DNA from: Pseudomonas fluvialis
GTDB taxonomy: Bacteria > Pseudomonadota > Gammaproteobacteria > Pseudomonadales > Pseudomonadaceae
Assembly (NCBI RefSeq): GCF_014207935.1
Contig: NZ_JACHLL010000004.1
Coordinates: forward strand, 248,001-312,000
Direction: 5' to 3'
DNA: 64,000 nucleotides
Below the pieces are notes generated by a model. That model saw nothing but the letters and a program-made list of their open reading frames with translations, had not been told where the DNA came from and ran no database searches. Shown here in pieces: positions 1 to 64,000 of this stretch. Within the stretch, counting starts at the first letter, position 1; every line of letters begins with the position of its first letter. The position numbers and the translations under genes were made by a program.

Positions 1-437
1 TTCGCAATGCTAAGTCTCCCAGACTTGCGCTTATCAACTAAGACACCATTGCGCCAGTCGGGTCGCAAAATCTGACTCTCAGTTGATGCACCTGCATCAA
101 GCAGCAGAAAAAGCTCAACACCAATTGCAGGCTCAGCCCCATCTGGAAGCGTCACCTTTGCGAGCAGTGCTGTTAGCTGTTTCGTGAACGTAAATCTCCG
201 TTTGGGACGCCCCTTTCCCTCCGGAGCAGCAGCCACAGAAAACAGAGCCTGCACCTCAAGCAGTTTGAGCGCCTTCGACACGCTGGAGAGCCTGACCCCG
301 AAGCGTTCGGCCAACTCCGTCGCCGTACTTACAAATCCACCCTCGGCCTGATGGCTCAGCAGCAACCTGACGAGCAGATATTTCCCCTCCGGCTCAAGGC
401 CTTTTACCTCACACAGCAAATACCGAACGACACTCAC
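1..437 (-). CDS. winged-helix DNA-binding protein, 3' end outside window
   Basis: The minus strand is open from a GTG at 437 to the window edge (about 145 residues), so the C-terminus is missing. The GTG is preceded by GAGGGA at a normal distance, and no ATG start is available because a nearby ATG meets a stop after two codons. Residues 15-75 look like a MarR/IclR-type winged helix: a helix with YLLVRLLLSH, then TATELAERFGVRLSSVSKAL as helix-turn-helix, then a basic wing (GKGRPKRRFTF). I do not recognise the family. The gene diverges from the gene at 554 across a 116-bp gap holding a promoter and a palindrome, so it may regulate that gene or itself. Confidence 0.6.
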   Translation of the reverse strand, partial: MSVVRYLLCEVKGLEPEGKYLLVRLLLSHQAEGGFVSTATELAERFGVRLSSVSKALKLLEVQALFSVAAAPEGKGRPKRRFTFTKQLTALLAKVTLPDGAEPAIGVELFLLLDAGASTESQILRPDWRNGVLVDKRKSGRLSIA

Positions 438-472
438 ACTAGTCCCTCAGCCACTCATGGGATACACCATAA

Positions 473-502
473 TTATCACAGCGAAATTACAGCCTGTATA
501 AT
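473..502 (+). promoter_or_regulatory. putative sigma-70 promoter for the gene at 554
   Basis: TTATCA at 473-478 and a perfect TATAAT at 497-502 are separated by 18 bp. Transcription would start near 509, giving a leader of about 45 nt that contains the palindrome at 512-523. Confidence 0.55.
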
Positions 503-511
503 TTCAATCTT

Positions 512-523
512 GTTACGCGTAAC
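512..523. promoter_or_regulatory. 12-bp perfect palindrome, candidate operator
   Basis: GTTACGCGTAAC is a perfect palindrome just downstream of the predicted start site. It is followed by a further GTAACG repeat to 529. The position suits a repressor, possibly one of the two flanking gene products. The binder is unknown. Confidence 0.45.
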
Positions 524-553
524 GTAACGAATAACAGATTTAAAGGTACAGAC

Positions 554-1300
554 ATGGCAAAGCGCAAGGTGGGCTTGGAGTGGCTAGACACGTCTGACGA
601 GCAGGCCGTCAATTGGGCCTACAACTACCTTCAGCAGCACGGCAAACCGGTACCCGGCAATCACGGACAAAGGAATGCAGAAACCCTGCTCAAGAAAGGC
701 CTCCGAATAGAGGAAGCAGTGGATGGACGTCAATTTCTCAGCACCATGAGAAATGCCTATCGTCAGCAGAAATGGCGCCTGACAAAACCCGGCCTGAAGA
801 ACAGGACATTTCGACTTCACACTCCTGTCGCAGCAAAACTGGACTCACTCGCAAAGCAAGAACGAGTTAGACCTACCGACCTAGTAGAAACACTGATTGC
901 TGAAACTGCCAAAGCCCATGCCGGAATTAGCAAGAAACTAAAAGAGTCAAAGGAGCGCGAAAATCGCGAGAAAGGCCACGCAAATCTTCGAGAGAAAGGC
1001 CTCAAGGCCTGCGTCACCGCACTTGAGGAAATGCTTTCCGACGCCCTCATGAGGATCAGCTACTACGAAACGGTCTGCGGCACCCCTACAGATGTGCACG
1101 GCCCCCTCAGCAGTCACTACCAACAGGCATGGTCCGAAGCACAGCAAAAGCTCAACGCCATTCGGAAGCAGCATGCAGGTCCACACAACCACAAAAGAGC
1201 ATTGGATCGTCCTGAACAAATGACACGCCCCAACCAACCACCCCCAAACGGGAATCAAGATGTGGGTCAACGTGTGGGTCAAAAGAATACCATCAAATAA
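554..1300 (+). CDS. hypothetical protein, possible ribbon-helix-helix DNA-binding
   Basis: This is a 248-residue soluble, basic protein with no signal peptide. Residues about 83-120 (TFRLHTPVAAKLDSLAKQ and the following PTDLVETLIAE) resemble a ribbon-helix-helix: a short strand, then two amphipathic helices. A charged coiled-coil-like stretch (KKLKESKERENREKG) follows, then a low-complexity Pro/Asn/Gln tail. I do not recognise the family. Its base composition is less GC-rich than the core genes further right. It has its own promoter and terminator and diverges from a winged-helix gene, an arrangement common in mobile-element maintenance or regulation modules. The start is supported by the leader and by the lack of a better upstream codon. 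Confidence 0.6.
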   Translation: MAKRKVGLEWLDTSDEQAVNWAYNYLQQHGKPVPGNHGQRNAETLLKKGLRIEEAVDGRQFLSTMRNAYRQQKWRLTKPGLKNRTFRLHTPVAAKLDSLAKQERVRPTDLVETLIAETAKAHAGISKKLKESKERENREKGHANLREKGLKACVTALEEMLSDALMRISYYETVCGTPTDVHGPLSSHYQQAWSEAQQKLNAIRKQHAGPHNHKRALDRPEQMTRPNQPPPNGNQDVGQRVGQKNTIK

Positions 1301-1330
1301 ATCCATTTAAATTCAAGCGGATAATCAAAT

Positions 1331-1358
1331 AAAAAACCGGCCACAAGCCGGCTTTTTT
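1331..1358 (+). terminator. rho-independent terminator
   Basis: Stem CCGGC/GCCGG, extended by A-T pairs, with loop CACAA and a run of six T. It lies 30 bp after the stop of the gene at 554. Confidence 0.8.
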
Positions 1359-1492
1359 ATTGCGCAAAAATCCACCCTACGTTGGTTTACCCATCTTTCA
1401 CAAAGCCTCATGACGAGGCACAGGACTAAACTTGTATGAAGAAAGGGACGGAGTGGGCAAGCTAGCGAGAGATTACTAAGTCAATGCAGCAC

Positions 1493-2089
1493 TCACGGGC
1501 AGAGGTAGTCAACCTGCGCGTAACTACGCCGAAACGGATCGGTCAGGTCATCGCTATAGTTGTCGAGCAACAGCCGCCGCTTGGGTAAAAGATGGGCGCG
1601 GAAGAAGCGACTGAAGCTAGCCAGGCGCTCCCCCCTGAGCGTCAGATGAACGCAGCCATTATCAATACGAATGGTTCCTGACTGGAGCTGCTCGGTCAAA
1701 CGTACGTCAACCAACCGATGCTCCTTCAGATACTCCTGCTTGAATACGTCCGAGAAGCGACTTTGCTGGATTCCGCCACCACGCTGCTGCAGCTTCTCGA
1801 GGATATAGAAGGACAGCGAGCGGTCGACCACCGTCGGCACTGAGATCGCAAGCGCATAGGCTGTCAGCAGCCATATGAGCACCATCTGCATCTTTTCGAA
1901 GGTTCCAAAGACGCTAAAAACGTGCATGCGCCAGATGGTTACGGCAGCAATCAGAGCGGCCAGAGCGCCATCGAGGAGCGCACTGTAGAACACCACATCG
2001 ACCCCAAAATAGGCGACATGTATCCAGTAGACCAAGCAAGCGAGTGCCACAAAGAACAGTGAAGCTACGAGAAAGCGCCAGGTCTTCAT
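1493..2089 (-). CDS. small membrane protein with C-terminal winged-helix-like region
   Basis: The 198-residue protein has three predicted membrane helices (about residues 6-24, 30-54 and 68-90), followed by a soluble tail. A conserved-looking VPTVVDRSLSFYIL segment follows the third helix. The tail (VRLTEQLQSGTIRIDNG, then VHLTLRGERLASFSRFF) has the strand-turn-helix pattern of a winged helix, but the sequence alone does not prove DNA binding. It is the last gene of a five-gene operon and overlaps gtrA by 4 bp (ATGA), so it is probably translationally coupled. Its role is unknown. From its partners it may be an accessory to lipid-linked sugar transfer. Confidence 0.7.
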   Translation of the reverse strand: MKTWRFLVASLFFVALACLVYWIHVAYFGVDVVFYSALLDGALAALIAAVTIWRMHVFSVFGTFEKMQMVLIWLLTAYALAISVPTVVDRSLSFYILEKLQQRGGGIQQSRFSDVFKQEYLKEHRLVDVRLTEQLQSGTIRIDNGCVHLTLRGERLASFSRFFRAHLLPKRRLLLDNYSDDLTDPFRRSYAQVDYLCP

Positions 2090-2481
2090 GCCGCCTTGAA
2101 AACCAGTAGTTTGTTGCCCAGGTAGCTCAGCACGGCCTGCATCATCACGGCCAGAAAGAGACCCACCGTGTAGTCCCGCTGCAGCTGATCCGTCCAGATG
2201 TAGAGCAATAGTCCGTGCAGACAGGCAATCACGGCATAGGACGCGAGAAAGCGCATGGCCTGGCTCACAAGAGCCCCCTCCGAATGCCGGAAGACGAAGA
2301 AACGACTACCAATGAAAGACGCCGCAATACCGAACCAAGCGGCAAAAAAATTGGCCAGACCGGCCGACGGCATTTCGAGCACCCGCAGATTGAAGCTCAG
2401 AACGGCGAAGTGAATCCCCGCGGCGAAAAGCCCGTTGAGGGCGAAGCGCACGATCTCCGCAACACGAAAATCAAGGTTCAT
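2086..2481 (-). CDS. GtrA-like membrane protein (lipid-linked sugar flippase family)
   Basis: The 131-residue protein has four hydrophobic helices, typical of the GtrA/PF04138 family. Members are thought to flip undecaprenyl-phosphate-linked sugars across the inner membrane or to help their transfer. Recognisable features are FALNGLFAAGIHFAVL at the start, FFAAWFGIAASFIGSRFFVF in the middle and SYLGNKLLVF at the end. The start at 2481 is chosen because its ATG overlaps the stop of the upstream glycosyltransferase (ATGA). A start five codons earlier is also possible. The neighbouring GtrB-like transferase supports the assignment, but the sugar is unknown. Confidence 0.8.
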   Translation of the reverse strand: MNLDFRVAEIVRFALNGLFAAGIHFAVLSFNLRVLEMPSAGLANFFAAWFGIAASFIGSRFFVFRHSEGALVSQAMRFLASYAVIACLHGLLLYIWTDQLQRDYTVGLFLAVMMQAVLSYLGNKLLVFKAA

Positions 2482-3446
2482 TGGCAATGCTGGCATATCG
2501 ACAGCGGACTGCTGTGCTCGACATAGTCGATAAACTGTGCATATGGCGAATGCGAAAGCCCACCAGACTTACTGACGCCAGTGAGCATGAGACTGATCAA
2601 TGCCAGGGATCCAGTCTGGAGGAAAACAACAAACAAGATTCCGAGCGCCACCGAAAACCACCCCGGAGTCGCGAAACCCGATACCTTGAGGACGATTGTT
2701 GCCAGACCCGCAACCACTGTCAGCCCACCGATCAGAGCTGAAGCAATTCCAACACGCACTAGCACATCTTCAGCGAAGACCATGACTCCGCGGAACCCGT
2801 GCAACGCAAGATCGACAAAACTCATCTTGCTCTGGCCGATATAACGCGGACCGCGATCGAGAGCACAAATACGGATTCGCAGTCGCGAACTCAACACGCA
2901 ACTGGCAACGTGGATCCACAGTTCCTGCATAGAGGTGAGCCGCCTGACAGCTGCCGGCTTGATTGCCATGAAGTTTCCAAAGCTGATCTGGCGCCCTGTC
3001 AAAACCTTGAATAGCGTTCTATAGAGAAAATAGAACGCTTTGAAGCGAAGAGTCTCGACGCGTGTCTTGCGCTGAGCAACGACCAAATCAACATCCGGAG
3101 CACTCAGTTCATTGAGCAATTCCGGAATCGAAGTAGGTAGATCCTCTCCGTCAGAATCCATGACCACGACCTGCGCCGTGCCCATATGTTCCGCTACGTA
3201 GCCGATACCTATCGCAATGGCTCGCTGGTGACCTACGTTGCGGCGCAAACGAATGACCGTACCGTTCAGCCCAACAGCACTCATCTTCGCCAGATCGACC
3301 GGTTGCTGCACAGAACCGTCATCAACCGCCACTACATAGACCTTCGCGCCAAAAGTCGCAGATAGCTCATCGAACAGGCGGGCAGATGCCTCGGCATCCT
3401 CAAAGACCGGAGTGACTACGACAAAGTCGGGGGAAATTGCGCACAT
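2478..3446 (-). CDS. GtrB/DPM1-like family 2 glycosyltransferase
   Basis: The 322-residue protein has an N-terminal GT-A domain (VVTPVFEDAEAS at 10-21, then VVAVDDGS and the metal-binding VVMDSDGED near 95-103). Two C-terminal membrane helices follow (about 230-300). This architecture is that of GtrB-type polyprenyl-phosphate glycosyltransferases, which move a sugar from a nucleotide donor to undecaprenyl phosphate at the cytoplasmic face. It would supply the lipid-linked sugar for the GtrA-like protein and for the large GT-C enzyme encoded upstream. It lies 78 bp after the UbiA-family gene and overlaps gtrA. The donor sugar cannot be read from the sequence. Confidence 0.85.
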   Translation of the reverse strand: MCAISPDFVVVTPVFEDAEASARLFDELSATFGAKVYVVAVDDGSVQQPVDLAKMSAVGLNGTVIRLRRNVGHQRAIAIGIGYVAEHMGTAQVVVMDSDGEDLPTSIPELLNELSAPDVDLVVAQRKTRVETLRFKAFYFLYRTLFKVLTGRQISFGNFMAIKPAAVRRLTSMQELWIHVASCVLSSRLRIRICALDRGPRYIGQSKMSFVDLALHGFRGVMVFAEDVLVRVGIASALIGGLTVVAGLATIVLKVSGFATPGWFSVALGILFVVFLQTGSLALISLMLTGVSKSGGLSHSPYAQFIDYVEHSSPLSICQHCQ

Positions 3447-3524
3447 GGCTTCAGGGCGTTCAGAGTTCAGGAGATGCTTACACTAGAGCGGAGAAAGCTG
3501 CGACGTACCTTGCTGGCACGCGGA

Positions 3525-4433
3525 CTAGCTCACCCTTTCTAACAAGACCGATCCGGCCAGCATGGTGCCAATAAGCCCATAGAGCAGTCTATAGATCTTC
3601 TGGTACTTGAGCAGGCTTTCGAAGCTGAGGCCGGCCCGCCAGGCCCGCAAGGATGCATGGAGGTGCAGCAGCAGGAACCCTACGACGAATACGAGCATGC
3701 GTGGCAGCAGGCCGGACAGAGCAAGGGCGATCAGCAGCGCATAGGCCCCAGTGAACAGGATAATGCCGGCCACAAAACTTTGCGCCCTACCAAAGGCAAC
3801 CGCATTGGTACGGATGCCATTGAGCCGATCCCCATCGTAACCGCGGGCTTCGTGCATAAGATGACCGGCCGCAAAGATCAGTCCGAAGAAACAGCCGATA
3901 ACAATACCCCGCTCATCAACGGCAGAAAAGGTTGCGTAGCCAAGCAGAAAGTGCAGCGTGCCGCCCACGAGATGAAGGCAGGAGCCCAGAACCGGACGCC
4001 CCTTCATATGAATCGAAGGGGCGGAATAGAGCGTGCTGAGAACCAGGATTGCAATCGCAAGGGTGAGCGAAACCGGCCCCAGCAACGAGAACAACAGAAG
4101 CGTCATGCCAAGTAGTGCGACCGCAAGAAATCCGACAGCGGCGCGGCTCACGCCCCTCGACGCAAACGTCTGCGCAGCGCGATGCGGATCCCGGAGATCG
4201 CCATCGATACCCGCCCAATCGTTTATCACAAACACATGCCCAACCAGACACAGACTTCCGAAAGCAAAGACGAAAGCCCTGATGCAGTCTTGAACAGACA
4301 AGGAACCGAGAGCCAGTAGCACTCCCATCAGCGGAGCCCCTTGCAGCACCAGCACTTCGTCGAAGCGGATTGAGGACAGCAGGCGTAGTAATTGTCGCAC
4401 CGACTGCGGACGAAGACCCGCCGTAGCGATCAT
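3525..4433 (-). CDS. UbiA-family prenyltransferase
   Basis: The 302-residue polytopic protein has about eight to nine membrane helices. Both Asp-rich Mg/diphosphate motifs of the UbiA superfamily are present: NDWAGIDGDLRDP near residues 71-83 and YDGDRLNGIRT near 198-208. Family members transfer a prenyl chain from a prenyl diphosphate to an aromatic ring, a glycerol-phosphate or a sugar phosphate. The ATG overlaps the stop of the large upstream gene (ATGA), so the two are likely coupled. It is not UbiA of ubiquinone synthesis by context, since no ubiC is present. With the DxDD-containing partner it may act in a meroterpenoid or modified-lipid pathway. The acceptor is unknown. Confidence 0.8.
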   Translation of the reverse strand: MIATAGLRPQSVRQLLRLLSSIRFDEVLVLQGAPLMGVLLALGSLSVQDCIRAFVFAFGSLCLVGHVFVINDWAGIDGDLRDPHRAAQTFASRGVSRAAVGFLAVALLGMTLLLFSLLGPVSLTLAIAILVLSTLYSAPSIHMKGRPVLGSCLHLVGGTLHFLLGYATFSAVDERGIVIGCFFGLIFAAGHLMHEARGYDGDRLNGIRTNAVAFGRAQSFVAGIILFTGAYALLIALALSGLLPRMLVFVVGFLLLHLHASLRAWRAGLSFESLLKYQKIYRLLYGLIGTMLAGSVLLERVS

Positions 4434-7207
4434 GGTTTGGCACTACCATTCTCGGAGTTCGGCACGCGCCCTCCAGCACCAGGCGATGCGGCAGACAGAG
4501 CACCCTCGTGCTCGTAATAAAGCCTGAGCCAGAGGGCATAGCCAAACGCCTCAGACCAGTAGTAACGGCTTACACTCGCACTCAGGTCATTGTGATAAAG
4601 CAGCGGCGGATTGCCTTTCAAGGACGCGAAGTTTTCAGCTGCCAGCTTACTCAGCAACAGCGTGATGGCCTTCGAGCGACTCTCGGTGAGATCATTCGCA
4701 GCTTCAAAGTGGCGTAGATGCCCAAGGAGTTCAAGCCATATGCCCTGGCCCGCGACCGTGGTCCGCAGCCGCGACTCAGGCAACTGCAACGGGCATCCCG
4801 CCTCGCTCACCTCATGCAAACGCAAAAGAACGATCGGCGGCGCCAAGCGGTAATAGACCCAGAGAGATTCGTCTGTCGAACGCTTCTGCAAAGCGGTACA
4901 CAACTCACGAGCGGCAGGCAGATCTACCTGGGCCAGCCACAGATAGACATGGAGCTGAATGCCAATATCGGGCGGATTAGGATCCTTCCCAGGATCGATG
5001 CATCTAAATTGCTCTCTTGGTGCAAGCCAAGTCTGATAGAGGCCATCCGAAGTACGGAACTGCTTTAGCGTCGACAGCGCTAGCGGTAGTAACGCCGAGT
5101 GAGGATTCGGCGCGATTCGCCAGGCGAGAGCCGTGTCGTCTGCATCGGGCGTAATCCTGCAACCCATCACACCCATCGTCGGCAGATCGGGGCGACCGTG
5201 ATAGCGAACGAGGCCATTTTCCTCGATCTGGTTTGTCAGAAACTTACGCGCCCGCACCATGGCGCCTGTTAGGCCAGCCTGCCGGGCTATCGGTTCCACC
5301 ACATCGATCAGAGCAGCGTTGATGAATATGTTCAGCTCCTGCCGTTGCGGCACGAACCGTGTTTCCTTGGAGAACTCGGTAAGCCAGTAACCGGCATGGC
5401 TCTGATGCTCAACGAGAAGCGAGACAGCACTTCGTGCGGCCTTCACTAGGCGGGAATCACTTTGGGTGACAATGAATCTGCGCTCGCCGAGCAGGCGTTG
5501 CTGGCCGCCGGAACGGTCTCGCACGAGCGCAGTCACCACATGCGCTCCAGGCGCTAGGTCGTCAGCGGGAAACTTCACTTGCCAACCGCCTGGATCCCGC
5601 GTGCCTAGCGCGCGCACAACGTCGGGACGTTCGAAGAAGACATCAGTACCGCCGACCACAACCTGACCATCCACCATCAGCGTGACATCCGACGGCGTGT
5701 GGCCATCCATAAGCGCCCAGCCGGCCACCACTAAGTGCCGACCACCGCCTTCGTCGCGCATTTCGGCAACGTCGATGTTCCCCTTAAGCTCACCGAAGTC
5801 GGGGGCGATTAGTCCATGCTTCAGCTCAGCGAGAAATGGGGTGTTGCCAATATCCCAAACCAACTGCTTCCATGTGTCACGAGTTATGAGCGGCCCCTTG
5901 GCCGCCACGGCCGATCCTAAGGCCTTGCCGGTGTAGCAAAAAGCTCCCACGCCCTGAATGACAACCGCAATGAGGCACGCCAAACCAAACACCGCGCGAC
6001 CGAGCGTGCGCAAGCGCTCGAAAACCGGAGACAGCATCCAAACGAGAATGGGTAGTGCCTCTGTGAGATACCGTGGCCCCCAACTTAGACCCTGCTCCCA
6101 ATGTGTCGCGCCGTAAAAAAGCAACTGCACCACCAAGGCGCCACCCGCCGCCAACGTGAGTCCCCGCGAACCCTGATCGCGCAACACAAATGGCAGGAAT
6201 AAAGGTACAAACAGCAAGAACGGAGAAAAGACGAAAAGCCCGTAAACCGGACTGAACAGCAGTACAGCAATTCCGTAGAGCGTATCCTCACCAAATTTCG
6301 AGACCCTGCTTTCAAGCGAGGGCATCAGGCCATAACCCCCGATGACATGACCTACCACGAACAGGTTGTAGGCCAGCGCAAGCCCAACTGGCACTGCAGC
6401 TGCAGCAAGAAACCAGATCAAGCGGGACCCGGCCCAGCGGATTGCATAAAGCGCAAAACCCGCAGCAAGGATGGCATCGGGCTGTCGATTGCAGGCCAGA
6501 AGCGCGCAAAAGAGACCTGCGCCGAGCGCCCGCAAAGGCGTACAAGGCCCGGTGAGCAAGTACAACATGGCGACAACCAGCAGTCCCGCAAGCCCATGCA
6601 TCCATAGAGCCTGACTGCTGATCACCCATGTCGTTGTACCCAACGCATACGCGATCGTAAGCAGTACGGCGGCATCAGGAGAGCTGCGCCGTCGCAGAAG
6701 CAGATAGAGAAGCATCGCCGACAACGACGCTAAGAAGGACGCACAGAGCTTCTCCATCACCCGAGCGACATAATCGACTCGTAGTGGCTCCCAACCCATT
6801 TCATCGAGATAGGCTACTGCCGGCAGGTACAACGGCGCGACAATCACGGGGGTCACAACGGGGTATAGCGAGACGATTCCGCCTGCAGGGTTCTTGATCA
6901 TCCAGAACGCGGCGGTCGATTGGCTTTTCCCGGTTGGAACCTCCCTGCCCTGCGCCACCAGTAGTGCAATCGGGTCCAACGTCAAACTATGGTGCTTCCA
7001 GATCGACAACGGAAGGTAGCGAGCCGGATACGTATCGCCAGCGCCGATGGTTCTCTGATTGGCGTTGTAAATCAGGAAAAAGGAAAGCCCAAGCAGCAGG
7101 CAGACCGCACAATCCCAACGCCATGAGCCATGCAAGGGGTTCGATACAGTTCCCGAGCCCGAAAAGCGTGCCCGCCACTTGCCAAAGGCGACCTTACTGG
7201 CCTGCAT
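4430..7207 (-). CDS. GT-C glycosyltransferase fused to beta-sandwich and DxDD alpha-toroid domain
   Basis: This 925-residue protein has three parts. Residues about 30-430 form a polytopic membrane domain like GT-C dolichyl/undecaprenyl-phosphate-sugar-dependent transferases, with an Asp in the first extracytoplasmic loop (GDTYPARYLPL near 57-67). Residues about 477-583 look like a small beta-sandwich (VAGWALMDG, FFERPDVV). Residues about 586-905 resemble a terpene-cyclase/prenyltransferase alpha-toroid, with a QW-like EHQSHAGYW and DADDTALAWR at 688-697. The latter resembles the catalytic DxDDTA of class II terpene cyclases. The start at 7207 has GGAG upstream; an ORF extension to 7336 adds 43 residues without a clear ribosome site. 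First gene of the operon. The domain reading is solid in outline. Catalysis is inference. Confidence 0.65.
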   Translation of the reverse strand: MQASKVAFGKWRARFSGSGTVSNPLHGSWRWDCAVCLLLGLSFFLIYNANQRTIGAGDTYPARYLPLSIWKHHSLTLDPIALLVAQGREVPTGKSQSTAAFWMIKNPAGGIVSLYPVVTPVIVAPLYLPAVAYLDEMGWEPLRVDYVARVMEKLCASFLASLSAMLLYLLLRRRSSPDAAVLLTIAYALGTTTWVISSQALWMHGLAGLLVVAMLYLLTGPCTPLRALGAGLFCALLACNRQPDAILAAGFALYAIRWAGSRLIWFLAAAAVPVGLALAYNLFVVGHVIGGYGLMPSLESRVSKFGEDTLYGIAVLLFSPVYGLFVFSPFLLFVPLFLPFVLRDQGSRGLTLAAGGALVVQLLFYGATHWEQGLSWGPRYLTEALPILVWMLSPVFERLRTLGRAVFGLACLIAVVIQGVGAFCYTGKALGSAVAAKGPLITRDTWKQLVWDIGNTPFLAELKHGLIAPDFGELKGNIDVAEMRDEGGGRHLVVAGWALMDGHTPSDVTLMVDGQVVVGGTDVFFERPDVVRALGTRDPGGWQVKFPADDLAPGAHVVTALVRDRSGGQQRLLGERRFIVTQSDSRLVKAARSAVSLLVEHQSHAGYWLTEFSKETRFVPQRQELNIFINAALIDVVEPIARQAGLTGAMVRARKFLTNQIEENGLVRYHGRPDLPTMGVMGCRITPDADDTALAWRIAPNPHSALLPLALSTLKQFRTSDGLYQTWLAPREQFRCIDPGKDPNPPDIGIQLHVYLWLAQVDLPAARELCTALQKRSTDESLWVYYRLAPPIVLLRLHEVSEAGCPLQLPESRLRTTVAGQGIWLELLGHLRHFEAANDLTESRSKAITLLLSKLAAENFASLKGNPPLLYHNDLSASVSRYYWSEAFGYALWLRLYYEHEGALSAASPGAGGRVPNSENGSAKP

Positions 7208-7608
7208 ACGACTCCAAGGACTGTTTAGAAAAGAGAGGTTGCTACACCATCTTGAATGTCGAGGGCCAATGAATAAACTCGCGCCTGTCACGCTAACGCC
7301 TAGCCACAACGAGCCCTGTGAGCGCATCGCACCCATGCGCTGCGAGTATAACTACGATGCTGAGCAGGAGTCTTGGCTCTCAGCGCGTGCTCAGCCCGGC
7401 ATTTAATCATGCACATCATCTAGATGTCGGCAATCAACACGCATGCGTACGACCCACAGCTCCTCATGCAAAAGAATAAAGCCACAGTGCTCATAGCTCC
7501 TACCCAAACACCGCATTTTTATTGTCCGTTACTTTGTCCGATCTTCGCGCAATTCCCCGTACGACTACAGTGGGTTAAGGTACACACTGACCTCCGTGGA
7601 GCGGCAGG
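7208..7608. other. 400-bp divergent intergenic region
   Basis: It separates the minus-strand glycosylation operon from the plus-strand solute-binding-protein gene and should carry promoters for both. I see no convincing -35/-10 pair, no hairpin and no RNA gene. Part of it (to 7336) is open in frame with the upstream operon and could be coding if that start is used. Its base composition is lower in GC than the genes to its right. Confidence 0.4.
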
Positions 7609-8544
7609 ATGCCTCGTTTAGCTGTTATAGCCCTGATCCTCGGCCTGCTGGTGGGCTGTAGCGAACCGGACGATACCGTGCGTATTGGCGCCAATCGCTG
7701 GCTCGGCTATGCCCCGCTGTACCTGGCCGACGACCTCGGTTGGATGCAGCAAAGTCATCTGCGCCTGGTCGAGTACCCCCACACCACCGGCGTGCTGCGT
7801 GGTTACCGCAACGGCCTGCTGGACGCCGCCCTGCTGACCCTCGACGAAGCGCTGATTCTGCAAAGCAGTGGCCTGCCGGTGCAGATTCTGCTGGTAGCCG
7901 ATGTCTCGGCCGGGGCCGATGTGCTCTTCGCCAAAAGCTCAATCAAGCAATTGGAACAACTGCGCGGCCAGCGCATTGGTGTGGAAAAGAGCGCGCTGGG
8001 CGCCTACTTCCTCTCACGCATCCTCGATCTGGCCAAGCTCAACCGCACCGATGTAAAGGTGCTCGACATGCCGATCAACGAACATCTGGCCGCCCTGCAA
8101 AGCGGCCAGATTGATGCAGCGATCAACTTTGCCTCGGCCAGCCTGGACTTCGCCGCACTGCAGGCTTTGCCCCTGCTGGACAGCCGTGCACTGCCCAATG
8201 AAATCATCGATGTACTGGTGATCAACCCGCAGAGTGTCGATGTCGAACAGGCGGCACGCCTGCGCGCGCTGTGGTTCACCAGCCTCAAGGAATGGCAGCA
8301 GCAACGCGCCGGCCATGATCAGCGCGTGGAACGCCGGCTGGGACTGAGCCCGAACGAACTGGAGGTGACCCTGGCCGGCCTGCAGATGGGCGACGCCACC
8401 TTCAATGAGCAATTAATCAAGGATGGCGTACTGCAACAGAGCATGCAGCGCCTCAATCAGTACCTGTTCAGCCGCCAGCTGCAGGGTAAACCGGCGAATA
8501 TCCGCCAGATGCTGCCCGGCAGCTGTCAGGGGGATGCATGCTGA
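7609..8544 (+). CDS. lipoprotein solute-binding protein, NMT1/SsuA-like
   Basis: The 311-residue protein starts with a lipoprotein signal (LILGLLVGCSE, lipobox Cys near residue 17). The periplasmic binding fold of the NMT1/THI5/SsuA group follows: VRIGANRWLGYAPLYLADDLGW at the start, then a substrate-like VLRGYRNGLLDAALLTLDEA, and LRGQRIGVEKSALGAYFL. Such proteins bind small organic ligands. No ABC permease or ATPase gene lies nearby. The gene overlaps the downstream GGDEF/EAL gene by 7 bp, so it more likely serves as the ligand-sensing partner of that enzyme than as a transporter subunit. GGAG lies 8 nt upstream of the ATG. The ligand is unknown. Confidence 0.85.
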   Translation: MPRLAVIALILGLLVGCSEPDDTVRIGANRWLGYAPLYLADDLGWMQQSHLRLVEYPHTTGVLRGYRNGLLDAALLTLDEALILQSSGLPVQILLVADVSAGADVLFAKSSIKQLEQLRGQRIGVEKSALGAYFLSRILDLAKLNRTDVKVLDMPINEHLAALQSGQIDAAINFASASLDFAALQALPLLDSRALPNEIIDVLVINPQSVDVEQAARLRALWFTSLKEWQQQRAGHDQRVERRLGLSPNELEVTLAGLQMGDATFNEQLIKDGVLQQSMQRLNQYLFSRQLQGKPANIRQMLPGSCQGDAC

Positions 8545-10883
8545 CCAAACTGTCGCTGCGCCGCTCTCTGCCCCTGCTGCTCGGCCTGTTCGCCCTGCTC
8601 TTCAGCCTGTTGCTGCTGAGCATCGAACTACCCCTGCGCAGCAGCGCCGAGTTGCACAACTGGCGCCAGCACAGCGAACAGACCCTGGCGCTGCTGCAGA
8701 GCAGTCTGGCCGACCACCTGCGCCAGGGGCGCAGCGAAGAACTGCAGACCGAGTTGGCCGATTTGGGCAGCCTGGCCAATGTACGCTGGGCGGTGGTGAT
8801 CGACGCCGAGCAACGAATCATCGCCGCCACCCGCCTCGGTCTTGAGCTGACCAGCCTGACTGGCCTCAGCCACACCGACTTGGCCCGTCACAGCGCCAGC
8901 ACCAAGGCCCATTGGCTCGCCGAGGGCGGCGAACGTTTTCTCGCGCTCTATCCGCTCGACCGCCAGGGCAGTCATATGCTGCTGGTCAGCTTCGACTTTT
9001 CCGAGCAGTTGCTGCTGACCCGACACAACACCTGGCTGTTCATCGGCGAAGTCCTGCTTCTGCTGCTCACTCTCGGCCTGGTCCTCAACGCCCTCTACCA
9101 CCTGTTGGTGACCCGCCGGCTGGCCGCCATCGAGCAGGCCACCCAGCGCTTTACCCACGGAGCCCAGGACGCCCATGCCGAGATTTCCGGCAGCGACGAG
9201 ATTAGCCAGCTGGCCAGCAGCTTCAACCTGATGTTCGAGCAACTGCAGCGCCAGCAGCACAACCTGCGCGAGAGCCAGAAGCTGCTGAGCACACTGATCG
9301 ACACAGCGCCCATTGGCATGATGGTGGTCGACCACGAGCTGCGCGTGGAACAGGCCAATCCGGCCGCGGCCAAGCTATTCTCCTGCACGCCACAGGACCT
9401 GCAAGGCAACCTGCCGCAGGACCGTCTACTCGAAGGCGGCTGCTGGGAGCGCCTGATCCAGGCCCCAGCCAGCAGCAACCTGGAGTTCACCACGTTGCGC
9501 AACGGCCATGAGATTGCCGTGGAAATCTCCATGACCCCGTTCCAGCGCGAGGGCGAACGGCATTATCTGGTGCTGTTGCGCGACATCAGCGACCGCAAGC
9601 TGGCCGAACAGCGCCTGCGCTTCCTCGCCCACTTCGACCCGCTGACCCAGCTGGCCAACCGTCATCAACTGCAGCAGCGCCTGGAACAACTGCTCGCCGC
9701 CGGCAGCCGCCTGGCCCTGCTGTTCCTTGATATCGACCACTTCAAGCGCATCAACGACATCCACGGCCACGAGCTAGGCGACCGCCTGCTGATAGAAATT
9801 GCCGAGCGTCTCAAGCCCCTGATGCCCCCTCACTGCCTGTTCGGCCGCAGTGGCGGCGACGAATTCGTCTGCCTGCTCGAAGGCGCTGAGCGCGGCAGCG
9901 CCGAGACTCTCGGCGAAGCGCTTCTGGCCGCCTTCAAGGCGCCCTTCCAGGTGCGCCAATACCATTTCAACATCACTCCGAGCATCGGCCTGACCCTGCA
10001 CGGCGGCCACCCCAGCAGCGCCAGCGAACTGCTCAAGCAAGCCGACCTGGCCCTTTATGCGGCGAAGGATGGCGGGCGCAACAACATGGCGCTGTACAGC
10101 CCTCGACTGAGCGAAGCCACCGAGTTACGGCAGATGCTCGAAGCCGAATTGCGTCTGGCCATCCAGCGCGACGAGTTCGAGCTGTTCTACCAGCCTCAGG
10201 TCGACCCCACCGGCAAGCCACTGGCCATGGAAGCCTTGCTGCGCTGGCACTCGCCCAATCGCGGCCTGGTCGCGCCCAACGACTTCATTCCGGTGCTGGA
10301 AGACAGCGGGCTGATCCTCGAAACCACGCCGAAGATCGTGCGCATGGCCTGTCGCCAGGTACGCCAATGGCGCCTGGCCGGTCTCGACCTGCGCGTAGCC
10401 ATCAATCTGTCGCCACTGGATTTCAGCCAGGATGATCTGGCCGGACGTCTGCTGGCGATTCTCACCGAAGAACAGGTCAGCCCCGACTGGCTGGAGCTGG
10501 AAGTCACCGAAAGCGCCCTGCTCAGCGATGGACCGGCGGTGCGAGACAGCCTGGCACGCCTGAAGCAGGCCGGTCTGCCGCTGCTGCTGGATGACTTCGG
10601 CACCGGCTACGCCTCGCTGACCTACCTGCAGCAGTTCCACTTCGACGGCATCAAGATCGATCGGCAGTTCGTCGCCGACCTGCCGGACAGTACGCAGTCG
10701 GTCGCCCTCGTTCGAGGGATTCTGACCATGGCAGCGCAACTGGGCGTGGAAGTGATCGCCGAAGGCGTGGAAAACGAGCGGCAGGCGGCCTTCCTTCTGC
10801 TCAACGGCTGCCAGCGCCTGCAGGGCTATTACTATGGTCGCCCACAACCGGCGCTGATGGTCAACGCGGCCAGCCAGGCCTGA
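8538..10883 (+). CDS. membrane sensor with HAMP, PAS, GGDEF and EAL domains
   Basis: The 781-residue protein has a membrane helix at 10-30, a periplasmic segment to about 163, a second helix to about 188, HAMP to about 240, PAS about 250-345, GGDEF about 350-510 and EAL about 525-775. The GGDEF signature is intact ([12 protein letters not shown]). EAL residues also look intact ([39 protein letters not shown]). The enzyme could therefore make and/or degrade c-di-GMP. The 7-bp overlap with the solute-binding lipoprotein gene suggests that ligand-loaded lipoprotein contacts its periplasmic segment, as in the NspS-MbaA pair of Vibrio cholerae. Which activity dominates cannot be told from sequence. 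Confidence 0.9.
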
Positions 10884-10951
10884 TTTGCCCGGCGCGCCGC
10901 CCTCTGCTAGTGTCGCGCCGGTTCCGACAGCCCACGAGAAGTAGTCCCCCC

Positions 10952-11191
10952 ATGGCCCGCAAGAAAGCCGCGCTCGATTTCGAGCAATCCCTGAGCGAAC
11001 TGCAAGCACTGGTTGAGCGCCTGGAAAGTGGCGAGCTGCCGCTGGAAGAGTCGCTGAGTGCTTTCGAGCAGGGCATCCGCCTGACCCGTGACTGCCAGAG
11101 CGCCCTGACCCAGGCCGAGCAGAAGGTGCAGATCCTGCTGGAGCGTGATGGCGAGCTGGAAGAAGCCCCCTTCGAGGCCGGAGACGCCTGA
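10952..11191 (+). CDS. xseB: exodeoxyribonuclease VII small subunit
   Basis: The 79-residue protein has the typical XseB helical hairpin: [26 protein letters not shown], then [22 protein letters not shown]. It pairs with XseA (not in the window) to degrade single-stranded DNA into oligonucleotides. The start at 10952 gives the usual [11 protein letters not shown] beginning; an in-frame upstream ATG would add 14 non-conserved residues. Its stop and the start of ispA overlap (TGATG), the standard Pseudomonas coupling. Confidence 0.95.
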
Positions 11192-12078
11192 TGTTCGCCG
11201 CCTACCAGCAGCGCAGCCAGCAGCGCGTCGACGCTGCCCTCGAACGCCTGTTCCAAGCCCCGGCCAGCGACCTTGAGCGCCTCTATGCGGCCATGCGCTA
11301 TAGCGTGATCAACGGCGGCAAGCGCGTGCGCCCGCTGCTGGTCTACGCCGCCTGTGACGCCCTCGGCGGCGACCTGGCGCAAGCCGATGGCGCCGCCTGC
11401 GCGGTGGAGCTGATCCACGCCTACTCGCTGGTGCATGACGACCTGCCCGCCATGGACGACGACGCCCTTCGCCGCGGTCAGCCAACCACCCATATCGCCT
11501 TCGATGAGGCCTGCGCCATCCTGGCCGGCGATGCATTGCAGAGCCTGGCCTTCGAAGTGCTCGGCAGTGATGCCGGCAATCCGGCCGATGCTGCCCTGCG
11601 CCTGCGCATGCTCGCCACCCTGAGCCGCGCGGCCGGGCCGGCCGGAATGGTTGGTGGCCAGGCCATCGACCTCGCCGCCGTCGGTATCAAGATCGACCAG
11701 CAGGCTCTCGAGCGCATGCACCGGCACAAGACCGGCGCCCTGATCGAAGCCAGCGTATTGCTTGGCGCCATGGCCAGCGGCAAGGCCAGTGCCATTCAAC
11801 TGAACACCCTGCAGCACTATGCCCAGGCCATCGGCCTGGCCTTCCAGGTGCAGGACGACATCCTCGATGTGGAAAGCGATACCGCCACACTGGGCAAAAC
11901 CCAGGGCAAGGACGAAGCCAACGACAAGCCCACCTACCCGGCCCTGCTTGGCCTCGACGCGGCCAAGGCCTATGCCCTCGAACTGCGCGACCAGGCTCTC
12001 GCCGCGCTGCACGATTTCGATGAGCGCGCCGAACCCCTGCGGCAACTGGCGGAGTTCATCGTCGCCCGTCGCAGCTGA
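11191..12078 (+). CDS. ispA: farnesyl diphosphate synthase
   Basis: The 295-residue trans-prenyltransferase has both Asp-rich motifs: VHDDLPAMDDDALRRG (first, with the four-residue insertion typical of bacterial FPP synthases) and QVQDDILDVESD (second). The GGKRVRP substrate-binding segment is near residue 43. It condenses IPP with DMAPP and then GPP to farnesyl diphosphate in the cytoplasm, feeding undecaprenyl and quinone synthesis. It is coupled to xseB. In Pseudomonas dxs normally follows; here a terminator and the convergent clpB follow instead. Confidence 0.96.
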   Translation: MFAAYQQRSQQRVDAALERLFQAPASDLERLYAAMRYSVINGGKRVRPLLVYAACDALGGDLAQADGAACAVELIHAYSLVHDDLPAMDDDALRRGQPTTHIAFDEACAILAGDALQSLAFEVLGSDAGNPADAALRLRMLATLSRAAGPAGMVGGQAIDLAAVGIKIDQQALERMHRHKTGALIEASVLLGAMASGKASAIQLNTLQHYAQAIGLAFQVQDDILDVESDTATLGKTQGKDEANDKPTYPALLGLDAAKAYALELRDQALAALHDFDERAEPLRQLAEFIVARRS

Positions 12079-12090
12079 AGCGGCAGACAC

Positions 12091-12118
12091 AAAAAAGCCC
12101 CGCAGTGCGGGGCTTTTT
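12091..12118. terminator. terminator between ispA and clpB
   Basis: Stem AAGCCCCGC/GCGGGGCTT with loop AGT, flanked by A and T runs on both sides. It can serve both convergent genes. Confidence 0.9.
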
Positions 12119-12133
12119 GCTTAACGGGCGGCG

Positions 12134-14698
<2,565 letters not shown>

Positions 14699-14775
14699 GG
14701 GTTCATCCTTCCTCTAGGTAGGGCGGGCCGGAGCAACAGCACACTCCTGAACAGAAACCCGCCGGGTTGCAGTCT

Positions 14776-14803
14776 AGATGAGGACAGTTTTCAGCGATTC
14801 AAG
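14776..14803 (-). promoter_or_regulatory. sigma-32 (RpoH) heat-shock promoter of clpB
   Basis: Read on the minus strand, CTTGAA (14803-14798) and CCTCATCT (14783-14776) are 14 bp apart. This is close to the RpoH consensus CTTGAAA-N13-15-CCCCATnT. The clpB start lies about 78 bp downstream. Confidence 0.75.
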
Positions 14804-14835
14804 GCCAACAACCTTGACCGGGATCAGCCAGAGGC

Positions 14836-15588
14836 TCAGTTGGCCAGCCAGATCAGGCTGGCGAAACGCCCAGTGCGGGAGGCACGGCGGTAGGAGAAGA
14901 AACGCTGGTCGCTGACGGTGCACAAGCCGCCGCCATAAATAGCGGTGACGCCCTGAGCCGCCAGGCGGATGCGCGCCAGCTGGTAGATGTCGGCCATGAA
15001 CTTGCCGGGCTGGGCGCCCGGCACGAAAGCAGAGGTAGTCTCGGCATGCTGGGCCACAAAGGCCTCACGCACTTCGGCGCCGACTTCGAAAGCCGCCGGA
15101 CCAATGGCCGGGCCCAGCCAGACCAGCGTCTCGGCCGGATCGAACGCCAGGGCCTTGAGCGTGTTCTCCAGCACGCCACCGACCAGTCCGCGCCAGCCGG
15201 CATGGGCGGCGGCGACACGGGTACCGGCACGATCACAGAACAGCACGGGCAGACAGTCGGCCGTCATCACCAGCGCCGCGACCCCGGGCGTGGCCGTCCA
15301 GCTGGCATCTGCGGTGAGCACCTGGGCAGGTGTGGCTTCGACCACGTCAGGGCTGTGCACCTGATTCAACCAGGTCGGCCGACACCCCAGCAACGTCTGC
15401 AGCCGGGAGCGGTTCTGCGCGACCGCCTCGGCATCATCGCCAACATGGGTACCGAGATTGAGACGGTCGAACGGCGGCAGACTGACGCCGCCGGCGCGCG
15501 TGGTGACGCAACTGCGCACACGGGCCGGGGCCGGCCACTCGGGCAGCAGGCAGTCGGCCAGACTCAGCGACTCAAACGAAGGATTCAT
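14836..15588 (-). CDS. pgeF: PgeF/YfiH family protein (peptidoglycan editing factor, laccase domain)
   Basis: The 250-residue protein has the Cu-oxidase_4 (YfiH) fold. The metal-site residues are visible: CLPVLFCD and [19 protein letters not shown]. Family members are described as purine nucleoside/polyphenol-active enzymes and, in E. coli, as guarding peptidoglycan precursor composition. The order rluD-pgeF-clpB is conserved in Pseudomonas. Its start overlaps the end of rluD by 17 bp, so the pair is co-transcribed. The family is clear; the physiological substrate is less so. Confidence 0.9.
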
Positions 15589-16531
15589 GGTCCTGACGCA
15601 GCAGGGAGAGCAGCCAGACCAGATCCTCAGGCAGCGGCGATTCCCACTTCATGCGCTTGCCGGTGGTCGGATGCTTCAACTCGAGAAAACGCGCGTGCAA
15701 GGCCTGACGCGGGAACTCCTTGAGCGTTTGCACCAAGGTCGGGCTGGCCGCCGGCGGAATGCGGAAGCGCCCGGCATACACAGGGTCGCCGACCAGCGGA
15801 AAGCCGGCGTAGGTCATGTGCACACGAATCTGGTGAGTACGCCCGGTTTCCAGCTTGACCCGCACATGGGTGTGCGAGCGGAAACGCTCAAGCACACGGT
15901 AATGACTGACGGCGGGCTTACCGCCCTCGATCACCGCCATGCGCTGGCGATTGGCCGAGCTGCGGCCGATGGGGGCATCGACGGTGCCGCCGGAAGTGAC
16001 CACGCCGATCACGATGCATTCGTAGATCCGGCTGACGGTGCGGGCCTGCAACTGGGCGACCAGCTGGGTGTGCGCCTCCAGCGTCTTGGCCACGACCATC
16101 AACCCAGTGGTGTCCTTGTCCAGACGATGAACGATGCCGGCACGCGGCACATTGATGATGTCCGGGACATGGTGCAGCAGGGCGTTGAGCAGCGTGCCAT
16201 CGGCATGCCCGGCAGCCGGATGGACCACCAGTCCCGCCGGTTTGTCGATCACCAGCAGGTCATCGTCCTCGTAGACGATATTCAGCGGGATGTCCTGCGC
16301 CACCCATTCGCCCTGGGCCTCCTGCTCGGTTTCCAGCTCCAGTACCGAGCCGAAGTGCACCACATCGCGCGGGCGCAGCACGGCGCCATCGACGGTCAGG
16401 CGCCCTTCCTTGATCCAGCCGGCCAGGCGCGAACGCGAGTGTTCAGCAAAGAGTTGTGCGGCAATCTGGTCAAGGCGCTGACCGCCCATCTCGAAAGGCA
16501 CTTCGGCACGCAGTTGGATAATCTCGGACAT
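15572..16531 (-). CDS. rluD: 23S rRNA pseudouridine(1911/1915/1917) synthase
   Basis: The 319-residue protein has an N-terminal S4 RNA-binding domain ([26 protein letters not shown] at 20-45) and a RluA-type catalytic domain. The catalytic Asp is in [14 protein letters not shown] near residue 138. It isomerises three uridines in helix 69 of 23S rRNA. The start at 16531 ([12 protein letters not shown]) is chosen because the upstream 47 in-frame residues lack conservation and would cover the bamD promoter region. Divergent from bamD; overlaps pgeF. Confidence 0.95.
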
Positions 16532-16557
16532 GGGCACATCTGGGCGAGGCACGGCTT

Positions 16558-16587
16558 TTGGAAACCGCCGTGCGCTGTGGTTAAATA
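16558..16587 (+). promoter_or_regulatory. putative sigma-70 promoter of bamD
   Basis: TTGGAA at 16558-16563 and TAAATA at 16582-16587 with an 18-bp spacer, about 90 bp before the bamD ATG, in the rluD/bamD divergent region. Both boxes are imperfect. Confidence 0.45.
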
Positions 16588-16678
16588 CGGCGTCTTTGTC
16601 CCCGGGAAACCTGGGGCGCTCATCATAACAGGACGACGGCCCCCTAGACAGCCGGCCGTCACAGGGATGCAAGCCGCT

Positions 16679-17707
16679 ATGTCAGTGAAACACCTGCTGC
16701 TGATCGCCTTCTTGGCACTTACCGCTGCCTGTTCCTCGAACGAGGTGGTCGACGAGAACCTCAGTGAGTCGCAGCTCTATCAGCAGGCCCAGGAAGATCT
16801 GGACAACAAGACCTATTCCAGCGCCATTGCCAAGCTCAAGGCCTTGGAATCGCGTTACCCGTTTGGTCGTTATGCCGAACAGGCACAGCTGGAACTGATC
16901 TACGCCTACTACAAGAACATCGAGCCGGAAGCCGCCAAGTCGGCCGCCGAGCGCTTCATCCGCCTGCACCCGCAGCATGCCAACGTCGACTACGCCTATT
17001 ACCTGAAAGGCCTGGCCTCCTTCGACCAGGATCGCGGCCTGCTGGCGCGCTTCCTGCCGCTGGACATGACCAAGCGCGACCCGGGCGCCGCCCGTGACTC
17101 GTTCAACGAGTTCGCCCAGCTGACCAGCCGCTTCCCCAACAGCCGCTACGCCCCGGACGCCAAGGCCCGCATGGTCTATCTGCGCAACCTGCTGGCCGCC
17201 TATGAAGTGCACGCAGGCAACTACTACCTCAAGCGCCAGGCCTATGTCGCCGCCGCCAACCGCGGCCGCTACGTGGTGGAAAACTTCCAGGAAACCCCGG
17301 CCGTTGGCGATGGCCTGGCCATCATGACCGAGGCTTACCAGCGTCTGCACCTGGAGGATCTGGCGGCGACCAGCCTGGAAACCCTGAAGCAGAACTACCC
17401 GGATCACCCGAGTCTGGTCGATGGCGCATTCGTGCCACGCGAGGAAGAAGCCGACAACCGTTCGTGGCTGGCTACCGCCACGCTCGGCCTGATCGATACC
17501 GAAGCGCCGCTGCCGCCGGGCCAGACCCGCGCCAGCCAGGATGTGATCAAGCAGTATGAAGATGCTGTCGAAGCCATTCCTGAGGAACTTCAACCGGAAA
17601 ACCAGGACGACAGCGGCGAAGCACAGGAAGACCTCGGCGCCGAAGCCGAAGGCAACAACGACGATCGCTCCTGGTTCAGCTACATGACCTTCGGTCTGTT
17701 CGACTGA
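16679..17707 (+). CDS. bamD: outer membrane assembly lipoprotein BamD
   Basis: The 342-residue lipoprotein has signal [20 protein letters not shown] with lipobox Cys near residue 18. TPR-like helical repeats follow: [39 protein letters not shown], and [23 protein letters not shown]. BamD is the essential partner of BamA for inserting beta-barrel proteins into the outer membrane. The start is set at 16679; an ATG four codons upstream is possible. The C-terminal 80 residues are an acidic extension usual in pseudomonads. Formerly called ComL. Confidence 0.95.
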
Positions 17708-17723
17708 TTACGAAGTAACACAG

Positions 17724-17750
17724 AAAAAGGAGGCTTCGGCCTCCTTTTTT
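17724..17750 (+). terminator. terminator after bamD
   Basis: Stem AGGAGGC/GCCTCCT with a short TTCG loop, then six T. It lies 17 bp after the bamD stop. Confidence 0.9.
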
Positions 17751-17831
17751 GTTGTCCTCGTGACCGGCCACTGGGCTCTCTCCAAGCGCTTCGCTACACT
17801 GCGGCTTCGACTCCAAATATGACGAACCGCC

Positions 17832-18056
17832 ATGCTGCGACTGCTTTTCTGGATAGCCCTGATTGCGATGGCCTACTGGCTGTGGCGTCGTTTCAAGCAA
17901 CCCGCCACCCGAACGGAAACAGCGGCCGAACCTGAAACGACGCCCATGGTGCGCTGCGCCCATTGCGGCGTGCATCTACCCAAGGACAGCGCCCTGACGG
18001 CAGGCGAGCAGTGGTATTGCAGCCCGGAGCACCAGCGCCTGGCCAAGCATGACTGA
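17832..18056 (+). CDS. small PP0621-like membrane-anchored zinc-ribbon-like protein
   Basis: The 74-residue protein has one N-terminal membrane helix (LLFWIALIAMAYWLW). A linker and a Cys motif follow: CAHCGVHLP with a later YCSPEHQRLAKH, which could bind one zinc. This type of protein occurs just upstream of pilS in pseudomonads. Its stop lies 8 bp inside pilS, which suggests translational coupling and a link to pilus regulation. The function is unknown. Confidence 0.8.
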   Translation: MLRLLFWIALIAMAYWLWRRFKQPATRTETAAEPETTPMVRCAHCGVHLPKDSALTAGEQWYCSPEHQRLAKHD

Positions 18057-19638
18057 GCTCAGCGGTATCGAGGGTAGCCAGAGCCTGCGCATTCTCCGGC
18101 TCTACCATGCCTACCGCATCATCGTCGGCCTGGTCCTCGCTGTGCTGGTTTCGCTCAGCCTGCACGATCAGCTGCTCGATCTGGCCAACGGCTCACTGTT
18201 CGAAATCGGCTGCTGGGTCTACCTGATCTTCAATGCCGGCGCCGCCCTGCTGGTGCGACAGCCTGACCGCCTGGCGCAAACCTTTGCCCTGGCTCTGAGC
18301 GACATCGCCTTGCTGGCGACGCTGTTCTATGCCGCCGGCGGCGCTCCCAGCGGCATCGGCAACCTGCTGATTGTCGCAGTGGCAATTGCCAACTTCATGC
18401 TTCGTGGTCGCATAGGCCTGGTGCTCGCAGCCTTTGCCGCCTCGGCTCTGATCTATCTGACGTTCTATCTGAGCCTCAGCCGCCCCGCCGCCGCGGGCCA
18501 GTTCGTCCAGGTCGGCGCCCTCGGCGCACTGTGTTTTGCCGCCGCCCTGTTCGTCCAGGCGCTGAGCAAGAAGCTGCGCCAAAGCGAACGCCTGGCCGCT
18601 GAGCGCGCCGCCGAGGTCGCCAGCCTGGAGGCAATCAACGCCCAGATCCTCGAACGCATGCGCACCGGCATCCTGGTCATGGATGCCAATCATCAGGTCC
18701 TGCAGGCCAACCAGAGTGCACTCGGTCTGCTCGGCAAGTCGCAGCTGATCGGTCGTCGCCTTGATCTGCTAACCCCCGAACTGGTGCAGCGCCTGCAACA
18801 CTGGCAAGGCAACCCGACTCTGCGCCCCGACAGCCTGCAGGCCGCGACGGATGGCCCAGTGCTGCAACCGAGCTTCGTCAACCTGCATGACGGAGGCCAG
18901 CAAAACACCCTGATTTTTCTGGAGGACATCTCACCCATCGTGCAGCAGGCCCAGCAGTTAAAGCTGGCCTCACTTGGTCGCCTGACCGCCGGCATTGCCC
19001 ACGAGATACGCAACCCACTCGGCGCCATCAGCCACGCCGCGCAACTGCTGCAGGAATCCGATGAGCTACCGGAGGCCGACAAGCGCCTGGCACAGATAAT
19101 CCAGGACCAGTCGCGACGGATGAACCTGATCATCGAAAACGTCCTGCAGCTGTCGCGGCGGCGCCAGGCCGAGCCGCAACTGCTTGACCTCAAGTACTGG
19201 CTGCACCGTTTCGCCAGTGAGTTCCGCCAGTCCGCCCGCGACAACCAGCAGCTGCATATTCATGCCGATGGCGGCAGCCTGCAAACCCGTATGGATCCGC
19301 ACCAGCTGACCCAGGTGTTGGGCAACCTGGTGCAGAACGGCCTGCGTTACAGTGCGCAGAAGAATCGTAACGGTCAGGTATGGATGAAGCTGTTCCGCGA
19401 TACGGAAAGCGACCTGCCGGTACTCGAGGTGCTCGACGACGGCCCGGGCGTACCCGCCGAGCAGGAACAGCATATCTTCGAGCCGTTCTATACCACCGAG
19501 AACAAAGGCACCGGCCTGGGCCTGTATATTTCCCGTGAACTGTGCGAAAGCAACCAGGCACGCCTCGACTACAAACCTCGCGAAAGCGGCGGCAGCTGCT
19601 TCCGCATCACCTTCGCCCACCCGCGCAGACTGAGCTGA
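18049..19638 (+). CDS. pilS: sensor histidine kinase PilS
   Basis: The 529-residue protein has six N-terminal membrane helices (about 25-175) and a cytoplasmic PAS region (about 195-300). The HisKA segment IAHEIRNPLGAISHA carries phospho-acceptor His318. The HATPase domain includes NLVQNGLRYS, DDGPGVP and GTGLGLYISREL. PilS senses PilA levels in the inner membrane and controls PilR phosphorylation, and so sigma-54-dependent pilA transcription. It is followed within 2 bp by pilR, the cognate regulator. Confidence 0.97.
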   Translation: MTELSGIEGSQSLRILRLYHAYRIIVGLVLAVLVSLSLHDQLLDLANGSLFEIGCWVYLIFNAGAALLVRQPDRLAQTFALALSDIALLATLFYAAGGAPSGIGNLLIVAVAIANFMLRGRIGLVLAAFAASALIYLTFYLSLSRPAAAGQFVQVGALGALCFAAALFVQALSKKLRQSERLAAERAAEVASLEAINAQILERMRTGILVMDANHQVLQANQSALGLLGKSQLIGRRLDLLTPELVQRLQHWQGNPTLRPDSLQAATDGPVLQPSFVNLHDGGQQNTLIFLEDISPIVQQAQQLKLASLGRLTAGIAHEIRNPLGAISHAAQLLQESDELPEADKRLAQIIQDQSRRMNLIIENVLQLSRRRQAEPQLLDLKYWLHRFASEFRQSARDNQQLHIHADGGSLQTRMDPHQLTQVLGNLVQNGLRYSAQKNRNGQVWMKLFRDTESDLPVLEVLDDGPGVPAEQEQHIFEPFYTTENKGTGLGLYISRELCESNQARLDYKPRESGGSCFRITFAHPRRLS

Positions 19639-19640
19639 AC

Positions 19641-20978
19641 ATGAGTCGCCAGAGAGCCCTGATCGTCGACGACGAACCCGACATTCGCGAACTGCTGGAA
19701 ATCACCCTTGGGCGCATGAAGCTCGATACCCGCAGCGCCCGCAATCTGAAGGAAGCGGCCGAGTGGCTGGCTCGCGAGCCGTTCGACCTGTGCCTGACCG
19801 ACATGCGCCTGCCTGATGGCACTGGCCTGGAACTGGTGCAGTTCATCCAGCAGCGCCACCCTCAGCTGCCGGTCGCCATGATCACCGCCTATGGCAGCCT
19901 CGACACCGCCGTCAACGCCCTCAAGGCCGGAGCCTTCGACTTCCTGACCAAGCCGGTCGACCTCACCCGCCTGCGCGAGCTGGTCGGCACAGCTCTGCGC
20001 CTGGGCAACCCGAGCAGCGAAGACGCACCAGTAGACCACCGTCTGCTCGGCGATGCCCCGCCCATGCGGACCCTGCGCAACCAGATCGCCAAGCTGGCAC
20101 GCAGTCAGGCTCCGGTGTACATCTCCGGTGAATCGGGCAGCGGTAAGGAACTGGTCGCCCGACTCATCCACGAACAGGGCCCGCGCAGCGAACACCCCTT
20201 CGTACCGGTCAACTGTGGCGCCATTCCTTCCGAACTGATGGAGAGCGAATTCTTCGGTCACAAGAAAGGCAGCTTCACCGGCGCAGTCGAGGACAAGCAG
20301 GGGCTGTTCCAGGCCGCCAATGGCGGCACCCTGTTCCTCGACGAGGTTGCCGACCTGCCGCTGCCCATGCAGGTCAAACTGCTACGCGCCATTCAAGAAA
20401 AGGCCGTGCGTGCCGTCGGCGGCCAACAGGAAGTGGTAGTTGATGTGCGCATTCTCTGCGCCACCCACAAGGACCTGGCCTCAGAAGTCGCCGCCGGGCG
20501 CTTCCGCCAGGATCTGTACTACCGCCTAAACGTCATCGAGCTCAGCGTGCCACCGCTGCGCGAACGCCGCGAAGACATCCCGCTACTGACCGAGGTTACT
20601 CTCAAGCGCCTGGCCGACGCCTGCGGCCTGAGCCCCGCTCGCCTGGCACCCGACGCCCTGGAAAAGCTTAAGAGCTACCGATTTCCCGGCAACGTGCGCG
20701 AGCTGGAAAACATGCTCGAGCGCGCCTACACCCTGTGCGAGAACGACCTGATCCAGCCACAGGACCTGCGCCTGAGCGAAGCCAGCTGCAGCGCAGCCGC
20801 CGGAGAGGCCTCTCTGGCACAGATCGACAATCTGGAAGACTACCTGGAAGAAATCGAGCGAAAGCTGATCATGCAGGCACTGGAAGAAACGCGCTGGAAC
20901 CGCACCGCCGCCGCCCAGCGCCTTGGCCTGACCTTCCGTTCGATGCGCTACCGCCTGAAGAAACTGGGCATAGATTGA
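19641..20978 (+). CDS. pilR: sigma-54-dependent response regulator PilR
   Basis: The 445-residue NtrC-family activator has a receiver domain with phospho-acceptor Asp54 (LCLTDMRLPDG). The AAA+ domain carries GESGSGKE (Walker A), GSFTGA (the sigma-54 contact loop, Ser for the common Ala at position 2) and GGTLFLDEVADLP (Walker B). A Fis-type helix-turn-helix is at the C-terminus (TAAAQRLGLTFRSMRYRLKK). It activates pilA and other pilus genes. The start at 19641 follows pilS closely and gives the typical MSRQRALIVDDEPDI. Confidence 0.97.
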   Translation: MSRQRALIVDDEPDIRELLEITLGRMKLDTRSARNLKEAAEWLAREPFDLCLTDMRLPDGTGLELVQFIQQRHPQLPVAMITAYGSLDTAVNALKAGAFDFLTKPVDLTRLRELVGTALRLGNPSSEDAPVDHRLLGDAPPMRTLRNQIAKLARSQAPVYISGESGSGKELVARLIHEQGPRSEHPFVPVNCGAIPSELMESEFFGHKKGSFTGAVEDKQGLFQAANGGTLFLDEVADLPLPMQVKLLRAIQEKAVRAVGGQQEVVVDVRILCATHKDLASEVAAGRFRQDLYYRLNVIELSVPPLRERREDIPLLTEVTLKRLADACGLSPARLAPDALEKLKSYRFPGNVRELENMLERAYTLCENDLIQPQDLRLSEASCSAAAGEASLAQIDNLEDYLEEIERKLIMQALEETRWNRTAAAQRLGLTFRSMRYRLKKLGID

Positions 20979-20988
20979 TCTTTGCCCA

Positions 20989-22095
20989 TCACAGAGCCCT
21001 GAGCCGACCAGCCGGGGAATAAGGCGCCGGATCGACAATCGGTGTTTCGCCCAGCATGAGATTCTTCAACAGCTCACAAGAGGCAGGCGCCAACACCAAA
21101 CCATTGCGGTAATGCCCGCAGTTGAGCCAGAGCCCAGGCAATTCCGGCACCTCGCCAATAAACGGAATACCGTCCGGCGAACCCGGACGCAATCCCGCCC
21201 AATGCCCGACGACCTCCCGCTGCGCCAACCCCGGCAGCATCTTCTCGGCAGACGCCTTCAGGCTTGCCAGTGCCTCCCCGGTGGGCGTTTTATCAAACCC
21301 GACATGCTCCAGGGTGCTGCCCACCAGCACATGACCATCACGCCGTGGAATGGCATAACGCCCTTCGGAAAGCACCATGGAGGGCAGGTAGTCCGACTCG
21401 CACTTGTACAAAATCATCTGTCCCTTGACCGGCTCGACGGGCAAATGCAGACCGAGAGTTGCGAGCAGCTCGCCGCTCCAGGCGCCTGCTGCAAGCAGAA
21501 CAGATGATGCCTCGCACTCAAACTCGCCTGCATTGATACCCCATCCATCTGAACGAGCCTTCAAACCACTAACCTCAGCATGAGTAAAGACTCGCACCCC
21601 ACTCTGTCCCTCAAGGACTTTACCCAAAGCAGCTAGCAAGAGAGGGTTACGAACATTAGCTACCTGCGATTGGAAAAGCGCCTGAGTAAAGCCCTCACCC
21701 AGCATCGGCAATGCCTGCCGCAATGCACGCTCATCTATCTGCTCAAGCGCCACATGATGCTGCGCCGCCCACTCTAGCGCACGCTCCGCATCCTCAAGAT
21801 GGAGCCAGTAGAGCCCCGTCGCGCGCACCTGCGGATCAATACCGGCATCTTCAGTCAGCTGCTTAGCAAAGCCTGGATAGAATCCTTGAGACCAATGCGC
21901 CAGAGCGCCAACAGCCGGCGCATAGCGCCAAGGATAAAGTGGCGACACTATCCCGCCGCCAGCCCAGGATGATTCGCGACCAGCGTCCTGCCTCTCAAAC
22001 AGAACTACACTTAGTCCTGCTTGAGCCAGCGCCAGTGCCGAGAGCTGGCCCATGACCCCCCCTCCCACGACCACGACATCACTGAAGAGCTTCAT
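20989..22095 (-). CDS. thiO: FAD-dependent glycine oxidase ThiO
   Basis: The 368-residue DAO-family flavoprotein has the dinucleotide-binding motif VVVVGGGVMGQLSALALAQAG at the start. It also has ESSWAGGGIVSPLYPW, and a C-terminal GLRPGSPDGIPFIGEV with LNCGHYRNGLVLAPAS. It oxidises glycine to the imine (dehydroglycine) used for the thiazole ring of thiamine. The start at 22095 gives the motif at its usual position. Convergent with pilR (10-bp gap) and divergent from fimT. The C-terminal half is GC-rich like pilR, while the N-terminal half is noticeably AT-richer like the pilin genes. Confidence 0.93.
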   Translation of the reverse strand: MKLFSDVVVVGGGVMGQLSALALAQAGLSVVLFERQDAGRESSWAGGGIVSPLYPWRYAPAVGALAHWSQGFYPGFAKQLTEDAGIDPQVRATGLYWLHLEDAERALEWAAQHHVALEQIDERALRQALPMLGEGFTQALFQSQVANVRNPLLLAALGKVLEGQSGVRVFTHAEVSGLKARSDGWGINAGEFECEASSVLLAAGAWSGELLATLGLHLPVEPVKGQMILYKCESDYLPSMVLSEGRYAIPRRDGHVLVGSTLEHVGFDKTPTGEALASLKASAEKMLPGLAQREVVGHWAGLRPGSPDGIPFIGEVPELPGLWLNCGHYRNGLVLAPASCELLKNLMLGETPIVDPAPYSPAGRLRAL

Positions 22096-22134
22096 ATCAC
22101 CTCTTAAAACAACACAAGGCAAGGACGCCACAAC

Positions 22135-22647
22135 ATGCAACCGAGCAAGGGAACCACACTTTCAGAGCTGCTCATAGCGCTTGCTTTGAGCGCTATTGCA
22201 ATCACAATGGGAATACCCGCCTTCGCCACTTGGCAGATGAATGGGAGGAAAATGGCATGCACCCATCAACTGCTCAGTGCTCTGCAGCTTGCCCGCCATT
22301 ATGCCGCTAACCAACGAACACCAACGTCGATCTGCAGCGGCCAGTCCACGTGCAACTCCCAACGAAGCTGGCACGGCTCTATCATCGTATTTTCGGACAC
22401 AAACCTAAATGGCCAATTGGATACAGGTGAACAGCTGCTACATAGCCACAGACTTCCTGATAACAGCTGGTGGCAATGGAACAGCTTTCGCAGAACCGCA
22501 CATCTGAGCTTTATGCCCGATGGCACAACTCACGCGACCAACGGCACCCTGACGCTTTGCCTAGGCGACAGGCCATCTCAGCAAATCGTGCTCAGCGCAA
22601 CAGGGCGACCCCGCTTGCAGAGGATGCCCCTTCAGGTTCGCTGCTAG
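22135..22647 (+). CDS. fimT: type IV minor pseudopilin FimT
   Basis: The 170-residue protein has a prepilin signal: a short basic leader ending in Gly, cleaved before TTLSELLIALALSAIAITM, with Glu at +5 and a hydrophobic helix. The GspH-like soluble domain contains paired cysteines (SGQSTCNSQRSW, then LCLGDR and a C-terminal VRC). FimT homologues are minor pilins of the Pseudomonas pilus cluster. In other bacteria FimT binds DNA for natural transformation. It starts about 40 bp from the divergent thiO and precedes fimU. AT-rich for this genome. Confidence 0.88.
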   Translation: MQPSKGTTLSELLIALALSAIAITMGIPAFATWQMNGRKMACTHQLLSALQLARHYAANQRTPTSICSGQSTCNSQRSWHGSIIVFSDTNLNGQLDTGEQLLHSHRLPDNSWWQWNSFRRTAHLSFMPDGTTHATNGTLTLCLGDRPSQQIVLSATGRPRLQRMPLQVRC

Positions 22648-22748
22648 CACAGGCAACTCGTCGCAGGAAATGGCTCGTCCGTCCATGCTGACTGGATTTA
22701 TGCTTTCAGTGCGGTAGGTTTAGGATGGACCAACAGGATATCCACGTC

Positions 22749-23288
22749 ATGCAGTACAACCGCGGCTTTACCCTTATTGAGCTGATGATAGTCATAGCAA
22801 TCATTGCCTTGATCGTTAGTGTTGGCATACCGCAATACAACGACTTAGTGGCGAACGGTCGACTCTCGTCCAAGACTAATGAATTGCAAGGCTTACTGCA
22901 GATAGCCCGCAGCGAAGCTGTCACCAATAGGGTACAAACTCTGGTCTGCGGCAGCACCGATCAGGCCAACTGCGACACCAATAATTGGGAGCAAGGAGTA
23001 ATTGCTTTTCGTAATCGAGATGGCAATGGCGTAGCCACCGCAGACGAACTGATTCGCGTGATTCCTGCAACTACTGACGCCATCACGATTCGAGGTGCAA
23101 ATGGGAGCTTGCGCTATCTGACCGACGGCACAATGACCGGAGTCCAGATACTTCGCATTTGCGACAACCGCGGCGTAAACAACTCCAGACAAGTTTTTAT
23201 CAACACCAGCGGACAGAGTAGAACACACCAAGGCAATTATGACGACAACGACGCCGACACGGTGGCAGATGACGGAGTTTGCCCATGA
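22749..23288 (+). CDS. fimU: type IV minor pilin FimU (GspH family)
   Basis: The 179-residue protein has the class III signal MQYNRG before FTLIELMIVIAIIALIVSVG (Glu at +5). A GspH-type beta-rich domain follows with Cys pairs (LVCGSTDQANCD, LRICDNRG, final VCP). FimU is part of the minor-pilin tip complex that primes pilus assembly with PilV, PilW, PilX and PilE. The start at 22749 is chosen to give a normal short leader. An ATG eight codons upstream (22725) is possible. Overlaps pilV by 4 bp. Confidence 0.88.
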   Translation: MQYNRGFTLIELMIVIAIIALIVSVGIPQYNDLVANGRLSSKTNELQGLLQIARSEAVTNRVQTLVCGSTDQANCDTNNWEQGVIAFRNRDGNGVATADELIRVIPATTDAITIRGANGSLRYLTDGTMTGVQILRICDNRGVNNSRQVFINTSGQSRTHQGNYDDNDADTVADDGVCP

Positions 23289-23758
23289 AAGCGCATACTA
23301 AACAATACGGCTTTAGCATGATCGAGCTTCTTGTTGCTCTTCTGATCCTTGCAATCGGCCTGTTTGGCATGGCCAGCCTGATGCTGACAAGCATGAAATC
23401 CAACCAGAGCGCAGCTACTCGCAGCCAAGCAAGCTGGCTAGCTTATGACATTATCGAGCGCATGCGCCTGAATGTTGATCAGGCCACCACTTCCAACAGT
23501 TACGTAACAGACGCAGATGATGGCGCACCGAATGACCCAGGCTGCAAAGCAAACGGATGCAGCGCAGCAAACGCTGCATTACTTGATCTCCGAGAGTGGA
23601 AAGTGGAACTCGGCAACGCCGGACTACAAGGCAGTGTTGAGCGCGCAGGCAATAATCAATACAGCGTCACTATCAGTTGGGCTGACGCCAATCTAGCAGC
23701 TTCCACTGACGCTGAAGCAGCTATCACCAACTCTTTCACTGTGAGAGCTGACCTATGA
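23285..23758 (+). CDS. pilV: type IV minor pilin PilV
   Basis: The 157-residue protein has leader MKAHTKQYG before FSMIELLVALLILAIGLFGM (Glu at +5). The soluble part includes NQSAATRSQASWLAYDIIERMRLN, typical of PilV/GspI-like minor pilins. The ATG overlaps the fimU stop (ATGA). It is a priming-complex component, overlapping pilW by 4 bp in turn. The N-terminal helix and operon position make the call firm. Confidence 0.92.
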   Translation: MKAHTKQYGFSMIELLVALLILAIGLFGMASLMLTSMKSNQSAATRSQASWLAYDIIERMRLNVDQATTSNSYVTDADDGAPNDPGCKANGCSAANAALLDLREWKVELGNAGLQGSVERAGNNQYSVTISWADANLAASTDAEAAITNSFTVRADL

Positions 23759-24780
23759 AGCGCGCTCACCAAGCAGGCATGTCGCTGATTGAGCTGATGA
23801 TTTCCCTGCTGCTGAGCTCATTCCTGATACTCGGCATTTTACAACTCTTCATAAACTCTAACAGCACTGACAAAGCCAACTCAGCACTAGCGCGCCTACA
23901 AGAAAACGGGCGTATTGCTCTAGATCTTCTCAAACAGGATCTGCGCCGAACTAGTTATCAAGGCTGCGCCATGCCCAGCGCCGAAAGCAGAGCCAACTCC
24001 AGCAGCTCCTTTCCATTGGACGCGATGGGCGCCCCCTCTCAGGATGACTCACCAACAGACGACGAATCTCACGAAGGGAACGGCACCGATAGCGACAAAC
24101 TGGTCGTACGCTATGCACGGCCAGTCACCATGCGAGCAACAAATATTAGTGCAAGCTCAGTAACATTTATTACTAGCAACAACATCAACTTCACTGCAGG
24201 CGATCGCTACGAATTCATTCTCACCAACTGCCACGAAGTCGCGATTTTCACTGGTATAGCCTCTGCGCGCAGCAATAACACAGATGCGACAACCAATGCC
24301 GCCATGCCAGATAAGTACTCTATAACATCACTTCAGGGGCTGAACGCAGGAGCACCACCCAACCTGAATGGTTTCCCCACCGGTTTGGGATCACAATTCC
24401 TGACCATTGGAGAAAACAACTTTGTGGTCCAACCAGACCCCAGCAACTTAGATGCACAAGGCAATGGCATCTCAACACTGTATAAAAATGGCGATCCATT
24501 GATTGCTGGCGTCGACAACTTCCAAGTGCTCTACGGTGTGGAGTCTGGAGGTGTTACCCGCTGGATTAATGCTGACAATCTAGATGACAACACTCGTAGT
24601 ACGATCAGTCGTCTCCAGATCAGCATTGTAATGGCCAGCGAAACTGACGTGACAGATCAGACCAATACGCAAGCATTGCCTATTGCCAACATTGGCGCAG
24701 ACACCTCACTTGCAGCCACCGCAGATCGCAGGCTGCGGCGAGTATTCAACAGCGTTATTGATGTGAGAAATCGTCCATGA
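23755..24780 (+). CDS. pilW: type IV minor pilin PilW
   Basis: The 341-residue protein has leader MKRAHQAG before MSLIELMISLLLSSFLILGI (Glu at +5). SALARLQENGRIALDLLKQDLRRTSYQGC follows the helix and is a PilW hallmark. The long soluble domain ends with VFNSVIDVRNRP. PilW (GspJ-like) belongs to the pilus-tip priming complex. Overlaps both neighbours by 4 bp. Confidence 0.93.
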   Translation: MKRAHQAGMSLIELMISLLLSSFLILGILQLFINSNSTDKANSALARLQENGRIALDLLKQDLRRTSYQGCAMPSAESRANSSSSFPLDAMGAPSQDDSPTDDESHEGNGTDSDKLVVRYARPVTMRATNISASSVTFITSNNINFTAGDRYEFILTNCHEVAIFTGIASARSNNTDATTNAAMPDKYSITSLQGLNAGAPPNLNGFPTGLGSQFLTIGENNFVVQPDPSNLDAQGNGISTLYKNGDPLIAGVDNFQVLYGVESGGVTRWINADNLDDNTRSTISRLQISIVMASETDVTDQTNTQALPIANIGADTSLAATADRRLRRVFNSVIDVRNRP

Positions 24781-25250
24781 GCAGCCCTTTCAGCCAACAA
24801 CGTGGCGCAGTGTTAGTGATCAGCCTGATCCTGCTACTGCTGCTCACCATACTGGCCATCACGGCCTCAAGCACAGCCTCCCTCCAGGAACGAATGGCAG
24901 GTAATGCACAAGAGGCAAATATCGCCTTCCAGGCAGCGGAAAGCGGCCTTAAAAATATGACTGATGTCGTTGCCAGTGGCGGATCACCTGCTGCCGACGC
25001 ACTGCTAGAACTGGTGTATGAAGACGGAAATGGCAGTGAAACCCGACGCATCCGAGCTCGCATGCAGTCAACCTCGCAACTAGCCGAGGGAAGCAGTGCA
25101 AGCGTGAACAGTGGCACGCCTGAAACAATCATGTACGACCTCACCAGCACCAGCACCCTTGACGCCAATGCTACGTCGGCAGGCCAGATCACCAACAACA
25201 ATGCAGCAGCCCGTCATTTACAGGGCTACCGCGACCGCATCATTCGCTGA
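24777..25250 (+). CDS. pilX: type IV minor pilin PilX
   Basis: The 157-residue protein has leader MSSPFSQQRG before AVLVISLILLLLLTILAITA. Glu at +5 is absent, as in GspK-type tip pilins, which need not neutralise a neighbouring N-terminus. The motif SLQERMAGNAQEANIAFQAAESGL is the PilX/PilX_N signature. It caps the minor-pilin complex and works with PilY1 downstream (21-bp gap). Confidence 0.92.
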   Translation: MSSPFSQQRGAVLVISLILLLLLTILAITASSTASLQERMAGNAQEANIAFQAAESGLKNMTDVVASGGSPAADALLELVYEDGNGSETRRIRARMQSTSQLAEGSSASVNSGTPETIMYDLTSTSTLDANATSAGQITNNNAAARHLQGYRDRIIR

Positions 25251-25271
25251 CGACTCGAGAGGACAGCGACC

Positions 25272-28200
25272 ATGAACAAGCCTATCCATGTTTTCCCTCG
25301 GGTTATGCTAAGCACACTGGTGAGCGCGCTACTCCTACAGAGTGCCATCAGTTACGCCGACGACACTGAAATTTTCTTCGGTGGCCCAGCCATCGACGAG
25401 TCGGTTCGCCCTAATGTGTTGTTCGTCCTCGACAACTCCGGCTCCATGCAGTGGCGCACCTCCAGCAACTCCAACCCGTCAGGCTCCGAACTGTCACGCA
25501 TGCAGATTCTCAAGAACTCATTCTCGAGCATCATCAACAGCGCGGGCGCCATCAACGCGGGCATCATGGTGCTCAACAGTCGCGCCAACTACGACGGTCG
25601 CATGGTGTACCCGGTAACTAACATCGACACCCCCATGCCCAACTCGGCTGAAGTGGTAGCTAGCACTCCGGAGATCATCGTCAGTGGCGATGACGCCACC
25701 GAGCGCACTGACACCAGCAACAATGCGGTTATCAACGAAGACGTGCTGTTCATGGGCAACATCAGCAACGTCACCTCCGTCCCCTACGCCCCGAACAAGC
25801 TACTTGAGGACAACGACGCATTCTTCATCAAGCCCAACGCTGGACAAGACTATGCATGTCGCATGGACAAGCCCAACAGCCGGCCAGGCGGCGCCGTTTG
25901 CACCAACAACGACGTAGACACCATCAATCTCCGCGCCGGTAGTGATGTCTACGTCTCGCCCGTCAGGGCTACTTCACTGCTCTACTTCAGAGATGTCCGC
26001 AACTCGGATGCAACCACGATCCCTGCCAATGCCCGACTGGCAGCAGACTTCACCGCTTACCTCGACCTTCGTCCGACCAATACCCAGGGCACTCGCCCCT
26101 CAGTTCAGGTCAGCATTGAGAGAAACAAGGCTCCAGGGGCGCTGAACGACAGCAGTCAGGTGGGGGCCCGCACCTTCCTGCCGACAGTAACCCTGCAGCC
26201 CAATAGCTGGAACTCCGCCCAGACAGCAACTATTGATATCACGCAAGTGATCAAGGACCTGCTTGCCATCGACGGCTTGCCGCTGGACGACGTACTAATC
26301 AAGGTGCGTGCCACCAACAATGCCGATTACACCTTCTGTGCCCGCAACTGCGGCAGCGGCAATGCCAATGCTCCAAAGCTGCGTATCAATTACACCAGCA
26401 GCTCGACTTATAACGAAACGCGCATGGGAGCACTGCGCTTCCAGAATGTCGGCATTCCCCAAGGCGCCACAGTTACCGGTGCACGACTTGATTTCGTTCC
26501 TGCCACCACCAGTTCGGACCCAGTGACCTTCACGATTAAGGCCGAAAGCAGCAACGATGCCAGCGTATTCACCAATAGCAGCGACCTTAGCGGCGGCCGG
26601 AGCAAAACCGCCGCAATGGTCAGCTGGGCACCGGACGCCTGGACCAACGCCAGCCCCCCAGTGCACATCGAAGGACCCACCGTTACCGCTCTGGTTCAGG
26701 AGGTGGTCAACCGCTCAAGCTGGTGCGGCAACAACTCGATGGCCTTCTATCTAGAGCCAACAGGCGGCACCGGCTCCCGCACCGCACACAGCATTGATGG
26801 TGCACCTGGGCTGCAGCCCACGCTGACAGTCACCTATACAGGCGGCAGCGGTGGCTGCCTCAACCCGATCATCGAGGCCACGGTCAACAGCGCCAAGAAC
26901 GATGCCTATGAAGAGAACGACGACGACATGGTGCTCGGTGGCAGCACCCTGCCCGTTGACCGCAGCCGCTTCGCGGCTCGCTTCGAAGGCATGCCCATCG
27001 TCCGTAACGCGACCATTCTCGACGTCAAGGCCATCCTCACCCCGGCCAATACCGTGGCAGGCGCCAATGTCAGCACCACAATTCGCTTCGAAAGTGCAGA
27101 CAACTCGGCCCCATTCACCTCGAATGACGATGACATTACCGACAGAAACGACACGACCGACAGCACCTGCGTCATCGACAGCTGGATCACCGGAATACCC
27201 TTCAGCTGTAGCAACAGCACCCTGACCGCTGGCCTGCAGGGCATCGTCAACCGCAGCGGCTGGGCCCCTGGCAACGCCATAACCTTCATGTCAGTACAGG
27301 GCGCCGACTCGAACCTTGAAGTCCAAGCCTACGAAAGCAATCCCGCCCAAGCCATCAAGCTGCGGATCAAGCTCGCAAATGGCGGACTGGCCTCCACCGA
27401 CTACACAGTACGCAACCATCTCAATGCACTCGTGCAGTCCATGGTGGCCGGCGATGGCACACCGATAGTACCCACCATGAACGAAGGCGTTCGCTACCTG
27501 CGCGGCAACCGCACAGGCTATGACAGCCCTATCACCAGCGCCTGTCAGACCACTCACATGGTCATCCTCACAGATGGCCAGGCCAACGGCAACGGTGCGC
27601 AGAGCTCCATCGGCAGCCTAATTGGAGAAACCTGTACAGGTGATGCCAGCGACTCAGACGAGCAATGCGGTCGCAGCCTTTCCGAATGGGCAGCCCTTAC
27701 TGATCAGTCCAGCTTCGATGGTGACAACTTCATCACCACCCACACTATTGGCTTCGCACTGGGAGCACTGGCTCCCAGCACGGTAGCGCAGGACTTCCTG
27801 AACGACCTAGCCGAGAGCGGCGGTGGGCAGGCCTATACCGCCGAAAACGCCAGCCAGCTGTCGGCCGCCTTCAGCGCCATCCTTCAGGACGTGCTGAGCA
27901 CCGACACCACCTTTGTAAGCCCCGGCGCCACGGTTAACCAGTTCAACCGCCAGAGCAACAAGAACGAGGTATATTTCGCCCTGTTCAAACCCGGCGAAAC
28001 CAACCGCTGGCTGGGCAACGTGAAACGCTACGCGCTCAACAGTGGCGAGGGCGACATCATCCTCGATGCCGACGGTGTGGGCGCCATCGACGGCGATACA
28101 GGCTTCTTCAAGAGCGATGCCCGCAGTTTCTGGACAGCCACCGCAGACGGCAACAATACGGCAGCAGGCGGCGTAGCCAACCAACTGCCCGCAGCGGCCT

Positions 28201-30062
28201 CCCGCAAGGTATATACCTACCTGGGTGCCTCACCGGTCAGTCCAGTCACGCTGACGGCAAGTCAGCACCTGCTTAACACGGCCAATGCCGGCATCACCTA
28301 CGACAAGCTGGGCCTAACGGCTGGCCGTTCGGCTGAGCGCAACAGCCTGATCAACTGGCTGCGTGGATACGACGATGTCGCCAGCTCGGAGAGGAAGACC
28401 CTAGGAGACCCTCTCCACTCAGTACCTCGCTTGGTCACCTATAGGTGCAACAGCTACACCGACGCCACCTACAAGACCTGCGCGAGCGAGGATCAGAGCG
28501 TATTCGTCGGCACCAACGAAGGCTACGTCCAGGCGTTCGACACCAACAGCGGTGTCGAACAGATGGCCTTTATGCCTGAAACCTTACTGAGCAATTCGGT
28601 CAAACTACGCGATAATGTTCGCTCGACTAGCTTGTTCCCACGTCCATACGGCATGGATAACACCGTGGTGACCTGGGTCAACGACATCAATAAGAACGGC
28701 GTGATCTATGGCGGCAAGAACCCCGAGAGTGCAACACCAGCACTGCTGAGCGGACTCAACACCGGCGAGTTCGTCTATGCCTACGCGACTATGGGCCGTG
28801 GCGGGCGCAACCTGTACTCACTGGACGTAACCGACACCAACGCTCCAAAACTGCGCTGGTTCCTTACCCCCAGCACTCCAGGCTTTGCCAGGCTTGGGCA
28901 AACTTGGTCCACCCCGGTGGTGACCAAGATCAAGATCGGCAGCACCGAAACCCCGATCATCATGTTCGCCGGCGGTTATGACGAGACCCAAGATGATGTC
29001 AGCATCCGCGACTGGAATGGCGACAGCAAGGCCTTTGGCAGCACCAGAACGCAAGATCAGTACGGCAATGCGCTTTACATAGTCAACGCACTAACCGGTC
29101 AGTTGATCTGGTCCGGCAGCAGCGAGGCCACCAACGCCAGCGCCCAGTCGCACCAGCAACTGACCAAGATGAAGTACAGCATGCCAGGCAGTCTACGGGT
29201 GATCGACATCAACCGTGACGGTTATGCCGACCAATTCTTCATCGGCGACATGGGCGGCCAGGTCTGGCGCTTCTTCATCAACAACGGCAATGCTGTTGGT
29301 TCGATCGTCAGTCCACTCGACAGCGGCTCAGGCACAACGAATGACGGTGTCTTTGCCAGCATCATCCCTGCCGACTCTGGCTCGGAGAGTGACGCCCAGC
29401 TCAAGAGCAAGCTGCGCCGCTTCTACAACGAGCCCGACGTAGCCCTACTGACGGTTAACGCGGGCAAGTCACTTATCATCAATATTGGATCAGGCTTCCG
29501 TGGTCACCCACTGGATACCAACGTCGAGGATCGTTTCTACTCATTCAGGACACCAATCATCGACACCAATGCCGTTCATAGCATTCTCAGCGAATCAGAC
29601 ATGTACGATGCCACGGCGAACCTGATTCAAGAGGGAACCGCCAGCGAGAAGGCGGCCGCTGCAACAGCATTTGGCAGTAACACCGGTGGATGGTATATCC
29701 GACTGGATGATCGCGACGGCGAGAAAGTGCTGTCACGCGCACTGACCTTTGCCGGCCAAGTATTTTTCAGCACCTACGAACCCGGCAACAGCGAGCCCAC
29801 TACGACCTGCAAGGCCGTTCAGGGGGCAGGCCGTTCCTATGCAGTCAATCTGTTCGATGCCACTCCAGTTCAGCAACGTGTCAATGGTTCTCCTGACCGA
29901 CTTGACCGAGTAAAAGCACTCAAAACTGCGGGTATCCCACCAGACGTTGTCGCACTTTTCCCCGAAGGCAAGAAGAAGGCATCCCTGTGTAACGCAACCG
30001 AATGCGAAGATATGGATGTCGACATTTCCGTGGGGCCGACTTACTGGATTGATGAGAAATGA
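25272..30062 (+). CDS. pilY1: PilY1 pilus-tip adhesin, enlarged
   Basis: The 1596-residue secreted protein has a signal peptide to about residue 29. A vWA-like domain begins at FVLDNSGSM (MIDAS DxSxS, 54-58). The vWA is interrupted from about 155 to 715 by beta-rich repeats resembling DNRLRE domains (near 218-370, 375-560 and 585-710), then resumes with [10 protein letters not shown] near 763. A C-terminal PilY1 beta-propeller runs from about 1040, with the calcium loop DINRDGYAD at 1312-1320. PilY1 sits at the pilus tip and controls extension and retraction, adhesion and surface sensing. It is about 430 residues longer than the PAO1 protein (about 1160, from memory). pilE follows immediately. 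Confidence 0.93.
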
Positions 30063-30526
30063 TAATGTCCACAAACAAGGGGTTTACTCTAATTGAGATG
30101 ATGATAGTGGTAGCCTTGATTGGGACACTGGCGGCAATAGCCATACCCAGTTATCAGGGCTACCTGACCAAAGCTGCTTGCGAGGATGCCAAAGCCACCC
30201 TGGTCGGTGCAGCCAATGTATTGGAGCGATTCAGAGCCCAGAACAATACTTACCCGGAGGTTGCAGAAAGCGATGCCGTCCTTGGGGGTTATGCCTTCAG
30301 CCCTGTGGATGGAGAAAGAAAGCAGATGAACATTGCGATCACTGCATCCACTCCGACCAGCTACACCCTCACCGCAACGCCGACGGCAACAGGGCGACTG
30401 GCAGGTCGTGGCACGCTGACCTTGAATTCTGTAGGCATCAAGGGCGCAGCTGGGGACCTGGCCAACCCGCCCAACGATGCCCCATCGGTCGTGGACGTAT
30501 GGCAAAACAGGTGCTCGGGTCTTTAA
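30059..30526 (+). CDS. pilE: type IV minor pilin PilE
   Basis: The 155-residue protein has leader MIMSTNKG before [31 protein letters not shown] (Glu at +5). The helix continues into a ComP_DUS/PilE-like domain with a C-terminal disulfide pair (AACEDAK and NRCSGL). Its ATG overlaps the pilY1 stop (ATGA); a second ATG two codons later is possible. It connects the priming complex to the major pilin. No pilY2 gene lies between pilY1 and pilE, unlike PAO1. A strong terminator ends the operon. Confidence 0.9.
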
Positions 30527-30540
30527 ACAGGGCGCGTAGA

Positions 30541-30575
30541 AATGAAAAGGCCGCACTTAGTGCGGCCTTTTCATT
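30541..30575. terminator. bidirectional terminator between pilE and ispH
   Basis: A perfect 16-bp stem (AATGAAAAGGCCGCAC and its complement) with loop TTA. A-rich and T-rich arm ends serve both convergent genes. Confidence 0.9.
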
Positions 30576-30592
30576 TCAGTGCCTTAAGAATG

Positions 30593-31537
30593 TTAAAGAG
30601 TCTTGACTCTCAGCTCCTTCGGCATCGAGAACGTCACGTTCTCCGGCCGGCCTTCCAACTCAATCGCCACATCCCCGCCCCACTCACGCAGCTGGTTGAT
30701 GACGCCCTGAACCAGCACTTCCGGGGCGGAGGCTCCGGCGGTGATGCCGATCCGCGCTTTGCCCTCGAACCACTCCTGGCGCAGATCCTCGGCACCATCG
30801 ATGAGATAAGCCGGGGTATTCAGGCGCTCGGCCAGTTCGCGCAGCCGGTTGGAGTTGGAGCTGTTCGGACTGCCAACTACCAGCACCACATCGCACTCGG
30901 CAGCCAGTTGCTTGACCGCATCCTGGCGGTTCTGTGTGGCATAGCAGATGTCATCCTTACGCGGGCCGCCGATACTCGGGAACTTGGAGCGCAGAGCATC
31001 AATGACCTTGCTGGTATCGTCCATGGAGAGGGTTGTCTGGGTGACGAAGGCCAATTCCTGAGGATTGCGCACCACCAAATTAGCAACGTCCTCTTCGTCT
31101 TCGACTAGGTAGATATCGCCACCATTGCGCCGGTCGTACTGCCCCATGGTGCCTTCAACTTCGGGATGTCCCTCATGGCCAATCAGGATGCATTCACAGC
31201 CGTCACGACTATAACGGGCCACCTCCATATGCACCTTGGTCACAAGCGGACAGGTCGCATCGAATACCTTTAGCCCGCGCCGGTCAGCTTCCTGACGTAC
31301 CGCCTGAGAAACACCATGGGCGCTGAAGATGACGATGACGTTGTCCGGCACCTGATCCAGCTCTTCGACGAATACGGCACCGCGGGCGCGCAAATCCTCG
31401 ACCACGAATTTGTTGTGCACCACCTCGTGACGGACGTAGATCGGCGGCCCGAATACTTCCAGCGCACGGTTGACGATCTCGATCGCGCGGTCGACGCCGG
31501 CGCAGAAACCACGGGGGTTGGCGAGTTTGATGTGCAT
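30593..31537 (-). CDS. ispH: 4-hydroxy-3-methylbut-2-enyl diphosphate reductase
   Basis: The 314-residue protein has the three cluster cysteines of Isp[12 protein letters not shown] near residue 12, DATCPLVTK near 96 and ICYATQNRQ near 197. The [4Fe-4S] enzyme makes IPP and DMAPP in the last MEP-pathway step. The start at 31537 ([11 protein letters not shown]) matches the family; upstream in-frame residues do not. It is the last gene of ribF-ileS-lspA-fkpB-ispH. Confidence 0.97.
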
Positions 31538-31605
31538 GGAAGTCTCGGACAGGCGCAAACAGGAGGGAACTAGAGTGCCCCCGACAGACGCCGGGGGCAA
31601 CAGGG

Positions 31606-32043
31606 TCAGGCGGCGTTGACGTCGATGATCTCGACGTCGAAGGTCAGGTCCTTGCCCGCCAGCGGATGATTGAAGTCGATGGTCACCTGGTTGGCGTCAA
31701 ACGCCTTGACCACGCCCGGCAGCTCGGCATTGGCCGCATCATTGAAGATGATCAGCAGACCTTCGGACAGCTCCATGTCGGTAAACTGGGCGCGCGGCAT
31801 GACCTGGATATTCTGCGGATTGCCCTGGCCGAAACCCTGCTCAGGACCGATCGGCAGGCTGCGCTTGTCACCGGCCTTAAGGCCGTAGAGCGCCTGCTCG
31901 AACCCAGGCAGTAGGCTGCCATCGCCTACCGTGAAGGTCGCCGGCTGCTTGTCGAAGGTGCTATCGACCACATCACCGTTGTCCAGCTTGATGGCGAAAT
32001 GCAGGGTCACTTGCGTGGCCGCACCAATGCGTTGCTCAGTCAT
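31606..32043 (-). CDS. fkpB: FKBP-type peptidyl-prolyl isomerase, SlpA/FkpB type
   Basis: The 145-residue protein has FKBP strands ([43 protein letters not shown]) flanking an insert-in-flap domain (about 70-125), as in SlyD/SlpA. It lacks the His-rich SlyD tail. It assists folding of proline-containing proteins. It overlaps lspA by 8 bp and precedes ispH by 68 bp in the conserved lspA-fkpB-ispH order. Confidence 0.95.
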
Positions 32044-32545
32044 GCGCCGGTTCTCCGGATTTCTGCGGTTTGAACATATCCAGCGCCAGCAGAATCGCGC
32101 CCAGGGTAATCGCGCTGTCAGCCAGGTTGAACGCCGGGAAATACCAGCGACTCTGCCAATGCACCAGAATGAAATCGATCACATGGCCATAGACCACACG
32201 GTCAAACAGGTTGCCTATGGCGCCACCGAGGACGAGAGCCAGCGCCAGCGCAAGCCAGGTTTCGTGGGCTTTCAGGCGTTTCAGCCACACCACCAGCACG
32301 ACACTAACCACCACCGCGATGGCGGCAAAGAACCAGCGCTGCCAGCCACTTTCGCTGGCCAGGAAGCTGAAAGCAGCGCCCTTGTTGTAAGCCAGGGTCC
32401 AGCTGAAGTAGTCCGGAATGACCACAATCTGCTGGTACAGGCTCAGGCTGTTCTCGAAGAACAGCTTGCTCGCCTGATCCAGCACAAACACCAGTACGCT
32501 GACCCACAACCAGGGCAGTCGACCGAAGCGAGCAGCATCAGGCAT
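32036..32545 (-). CDS. lspA: lipoprotein signal peptidase II
   Basis: The 169-residue inner membrane aspartyl protease has four membrane helices. Both catalytic Asp motifs are present: [18 protein letters not shown] and [11 protein letters not shown]. It cleaves prolipoprotein signal peptides after diacylglyceryl addition, for example those of BamD and the solute-binding protein in this window. The start at 32545 overlaps the ileS stop region by 8 bp; a longer reading would sit deep inside ileS. Confidence 0.97.
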
Positions 32546-35369
32546 GCTGACGCACCTCGCCGACACCATCAATATTCTCGATGCAGCGACCACAGAGTTC
32601 CGGGTGAGCGGCATGGGTGCCTACATCGGCACGGTGATGCCAGCAGCGACCGCACTTGGCATGCGCCGACTTGACGATCTTTAGCTTGAGGCCCGCATTG
32701 TCGGTCGCCACGGCGTCGGCGTCAGCCGCGCTCAGCGGAGCGAGCTGGGCGGCGGAAGTAATCAGCACGAAGCGCAACTCATCCCCCAGTTTGGCCAGTT
32801 TGGTCGACAGCTCATCATCCACGAACAGGGTCACTTCGGCCTGCAGGTTGCCGCCGATGGCCTTGGCCGCGCGCAGATTCTCCAGTTCCTTGTTGACCGC
32901 CACCTTGACCACCATCACGTCCGCCCAGAAGGCGCGATCCAGCTCACAGTCGGCCGGCAGCTCGCTGAGCCCGGCGTACCAGGTATTGAGCATCACCGAT
33001 TCGTTGCGCTCGCCCGGCAGGAACTGCCAGATTTCCTCGGCAGTGAAGGCCAGGATCGGTGCAACCCAGCGCACCAGCGCCTCGGCAATGTGGTACAGCG
33101 CTGTCTGACAGGAACGACGCGCCACGCTGTTGGCCGCCGTGGTGTACTGGCGATCCTTGATGATGTCGAGGTAGAAGCCGCCCAGCTCCTGCACGCAGAA
33201 GTTGTGCACCTTGGAGTACACATTCCAGAAGCGGTAGCTGCTGTAGGCCTCCTCGATCTCGCGCTGCAGCAGCAGGGCGCGATCCACCGCCCAGCGGTCC
33301 AGAGCCAGCATCTGCTCATCAGCCAGCAGGTCGGTCTCCGGATTGAAGCCATTGAGGTTGGCCAGCAGGAAACGTGCGGTATTGCGGATACGCCGGTAGG
33401 CGTCAGCGCTGCGCTCCAGAATCTGCTTGGAAACGGCCATCTCGCCCGAATAGTCGGTGGCCGAGACCCACAGACGCAGAATGTCAGCGCCCAGGCTGTC
33501 GTTCACTTCCTGCGGGGCAATGACGTTGCCCAGCGACTTGGACATCTTGCGACCACTCTCGTCAACGACAAAACCGTGGGTCAGCAGTGCCTTGTACGGG
33601 GCATGACCATCGATCGCCGCACCGGTCAGCAGCGAGGAGTGGAACCAGCCACGGTGCTGGTCGGAGCCTTCCAGATAGAGATCCGCGCGCGGCCCCTGTC
33701 CGTGGCCCATCGGGTGCGAGCCACGCATCACATGCCAGTGCGTGGTACCGGAATCGAACCAGACATCCAGGGTGTCGCTGATCTTGTCGTAGTCGGCGGC
33801 CTCGGCGCCGAGCAGCTCAGCCGTATCCAGCTTGAACCAGGCCTCGATGCCCTGCTCTTCCACCCGCTGGGCGACCTGCTCCATCAGCTCGACGGTACGC
33901 GGGTGCAGCTCGCCGCTCTGCTTGTGCAGGAAGAACGGAATCGGCACGCCCCAGGTACGCTGGCGCGAGATGCACCAGTCCGGACGACCGGCGATCATGC
34001 CGTGCAGGCGCGCCTGGCCCCAGGCAGGCACGAACTCGGTCTGCTCGATGGCCGCCAGCGAACGCTCGCGCAGGCTTGCGCCCGCCTGCGGCTGCGTGTC
34101 CATACCGACGAACCACTGCGCGGTGGCGCGGTAGATCAGCGGCGTCTTGTGGCGCCAGCAGTGCATGTAGCTGTGCTGGATGCCTTCGTGCCTGAGCAGC
34201 GCGCCGACTTCACGCAGTTTCTCGACAATCTGCGGGTTGGCCTTCCAGATGAACTGACCGCCGAAGAACGGCAGATCCGGCACATAAACGCCATTGCTCT
34301 GCACCGGGCTGAGGATGTCGTCATTGCTCATGCCGTAGTGCTTGCAGGAACGGAAGTCGTCCTCGCCATAGGCCGGTGCCGAGTGAACGATACCGGTACC
34401 CGCTCCCAACTCGACGTACTCAGCCAGGTAGACTGGCGAGAAGCGCTCATAGAAGGGATGGCGGAAGCGGATCAGCTCCAGCGAGCGGCCCTCGGCGCGG
34501 GCGACGATCTCGCCACTCAGGCCATAGCGCTGCAGGCAGCTCTCGACCAGCTCCTCGGCCAGCACCAGTAGGCGCTCGCCAGTGTCAACCAGGGCATAGG
34601 TGAACTCGGGGTGAACGTTCAGCGCCTGGTTGGCCGGAATGGTCCAGGGCGTGGTGGTCCAGATGACAATGGCGACCGGCTTGCTCAGCGCGCTCAGGCC
34701 GAAGGCCGCAGCCAGCTTGTCGGCGTCTTCGACAATGAAGGCGACATCAATGGCATCGGACTTCTTATCCTGATACTCCACCTCGGCCTCGGCCAGTGCC
34801 GAGCCACAGTCGAAGCACCAGTTCACCGGCTTCAGTCCCTTGAACACGAAGCCCTGCTTGACCATCTCGGCCAGCGCACGGATTTCACCGGCCTCGTTGG
34901 CAAAGTCCATGGTCTTGTAGGGGTTGCTCCAGTCGCCCAGCACACCCAGACGCATGAAGTCGGCTTTCTGCCCTTCGACCTGCTCGGCAGCATAGGCGCG
35001 GCACAGTTCGCGAGTCTTGTCGGCCGGCAGATGCTTGCCATGGGTCACTTCGACCTTGTGCTCGATCGGCAGACCGTGACAGTCCCAGCCAGGCACATAG
35101 GGCGCATCGAAGCCGGACAGGGTCTTGGAGCGGATGATGATGTCCTTGATGATCTTGTTGACCGCATGACCGATGTGGATGTTGCCATTGGCATAGGGCG
35201 GGCCGTCATGCAGGACGAACTTCGGGCGACCCTCGCCAATCTGCCGCAGCTTCTGGTACAGGCCCAGGCCGTCCCAGCGCTTGAGGGCTTCCGGCTCGCG
35301 CTGTGGCAGGCCGGCCTTCATCGGGAACGCCGTTTCCGGCAGGTTCAGGGTCGCTTTGTAATCGGTCAT
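32538..35369 (-). CDS. ileS: isoleucyl-tRNA synthetase
   Basis: The 943-residue class I synthetase has the HIGH motif ([14 protein letters not shown] near 58-71), an editing domain in the CP1 insertion, and KMSKS ([10 protein letters not shown] near 600). The C-terminal zinc finger [14 protein letters not shown]...CGRCIENI is bacterial type. It charges tRNA-Ile. Located 18 bp after ribF and overlapping lspA, in the usual order. Confidence 0.98.
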
Positions 35370-35387
35370 CTTAGGTCCGGCTCATGA

Positions 35388-36323
35388 TCAGGAATTGGCG
35401 CGCTGCCAATAGGCGCGGGCACTGGCGATATCGGCATCAATCGCCGCTTTGAGAGCCTCCAGCGAGGCAAAGCGCTGCTCATCCCGCAGCTTCTGGTGGA
35501 AGACCACCGTCAACCGGCGACCATAGAGGTCACCGGCAAAATCCAGCAAATGTACTTCCAGGTGTGCGCGGCCGTCACCGGCCACCGTCGGACGCATGCC
35601 GATATTGGCCACGCCCGGCTGCACGCGCCCATCCAGCTCGACGCTGACCAGATACACCCCGTTGAGCGGGGCACGACGGCGCTTGAGCTGCACATTGGCG
35701 GTGGGTGTCCCGAGCTGGCGACCCAGTTTCTGGCCATGCAGAACACGCCCGCTGATGCTGAACGGACGCCCCAGCAACTGCTGGGCCAGGGCAAAGTCGG
35801 CCACCTGCGCGGCGTTGCGCACCCGCGTGCTGCTGACCCGATCTCCGTCCAGCTCGATGGTAATGGCATCCTCGACACTGAAGCCGAATTGCCGGCCGGC
35901 CTGTTCCAGAAAGGAGAAATCACCGGCGCGGTCACAGCCAAAACGGAAGTCATCGCCAACTTCCAGATGCTGCACACCCAACCCCTCGACCAGCACGGTA
36001 CGCACAAAGTCGGCAGCCGACAGCTCACGCAGACGACGATTGAAGGCCAGACACAGCACCCGGTCGACACCGGCAGCCGCCAGCAGCTCAAGCTTGTCGC
36101 GCAAGCGCGACAGGCGCACCGGCGCATTGTCAGGAGCAAAGAATTCGCGTGGCTGCGGCTCGAAAATCACCACACAACTGGGCAGCCGCAGCTCGGCAGC
36201 GCGCTCGCGCAGACGCTGCAAAATAGCCTGATGCCCACGGTGCACCCCATCGAAATTACCGATGGTGGCCACACAGCCGCGGAGCGCGGGCTTCAGATTG
36301 TGCAAACCTCTGACCAGCTGCAT
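35388..36323 (-). CDS. ribF: bifunctional riboflavin kinase/FAD synthetase
   Basis: The 311-residue protein has an N-terminal FMN adenylyltransferase domain (GNFDGVHRGHQAIL near 22-35; SSTRVRNAAQVADFALAQQLLGR). A C-terminal riboflavin kinase domain follows (GTPTANVQLKRRRAPLNGVYLV). It converts riboflavin to FMN and FAD. First gene of ribF-ileS-lspA-fkpB-ispH and 69 bp after murJ on the same strand. Confidence 0.97.
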   Translation of the reverse strand: MQLVRGLHNLKPALRGCVATIGNFDGVHRGHQAILQRLRERAAELRLPSCVVIFEPQPREFFAPDNAPVRLSRLRDKLELLAAAGVDRVLCLAFNRRLRELSAADFVRTVLVEGLGVQHLEVGDDFRFGCDRAGDFSFLEQAGRQFGFSVEDAITIELDGDRVSSTRVRNAAQVADFALAQQLLGRPFSISGRVLHGQKLGRQLGTPTANVQLKRRRAPLNGVYLVSVELDGRVQPGVANIGMRPTVAGDGRAHLEVHLLDFAGDLYGRRLTVVFHQKLRDEQRFASLEALKAAIDADIASARAYWQRANS

Positions 36324-36392
36324 ATCAGGCTACTTGCTTAAAAAGTGGTCGATTATACCCACAGCCACGCGCCGACAACAGGCGCGCAGCCA

Positions 36393-37937
36393 TTAGGACA
36401 CTGCACGCCGGGCAAAGTCGCGGGGACGAAAACCCAGAGCAAACAGCACAGCGAAATAACTGCCGGCGCCGGCAACCACCAGAACGCCCAACCAGAACAT
36501 GCGCTGCGGCATGCCACCCAGCTCCCAGGCCGGCACATAACGCATGCCCAATAGCAGCACGCCAACCATCACCGCCAGCGCCAGCAACAGCTTGGAAATG
36601 AATATGGGCCAGCCAGCCTGCGCCTGATACAGCCGCTGACGCCGCAGCTGCCAGAACAACAACCCGGCATTCAGGCAGGCCGCCAGACTGATCGACAGCG
36701 CCAGGCCGGCATGAGCCAGCGGAATCACGAAGAGAAACAGCAAATTCATCAGCTGCGTCGCCACCAGACTGAAAATGGCGATACGCACCGGCGTCTTAAT
36801 GTTCTGCCGGGCATAGAAGCCAGGCGCCAGCACCTTGACCAGAATGATCCCGACCAGACCGACGGCATAGGCCACCAGTGCCCGGCAGGTCATGTCGGCA
36901 TCCAGCGCCGTGAAGGCACCGTACTGGAACAGGGTCACCACCAACGGCTTGGCCAGCACGATCAGCGCCAGAGAAGCCGGCAGCGCCAGCAACAGACAGA
37001 GTCGCAGCCCCCAGTCGAGCAGCTGCGAGTAGCTACTGCGATCATCCAATGCATGGGTACGCGCCAGCGACGGCAACAGAATGGTACCCAGCGCCACACC
37101 CAGCACGCCGGCCGGCAACTCCATCAGACGATCGGCGTAATACATCCAGGACACCGAACCAGCCACCAGAAAGGACGCAAAGATGGTGTTGAGGATCAGC
37201 GAAATCTGACTGACCGACACCCCGAGAATCGCCGGCCCCATCTGCTTCATCACCCGCCACACGCCCGTATCACGCAGGTTCAGCCGCGGCAGAACCAGCA
37301 TGCCGATCTTCTTCAATGCCGGCAGCTGGAAAACGAACTGCAACAGGCCGCCCACCAGCACCGCCCAGCCCAGCGCCATCACCGGCGGCTCGAAGTACGG
37401 CACCAGAAACAGGGCAAAACCGATCATGCTGACATTCAGCAGCGTCGGCACGAAGGCCGGCACCGAAAAACGGTTCCAGGTGTTGAGAATGGCCCCCGCC
37501 AGCGAAGCCAGGGAAATCAGCAGGATATAAGGAAAGGTCACCCGCAGCAGATCAGTGGTCAGGGCGAACTTCTCGGGGTCGGCGGAAAAACCTGGCGCCG
37601 TCGCCCAAATAATGGCTGGCGCAGCCAGGATGCCGAGCAGGGTCACAAGCGCTAGCACCAGGGTCAGCAGGCCCGCGATATAAGCAATGAAGGTACGCGT
37701 CGCCTCCTCACCCTGCTGCGCCTTGTATTCCGCCAGAATCGGTACAAAGGCCTGGGAAAATGCCCCTTCGGCGAAAATCCGCCGCAGCAGGTTGGGCAGC
37801 TTGAACGCCACGAAAAAGGCGTCGGTCGCCATGCCGGCGCCGAAGGCACGTGCCACGATGGTGTCGCGCACAAAGCCCAGCACGCGCGACAAAAGAGTCA
37901 TTGAGCTGACAGCTGCCAGCGATTTCAGCAGATTCAT
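36393..37937 (-). CDS. murJ: lipid II flippase MurJ
   Basis: The 514-residue MOP-superfamily protein has about 14 membrane helices. It begins [35 protein letters not shown], the family signature with the essential Arg in the first helices. It flips lipid-linked peptidoglycan precursors to the periplasm. The start at 37937 removes nine upstream in-frame residues and matches the family. Divergent from rpsT. Confidence 0.97.
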
Positions 37938-38069
37938 TGGGCCTGACCGGATAGAATGCGCCACCGCGGTGACCTTTTATCTGCCCACAGGCAGCGCCAC
38001 CGCTTGCAAAGACGGCGAGTTTAGCCGGGCAGCCGCTGGTCAGGCCAGCAAACGCCGTTGCTAATTCGC

Positions 38070-38098
38070 TTGACACTACCCAACCGCAAGGGAATAAT
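38070..38098 (+). promoter_or_regulatory. strong sigma-70 promoter of rpsT
   Basis: A perfect TTGACA (38070-38075) and AATAAT (38093-38098) are 17 bp apart. They lie about 50 bp before the rpsT start, giving a leader of roughly 43 nt. Confidence 0.8.
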
Positions 38099-38147
38099 TC
38101 GCGACCTTAATTTGTTCGCTATTCCCAAGATTTTGAGGAGCTCGACG

Positions 38148-38420
38148 GTGGCCAACTCACCTTCCGCCAAAAAACGCGCCAAACAGGCTGAGAAGCGTCG
38201 CAGCCACAACGCCAGCCTGCGCTCCATGGTGCGCACCTACATCAAGAACGTTGTCAAAGCGATCGACGCTAAAGACCTGGAAAAAGCTCAGAGCGCTTAC
38301 ACTCTGGCCGTTCCGGTTATCGACCGCATGGCTGACAAAGGCATCATCGACAAGAACAAGGCTGCTCGTCACAAGAGCCGTCTGAACGCTCACATCAAGG
38401 CAATGGCTACCGCCGCCTGA
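38148..38420 (+). CDS. rpsT: 30S ribosomal protein S20
   Basis: The 90-residue basic protein starts [17 protein letters not shown] after a GTG start and is all-helical, binding 16S rRNA. A strong GAGGAG lies 7 nt upstream of the GTG. There is no in-frame ATG nearby that would give a normal S20. In E. coli rpsT also uses a rare start codon (UUG) and is autogenously controlled, so the weak start here may serve the same purpose. Its own promoter and terminator flank it. Confidence 0.97.
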
Positions 38421-38433
38421 TGCGATGATGCAG

Positions 38434-38462
38434 AAAAAACCGGCTCTTGAGCCGGTTTTTTT
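38434..38462 (+). terminator. terminator after rpsT
   Basis: Stem ACCGGCTC/GAGCCGGT with loop TT, preceded by A6 and followed by seven T. It begins 13 bp after the stop. Confidence 0.92.
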
Positions 38463-38473
38463 GTGCCTGTAGA

Positions 38474-38484
38474 CCCCCCCCCCC
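38474..38484. repeat. homopolymeric tract of 11 C
   Basis: Eleven consecutive C lie between the rpsT terminator and the creA stop, outside any CDS. The tract length may vary or be a sequencing artefact. Confidence 0.9.
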
Positions 38485-38492
38485 GGACGCTC

Positions 38493-38951
38493 TCAGCGCA
38501 CCCAGGGCAGAATCGGAATCGCAGTCACCGCATTTTGCGGACTGCCCTCGATCACCCGATCGCTGTAGACCAGATAGACCAGGGTATTGCGCTTCTGATC
38601 GAAGAACCGCACCACCTGCATAGTCTTGAACACCAGCGAAGTCCGCTCCTTGAAGACCTCCTCGCCATCCTTGAGCTGACCAACGAAGCGTACTGGTCCG
38701 ACCTGGCGACAGGCGATCGACGCCTCGGCACGATCCTCGGCCAGCCCGAAGCCACCTTTGACCCCTCCCGTTTTAGCCCGCGAGAGATAACAGGTCACAC
38801 CTTCGACTTTGGGATCATCAAACGCCTCGACCACGATCTTGTCGTTAGGCCCCACCCACTTAAACACGGTCGAGACCTCACCAATCGCTTCGGCAGAGGC
38901 CATCACAGGCAACAGACTGAGCGCCAGCACGGCGCAACGAACACTGAACAC
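38493..38951 (-). CDS. creA: CreA-family periplasmic protein
   Basis: The 152-residue protein begins with a signal peptide ([19 protein letters not shown], cleavage near 20). The CreA domain follows: [39 protein letters not shown]. The GTG start at 38951 is preceded by AAGGAG. A longer reading to 39038 lacks a ribosome site and would spoil the signal peptide. CreA has no assigned function; homologues sit next to proB in Pseudomonas. Confidence 0.9.
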
Positions 38952-39056
38952 AGGCTTCTCCTTGCAGAACCATTCCGCACAGAGAGTCACCCAGCCAGAC
39001 AGAGAAGGCAATGGTGCGACCAGAGAACACCGCCGCACCCTGCAAAGGATCTGGCG

Positions 39057-40175
39057 CTAGACCAGCACCAGATTGTCGCGATGCACCAGCTCCGGCTCAT
39101 CGATATAGCCCAGCACCGCCTCGATGCGATCAGTCGGCAGGCCGACGATCTTTTGCGCATCGGCCGCCGCATAGTTGGCCAGCCCGCGCGCCACTTCCTG
39201 GCCATCAGGCCCCACGCAGGCGACCATCTCGCCGCGCCGGAAACTTCCTTCGACGGCACGCACACCCACCGGCAGCAGACTCTTGCCATCCACGGTCAGC
39301 GCCTTCACCGCCCCGGCATCCAGCGTCAAAGTGCCGCGCATCTGCAGATGCCCAGCCAGCCACTGTTTGCGCGCCGCCAGCAGACCGCGCTCCGGTGACA
39401 GCAGCGTGCCCAGACGCTCACCTGCCTTGAGCCGATCCAGCACTCGCTCGATACGCCCACCAACAATCATGGTGTAAGCCCCGGAGCGCGCCGCCAGGCG
39501 CGCCGCACGCAGCTTGGTCTGCATGCCGCCACGACCGAGCGCGCCGCCAGTACCGCCAGCCACGGCATCCAGCGCCGGATCATCGGCACGCGCCTCGAAA
39601 ATCAGCTGAGCATCGGGATTGTTGCGCGGATCGGCATCGAACATGCCGTCGCGGTCGGTGAGAATCACCAGCAGGTCCGCCTCGACCAGGTTGGCCACCA
39701 GCGCCGCCAGGGTATCGTTGTCACCGAAGCGGATCTCATCGGTAGCGACCGTGTCGTTCTCGTTGATCACCGGGATGGCGCCAAGCTCGACCAGGGTACG
39801 CAGGGTGGTACGGGCATTCAGGTAGCGCTTGCGGTCGGAGAGATCCTCGTGAGTCAGCAGAACCTGCGCGGTATGCAGACCATGCTCGCCAAAGCTGGAT
39901 TCCCAGGCCTGCACCAACCCCATTTGACCCACGGCAGCCGCGGCCTGCAACTCATGAATGGCACTCGGCCGAGCAGTCCAGCCGAGACGACTCATGCCCG
40001 CCGCCACCGCACCGGAAGACACCAGCACCAGCTCGACGCCGGCACGGCGCAGCGCCACCATCTGCTCGACCCACACCGCCATGGCGCCGCGATCCAGTCC
40101 ACGACCATCGGCGGTCAGCAGCGCACTGCCAATCTTCACTACCCAGCGCTGCGCGCCAGTCACCTTATCCCGCAT
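39057..40175 (-). CDS. proB: glutamate 5-kinase
   Basis: The 372-residue protein has an amino-acid-kinase domain ([11 protein letters not shown] near 12, [57 protein letters not shown]). A C-terminal PUA domain begins near 280. It phosphorylates glutamate in proline synthesis and is feedback-inhibited by proline. The start at 40175 excludes eight weak upstream codons. Downstream of obgE on the same strand (80-bp gap). Confidence 0.97.
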
Positions 40176-40255
40176 GCTCTTCAACCTTAGCCGCCGCACA
40201 TGCGGCGCTCAGACAAGCGGCGCCGGCGCGCCGCACCTCAGCCAGTATTCAACCA

Positions 40256-41506
<1,251 letters not shown>

Positions 41507-41569
41507 TTAAAAAACTGAATCATAGGATACAGACAGACGCGGACCATCCGCGCCCAGCCGCACAAACAA

Positions 41570-41597
41570 AAAAGCCCCGTCTTGCGACAGGGCTTTT
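41570..41597 (-). terminator. terminator after rpmA
   Basis: Arms AAAAGCCC and GGGCTTTT with an inner CGTC/GACA stem and loop TTGC. On the minus strand a T-rich tract follows. It lies between rpmA and obgE, so it probably attenuates read-through into obgE. Confidence 0.8.
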
Positions 41598-41612
41598 CCA
41601 GCATGGTCGCGA

Positions 41613-41870
41613 TTAGGCTGCGACAACGCTCACGTAACGGCGACCGAAGGCGCCCTTTACTTCGAACTTGACGACACCGTCCACTTTCGCGAACAGGGTG
41701 TGGTCTTTGCCCATGCCAACGCCAACACCGGCGTGGAACTGGGTGCCGCGCTGGCGAACGATGATGTTGCCGGCTTTGATAGCCTGGCTGCCATACATCT
41801 TCACGCCAAGGCGTTTACTTTCTGAGTCGCGGCCGTTGCGGGTACTACCGCCAGCTTTTTTGTGTGCCAT
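41613..41870 (-). CDS. rpmA: 50S ribosomal protein L27
   Basis: The 85-residue protein begins [24 protein letters not shown], the conserved L27 N-terminus that reaches the peptidyl-transferase centre. No Firmicutes-type cleaved leader is present. Co-transcribed with rplU, 23 bp upstream. Confidence 0.98.
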
Positions 41871-41893
41871 GAGTCAATTCTCCTGAAAAAGAA

Positions 41894-42205
41894 TTAGGCC
41901 TGGATGCCGGTGATTTTAACTTCGGTGTACCACTGACGGTGGCCCTGACGCTTCATGTGGTGCTTACGACGGCGGAACTTGATGATGGTCACTTTGTCGT
42001 GGCGGCCTTGAGCAATCACTTCGGCAGTCACTTTGGCGCCAGCAACAACCGGAGCACCGATTTTAACGTCGTCACCGCTGGCAACCAGCAGAACGCGATC
42101 GAAAGTCACAGCTTCGCCAGTGGCGATATCCAGCTTTTCGATCTTGAGGAATTCGCCTTCAGCGACTTTGTATTGCTTGCCGCCGGTAACAATTACTGCG
42201 TACAT
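41894..42205 (-). CDS. rplU: 50S ribosomal protein L21
   Basis: The 103-residue protein begins [25 protein letters not shown] and ends with the [20 protein letters not shown] signature. It binds 23S rRNA. The start at 42205 is the standard one. A long leader of about 130 nt separates it from a good promoter. Divergent from ispB, as in many proteobacteria. Confidence 0.98.
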
Positions 42206-42338
42206 GGATGTATCTCCGTTAAGCCTGCTCACCCGGCTCTTTATAAGAAGAGGTATTGGCCGGCATGGCTGCCCGGGGCCGGAGGGCTCCGAGGCAATTG
42301 CGTAAGTCAGGGATTGCCCTGGGAAGTTCGGGGTCGCG

Positions 42339-42367
42339 ATATTACGGAAAAGCCGCCTGCAACGCAA
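42339..42367 (-). promoter_or_regulatory. sigma-70 promoter of rplU-rpmA
   Basis: On the minus strand TTGCGT (42367-42362) and TAATAT (42344-42339) are 17 bp apart, giving a leader of about 125 nt. Confidence 0.6.
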
Positions 42368-42385
42368 GCCTGACCGGGCTTTACC

Positions 42386-42414
42386 TTGACACCTCCCCCC
42401 CTGCCACCTAGCAT
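42386..42414 (+). promoter_or_regulatory. sigma-70 promoter of ispB
   Basis: A perfect TTGACA (42386-42391) and TAGCAT (42409-42414) with a 17-bp spacer lie about 32 bp before the ispB ATG. They are back-to-back with the rplU promoter. Confidence 0.65.
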
Positions 42415-42446
42415 GCCGCGCAACTTGAACGGAGTACCCGGCGTCG

Positions 42447-43415
42447 ATGCAACCCCAGGCCTTTTATCGCGTAGTGGCAGATGATTTCACCGCCGTTGAC
42501 GGCATCATCCGCAAACAGCTGGTATCCCGCGTGCCTCTGGTGGAAAAGATCGGCGACTACATCATCTCCGCTGGCGGCAAACGCCTGCGCCCGCTGCTGG
42601 TGCTGCTCGCTGGCCGCGCCCTGGGCAAGCAGGGCGATGACCTGAACCTGCTGTCCGCCACCATCGAATTCCTGCATACCGCGACCCTGCTGCACGACGA
42701 CGTGGTCGACATGTCGGGCATGCGCCGCGGTCGCGCCACCGCCAATGCCCAATGGGGCAACGCGCCTAGCGTGCTGGTCGGCGACTTCCTCTATTCCCGC
42801 GCCTTCGAGATGATGGTCGAGCTTGGCTCCATGCCGGTCATGCAGATTCTCTCCCAGGCCACCCGAGTGATCGCCGAAGGCGAAGTCCTGCAGCTGTCCA
42901 AGGTGCGCGACGCCAGCACCACCGAAGAGACCTACATGGAAGTTATCCGCGGCAAGACCGCGATGCTCTTCGAAGCCTCGACCCACAGCGCCGCCGCTCT
43001 GTGTGAGGCCAGCGCCGAGCAGAAGGCCGCGCTGCAGACCTTCGGTGACCACCTGGGCATCGCCTTCCAGTTGGTTGACGACCTGCTTGACTACCGTGGC
43101 GACGCTGCCACCCTCGGCAAGAACGTTGGCGACGATCTGGCCGAAGGCAAACCGACCCTGCCACTGATCGTCGCCATGCGCGACGGCACCACTGAGCAGG
43201 CCGCACTGGTCCGCAAGGCCATCCAGCAAGGCGGCAGCCAGGATCTGGAAGGCATTCGCGCTGCGGTGGAAGCCGCTGGCGCCTTGGACTACACCGCCCG
43301 CCTGGCCCGCGACTACGCTGAGCGCGCTATCGACAGCCTGCAGGCCTTGCCGGACAACGAGTTCCGCGATGCGCTGATCGAACTGACCCGCTTCGCCGTC
43401 GCCCGTACGCACTAG
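42447..43415 (+). CDS. ispB: octaprenyl/polyprenyl diphosphate synthase
   Basis: The 322-residue trans-prenyltransferase has [14 protein letters not shown] near 45, the first Asp motif [18 protein letters not shown] near 82, and the second [12 protein letters not shown] near 210. The lack of bulky residues just before the first motif fits a long-chain product. It makes the ubiquinone side chain. Divergent from rplU, its standard place. Own terminator follows. Confidence 0.96.
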
Positions 43416-43432
43416 AGCCAGCCAACCATGAA

Positions 43433-43459
43433 GAGCCCATCCACGCGATGGGCTTTTTC
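43433..43459 (+). terminator. terminator after ispB
   Basis: Stem AGCCCAT/ATGGGCT with loop CCACGCG and a T-rich tail, 18 bp after the ispB stop. Confidence 0.8.
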
Positions 43460-43499
43460 TTGGCGCAAAGAAAAGTCCAATTGCGACTTGCCATTATTT

Positions 43500-43519
43500 G
43501 AATAGGAATTATTCTCATC
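43500..43519 (+). promoter_or_regulatory. candidate Fur box upstream of the PA4570-like gene
   Basis: GAATA-N5-TATTC forms an inverted repeat. The 19 bases at 43501-43519 match the Fur consensus at about 11 of 19 positions by hand count. It lies 24-43 bp before the ATG, within the likely promoter. Confidence 0.35.
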
Positions 43520-43542
43520 TAAACCAATCAAGGAGATGAGAT

Positions 43543-43782
43543 ATGACCTATCTGATTGATGCCTGGCTGGATCGTCCCCACCCCTACCTGCGCATCCTCA
43601 ACAGCGACACCGGCGAGGTCTGCGCCATGCTCCACGAAGAGGCACTGGAGGAGCTGCGCGAGCAGGGTGAACTGGACGTGGCCGACCTCAGTTGCACCGA
43701 ACCGGGCCTGCTCAAGGAAGTGGTGCGCAACCTGTTTCTCTACTGCTACGCCCGCGCCCTGCGTCCGACGCTGGAAGGCTGA
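43543..43782 (+). CDS. small conserved protein, PAO1 PA4570-like
   Basis: The 79-residue soluble acidic protein (MTYLIDAWLDRPHPYLRILNSDTGEV, then ELREQGELDVADLSCTEPGLLKEVVRNLFLYCYARAL) has no recognised domain. An AAGGAG lies 7 nt upstream of the ATG. It follows ispB in Pseudomonas and stands alone here, with its own candidate iron-responsive promoter and a shared hairpin terminator. The function is unknown. Confidence 0.85.
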   Translation: MTYLIDAWLDRPHPYLRILNSDTGEVCAMLHEEALEELREQGELDVADLSCTEPGLLKEVVRNLFLYCYARALRPTLEG

Positions 43783-43786
43783 AACG

Positions 43787-43814
43787 ACGACGGGGCGCCA
43801 AGGCGCCCCGTCGT
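43787..43814. terminator. hairpin between convergent PA4570-like gene and fklB
   Basis: A perfect 13-bp stem ACGACGGGGCGCC and complement with loop AA. There is no strong T-tract on either side. Confidence 0.65.
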
Positions 43815-43830
43815 GCACAACACCCGAGAA

Positions 43831-44460
43831 TTACAGGATGTCGAGCAGCTCGACATCGAACACCAGCACGCTGTGCGGCGGAATGCTGCCAACGGCCTGA
43901 GCGCCATAGGCCAGCTCGCTCGGCACGTGCAGGCGCCACTTGCTGCCGGTACCCATCAGCTGCAGAGCCTCGACCCAACCCGGGATCACGCCGCCAACCG
44001 GGAACTCGGCCGGCTGGCCGCGCTCGTAGGAGCTGTCGAACACGGTGCCGTCGATCAGGGTGCCGTGGTAGTGAGTACGCACCTGGTCGTCGGCCGACGG
44101 CTTGGCGCCCTCGCCGGCTACCAGCACTTCGTACTGCAGACCCGAGGCGAGCACGGTGACGCCGTCACGCTTGGCGTTCTCGGCCAGGTACTCGCGACCG
44201 GCACCGGCAGCCGCTTCGGCTTTGGCAGCAGCTTCGGCCTGCATGATTTCGCGGATCACGCGGAAGCTGGCGTTCAGTTGCTCGGAAGAAACCTGGCTTG
44301 GCTGATTGTTAAACGCATCGCGCAGGCCGGCCACGATGGCTTCCAGACTGGCGCCAGGCGGAGGGTTGTCACGCAGTTGGTCGCCCAGCTGGCGGCCGAT
44401 GCCATAGCTGACGCGGCCCTCGTCGGTGGAAAGCTCGGTGGAAAGATTCAGTTCGGACAT
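43831..44460 (-). CDS. fklB: FKBP-type peptidyl-prolyl isomerase, FklB type
   Basis: The 209-residue protein has an N-terminal helical dimerisation domain (MSELNLSTELSTDEGRVSYGIGRQLGDQLRD) with an Ala-rich linker. The C-terminal FKBP domain includes VRTHYHGTLIDGTVFDSSYERGQPAEFPVGGVIPGW and WRLHVPSELAYG. It has no signal peptide. It catalyses prolyl isomerisation in the cytoplasm. The start at 44460 is the standard FklB start; upstream codons are non-conserved. Confidence 0.95.
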   Translation of the reverse strand: MSELNLSTELSTDEGRVSYGIGRQLGDQLRDNPPPGASLEAIVAGLRDAFNNQPSQVSSEQLNASFRVIREIMQAEAAAKAEAAAGAGREYLAENAKRDGVTVLASGLQYEVLVAGEGAKPSADDQVRTHYHGTLIDGTVFDSSYERGQPAEFPVGGVIPGWVEALQLMGTGSKWRLHVPSELAYGAQAVGSIPPHSVLVFDVELLDIL

Positions 44461-44511
44461 GGCCGGCTCCCTGGGAAGGACAAAAAAGGCCGGCAAGACT
44501 AACACAGTCCC

Positions 44512-44643
44512 CTAGCGCTGACGCCGGCAGCGCTCCGAGCAGTAACGCACCTCCTCCCAGCAGCGCGCCCACTTGCGCCGCCAGGTGAACGGCAGTCCAC
44601 ACACCACACAGGCCTTGCTCGGCAGATCGGTCTTTTTCCTCAC
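44512..44643 (-). CDS. DUF2256 small zinc-finger-like protein
   Basis: The 43-residue basic protein has a C-x2-C ... C-x3-C pattern ([15 protein letters not shown], then [11 protein letters not shown]), typical of DUF2256. It starts at GTG, which overlaps the stop of the photolyase gene (GTGA), so the two are translationally coupled. DUF2256 genes are often found next to photolyase/cryptochrome-like genes. The role is unknown; zinc and nucleic-acid binding are plausible. Confidence 0.8.
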
Positions 44644-46199
44644 AGGGCTTCCCCGGCATCCAGCCGCGCCAGCAGTGCTTGGCCGCGCGCCCAGAGAGCC
44701 TGCTGCTTGGCCTCGGGCTGGCGATCGAGATTCTTGTAGACCATGGCCAGGCGATGGTTGCCACCCAGGCGGTCGCGGTGGCGCATAAGAAAATGCCAGT
44801 ACAGCGCATTGAACGGGCAAGCCTGCTCGCCGGTGCTTTCCGTCACCTTGTAGGCGCAACTGCGGCAGTAGTCGGACATCCGCTTGATGTACTGGCCGCT
44901 GGCACAGTAGGGCTTGGAACCGAGATAGCCGCCATCGGCATGCATAACCATGCCCAGGGTATTGGGCAGTTCGACCCAGTCAAAGGCATCCAAGTACACC
45001 GCCAGGTACCAGTCACACACCTGCTGCGGGGCGATGCCGGCTAACAGGGCAAAGTTGCCCGTCACCATCAGCCGCTGGATGTGATGGGCATAGGCGTATT
45101 CCAGGGTCTGGCCGATGGCCTGGCTCATGCACTTCATGCGCGTCTGGCCAGTCCAGTAGAACTCAGGCAGCGCACGGGTATTGCCGAAGGCATTGAGCCC
45201 GGCGTACTCCGGCATGTGCAGCCAGTAGATACCGCGCACATACTCGCGCCAGCCGATCAGCTGGCGAATGAAACCCTCGGCGGCATTCAGCGGCACGCGC
45301 CCGGCCCAATAGGCCGCCTCAACGTCCGCACAAAGCCGGCGCAGATCCAGCAGGCCGATATTCAGCGCCGCGCTGATGCGTGCATGAAAGAGAAAGGGCT
45401 GCCCCGTGGCCATGGCATCCTGATAATCACCAAAGGCCGGCAGAGACTGCTCGACAAAGTGCTGCCAGAGCGCCTCCGCCTCGGCATGAGTCACCGGATA
45501 GTCGAATGCCTCCAGACTGCCGTAATGATGAGCAAAACGCCGGCCGACCAGCGCCAGCACCTCCTGGGTAATCGCATCGTGGACAAAGCGCTGCGGCGAC
45601 GGGGCGCTTACACCAGCAGGCAGCGTCTGGCGGTTTTCGGCATCGAAGTTCCACGCGCCGCCCACCGGCATGCCATCGCCATTCATCAGCAGCCCGCTGC
45701 GCTGGCGCATCTGCCGATAGAAGAACTCCATGCGCAACTGACGCTTGCCCGCCGCCCAGGCGGCAAACTCGTCGCGACGACAGAGAAAGCGCGTATCGGC
45801 ATGCCAGTGAATCGGCAGACCAGAGGATTTCAGCGCCTGCTCCAGGCGCCACTCACCGCATTCGGTGACATGCACCTCACGCGCCGTCAGCCGCTCAGAC
45901 CATCGCTGCAGCTCACCCGGCAGGGAGCCACTGTTATCCGGATCTTCCAACGACACGTAGTGCACGCAATAGCCGCGCTGGCGCAGGGCCTTGGCAAAGT
46001 GGCGCATGGCACTGAAGATCAGTGCGATTTTCTGCGGATGGTGGGGGACATAGTCGGTTTCGGCCGCCACCTCGGCCAGCAGCACGGCATCCGTGGTCGG
46101 ATCGAGCGCCTGCAGCGAAGGCAGATCGAAACTGAGCTGATCGCCCAGGACCAGCGCCAGACGATGCACGGAAGAGCTAGGCACAGACTTGCCTGACAC
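44640..46199 (-). CDS. photolyase-related protein, FeS bacterial cryptochrome/(6-4) photolyase type
   Basis: The 519-residue protein begins with the DPRP/COG3046 domain ([21 protein letters not shown], then [19 protein letters not shown]). The FAD-binding helical domain follows, with [15 protein letters not shown] and [37 protein letters not shown]. The C-terminal Cys set ([29 protein letters not shown]) matches the [4Fe-4S] ligands of FeS-BCP enzymes such as Agrobacterium PhrB. It probably repairs (6-4) photoproducts with light. It starts with GTG just after the DUF6482 gene and is coupled to DUF2256. Confidence 0.88.
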
Positions 46200-46203
46200 A
46201 GCG

Positions 46204-46509
46204 CTACCAGGCCGAATTCAGCGAAATGGCTACCCGCAGCGGCTCACTGGCCGCCGGTGGCATGCCGCACATCTGGTCATGCACTTCGGCATGCACCAGG
46301 TAGAACGGCACCGGCGGCACTTCTTTGAGCAGATCACGGGCATGCTCTACCGAACGCAGGTGCAACACCCGCCCCTGCTCATCCTTGACCGGCCGCTGGC
46401 GGCCACCGACCTTGGCCTCCAGCACATAGGTGCCACCCTCCAGTGAGATCAGGGCCAGCTCGGCAATCTCACTGTTCAAGGCCAGTTCACGCAATTCGAC
46501 GAGTTTCAT
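46204..46509 (-). CDS. DUF6482-like small protein
   Basis: The 101-residue protein (MKLVELRELALNSEIAELALISLEGGTYVLEAKVGG, then LHLRSVEHARDLLKEVPPVPFYLVHAEVHDQMCG) looks like a compact alpha/beta fold of the type annotated DUF6482 in Pseudomonas. The start at 46509 has AGG upstream; a GTG three codons earlier is possible. First gene of the photolyase unit, directly downstream of four TGTACA palindromes. The function is unknown. Confidence 0.75.
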   Translation of the reverse strand: MKLVELRELALNSEIAELALISLEGGTYVLEAKVGGRQRPVKDEQGRVLHLRSVEHARDLLKEVPPVPFYLVHAEVHDQMCGMPPAASEPLRVAISLNSAW

Positions 46510-46519
46510 GGCACGCACC

Positions 46520-46571
46520 TGTACAAGGAATTATCATGTACAAATATTGTACAACACTACCAATCTGTACA
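46520..46571. promoter_or_regulatory. array of four TGTACA palindromes
   Basis: TGTACA occurs at 46520-46525, 46537-46542, 46548-46553 and 46566-46571. The middle pair forms a near-palindromic 17-mer. The array lies at the start of the photolyase operon, so it is a candidate operator for a light- or damage-responsive regulator. Confidence 0.55.
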
Positions 46572-46600
46572 GATAAACATTCCCGCAAGCCCAAACAAAA

Positions 46601-46630
46601 CCGCCCGGCGATCTTGCGAAGGCCGGGCGG
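46601..46630 (-). terminator. terminator after yqhA
   Basis: Stem CCGCCCGGC/GCCGGGCGG. On the minus strand a T-rich tract follows (complement of CAAAACAAAA). Confidence 0.85.
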
Positions 46631-46649
46631 CGGGTAGTGCCAGAACCGA

Positions 46650-47144
46650 TCAGTGATCGTGCTTGGTCAGCTTGTCCAGGTAGCCCATGGCGAAGGCCGA
46701 CACCACGAAGGTCATGTGAATGATCACGTACCACATCAGGTAGTCAGGTTTGATCGACTGCGCTGACATGAAAATCTTCAGCAGATGAATAGAGGAAATG
46801 GCCACGATGGAAGCCGCAACCTTCATCTTCAGGGAGCCGGAGTCCATTTTGCCCAACCAGCTGAGCTTCTCCTTACCCTCGTCGATATCCAGCTGCGACA
46901 CGAAGTTCTCATAGCCGGAGATCATCACCATCACCAGCAAGCCGCCTACCAGCGCCATGTCGATCAGCGACAGCAAGGTCAGCACCAGATCGGCCTCGGC
47001 CATGCTGAAGACCATCGGCAGGATATGCAGGATTTCTTGGAAGAACTTCAGGGCCAGCGCCAGCAGGGCCAGCGATAGGCCGAAGTAGATGGGTGCCAGC
47101 AACCAGCGCGATGCGTACATGGCGTTTTCGATAAAGCGTTCCAT
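46650..47144 (-). CDS. yqhA: UPF0114 (YqhA) membrane protein
   Basis: The 164-residue protein has four membrane helices. It begins [24 protein letters not shown], the UPF0114 signature, with [25 protein letters not shown] in a loop. The function is unknown. The start at 47144 is standard (PAO1 PA4574 homologue). A DnaA-box-like element lies about 76 bp upstream of the start and is repeated before the next minus-strand gene. Confidence 0.92.
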
Positions 47145-47220
47145 GGGGTCCCCCGATGAGCCAAAACTGGCGCGAGTATACCCGCGAGAAAGGCTCAGAC
47201 AAGCCTGCCAGAGGCGTCCG

Positions 47221-47258
47221 CGCTTATCCCCGGCAATTGTGGATAACTCTGTGGAGAG
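47221..47258. promoter_or_regulatory. DnaA-box-like element, copy A, upstream of yqhA
   Basis: The 38-nt element contains TGTGGATAA (the complement of the DnaA box TTATCCACA) at 47238-47246, facing a TTATCC at 47224. A further TGTGGA follows. It matches copy B (47740-47777) at 31 of 38 positions without gaps. Confidence 0.6.
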
Positions 47259-47334
47259 GCTCTGCAGCGAATGCCCTGAAGCCGCCCGGCCGCGGCCTGC
47301 AGCGCCCTGGTCAAAACAGCAGCAAAGCTGACCA

Positions 47335-47676
47335 TCAGGTCTCTGGGCGGAACTGACAGTCGCCCAGATGACGGCCATGTTCGGCCTGCTGCCGGCGCAA
47401 TTCGGCCTGCAGGTGCAGGCGCCAGATGGCGGGATCGGGACACACCCGATAGCCCTGATCGATCAGGTTGCTGGCAATCGCGGCGAGCACCCCCTCGGCC
47501 TGCAAAGGCCCGTGGAACGGGCCTTGCGCCTTGATCGCCGACGGCTGCGCGGCATTCATGCCAGCGGCGCAGAGCAGCGTCCACAGGCCGCGACCGTCTG
47601 CCAGCGGGCGCACTTCGCACTCGATGCGGGTGACGATTCCCAGGCAATGACGAATCAGGCAGAGGTCACGCGCCAT
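47335..47676 (-). CDS. conserved hypothetical protein, PAO1 PA4575-like
   Basis: The 113-residue soluble protein ([41 protein letters not shown], ending [12 protein letters not shown]) has no recognised domain. The start at 47676 has GAGG 9 nt upstream. It stands between yqhA and the Lon-like protease, as in PAO1. DnaA-box-like copy B lies 63 bp upstream of its start. The function is unknown. Confidence 0.75.
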
Positions 47677-47739
47677 GGCGGCAATCCTCAAGGGGTCTGC
47701 CTTGAGACTACACCCGCAGGCGGCGCTGTAGAAGCCTGG

Positions 47740-47777
47740 CGCTTATCCACGCCAGCTGTGGATATCTTTGTGGACAG
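47740..47777. promoter_or_regulatory. DnaA-box-like element, copy B
   Basis: The 38-nt element contains TTATCCAC at 47743-47750 and the inverted TGTGGATAT at 47757-47765, then TGTGGA. It matches copy A at 31 of 38 positions, in the same orientation and at a similar distance from a start codon. Confidence 0.6.
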
Positions 47778-47864
47778 TGCGGGGGGAAGCGCCTCTCAGG
47801 CAGGTTTGGCGCGGCCGCCAGCACTTCGCTCAGTGACTGACCAGCCGCGCCCGGCGACAAGTGG

Positions 47865-50276
47865 TCAGGACGCGTCCGCCTTGTCCTTGCCCTTGTCATC
47901 CTCCTCCATGCCCAGCTCGGCGATCTCGCGCAGACGGGAAACCACCCGGGCATTCACCGAACCCTCGGGGAACACGCCCTGCCCGTCCGGCGTGCCGGCG
48001 TCGGTGCCGACCAGCAGCGACAGCGCCTCGTCCACCTGGCTCACCGCGTAGACATGGAACTGCCCACCGCGCACGGCCTGCAGTACGCGCTCGTCGAGCA
48101 TCAGGTTGGTGACGTTGGCGCGCGGGATGATCACGCCCTGCTCGCCGGTCAGGCCTCGCGCCTCGCACAGACGGAAGAAGCCCTCGATCTTCTCGTTGAC
48201 CCCACCGACCGCCTGCACCTCACCGAACTGGTTGATCGATCCGGTGATGGCAAAGCACTGCTTGAGCGGCGTGCGTGACAGCGCCGAGATCAGCGTGCAG
48301 ACCTCACCCAGCGAGGCACTGTCGCCGTCCACGTAGCCATAGGACTGCTCCAGCGCGATGCTCGCGGAAATCTCCAGGGGAAACTCCTGCGCGTAGCGGC
48401 TGCCCAGATAGCCGGTGAGGATCATCACGCCCTTGGAGTGGATCGGCTGGCCGAGATTGACCTCGCGCTCGATGTCGACGATGCCGCTGCCGCCGGGATA
48501 GACCGTGGCGGAAATGCGCGCCGGTACGCCGAAGGCCGAATCGCCAACCTCCAACACGGTCAGTCCGTTGCACTTGCCGACGGCCGCGCCCTGGGTGTCG
48601 ATCAGGATGATGCCGGCCAGCATGTCATCGAGGATGCGCGCCGAGACTCTCCCGGTGCGGTCGGCCTTGGCCTTCAGAGCCCGCTCGATATGGCCGACAT
48701 CGGTCAGCGCATCGCCGGCCAGGTGACGGATGAAGTCCGCCTCGCTGACCAGGGTAAACAGGTCGCCGATCCTCGCCGACAGGCGCCCCTGGTGTTCGGC
48801 CAGACGGGCACTGTAAGTGGCCAGACGCGCCACCGCCGCACCGCTGAGCGGGGCCATGCCCTCCTCACTGGTGCGGGTTTTCAGCAACTGGGCGAACTGC
48901 TCCAGGCTCTCGTCGGAGAGGGCGATTTCCTCGTCGAAATCGACCAGCACTCGGAACATTTCCTGAAAGTCCGGATCGAGGTCCTGCAGGGTGTAATACA
49001 GCTCGCGCGAGCCGACGATGACCACCTTGAGCTGCAGCGGCAGTACCTGCGGGGTGAGCGTCACGGTGGCCAGGCGGCCGAGATCGCCCAGCGGCGACTC
49101 CATCTTCAGCTGACGCGAATGCAGGGCGCGCTTGAGCGCATCCCAGACGAAGGGCTCGCTGAGCAGCTTGTCGGCCTCGACGATCAGGTAGCCGCCATTG
49201 GCGCGGTGCAGCGCCCCCGGACGCAGCTGGCGGTAACTTGTGTAGAGCGCGCCCTGATCGGTGTTGTATTCGATGCGGCCAAACAGGTTGTCGTAGGTCG
49301 GGTGCGATTCGAACACCACCGGCGCACCGCCCTGAGCATGGTGGCCCACCACCAGACTGGGGCTGTAATCCTCTTCCAGGGCGCGGCGGCGCTGGGCATC
49401 GCTGCGGTTGTCCTCGACCATCTGGTCGACCACGGTCTTCAGCAGATTGACCTGCATGGCCTGCAGGTAGGCCACCACGCTGGCGTTCTCTGCATACTTG
49501 GCCGACAACGGCGCCAGCAACGGCAGCAGCGCCTGGGTGATGGTTTCTTCATTGAGCTGGCGCAGCTGGTTGCTCGACTCGCGCTTCCATTGCGGGAGGC
49601 TGGCCAGCTCTTCGTTGAGCTGCTCCTCCAGCGCCGAAATATCGCGATGGAAACGTTCGCGCTCGGCCTCCGGCAACTGGGCGAACTCGGCCTCATCCAG
49701 CGCCTTGCCGTCCTTCATCGGGGTGAAGGCGACGTTGGCGCTGTCGCGATACAGCGCCACGTCCTTCTCCAGCGAAGCCTTCTCGATGATGTCCAGAGCC
49801 TTGTCGTAACGCTGGTTGAAGGCGCGGTCGATGGCGTTCTTTTTCTGCTGGAAGGTCGGGTGTTCAAAGGCAGCCGGAAAGGTGCTCAGCAGGTTATCGA
49901 TCAGCTGGTTGATGTCGGCAATCAGCTGCGTGCCCTCGCCGGGCGGCAGCTGCAACGCACGCGGCTCGCGCGGGTCGTCGAAGTGATTGACGTAGACCCA
50001 GTCCACCGGCGTGGCCAGGCGCTTGGCCTCGGCCTGCAGGTAGCGTTTGACGAAGGAGAAGCGCCCGGTACCCGGTTCGCCCATCACGTAAACGTTGTAA
50101 CCGGGGCGCGGCATGGCCACGCCAAACTGCAGCGCTTCGACGGCACGCTCCTGGCCGAGCACACCGCGGAACGGCTCCAGCTCGTCGGTACTGGCGAAGT
50201 TGAACTGGTCGGGGGAGTACGGGCGGGTCAGCTCTTCAGGCTCAAGCTTGAGAGCGGCAACGGCGGTAGCGGCCAT
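47865..50276 (-). CDS. Lon-like ATP-dependent protease (PA4576/YcbZ type)
   Basis: The 803-residue protein has an N-terminal AAA+-like region with GEPGTGRFSF near 58-67 (a Walker A variant with Arg at the usual Lys), a coiled-coil middle, and GGYLIVEADKLL as Walker B. The C-terminal Lon protease domain has catalytic Ser in YVDGDSASLGE and Lys in GGVNEKIEGFF. This is the Lon-related family without the classical Lon N-domain; its substrates are unknown. The start at 50276 (MAATAVAALKLEPEEL) replaces a TTG two codons earlier. Confidence 0.88.
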   Translation of the reverse strand: MAATAVAALKLEPEELTRPYSPDQFNFASTDELEPFRGVLGQERAVEALQFGVAMPRPGYNVYVMGEPGTGRFSFVKRYLQAEAKRLATPVDWVYVNHFDDPREPRALQLPPGEGTQLIADINQLIDNLLSTFPAAFEHPTFQQKKNAIDRAFNQRYDKALDIIEKASLEKDVALYRDSANVAFTPMKDGKALDEAEFAQLPEAERERFHRDISALEEQLNEELASLPQWKRESSNQLRQLNEETITQALLPLLAPLSAKYAENASVVAYLQAMQVNLLKTVVDQMVEDNRSDAQRRRALEEDYSPSLVVGHHAQGGAPVVFESHPTYDNLFGRIEYNTDQGALYTSYRQLRPGALHRANGGYLIVEADKLLSEPFVWDALKRALHSRQLKMESPLGDLGRLATVTLTPQVLPLQLKVVIVGSRELYYTLQDLDPDFQEMFRVLVDFDEEIALSDESLEQFAQLLKTRTSEEGMAPLSGAAVARLATYSARLAEHQGRLSARIGDLFTLVSEADFIRHLAGDALTDVGHIERALKAKADRTGRVSARILDDMLAGIILIDTQGAAVGKCNGLTVLEVGDSAFGVPARISATVYPGGSGIVDIEREVNLGQPIHSKGVMILTGYLGSRYAQEFPLEISASIALEQSYGYVDGDSASLGEVCTLISALSRTPLKQCFAITGSINQFGEVQAVGGVNEKIEGFFRLCEARGLTGEQGVIIPRANVTNLMLDERVLQAVRGGQFHVYAVSQVDEALSLLVGTDAGTPDGQGVFPEGSVNARVVSRLREIAELGMEEDDKGKDKADAS

Positions 50277-50423
50277 CGTCAATCCTTGCAGGCGGGCGGC
50301 TCAGGGCCGCGGGGATGCCTGCATTCTGCGGTGGCCCCGACGCACTGGCAAGGCGAACGACTGGCTGGCCGCCAGCGCCCAGACAAACCAGACGCGGCGG
50401 CTGCACCTATCTACCCGTACCTA

Positions 50424-50738
50424 TCAGTCGGCGCACTTCAGGCAGCACTCAGCCATCGGCAGCGCAGCCAAGCGGGCCGCCTCGATGGCTTCGCCACAGC
50501 GCGCGCACTCGCCGTAATGGCCGGCCGCCAAGCGCTCACGGGCATGCTCGACCTGACGCAGCGCCAACTCGGCCTCGGCCAGCAGGGCCTCCAGCACCTC
50601 ATCGTTCTGTCGTTCGCTAGCCTGCTCGGCAAAATCCTGGGAATGGCTGCGCCCCAGATCGCGGCGAATGGCTTCGGCGCGGCCACGGTAGTCGGCAGCC
50701 AGTTGTTCGAGGGTGCTACGCGGATCGAAAGCGGTCAT
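50424..50738 (-). CDS. DksA/TraR-type C4 zinc-finger protein
   Basis: The 104-residue protein has a helical N-terminal hairpin and the C4 zinc finger CARCGEAIEAARLAALPMAECCLKC. It resembles short DksA/TraR proteins that enter the RNA polymerase secondary channel. The acidic tip motif of full DksA is less clear. It lies upstream of the Lon-like gene on the same strand (147-bp gap), as PA4577 in PAO1. Confidence 0.88.
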   Translation of the reverse strand: MTAFDPRSTLEQLAADYRGRAEAIRRDLGRSHSQDFAEQASERQNDEVLEALLAEAELALRQVEHARERLAAGHYGECARCGEAIEAARLAALPMAECCLKCAD

Positions 50739-50927
50739 TGCAAGGCTCCTTCAACGGTTGCCTGCAGTGTGGCTCATGGTCGCCAGCGCGCACTGACTTG
50801 CATCAAATCCTGTGAGCCTGCGCCGCTGGCAAAAGGCCGGCGCTTGACACTCGCGAACAGAACGAAAATGCTGAGGGCACCGCAAGGCATGACGTCTGCG
50901 TTCCAACCAAGAAAAGAGAGATTACCC

Positions 50928-51416
50928 ATGAAACGGATTCTGATCGGTTCCCTGCTCGCCCTCACCTCCGCTGCCGCCTTTGCCGAAGCCCCGGGTGGCC
51001 CGAGCTGCGGCTGGGGCAACATGCTGTTCAAAGGCCAGAGCGGCTTCGGTTCTCACTTTGTTGCCTCCATCACCAACGGCACCTCGGGCAACGCCACCTT
51101 CGGCATGACCTCCGGCACCAACGGCTGCTCCACCAAAGGCACCCTGACCTACGGCGGCAAGCCGATGCTGGTACTGGGCTCGATCATGGACGAGCTGTCC
51201 GAAGACATGGCCAAGGGTGAAGGCGAAGCCCTGACCACCTACGCCGTGGCCCTGGGCGTGAAGCCGGAAGACCGTGCTCACTTTGCCCAAGTGACCCACC
51301 AGCACTTCAGCGACATCTTCACCTCGGCCAGCGCCACCGACGCCGAAGTTCACGCCGCCACCCTGGCAGTGATGAAGCAGGATGCCCGTCTGGCCCAATA
51401 CGCCAGCGAAGCCTGA
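50928..51416 (+). CDS. DUF3015 secreted protein
   Basis: The 162-residue protein has a signal peptide (MKRILIGSLLALTSAAAFAEA, cleavage near 19). The DUF3015 body follows: GGPSCGWGNMLFKGQSGFGSHFVASITNGTSGNATFGMTSGTNGC. A conserved Cys pair could form a disulfide. AAAGAGAG lies upstream of the ATG. The function is unknown; probably periplasmic or at the cell surface. Confidence 0.85.
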   Translation: MKRILIGSLLALTSAAAFAEAPGGPSCGWGNMLFKGQSGFGSHFVASITNGTSGNATFGMTSGTNGCSTKGTLTYGGKPMLVLGSIMDELSEDMAKGEGEALTTYAVALGVKPEDRAHFAQVTHQHFSDIFTSASATDAEVHAATLAVMKQDARLAQYASEA

Positions 51417-51423
51417 TGCGCCG

Positions 51424-51447
51424 AGGCCCGTCCACCTGGACGGGCCT
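51424..51447 (+). terminator. hairpin terminator after the DUF3015 gene
   Basis: A perfect 10-bp stem AGGCCCGTCC and complement with a 4-nt loop, followed by a C/T-rich stretch. Confidence 0.6.
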
Positions 51448-51486
51448 CCCCTTTCCTGCCCCACTTGCACCATCGAATCCCTCCCC

Positions 51487-53358
51487 ATGCGCAAACGCTT
51501 CGCCTCCCGGCCTGTTCTTGGCCTGAGTCTGGCGCTGTGCCTGAGCCTGCCCGCTCTGGCCGCCAGCCCCTCGCCCGCCCGTCTGCAACAGCTGGCCAAT
51601 GACCCTTACTGGCTGGCCATCGGGCATTACGAAACCGGCAAGCTCGGCGGTTGGCGCAGCTATGTGGATGACGACGATTTCTTTCTCTCGCCCGACGGTC
51701 CGCACGATCCGGCCGCCGAGCTGAGTGCCACCCTCACGGCGCTCTACCGCCCCGTCAACCTCGGCGACAAACATCCCCAGTGCGTGTTTCCGGCACGCAC
51801 CCGCTGGCTGCGTGACCAACTGCAGCTGAATGATCTGCCGCAACCGGCCTGTGGCGAATTCACCACCTGGTACCGCGACATTGCCCCGCACAGTAGCGTG
51901 CTGATCTTCCCGGCGGCCTACCTGAACAGCCCGTCGTCGATGTTCGGCCACACCCTGCTGCGCATCGACCAGGCCGACATCGACCAGAACGGCACCGCCC
52001 TGCTCAGCTACGCGCTGAACTTCGGCGCCTTCATCGAAGGCAGCGACAACAGCATCCTCTATGCCTGGAAAGGCCTGATGGGCGGCTACCCGGGGCTGTT
52101 CGCCCTGTTGCCCTACCGCGAGAAGCTCAGCGAATACAGCCGTCTGGAAAACCGCGACCTGTGGGAATACCGCCTGAACCTGACGCCCGAGGAAACCGGG
52201 CGCATGGTCGAGCACGTCTGGGAACTCAAGCAGATCCAGTTCGATTACTACTTCTTCGACGAGAACTGCTCCTACCGCCTGCTTGAACTGCTGGAAATCG
52301 CCCGCCCGGGCCTGGAGCTGACCGACGACTTCCCGATCACCGCCATTCCGGTGGACACCGTGCGGGCGATCAAGGACGCCGGCCTGGTCGAACGCATCGA
52401 CTACCGCCCCTCACGCGAACGGGAGTTGCTGGAACGCGCCAAACCGCTGAGTGATAACGAGCTGCAGTGGGTCAAAACCCTGGCCGCCGACACCCAGCCC
52501 CTGCAGTCTGCCGAATTCCAGGCCCTGCCGGCCGAACGCCGCGCGCTGGTGCAGGACGGTGCCTACCGCCTGCTGCGCTATCAGGCCAATGGCCAGGAGC
52601 GCGACCCGGCCGCCGCCCAGCGCAGCTACCAGCTGCTGCGGGCGATCAACCAGAATCCGCCCACCACGCTCGACGTTGAGCGCCCGAAGCTGCCGGAAGA
52701 CGGCCACGACTCGCGCACCTGGCAACTGGGCGTGGGTAGCCGCGATGACCGCGCCTTCGCCGAATACGGCCTGCGCATGGCCTATCACGACCTCAACGAC
52801 AACCTGGCCGGCTTCCCCCTCGGCGCGCAGATCGAGATTCTCGGCCTCAAGCTGCGCCAGTATGAGAACAACCACTGGCAGCTGCAGGAACTGGACTTCG
52901 CCACCATCCGCTCGCTGACCCCACGCAGCCAACTGCTGCAGCCGCTGAGCTGGCAGGTGGCCGGCGGCTTCGAGCGGGTACCGGGCAAGGACGGCGATGA
53001 AACCCTGGTGGCGCACCTCAATGGCGGCGCCGGCGCCAGCTGGCAACTGACCGACAGCACCCTGGCCTTCGCCATGGCCACCGGGCGGGTCGAGCACAAC
53101 AGCGACTTCGCGCCCTACCTGGCCACCGCCGGCGGTTTCAACACCGGCCTGCTCTGGCACAACGCGCTGGGCACGGCCAGCGTCGAAGGCGCCGGCGATT
53201 ACTTCCTCAACGGCGAAGTCCGCCGCCGCCTGTCACTCAACCAGCAATGGCAGCTCGGGCAGAACCTCGGCCTGCGCCTGTCGGCCCTGCGCGAGTTCAG
53301 CCACCTGACCGGCCCGGAAAACGAAGTGATGCTGCAGCTCAAGTGGTATCACTACTGA
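51487..53358 (+). CDS. DUF4105 outer-membrane-associated protein
   Basis: The 623-residue protein has a signal peptide (cleavage near ALAAS, 25). The DUF4105 domain includes SSVLIFPAAYLNSPSSMFGHTLLRIDQADI and FDYYFFDENCSYRLLELLEIARPG, where conserved His and Cys residues suggest a papain-like NlpC/P60-type arrangement. The C-terminal 250 residues look beta-rich and end in a Phe/Tyr pattern (LQLKWYHY), which could be an outer-membrane barrel. The start at 51487 is the first giving a signal peptide. Its 3' end overlaps convergent arsJ by 7 bp. The function is unproven. Confidence 0.8.
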   Translation: MRKRFASRPVLGLSLALCLSLPALAASPSPARLQQLANDPYWLAIGHYETGKLGGWRSYVDDDDFFLSPDGPHDPAAELSATLTALYRPVNLGDKHPQCVFPARTRWLRDQLQLNDLPQPACGEFTTWYRDIAPHSSVLIFPAAYLNSPSSMFGHTLLRIDQADIDQNGTALLSYALNFGAFIEGSDNSILYAWKGLMGGYPGLFALLPYREKLSEYSRLENRDLWEYRLNLTPEETGRMVEHVWELKQIQFDYYFFDENCSYRLLELLEIARPGLELTDDFPITAIPVDTVRAIKDAGLVERIDYRPSRERELLERAKPLSDNELQWVKTLAADTQPLQSAEFQALPAERRALVQDGAYRLLRYQANGQERDPAAAQRSYQLLRAINQNPPTTLDVERPKLPEDGHDSRTWQLGVGSRDDRAFAEYGLRMAYHDLNDNLAGFPLGAQIEILGLKLRQYENNHWQLQELDFATIRSLTPRSQLLQPLSWQVAGGFERVPGKDGDETLVAHLNGGAGASWQLTDSTLAFAMATGRVEHNSDFAPYLATAGGFNTGLLWHNALGTASVEGAGDYFLNGEVRRRLSLNQQWQLGQNLGLRLSALREFSHLTGPENEVMLQLKWYHY

Positions 53359-54575
53359 GCCTGCGAGCCATGTCGGGGCAGCCCTAGCGAAACCAGCGCC
53401 GCCACCAGCACGAAGGCGCTGGATACCCACAGGCAGACCTCCAGCCCCCAGGTCTGAAACAGCCAGCCGGATAGCAACGTGCCGAGTAGCCGGCCGAGGG
53501 CGTTGGACATGTAGTAGAAGCCCACGTCCAGCGACACGCCGTCCTCCTTGGCGTAGCTGACGATCAGGTAGCTGTGCAGGGAAGAGTTCACCGCAAACAG
53601 CGCACCGAACAGCAGCAAACCGCCCAGCACCCAGACCTGCGCCGGACCGCCAGCACTCAGGCCAAGCGCAATCAGAGCCGGCAGACCGGCCAGCGCCAGC
53701 GCCCAGACAAAGGCCGCGCGGCCATCGGGCAGACGGCCGGAGGCCTTTCCCGTGACCCTTGGTGCCTGCGTCTGGATCAGGCCGTAACCGATGATCCACA
53801 GGGCGAGAAAACCGCCCACCTGCCAGAAATCCCAGCCGAACTGGGTGGCCAGGAACACCGGCAACGCCACCACGAACCACACATCACGGGCGCCAAAGAG
53901 GAACAGCCGCGCCGCCGACAGCAGATTGATCGCACGGCTCTTGGACAGCAGGTCGCGGAACTTCGGCTTGGCGCGGGCCTTGCCCAGGTCATTGCGCAGC
54001 AGACACAGGCTGGCCAGCCAGATCAGCCCCAGCACCAGCGCCATGGCCAGTACCGCGCCGGCGAACCCCAGCAGTGCCAGCAAAGCGCCGCCGAGGAAGA
54101 AGCCCACGCCCTTGAGCGCATTCTTCGACCCGGTCAGCAGCGCCACCCAACGGTACAGCTGGCCCTGCGCCTCGCCCGGTACCAGCAGCTTGATCGCGCT
54201 CTTGGCGCTCATCTTGTTGAGGTCCTTGGCGATGCCGGACAGCGCCTGCGCCGCCATCACCCAGGGCACGGTGAGCCAGGGTGACTGCACCGTCAGCATC
54301 AGCAGCGCCGCCACCTGCAGCGCCAGCCCGAGGTTCATGGTGCGGTTCAGGCCGATACGCGCGCCGAGGTAGCCGCCGAACAGGTTGGTGACCACGCCGA
54401 ACAGCTCGTAGAAAAGGAACAGCAGCGCCACCTGCAACGGCGAGTAGCCGAGGCTGTGGAAGTGCAGCACCACCAGCATGCGCAGCGCGCCGTCGGTCAG
54501 GGTGAAGGCCCAGTAGTTGCCGGTGACCAGCAGGTACTGACGCACTTCGGCGGAAAGGCTGGCAAGCGCACGCAT
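53352..54575 (-). CDS. arsJ: organoarsenical efflux MFS transporter ArsJ
   Basis: The 407-residue MFS protein has about 11-12 membrane helices. It begins with the ArsJ-like VRQYLLVTGNYWAFTLTDGALRMLVVLHF, and QALSGIAKDLNKMSAKSAIKLL follows near residue 115. ArsJ exports 1-arseno-3-phosphoglycerate, made by the partner GAPDH from arsenate and glyceraldehyde 3-phosphate. The compound breaks down outside, so the pair works as an arsenate efflux route. The gene is 13 bp after the GAPDH gene. The pairing makes the call firm. Confidence 0.93.
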   Translation of the reverse strand: MRALASLSAEVRQYLLVTGNYWAFTLTDGALRMLVVLHFHSLGYSPLQVALLFLFYELFGVVTNLFGGYLGARIGLNRTMNLGLALQVAALLMLTVQSPWLTVPWVMAAQALSGIAKDLNKMSAKSAIKLLVPGEAQGQLYRWVALLTGSKNALKGVGFFLGGALLALLGFAGAVLAMALVLGLIWLASLCLLRNDLGKARAKPKFRDLLSKSRAINLLSAARLFLFGARDVWFVVALPVFLATQFGWDFWQVGGFLALWIIGYGLIQTQAPRVTGKASGRLPDGRAAFVWALALAGLPALIALGLSAGGPAQVWVLGGLLLFGALFAVNSSLHSYLIVSYAKEDGVSLDVGFYYMSNALGRLLGTLLSGWLFQTWGLEVCLWVSSAFVLVAALVSLGLPRHGSQAQ

Positions 54576-54588
54576 GATGTCAGCTCAC

Positions 54589-55590
54589 TCAGGCAAAGCC
54601 GACCAGGCGGGCCAGCTCGACGGTGCGGTTGGCGTAGCCCCACTCGTTGTCGTACCAGGCATAGAGCTTCACCTGAGTGCCGTCGACCACCAGGGTCGAC
54701 AGCGCGTCGATGATCGACGAGCGCGGATCGGTGCGGTAATCGATGGACACCAGCGGGCGCTCCTCGTAACCGAGAATGCCCTTGAGCGGGCCTTCGGCGG
54801 CGGCCTTGAGCAGGGCGTTGACCTCCTCTGCCGTGGTGGCGCGCTCGACCTCGAACACGCAGTCGGTCAGCGAGGCGTTGGCCAGCGGCACGCGCACGGC
54901 ATGGCCGTTCAGGCGGCCGCGCAGCTCGGGGAAGATTTCCGCGATGGCGGTGGCCGAGCCGGTGGTGGTCGGGATCAGGCTCATGCCAGAGGCGCGGGCG
55001 CGGCGCAGATCCTTGTGCGGCTGATCGAGGATGCTCTGGGTGTTGGTCAGGTCGTGGATGGTGGTGATCGAGCCGTGACGGATGCCGAGGTTCTCGTGGA
55101 TCACCTTGACCACCGGCGCCAGGCAGTTGGTGGTGCAGGAGGCGGCAGTGACGATGCGGTGCACGGCCGGGTCGAACAGCTGCTGGTTGACGCCCATCAC
55201 CACGTTCAGCGCGCCGGCTTCCTTGACCGGAGCGCTGACCACCACGCGCTTGACGCCCTGCTCCAGGTAAGCCTGCAGCACCGCGACCGTCTTCATCTTG
55301 CCGCTGGCCTCGATCACCAGATCGCAGCCGCTCCAGTCGGTGTCGGCGATGGACTTGTTGGCGGTGACCCTGATCGACTTGCCGCCGATCAGGATGCAGT
55401 CGCCCTCACTGCCGGCCTCGTGCTGCCAGCGGCCATGCACCGAGTCGAAGTTCAGCAGGTGGGCGTGGGTGGCGGCATCGCCGGCCGGGTCGTTGATCTG
55501 CACGAACTCCAGCTCCGGCCAGTCCCAGGCGGCGCGCAGGGCGAGACGGCCGATGCGGCCAAAACCGTTGATACCCACTTTGATCGTCAT
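54589..55590 (-). CDS. gapdh: ArsJ-associated glyceraldehyde-3-phosphate dehydrogenase
   Basis: The 333-residue GAPDH has an NAD domain ([19 protein letters not shown]) and the active site [19 protein letters not shown] (catalytic Cys near 153). [18 protein letters not shown] is at the end. In this context it forms 1-arseno-3-phosphoglycerate for export by ArsJ. The start at 55590 has GGAG 6 nt upstream. It stands between the ArsC-ArsR fusion and arsJ, and is probably a second GAPDH separate from the glycolytic one. Confidence 0.93.
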
Positions 55591-55622
55591 ATCGAACTCC
55601 ACTCGTTTATCGGTTCACATCG

Positions 55623-56399
55623 TCAGGCGCAATGCGCCTGCCGGTCGGGGCGGTTGCCCATGTTGTTCAGGCGCGCGGCGTCGGCGGCCACGGCAGCCGC
55701 ATCGGCCTGCCCGGCCTGCTGCACGATCTGCCGTGCCCACTCGGGCAGCAGCGTGTGCAGCCGGTAATACACCCACTGGCCACGCCGGCGGTCTTCCAGC
55801 AACCCGGCGGCGCGCAGCTGCGCCAGGTGCCGGGAAATCTTCGGCTGATTCTGCTGCAGCGCCGTGGTCAGCTCGCAGACGCACAACTCACCCTCGGCGG
55901 CGATCAGCAGGCACAGGCGAGTACGGGTCTCATCGGCCAGGCTCTTGAACAGGCTCAGCGGGGTCAGGCTGTCGGCCAGCGCCTGCTCTTCCTTGCTGTT
56001 GATCAGCACGAACAGCTTGATGCGCTCGTGGATGGCCTGCAGGGTCTGGCGGAAGGCCGCGGGCTGCGAACTGGCCGCCGGGTCCTCGAAGTGCCAGGCC
56101 AGCACCTCGTCGGCTTGCGGCAATGCCGCGCACTCCAGCGCCTGCTTGTCACACAGGGTGATCACATAATCGAAGTGCTCGCCGGCGAACTCGTCGATGC
56201 CCTTGCTGCGCAGCCCCCCCGTGGCGATGCCCACCTGATCCAGCGCCGCCAGCGCCCGTGGGTCGGGCGAGCCCGGCCGGCTGCCAGCGCTGAACACCTG
56301 ATACTGCTCGCCACCGGCATGCCGCAGCAGGGCCTCGGCCATGAGCGAACGGGCCGAATTGGCGACACAGAGAAAGAGCACGCGCAACGGACGCTTCAT
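55623..56399 (-). CDS. ArsC-ArsR fusion: arsenate reductase plus arsenic-responsive repressor
   Basis: The 258-residue protein joins two families. Residues 1-140 are a low-molecular-weight-phosphatase-type ArsC: CVANSARS with Cys11 and Arg17, TLCD with Cys83 and LEC with Cys90, the same spacing as the Cys10/82/89 relay of S. aureus ArsC. Residues about 147-235 are an ArsR helix-turn-helix (LFKSLADETRTRLCLLI; ELCVCELTTALQQNQPKISRHL) with arsenite-ligand candidates Cys173 and Cys175. It would reduce arsenate with thioredoxin and repress the divergent operons. The ATG at 56399 is clear; further upstream is the operator region. Confidence 0.93.
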   Translation of the reverse strand: MKRPLRVLFLCVANSARSLMAEALLRHAGGEQYQVFSAGSRPGSPDPRALAALDQVGIATGGLRSKGIDEFAGEHFDYVITLCDKQALECAALPQADEVLAWHFEDPAASSQPAAFRQTLQAIHERIKLFVLINSKEEQALADSLTPLSLFKSLADETRTRLCLLIAAEGELCVCELTTALQQNQPKISRHLAQLRAAGLLEDRRRGQWVYYRLHTLLPEWARQIVQQAGQADAAAVAADAARLNNMGNRPDRQAHCA

Positions 56400-56426
56400 G
56401 GATTGACCTGCCGCAATAAATACGTT

Positions 56427-56469
56427 TTGGCGAATATATTTAATGAGGCATATTCTGTAAAACAGATAT
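56427..56469 (+). promoter_or_regulatory. acr3 promoter with candidate ArsR operator
   Basis: GAATAT (56432-56437) and ATATTC (56450-56455) form one inverted repeat. ATATTCTG and CAGATAT (56450-56469) form another. They overlap a weak -35 TTGGCG (56427) and -10 CATATT (56449) with a 16-bp spacer. The AT-rich 96-bp region is shared by both divergent ars operons. Confidence 0.5.
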
Positions 56470-56495
56470 TTCAAAACAATGACGGAGCAAGCCGG

Positions 56496-57545
56496 ATGTC
56501 CAACGTCAGCCCGCTGGGGTTCTTCGAGCGCTACCTGAGCCTGTGGGTGCTGCTGTGCATCATCGCCGGCACCCTGCTGGGCCTGTACCTGCCGCAGGCG
56601 GCGCAGGCCGTCGGCGCGCTGCAGATCGCTCAGGTCAACCTGCCGGTGGGCCTGCTGATCTGGGTGATGATCATCCCCATGCTGATGAAGATCGACTTCT
56701 CTTCCCTGCACGAGGTGTGGCGGGAGAAGGCCGGCATGGGCGTGACCCTGGTGGTCAACTGGGCCATCAAGCCCTTCACCATGGCGTTCTTCGCCTGGCT
56801 GTTCGTCCGTCACCTGTTCGCCGACTGGCTGCCGGCCGAGCAGATCGACAGCTACGTGGCCGGCATGATCCTGCTGGGCGCGGCGCCCTGCACCGCCATG
56901 GTGTTCGTCTGGAGTCACCTGTGCCGCGGCGATGCCAACTTCACCCTGACCCAGGTGGCGCTCAATGATCTGGTGATGGTGCTGGCCTTTGCCCCGATCG
57001 TCGCCCTGCTGCTGGGTGTGTCATCGATCCCGGTGCCCTGGGACACCCTGCTGCTGTCGGTGCTGATGTACATCGTCATTCCCCTGGCCATCGCCCAGTG
57101 GCTGCGCGCCCATCTCCTGCGCCGAGGCCAGGCGGCCTTCGACGCGGCGCTGGCGAAGATCGCCCCGCTGGCCACCCTCGCCCTGCTCAGCACCCTGGTG
57201 CTGCTGTTCTCCTTCCAGGGTCAGGCGATCATCGCCCAACCGCTGGTGATCGCCCTGCTGGCGGTGCCGTTGCTGCTGCAGACCCTGCTGATCGCCGCGA
57301 TCGGCTACTGGCTGTGCCGGCGCCTGCGGGTGCGCCACGCCATCGCCGGGCCGGCGGCGCTGATCGGCGCGTCCAACTTCTTCGAGCTGGCGGTGGCCGT
57401 GGCCATCGTGCTCTATGGTTTTCACTCGGGCGCCGCACTGGCCACGGTGGTCGGCGTGCTGATCGAGGTGCCGCTGATGCTCTGGCTGGTGCATCTGGTC
57501 AACCGCAGCCAGGGCTGGTACGAGCGCGCCCTGAACACCCGCTAA
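56496..57545 (+). CDS. acr3: arsenite efflux transporter Acr3
   Basis: The 349-residue protein has ten predicted membrane helices. It carries the ACR3 signatures MIIPMLMKIDFSSLHEVW, ILLGAAPCTAMVFVWSHLCRGD (with the essential Cys in the fourth helix region) and ASNFFELAVAVAIVLYG. It exports arsenite using the proton gradient, and with ArsA may be ATP-assisted. Divergent from arsC-arsR and 13 bp before arsA. Confidence 0.96.
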   Translation: MSNVSPLGFFERYLSLWVLLCIIAGTLLGLYLPQAAQAVGALQIAQVNLPVGLLIWVMIIPMLMKIDFSSLHEVWREKAGMGVTLVVNWAIKPFTMAFFAWLFVRHLFADWLPAEQIDSYVAGMILLGAAPCTAMVFVWSHLCRGDANFTLTQVALNDLVMVLAFAPIVALLLGVSSIPVPWDTLLLSVLMYIVIPLAIAQWLRAHLLRRGQAAFDAALAKIAPLATLALLSTLVLLFSFQGQAIIAQPLVIALLAVPLLLQTLLIAAIGYWLCRRLRVRHAIAGPAALIGASNFFELAVAVAIVLYGFHSGAALATVVGVLIEVPLMLWLVHLVNRSQGWYERALNTR

Positions 57546-57558
57546 GCAGGAGCTGACC

Positions 57559-59319
57559 ATGCAGTTTCTCCACGCCGCACCGCGTTTCCTGTTCTTCACC
57601 GGCAAGGGCGGGGTGGGCAAGACCTCGATCGCCTGCGCCAGCGCCCTGACCCTCGCCGCCAGTGGCAAACGCGTGCTGCTGGTGAGCACCGACCCGGCCT
57701 CCAATGTCGGCCAGGTCTTCGGCATCCGCATCGGCAACCAGATCACCCCGGTGCCGGCGGTCCCCCGCCTGTCGGCCCTGGAGATCGACCCGCCGGGCGC
57801 AGCCCAGGCTTACCGCGAACGCATCATCGGCCCGGCGCGCAGCGTGCTGGCCGACGAGGTGGTGCGCAGCATGGAAGAGCAGCTGTCCGGCGCCTGCACC
57901 ACCGAGATCGCCGCCTTTGACGAGTTCACGGCCCTGCTGGTGGACTCCGAACTGACCCGCGACTACGACCACATCCTCTTCGACACCGCCCCCACCGGAC
58001 ACACCATCCGCCTGTTGCAACTGCCGGGGGCGTGGAACGACTTTCTTCAGGCCGGCCAGGGCGATGCCTCCTGCCTCGGGCCGCTGGCCGGGCTGGACAA
58101 GCAGCGCGAACAGTACGCCGCCGCGGTAGCGGCGCTGGCCGACCCGCAGCGCACCCGTCTGATTCTGGTGGCCCGGGCCCAGGCGGCGACCCTGCGCGAA
58201 GTGGCGCGCACCCACGAGGAGCTGGCCGCCATCGGCCTCGGCCAGCAGCATCTGGTGATCAATGGCGTGCTGCCGGCCACAGAGACCGCAGACGACCCGC
58301 TGGCCGCCGCCGTGCAGCGCCGCGAACAGGCGGCCATCGCCGCCATGCCCGAGGCGCTGCGCGACCTGCCATGCGAGCAGATCCCGCTCAAGGCCTTCGA
58401 TCTGGTCGGTCTCGACGCCCTGCGCCAGCTGCTCGACAACACCACCCTGGGCACGAGCCAGACACTGCCGGCCGAACCGGCCCTGCAGGCTCCCAGCCTG
58501 GCCGAGCTGGTCGACGAGATTGCCGCCAACGGCCATGGCCTGGTGATGCTGATGGGCAAGGGCGGCGTGGGCAAAACCACCCTGGCCGCAGCGGTGGCGG
58601 TGGAGCTGGCCAACCGCGGCCTGCCCGTGCACCTGACCACCACCGACCCGGCAGCCCACCTCAGCGAAACCCTCAATGGCTCTCTGGAGAACCTGCGGGT
58701 CAGCCGCATTGACCCGCATGCGGCCACCGAGGCCTACCGGGCTCAGGTCATGGCCAGCAAGGGCGCCAAGCTGGACGATGCCGGCCGCGCCCTGCTGGCC
58801 GAAGACCTGCGCTCGCCCTGCACCGAGGAGATCGCCGTATTCCAGGCCTTCTCCCGCGCCATCCGCGAAGCCGGCCGCCAGTTCGTGGTGATGGATACCG
58901 CGCCCACCGGCCATACCCTGCTGCTGCTCGATGCCACCGGCGCCTATCACCGCGAGATTGCCCGGCAGATGAGCGACAGCCATCTGCGCTTCAGCACACC
59001 GATGATGCAACTGCAGGACCCGCAGCAGACCAAGGTGCTGCTGGTGACGCTGGCCGAAACCACCCCGGTGCTGGAAGCGGCCGGCCTGCAGAACGACCTG
59101 CGCCGCGCCGGTATCGAGCCCTGGGCCTGGGTGATCAACAACAGCCTGGCCGCCGCACGCCCGCGCTCGGCACTGCTGCGCCAGCGCGCGCACAATGAAC
59201 TGAAGGAAATCCACGCCGTGGCCACCCAGCATGCCCGGCGTTACGCCCTGGTGCCGCTGCTGGCCGAGGAGCCGGTGGGCGTTGAACGCCTGCGCGCGCT
59301 CAGTCAGCCGCAGGATTAA
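57559..59319 (+). CDS. arsA: arsenical pump-driving ATPase ArsA (two-domain)
   Basis: The 586-residue protein has duplicated ATPase halves with P-loops GKGGVGKTSIA (near residue 15) and GKGGVGKTTLA (near 335). Each half has DTAPTGHT. The metalloid-site cysteines SGACTTEIAAFDEF and SPCTEEIAVFQAF are both present. It energises arsenite extrusion with the membrane transporter, here Acr3. No ArsD metallochaperone gene lies nearby. The GCAGGAG ribosome site fits the start. Confidence 0.96.
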   Translation: MQFLHAAPRFLFFTGKGGVGKTSIACASALTLAASGKRVLLVSTDPASNVGQVFGIRIGNQITPVPAVPRLSALEIDPPGAAQAYRERIIGPARSVLADEVVRSMEEQLSGACTTEIAAFDEFTALLVDSELTRDYDHILFDTAPTGHTIRLLQLPGAWNDFLQAGQGDASCLGPLAGLDKQREQYAAAVAALADPQRTRLILVARAQAATLREVARTHEELAAIGLGQQHLVINGVLPATETADDPLAAAVQRREQAAIAAMPEALRDLPCEQIPLKAFDLVGLDALRQLLDNTTLGTSQTLPAEPALQAPSLAELVDEIAANGHGLVMLMGKGGVGKTTLAAAVAVELANRGLPVHLTTTDPAAHLSETLNGSLENLRVSRIDPHAATEAYRAQVMASKGAKLDDAGRALLAEDLRSPCTEEIAVFQAFSRAIREAGRQFVVMDTAPTGHTLLLLDATGAYHREIARQMSDSHLRFSTPMMQLQDPQQTKVLLVTLAETTPVLEAAGLQNDLRRAGIEPWAWVINNSLAAARPRSALLRQRAHNELKEIHAVATQHARRYALVPLLAEEPVGVERLRALSQPQD

Positions 59320-59395
59320 TGCGGGGAGGCAGGCAAGGCACGCACAGACTGCCATACTGCTTGGCAAACGTGCCGTTCCTGCCTGCGGATTCGCC

Positions 59396-60964
59396 ATGCC
59401 ACTGACCACCCGCACCCGACTGATCCTCATGCTGCCGGCGCTGCTGTTGGCCCTCGGCCTGGGCGCCTATCGCTACCAGGCCAATCTCAACGGCCTGCGC
59501 GCCGATATCGCGCAGACCTTCCACAGCCGCCATGAGCTGACCCAGAACTACCTGACCCTGCTCAGCACCCAGGTCGACGCCATGCAGCAACTGCTGCTGC
59601 AGCGCTACCGCGACGACCCACCGCCACTCCCTGCGCTGCGCGCCCTGCGCCCATTGGCAGATGGCCAGCGCTGGGTACTATCCGGGCGTGAAGATGAACA
59701 GGGCGCCAGCGAACTGAGCGGCACCGTCACCGGGCTTGGCGATGTTCCACTGGCCAGCGCCGTGCGCCGCGAGCTGAATGCCGCCCTCGGGCTGGATGTC
59801 CTGTTCGCCCCGATCCTGCGGCACAACCCGCAGATCAGTTGGGTGTACTACACCTCGGCCAGCGACTTCATGTACCTGGCGCCTAAACCACCGCTCGACG
59901 ACTTTCATTACGAAAGGGCCTTTTTGCTCAAGCCGTTCTGGCAGGACGCCCTGGCCGAGCACAACCCGCAGCGCCGGCAGATCATCTCCAGCCTGTACGA
60001 GGATGCCGGCGGCAAGGACCTGATGATCACGCTCTCGGCGCCGGTTTATGAACAGAACAGGATGCTCGGGGTGGTCTCCCTCGACCTGGGCATCGAGCTG
60101 CTGCGCCGCCTGACCAGCAGCGGGGCTACCCATGGTGAAACCCTGCTGGTCGATGAACACGGCAAGATCGTGGTGCGTCAGGGCACCTTTGGCCTGCACG
60201 AACAGTACACCCTGCCACCCAGCGCCCAGCCCAGCTGGGACAGCTCCGCCGGCGTGCACTGGCTGGGCAAGCCAATGCTCGGCGGCCAGCTGTGGCTGCT
60301 GCACCATATCAGCGAAAGCCAGCTGCACTGGCTGGCCGTCCAGCAGAGCGGCAGCACGTGGCTGCTGATCGGCCTGGCGCTGCTGCTGTATGGCGTGGCC
60401 TGGCGGCTGTTCTTCGCCCTGCGCCGGATGACCCGGCTGATGCAGACCGACCCGCTGACCAAGACCCTCAACCGCCGGGGCTTCTACAACAAGGCCGCCA
60501 GTATCCAGGCGCTCAGCACCCGCCAGCAGGGCCATCTGGTCCTGCTGCTGATGGACATCGACCACTTCAAGGCAGTCAACGATACCCATGGTCATGCGGT
60601 TGGCGACCAGGTGCTGCGTCAGGCCGCGCATTACATGCTGAAGTCGGCGCGGCCGTTCGATCTGATCGTCCGCTGGGGCGGCGAGGAGTTCCTCGTGCTG
60701 ATGCTGCTGGACGATGCCGAGTCCGCCGCCAGCGTGGCCGAACGCATGCGCCAACAGGCGCAGCGGGCACGCTTTGCCGAGCGTCAGCAGGTGACCCTGA
60801 GCGGTGGCCTGGTGCTGGTCAAGGAAGGCGAAAGCCTGGACCAGGCCATCCGCCGCGCCGACCAGCTGCTCTATCAGGCCAAACAGCAGGGGCGCAACCG
60901 TATCGTCAGCGACCTGCCCACGCGGGCCACTAGCGACCCCCAGGTGCAGGCCAGCGCCGGATAG
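59396..60964 (+). CDS. membrane diguanylate cyclase with periplasmic sensor, paralogue 1
   Basis: The 522-residue protein has a membrane helix near 8-25 and a periplasmic sensor of about 290 residues (dCACHE-like; ISWVYYTSASDFMYLAPK, then LSAPVYEQNRMLGVVSLDL). A second helix is near 325-345. The GGDEF domain has active site RWGGEEFLVL, and MDIDHFKAVNDTHGHAVGD earlier. No RxxD inhibitory site is evident in the usual position. It makes c-di-GMP. The start at 59396 gives a clean membrane anchor. It resembles the next gene along its whole length. Confidence 0.88.
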   Translation: MPLTTRTRLILMLPALLLALGLGAYRYQANLNGLRADIAQTFHSRHELTQNYLTLLSTQVDAMQQLLLQRYRDDPPPLPALRALRPLADGQRWVLSGREDEQGASELSGTVTGLGDVPLASAVRRELNAALGLDVLFAPILRHNPQISWVYYTSASDFMYLAPKPPLDDFHYERAFLLKPFWQDALAEHNPQRRQIISSLYEDAGGKDLMITLSAPVYEQNRMLGVVSLDLGIELLRRLTSSGATHGETLLVDEHGKIVVRQGTFGLHEQYTLPPSAQPSWDSSAGVHWLGKPMLGGQLWLLHHISESQLHWLAVQQSGSTWLLIGLALLLYGVAWRLFFALRRMTRLMQTDPLTKTLNRRGFYNKAASIQALSTRQQGHLVLLLMDIDHFKAVNDTHGHAVGDQVLRQAAHYMLKSARPFDLIVRWGGEEFLVLMLLDDAESAASVAERMRQQAQRARFAERQQVTLSGGLVLVKEGESLDQAIRRADQLLYQAKQQGRNRIVSDLPTRATSDPQVQASAG

Positions 60965-60997
60965 CCCCATCAATCAAACCGAGCCCAGAACTGCCGC

Positions 60998-62542
60998 ATG
61001 CTGATCAACTCGAAGAAACGCCTGGCCATCGTCGTGATCGGCCTGGCCGTATTGCTCCTGACCACCAATATCTACCTGTACCAACAGCGGGTAACCGAAC
61101 GGCGGCTGCAGATCGAAAACATCTTCGCCAGCCGCGCCAAGCTGCTGAGCGTCTTTCTGGAGATGCGCAGGGATCAGGTCTCGGTCATGAGCAACCTGCT
61201 GATCGACGGCAACCTGCAGGCCCGGCAACAACCGCCGCCACCACTTCCGCCAACCAAGCTGCACCCGGAGCTGGGCATCTGGCACATTGACTCGGCGCCG
61301 GGTCGCGAAGGCCAGCTCAGTGGTGCCCTGCAGCAAAGCTACTCGGCGGATCAGCGCCGGGAAATCCAGGCCACCCTGGCACTCGACCCGCTCATTCGCG
61401 AAGCCATGGCGTTCAACCAGGAAGTCGCCTGGATCTACTATCTGTCGGCCAGCAGCTTCATCTACCTGGCCCCGGATGCCGCGCTCAAGCGTTTCCATTT
61501 CTCCGCGCAGCTGTATCAGCGCGCCTACTGGCTCGGCAACCTGCCACAGGCCAATCCCCGCGGACGCCTGACCATCCATGGTCCCTACGCCGATCTCGCC
61601 GGCAAGGGCCAGATCATGACCTTCTCCCAGCCGATCTATGTCGATCAGCAGTTTCTCGGCGTCACCGCTCTGGACCTGCGGATCGACACCCTGCAACAGC
61701 TGCTCGACGTGGGTGAAAGCACCGGCGAAAGCCTGCTGCTCAGCGACAGCGGACAGGTCATCGCACGCCAGGGCGACGTCGCCACGCCCACGCTGAACCA
61801 GCCGCCCATCAGCACGGAGCTGCACGAATGGCGAACCGATGCCCACGGCAACCACTGGCTGAGCACCCCACTGATCGACCATGAGCTGTGGCTGGTGCAC
61901 CAGGTCAAGCGCCATGAACTGGAATGGGATGCCTTTCTCGACAGCCTGCCCGGCCTGCTGCTATCCAGCCTGCTGGCTCTGTTCTGCCTGCTGGCCTGGC
62001 GCCTGATGGACGCGCTCGGCGAGCTGACCCGCCTGACTCACACCGATCCACTGACCCAGACCCTTAACCGCCGCGGTTTCTACGAGCAGGCCGGTGCCAA
62101 TCTGGCCATTGCCCAGCGCGAGAACCAGCGGGTCGCCGTGCTGCTGATGGATATCGACTTCTTCAAGAAGATCAACGACCAGCATGGCCATGACGCTGGC
62201 GATGTCGTACTCCGGCAAGTGGGCAGTTATCTGCTGCAGGGACGCCGCCCCTTCGACCTAATCTGCCGCTGGGGTGGCGAGGAGTTCATTGCCCTGTTTC
62301 GGCTACCCCATGGCGAAGACGCCATCCCGGTGGCCGAGCGCCTGCGTCAGCAGGCGCAACGCACGCGCATTCCGCAAGGCGACCTGCCGGTTACCCTGAG
62401 TGGCGGCCTGGTGCTGCTGGGCGCAGGCGAAGAACTGGAGGCGGCGATCAAACGCGCCGACGCGCTGCTCTACCGGGCCAAGCAGAACGGACGCAACCGC
62501 ATCGAGCATGAATACCCGGCCACCGCGGCGGTGGCCGGGTAG
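60998..62542 (+). CDS. membrane diguanylate cyclase with periplasmic sensor, paralogue 2
   Basis: The 514-residue protein has the same order: helix near 7-27, periplasmic sensor (VAWIYYLSASSFIYLAPDA, then FSQPIYVDQQFLGVTALDLRIDTL), helix near 310-330, and a GGDEF domain with MDIDFFKKINDQHGHDAGD and RWGGEEFIALF. It is clearly paralogous to the preceding gene (33-bp gap), which points to tandem duplication. It makes c-di-GMP in response to an unknown periplasmic ligand. Confidence 0.88.
   Translation: MLINSKKRLAIVVIGLAVLLLTTNIYLYQQRVTERRLQIENIFASRAKLLSVFLEMRRDQVSVMSNLLIDGNLQARQQPPPPLPPTKLHPELGIWHIDSAPGREGQLSGALQQSYSADQRREIQATLALDPLIREAMAFNQEVAWIYYLSASSFIYLAPDAALKRFHFSAQLYQRAYWLGNLPQANPRGRLTIHGPYADLAGKGQIMTFSQPIYVDQQFLGVTALDLRIDTLQQLLDVGESTGESLLLSDSGQVIARQGDVATPTLNQPPISTELHEWRTDAHGNHWLSTPLIDHELWLVHQVKRHELEWDAFLDSLPGLLLSSLLALFCLLAWRLMDALGELTRLTHTDPLTQTLNRRGFYEQAGANLAIAQRENQRVAVLLMDIDFFKKINDQHGHDAGDVVLRQVGSYLLQGRRPFDLICRWGGEEFIALFRLPHGEDAIPVAERLRQQAQRTRIPQGDLPVTLSGGLVLLGAGEELEAAIKRADALLYRAKQNGRNRIEHEYPATAAVAG
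62515..62539. terminator. hairpin overlapping the end of the second cyclase gene
   Basis: A perfect 10-bp stem CCCGGCCACC and complement with loop GCGGC lies in the last codons. The stop codon follows at once and convergent speA begins 4 bp later. No T-tract is present, so termination is only plausible. Confidence 0.4.
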
Positions 62543-62546
62543 CCCT

Positions 62547-64000
62547 TTACTCGGAGAGGTAGGACGAGCGGGTCAGACCCAGGCGCAGGGCGTCGAGGAA
62601 CTGGCTGCGCTCGCGGCTGCTGAGATCGGCACTGGCCACCTTGTCGCGGTAGTGGGTCATCAGCTCCTCGGGCGACAGGTGCACATAGCGCAGCATGTCC
62701 TCGATGGTGTCGTGGGTCTCGATACCAGCATGATAGAAGCTGCCGTCGTCGTTCTGGTAGATGTTCACCGAGTCGGTATCGCCGAACAGGTTGTGCATGT
62801 CGCCGAGGATTTCCTGGTAGGCGCCGACCAGGAAAATGCCCAGCACATAGTCTTCACCCTCGCGCAGCTCATGCACCGGCAGGCTGGTCTCGATCGACTG
62901 CTCGTCGACGTACTGTTTGATCTTGCCGTCCGAGTCGCAGGTCAGGTCCTGCAGCACGGCGCGGCGCAGCGGCTCCTCATCGAGGCGGTTGAGCGGCAGG
63001 ATCGGCAGGATCTGCTCGATCGCCCAGGTATCGGGCAGGCTCTGAAACACCGAGAAGTTGCAGATGTACTTGTCCGCCAGCTTGTCGTTGAGTTCGTCGA
63101 GCACCGCGCGGTGCGAACGCTGACGCGCCTTGAGCTGGTTGTGCAGGCGCCGGCAGATGGCGAAGTAGCACTGTTCGGCCAGGGCCTTCTGCGCCAGCGA
63201 CAGCTTGCCGGCGGAGTACTGCGCGGCTACCTCGCTGATGTAGTGAGTCGCACGCCAGTAGGTCTCGGCAACCATTTCCGGATCACTGTCACCGAGCAGC
63301 TCGATCAGCACCTGCAGCACTTCCGGCTGCTCGGCCGCCGGATCGATCTCGGGCACCGCGTCGTTGTGTTTCTCCACGTCGGTCACCTGCACCAGCAGCA
63401 CCGCATGGTGCGCGGTCATCGCCCGGCCGCTCTCGGAGAAGATGTGCGGGTGGGGGATTTCCTGGCGGTCGCAGAACTCGCGGAGCATGTCGACCACGGT
63501 GGCGGCGTAGTCTTCCATGTCGTAGTTGATCGAGCTGGCACTGCGCGAATGGGTGCCGTCGTAGTCGACGCCAAGGCCGCCGCCGACATCCACATGATCG
63601 ACCGGCAGACCCAGGGCGCGCAGCTCGCCGTAGTAGCGGATGGCCTCGCGAAAGCCCTTGCGGTAATCGGCGATGTTGGCGATCTGCGAGCCCATGTGGA
63701 AGTGCAGCAGGCGGATGCCCTGATCCAGCCCGGCCTCTTTCAGACGCTGCACCACGGAAAGAATCTGCGCGGCAGACAGACCGAACTTGGACTTCTCGCC
63801 ACCGGTGTCGGCCCACTTGCTGGAGGCCAGCGAGGACAGGCGCACGCGCAGGCCGATCTGCGGCAGCACCTGCAGCTCCTTGGCCTCCTCGATCACCAGA
63901 CGCACCTCGGATTCCTTCTCGATGACGATGAACACGTTGTGGCCGAGCTTCTGCCCCATCAGCGCCAGACGGATGAACTCGCGATCCTTGTAACCGTTGC
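62547..64000 (-). CDS. speA: biosynthetic arginine decarboxylase, 5' part outside window
   Basis: The reading frame runs from the stop at 62547 to the window edge without interruption (about 484 residues of an expected 630-640). It starts within [28 protein letters not shown]. Fold type III PLP enzyme segments follow: [39 protein letters not shown] and [23 protein letters not shown]. It decarboxylates arginine to agmatine for putrescine and polyamines. Convergent to the second diguanylate cyclase gene. Confidence 0.96.

Follow-up and report, generated by a model that had tools for sequence, protein, structure and literature searches.

The conserved core of the locus described here is a pair of genes, one encoding a large membrane protein that carries a toroid with the predicted fold of class II terpene cyclases, the other a UbiA-family protein; in the Pseudomonas fluvialis window (the whole 64,000-nucleotide stretch analysed, to which all coordinates refer) this pair belongs to an operon of five minus-strand genes that suggests an undescribed terpene decoration of cell-surface sugars or lipids as its putative product. 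Surface glycans bear many sugars and small groups; terpenes that are attached to them or cyclised on the periplasmic side are not known to form a class, no periplasmic class II cyclase is known as a precedent, and a full-text search of open-licence PMC papers returned no report of the combined GT-C/toroid/UbiA architecture. The two-gene core provides a testable handle, with one domain, one motif and one partner. An active toroid would mean that the locus produces an envelope molecule of a kind new to bacteria and that a cyclase, anchored in the membrane, works outside the cytoplasm; with an inactive one, a cyclase fold would have been reused in glycan or lipid recognition. Either outcome would place two protein families without described function in a defined context.

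Operon structure and the conserved gene pair

The operon extends from 7207 to 1493 on the minus strand. Its first gene, g1 (4430..7207), encodes a GT-C glycosyltransferase followed by a beta domain and the DxDD toroid; the start at 7207, taken over from the original prediction, yields 925 aa and agrees with a homologue (G013), and the frame remains open to 7336 (968 aa). It overlaps by 4 bp with g2 (3525..4433), a UbiA-family membrane protein of 302 aa (PF01040, E 1.2e-22), which is separated by 78 bp from g3 (2478..3446), a GtrB-like GT2 and probable polyprenyl-phosphate-sugar synthase (PF00535, 1.1e-12; PHROG 841 "GtrB-like", 4.7e-23). The GtrA-family flippase candidate g4 (2086..2481, alternative start 2496; PF04138, 4.4e-16) overlaps g3 by 19 bp, or by 4 bp if the internal ATG at 2481 is used, and shares 4 bp with g5 (1493..2089), a small membrane protein without assigned family whose Pfam matches are all non-significant (best 0.073). 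The original prediction of a five-gene minus-strand operon with three 4-bp overlaps (g1/g2, g3/g4, g4/g5) is borne out by the ORFs, and the overlaps are correct with its choice of starts; its family assignments also hold, by profiles for UbiA, the GtrB-like GT2 and GtrA, and by structural models for the GT-C part and the DxDD toroid. Since all five genes recur in identical order in Pseudomonas PDM15 (L009) and PDM16 (L010), the operon is more than a chance arrangement. A terminator-like hairpin with a 12-pair stem and a T-rich tail follows g5 (1331..1357, minus strand); given that 7 kb of sequence contain 16 terminator-like sites against 9.1 +/- 3.1 in shuffles, and two promoter-like sites against 3.1 +/- 2.1, this hairpin is weak evidence.

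Within Pseudomonas the locus is rare, with g1 in two of 99 sampled genomes including the present one. Scanning with two toroid patterns, one of which contains PDAD, recovered 28 named loci, which are spread over about four phyla, 18 of them with titles that identify metagenome-assembled genomes. Although these loci were found by toroid patterns alone, a UbiA homologue adjoins the toroid gene in every one (28/28), downstream on the same strand in 27 and convergent in L022; as the loci are relatives, this count does not amount to 28 independent events. The same GT-C is fused to the toroid in 27 of the 28; in the remaining locus, L014, the toroid is carried by another membrane protein, one without sequence relationship (hhalign 0.3%), and UbiA is still adjacent. 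In a reciprocal search of 398 genomes of the phylum, to which each genome contributed at most five scored candidates, toroid matches below 1e-100 occurred in two genomes, and UbiA-subfamily matches (E<=1e-20) in the same two. Toroid and UbiA distances are correlated over 27 loci (Mantel r 0.83, 0/2000 permutations; L010 and L027 left out), a result that common descent alone would also give. In L022, the UbiA protein is closest to L028 (81%) and the toroid to L016 (78%), which may reflect re-pairing or a chimeric assembly, the two being indistinguishable.

The expectation that the five families travel together thus stands in part: the genes are linked rather than scattered, and UbiA is always adjacent, but the five-gene set is not the conserved unit. 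What is conserved is a two-gene core consisting of the toroid protein and UbiA. Five genes as the unit were rejected, since among the loci fetched BLASTP finds GtrA only in those of Pseudomonas; genome-wide, PF04138 matches occur in 22 of 25 non-Pseudomonas locus genomes (L034, L015 and L026 left out). Relatives of g5 together with a g3-type GT2 were found by BLASTP in 5 of 29 loci, and 18 of 29 have a GT2 of their own of the polyprenyl-phosphate-sugar-synthase type, within 1 kb or overlapping; these resemble AglJ, PpgS and ArnC, with six representatives named at scores below the curated cut-offs. The neighbouring genes are glycan genes; among 120 neighbouring ORFs, drawn from 147 chosen, the 25 commonest of 93 Pfam families include neither a prenyl-chain synthase nor an aromatic-acceptor pathway. 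No match to the toroid was found in 72,556 plasmid records. A hopanoid link was rejected, as a search of the window genome for PF13243 at E<=0.001 found nothing.

The toroid and its membrane carrier

For the g1 protein, Pfam offers no family at E<=1; its domains were assigned from predicted structures. The model of its membrane part (5885..7126, minus strand; residues 28-441 of 925, probably with 11 TM helices) is most similar to ALG12 (Z 24.8 over 343 residues), followed by OST (21), ArnT (20.5) and the arabinosyltransferase AftB (19.5), which supports a GT-C fold at the level of the model. An acidic residue in the first loop predicted to be extracytoplasmic, Asp58, is invariant in 27/27 alignment rows. 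The model's secondary structure then delimits a beta-rich domain (5468..5788, minus strand; residues 474-580), which may be of the Ig/CBM type. The charges of the loops are consistent with 11 TM helices and with C-terminal domains exposed on the outer side, so that the toroid is predicted to lie on the periplasmic side. Domain placement from the model of the whole protein was dropped because of its pTM of 0.67; Foldseek ranked a GH76 enzyme first for this whole model.

The toroid itself (4496..5467, minus strand; residues 581-904 of 925) was modelled with a pLDDT of 93.3 and a pTM of 0.92. The original prediction had seen a cyclase-like toroid fused to the GT-C part, and the model agrees, showing the fold of class II terpene cyclases: the best PDB matches are AsDMS and drimenol synthase structures (Z 23-24; AsDMS 23.9, rmsd 3.6, 285 aligned), followed by MstE (19.4), SHC (17-19) and other class II cyclases (15-17). 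The best sugar-acting toroids reach 15.2, about 9 Z units behind AsDMS but barely lower than these other class II cyclases. Its DADD motif (5135..5146, minus strand; residues 731-734 of the 968-aa ORF) and the WVYY sequence (4850..4861, minus strand; residues 826-829) are conserved in all 29 loci; D731, D733, D734, Thr735, Y828 and Y829 are each invariant (29/29), the DxDD in part by selection, as one of the two scan patterns contains PDAD. AsDMS reportedly requires D331, D333 and Y427 (PMC12365925; PMC9128629); its Asp-Tyr spacing of 94 residues compares with 95-96 in the toroid, and WVYY is, going by this spacing, a candidate counterpart of the catalytic Tyr427. Further polar residues are invariant (E667, N669, R711, H713, D790, H915, D917), more than expected in a greasy cyclase cavity.

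Sequence comparisons tie the toroid weakly to the SHC family. The 29 toroid members found nothing useful in Pfam (best E 0.042, TPR), nor did the toroid profile among PDB sequences (best E 0.5), and direct hhalign comparison with SHC C-domains gave 3% with the DxDD not aligned. Two stand-alone DxDD toroids match the g1-type toroid with DxDD over DxDD (95%, E 2.5e-8; 91%, 1.2e-6). One of the two, L052, matches SHC at 3.4e-7, a value summed from several weak repeats; the best single segment (i-E 0.0086) lacks the DxDD, and the segment containing it scores 2.8 bits. In the neighbourhoods of these two stand-alone toroids, L055 (13.8 kb) and L056 (16.0 kb), BLASTP at E<=0.1 against non-overlapping ORFs of at least 120 aa found no UbiA, GT2, GtrA, GT-C or g5 relative, a search that a distant UbiA would escape; the neighbours tested in L055 match no Pfam family. 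One P450 gene and GT4 genes lie beside the toroid of L056.

Proposed pathway, alternatives and known systems

The profile of the UbiA-family protein lies nearest to prenyltransferases (PDB profile search: 4tq3, 4.2e-8; DGGGP synthase, 7.8e-6), and it scores 58 bits with a prenyltransferase model against 21 bits, confined to residues 26-138, with the DPPRS model, both below cut-off; with a threshold of E<=10, the PDB profile search returned no DPPRS chain. Its first motif (4197..4223, minus strand; NDWAGIDGD) aligns with NDIFDIEID of DGGGP synthase and departs from the canonical NDxxDxxxD, Gly75 replacing the middle Asp in 29/29 copies; ordinary prenyl transfer is for this reason not assured. 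In the second motif region (3828..3851, minus strand; EARGYDGD), E195 and D202 are present in 28/28 copies (L027 is gapped), and residue 198 is Asp in 23 of these and Gly in five, namely the window and four other loci, so that g2 of the window lacks the canonical DxxxD.

Our tentatively favoured reading is that the operon extends a Gtr-type extracytoplasmic glycosylation by prenylation and periplasmic terpene cyclisation. On the cytoplasmic side, g3 would charge undecaprenyl phosphate with a sugar, and g4 would flip the charged carrier; the UbiA protein would join an isoprenyl chain to a membrane acceptor. At the periplasmic side, the GT-C domain could transfer the sugar to the acceptor thus prenylated or to a glycan that bears this acceptor, and Asp733 of the toroid, with Tyr828 or Tyr829, would protonate the prenyl chain at its distal end and start cyclisation. 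MstE, which cyclises prenylated dihydroxybenzoates, provides a model for the toroid step. The cyclised, prenylated product might be a terpenoid lipid that is both cyclised and glycosylated, or else a surface glycan bearing a terpene. This reading is favoured by the constant adjacency of UbiA and toroid, the AsDMS-like model with its invariant DxDD and tyrosines, the ALG12-like GT-C part and the predicted outer position of the toroid; counting against it are the failed direct alignment with SHC C-domains, the many polar invariant residues, the Gly residues in the two UbiA motifs, and the lack of a prenyl-chain synthase or aromatic-acceptor pathway among the 25 commonest neighbouring families. 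With rather more reserve, we consider that across distant phyla the toroid could be an active periplasmic class II cyclase, which together with UbiA would attach a terpene to a lipid or surface polysaccharide and cyclise it there, in a terpenoid-glycan pathway located outside the cytoplasm.

A different assignment of roles follows from the pentofuranose three-component system, which PMC11127046 describes as ORF15 PPPRS, MATE and GT136, the PPPRS/DPPRS enzymes making a polyprenyl-linked sugar from PRPP. In a variant of this system, UbiA would make the sugar donor, which is flipped and added to a surface glycan by the GT-C, while binding or trimming of the acceptor glycan falls to the beta domain and the toroid, in which the DxDD is a sugar contact. 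We regard this as the main, if somewhat unlikely, alternative. The GT136 protein ORF12 combines 11 TM helices with a periplasmic Ig-like CBM, its donor synthase is of the UbiA family, and N71, D72 and D79 of g2 occupy the positions of PPPRS N247, D248 and D255 (PMC11127046); the match to AftB, the sugar-acting toroids, the GH76 enzyme in Foldseek and the nearby glycan genes point the same way. Against it, the position of PPPRS D251 is the invariant G75, an argument that is not decisive, since D251A is inactive in vitro but retains some activity in vivo (same source). The DPPRS score and the absence of a DPPRS chain from the profile search also speak against this variant, as do the lack of PRP or MATE families in the five operon genes and the lead of AsDMS over the sugar toroids; a GT2 donor-synthase candidate in 18/29 loci, moreover, makes a UbiA-made sugar donor unnecessary there.

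That the toroid binds lipid without catalysing a reaction, presenting a UbiA-made polyprenyl or terpenoid acceptor to the GT-C, appears improbable: its predicted periplasmic position, invariant polar residues that could hold a head group, and the toroid-UbiA link kept in L014 despite a different membrane partner would suit such a domain, yet a passive binder would hardly need the invariant DxDD aspartates, T735 and WVYY. Very improbable is a scheme without prenyl transfer, in which g2 acts as an intramembrane terpene synthase and a cyclic terpene arises from two successive steps, one by each partner; fungal UbiA-type intramembrane terpene synthases are reported (PMC9835599), and the first motif deviates, but the sequence offers nothing specific to this effect.

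With the gtrABC systems of O-antigen glucosylation, the operon shares a GtrA family protein, a GtrB-like GT2 and a GT-C; in contrast to them, it also encodes a UbiA protein, its GT-C continues into a DxDD toroid, and g1 lacks a Pfam match. The original prediction that known systems carry no UbiA is correct for gtrABC; it does not extend beyond, since pentofuranose three-component systems and the synthesis of arabinan in mycobacteria likewise employ a UbiA-family protein and a GT-C for glycosylation outside the cytoplasm (PMC11127046). The pentofuranose systems share the UbiA-family protein, an 11-TM GT-C with a periplasmic beta domain and the polysaccharide context; here, a toroid is added, GtrA replaces MATE, the PRP phosphatase domain is absent from the five operon genes, and the UbiA protein lacks a D251 counterpart and is closest by score to prenyltransferases. 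The toroid shares its fold and DxDD-type motif with AsDMS, a HAD-TCbeta drimenol synthase (PMC12365925), and monodomain MstE, and the Asp-Tyr spacing is similar for AsDMS; unlike these cyclases (11-15% identity), it is fused to a membrane GT-C, predicted to be periplasmic, and endowed with extra polar invariant residues. Finally, the UbiA prenyltransferases (4tq3, DGGGP synthase 6m31 and chlorophyll synthase) share the family-wide match and, with most loci, a second motif of the RDYEGD type; they differ by NDxxDxxxD in place of NDxxGxxxD, and the window lineage by Gly for Asp198.

The operon and its setting

The five-gene minus-strand operon noted earlier (window 7207–1493) is confirmed: g1 (925 aa, its frame open to 7336) comes first, with g2, a UbiA-family protein (PF01040), g3, a GT2 glycosyltransferase (PF00535 and GtrB-like PHROG 841), g4, a GtrA protein (PF04138), and lastly g5 (1493–2089), of a small membrane-protein family without match to any known family, with a terminator-like hairpin downstream. 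The start originally chosen for g1 agrees with that of its homolog in a second Pseudomonas genome (G013) and stands. Across the operon and its left flank GC content is 50–59%, against 63–67% at 8–12 kb (window 1–8000 examined); the operon may have been acquired from elsewhere. Searched against Pfam, g1 returned nothing at E ≤ 1; in NCBIfam its membrane part matched the Leptospira LA_3751/LA_3752 glycosyltransferase family (2.6e-14; 53/200 bits, below the cut-off). Judged by eye, mobile-element-like genes lie left of the operon, and the divergent neighbors at 7609–10883, a substrate-binding-like lipoprotein and a GGDEF/EAL protein, look ordinary.

A conserved two-gene core

Homologs of g1 occurred in two of 99 genomes sampled from the genus (its own, and G013 at 68%) and in three of 398 sampled from the phylum (its own; G250 at 45%; and G387, a weak match of 95 residues). 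A contig scan with toroid-only patterns yielded 28 named loci (L009–L036; MAGs by 18 of the titles), from Pseudomonas PDM15 and PDM16, Mesorhizobium, Acidovorax, Tahibacter and other Proteobacteria, and for the remainder from Acidobacteriota (Bryobacterales among them), from Akkermansiaceae and Phragmitibacter, and from a Geobacteraceae bin; from locus titles and general knowledge we take this to span about four phyla. PDM16 (L010) and L032 are probably the same loci as the G013 and G250 matches, respectively.

The conserved core consists of two genes, toroid protein and UbiA. By BLASTP, a UbiA homolog adjoins the toroid gene in all 28 loci, on the same strand and downstream in 27 (convergent in L022), with a broken reading frame in L027; the GT-C part was found in 27, interrupted by the contig end in L015, and in L014 (7454–11020) the toroid is fused to a different membrane protein that shows no sequence relationship to the GT-C of the other loci (hhalign 0.3%), with UbiA still adjacent. 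In the 398 phylum genomes, with up to five candidates scored per genome, the toroid profile matched strongly in two (its own and G250) and gave weak hits in a further two (9.7e-5, 3.0e-4); at E ≤ 1e-20, the UbiA profile retrieved the strong two alone. The five genes, predicted to form a linked set, do so in the window, PDM15 and PDM16, where BLASTP over the loci found the complete order including GtrA; elsewhere, the constant part is toroid plus UbiA. The g5 and g3-type genes occur together in five of the 29 loci (the 28 and the window), namely these three, L020 and L025. At L022 (7670–11930), UbiA is closest to that of L028 and the toroid to that of L016, a mismatch that may reflect partner exchange or an assembly chimera.

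An AglJ/PpgS/ArnC-like GT2 gene lies within 1 kb or overlaps in 18 of 29 loci (23 once weak or distant matches are added), as counted by a search model derived from the same locus clusters; its type, polyprenyl-phosphate sugar synthase, was assigned from six representatives with scores below curated cut-offs. Given this proximity, these 18 loci have their own candidate sugar-donor synthase. Further neighbors are a large-protein cluster (21/29; the four members tested bear GT4-type domains), GMD-like dehydratases (8/29; two members tested) and, in the 21 kb of PDM15 covered, genes for ABC-2 export and for FkbM-type methyltransferase and sulfotransferase; the module thus often appears among surface-glycan genes.

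Predicted fold and candidate active-site residues

The proposed structure prediction of the large protein gave a toroid region resembling the HAD-linked drimenol synthase AsDMS and a GT-C region resembling ALG12. The toroid modeled alone (pLDDT 93.3) matched, among 50 matches listed, AsDMS (Z 23.9), the monodomain cyclase MstE (19.4), SHC (17–19), other class II cyclases (15–17) and sugar-acting toroids (best Z 15.2); in the whole-protein model (pLDDT 86.7, pTM 0.67), residues 34–572 matched ALG12 (Z 24.8) and residues 581–901 AsDMS (Z 23.5). The prediction of 11 transmembrane helices with the C-terminal domains outside fits the mean net charges of the loops at 172, 218, 258, 338 and 396 (+2.6, +1.4, +1.7, +2.1, +2.0) and at 239, 286, 368 and 424 (0.0, -0.2, +0.9, -0.7), with the N-terminus at +0.9 and the turn at 318, read as re-entrant, at +0.8; the helices were assigned by eye, and the charge of loop 368 does not lie below that of the N-terminus.

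All 29 toroids carry D731, D733, D734 and T735 (DADDT) as well as W826, V827, Y828 and Y829 (968-aa frame). AsDMS reportedly relies on D331, D333 and Y427 (PMC12365925, PMC9128629), with a middle-Asp-to-Tyr distance of 94, compared with 95–96 in the g1 toroids. Direct profile comparison between the toroid and SHC C-domains was negative; two remote stand-alone DxDD toroid proteins from the phylum toroid-profile search (L055 7713–8588; L056 7252–8481, neighboring cytochrome P450 and GT4 genes) align to the toroid profile (95% and 91%), DxDD over DxDD. One of them matches SHC at 3.4e-7 overall, a sum of weak repeats in which the segment pairing its PDMDDTA with PDVDDTA of SHC yields just 2.8 bits; by sequence, these proteins may bridge part of the gap between the g1 toroid and SHC. 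In UbiA, N71, D72, G75 and D79 are present in 29/29 copies, and E195 and D202 in 28/28 of those with a residue at the site; residue 198 is Asp in 23/28 and Gly in five, the window among them.

Proposed prenylation and cyclization, and the rival pentofuranose pathway

The operon is real and conserved, and no description of its GT-C-toroid plus UbiA architecture was found in the literature searched. If GT2, GtrA and GT-C already constitute a Gtr-type pathway, the constant UbiA–toroid pair should contribute something further. The modeled toroid fold and its motif suggest isoprenoid chemistry, and the UbiA profile lies nearest to prenyltransferases; on these grounds we tentatively favor, with less than even confidence, a scheme in which UbiA would prenylate a glycosylated acceptor that the toroid would then cyclize on the periplasmic side. 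The published pentofuranose pathway (PMC11127046) would instead account for the glycan-gene setting and for the many invariant polar residues of the toroid, and there a UbiA-family enzyme is likewise paired with an 11-TM GT-C; yet the operon UbiA has no counterpart of D251 in the donor synthase PPPRS, a separate GT2 is present, and the toroid itself is left over. We regard it as a serious alternative, somewhat less likely than the favored scheme.

Under the favored scheme of prenylation with cyclization the toroid is a candidate terpene cyclase; the operon as a whole is best regarded as a putative variant of extracytoplasmic (Gtr/three-component) glycosylation. With the published pentofuranose system it would share a UbiA-family protein and an 11-TM GT-C bearing a periplasmic beta domain, to which the operon adds the toroid.
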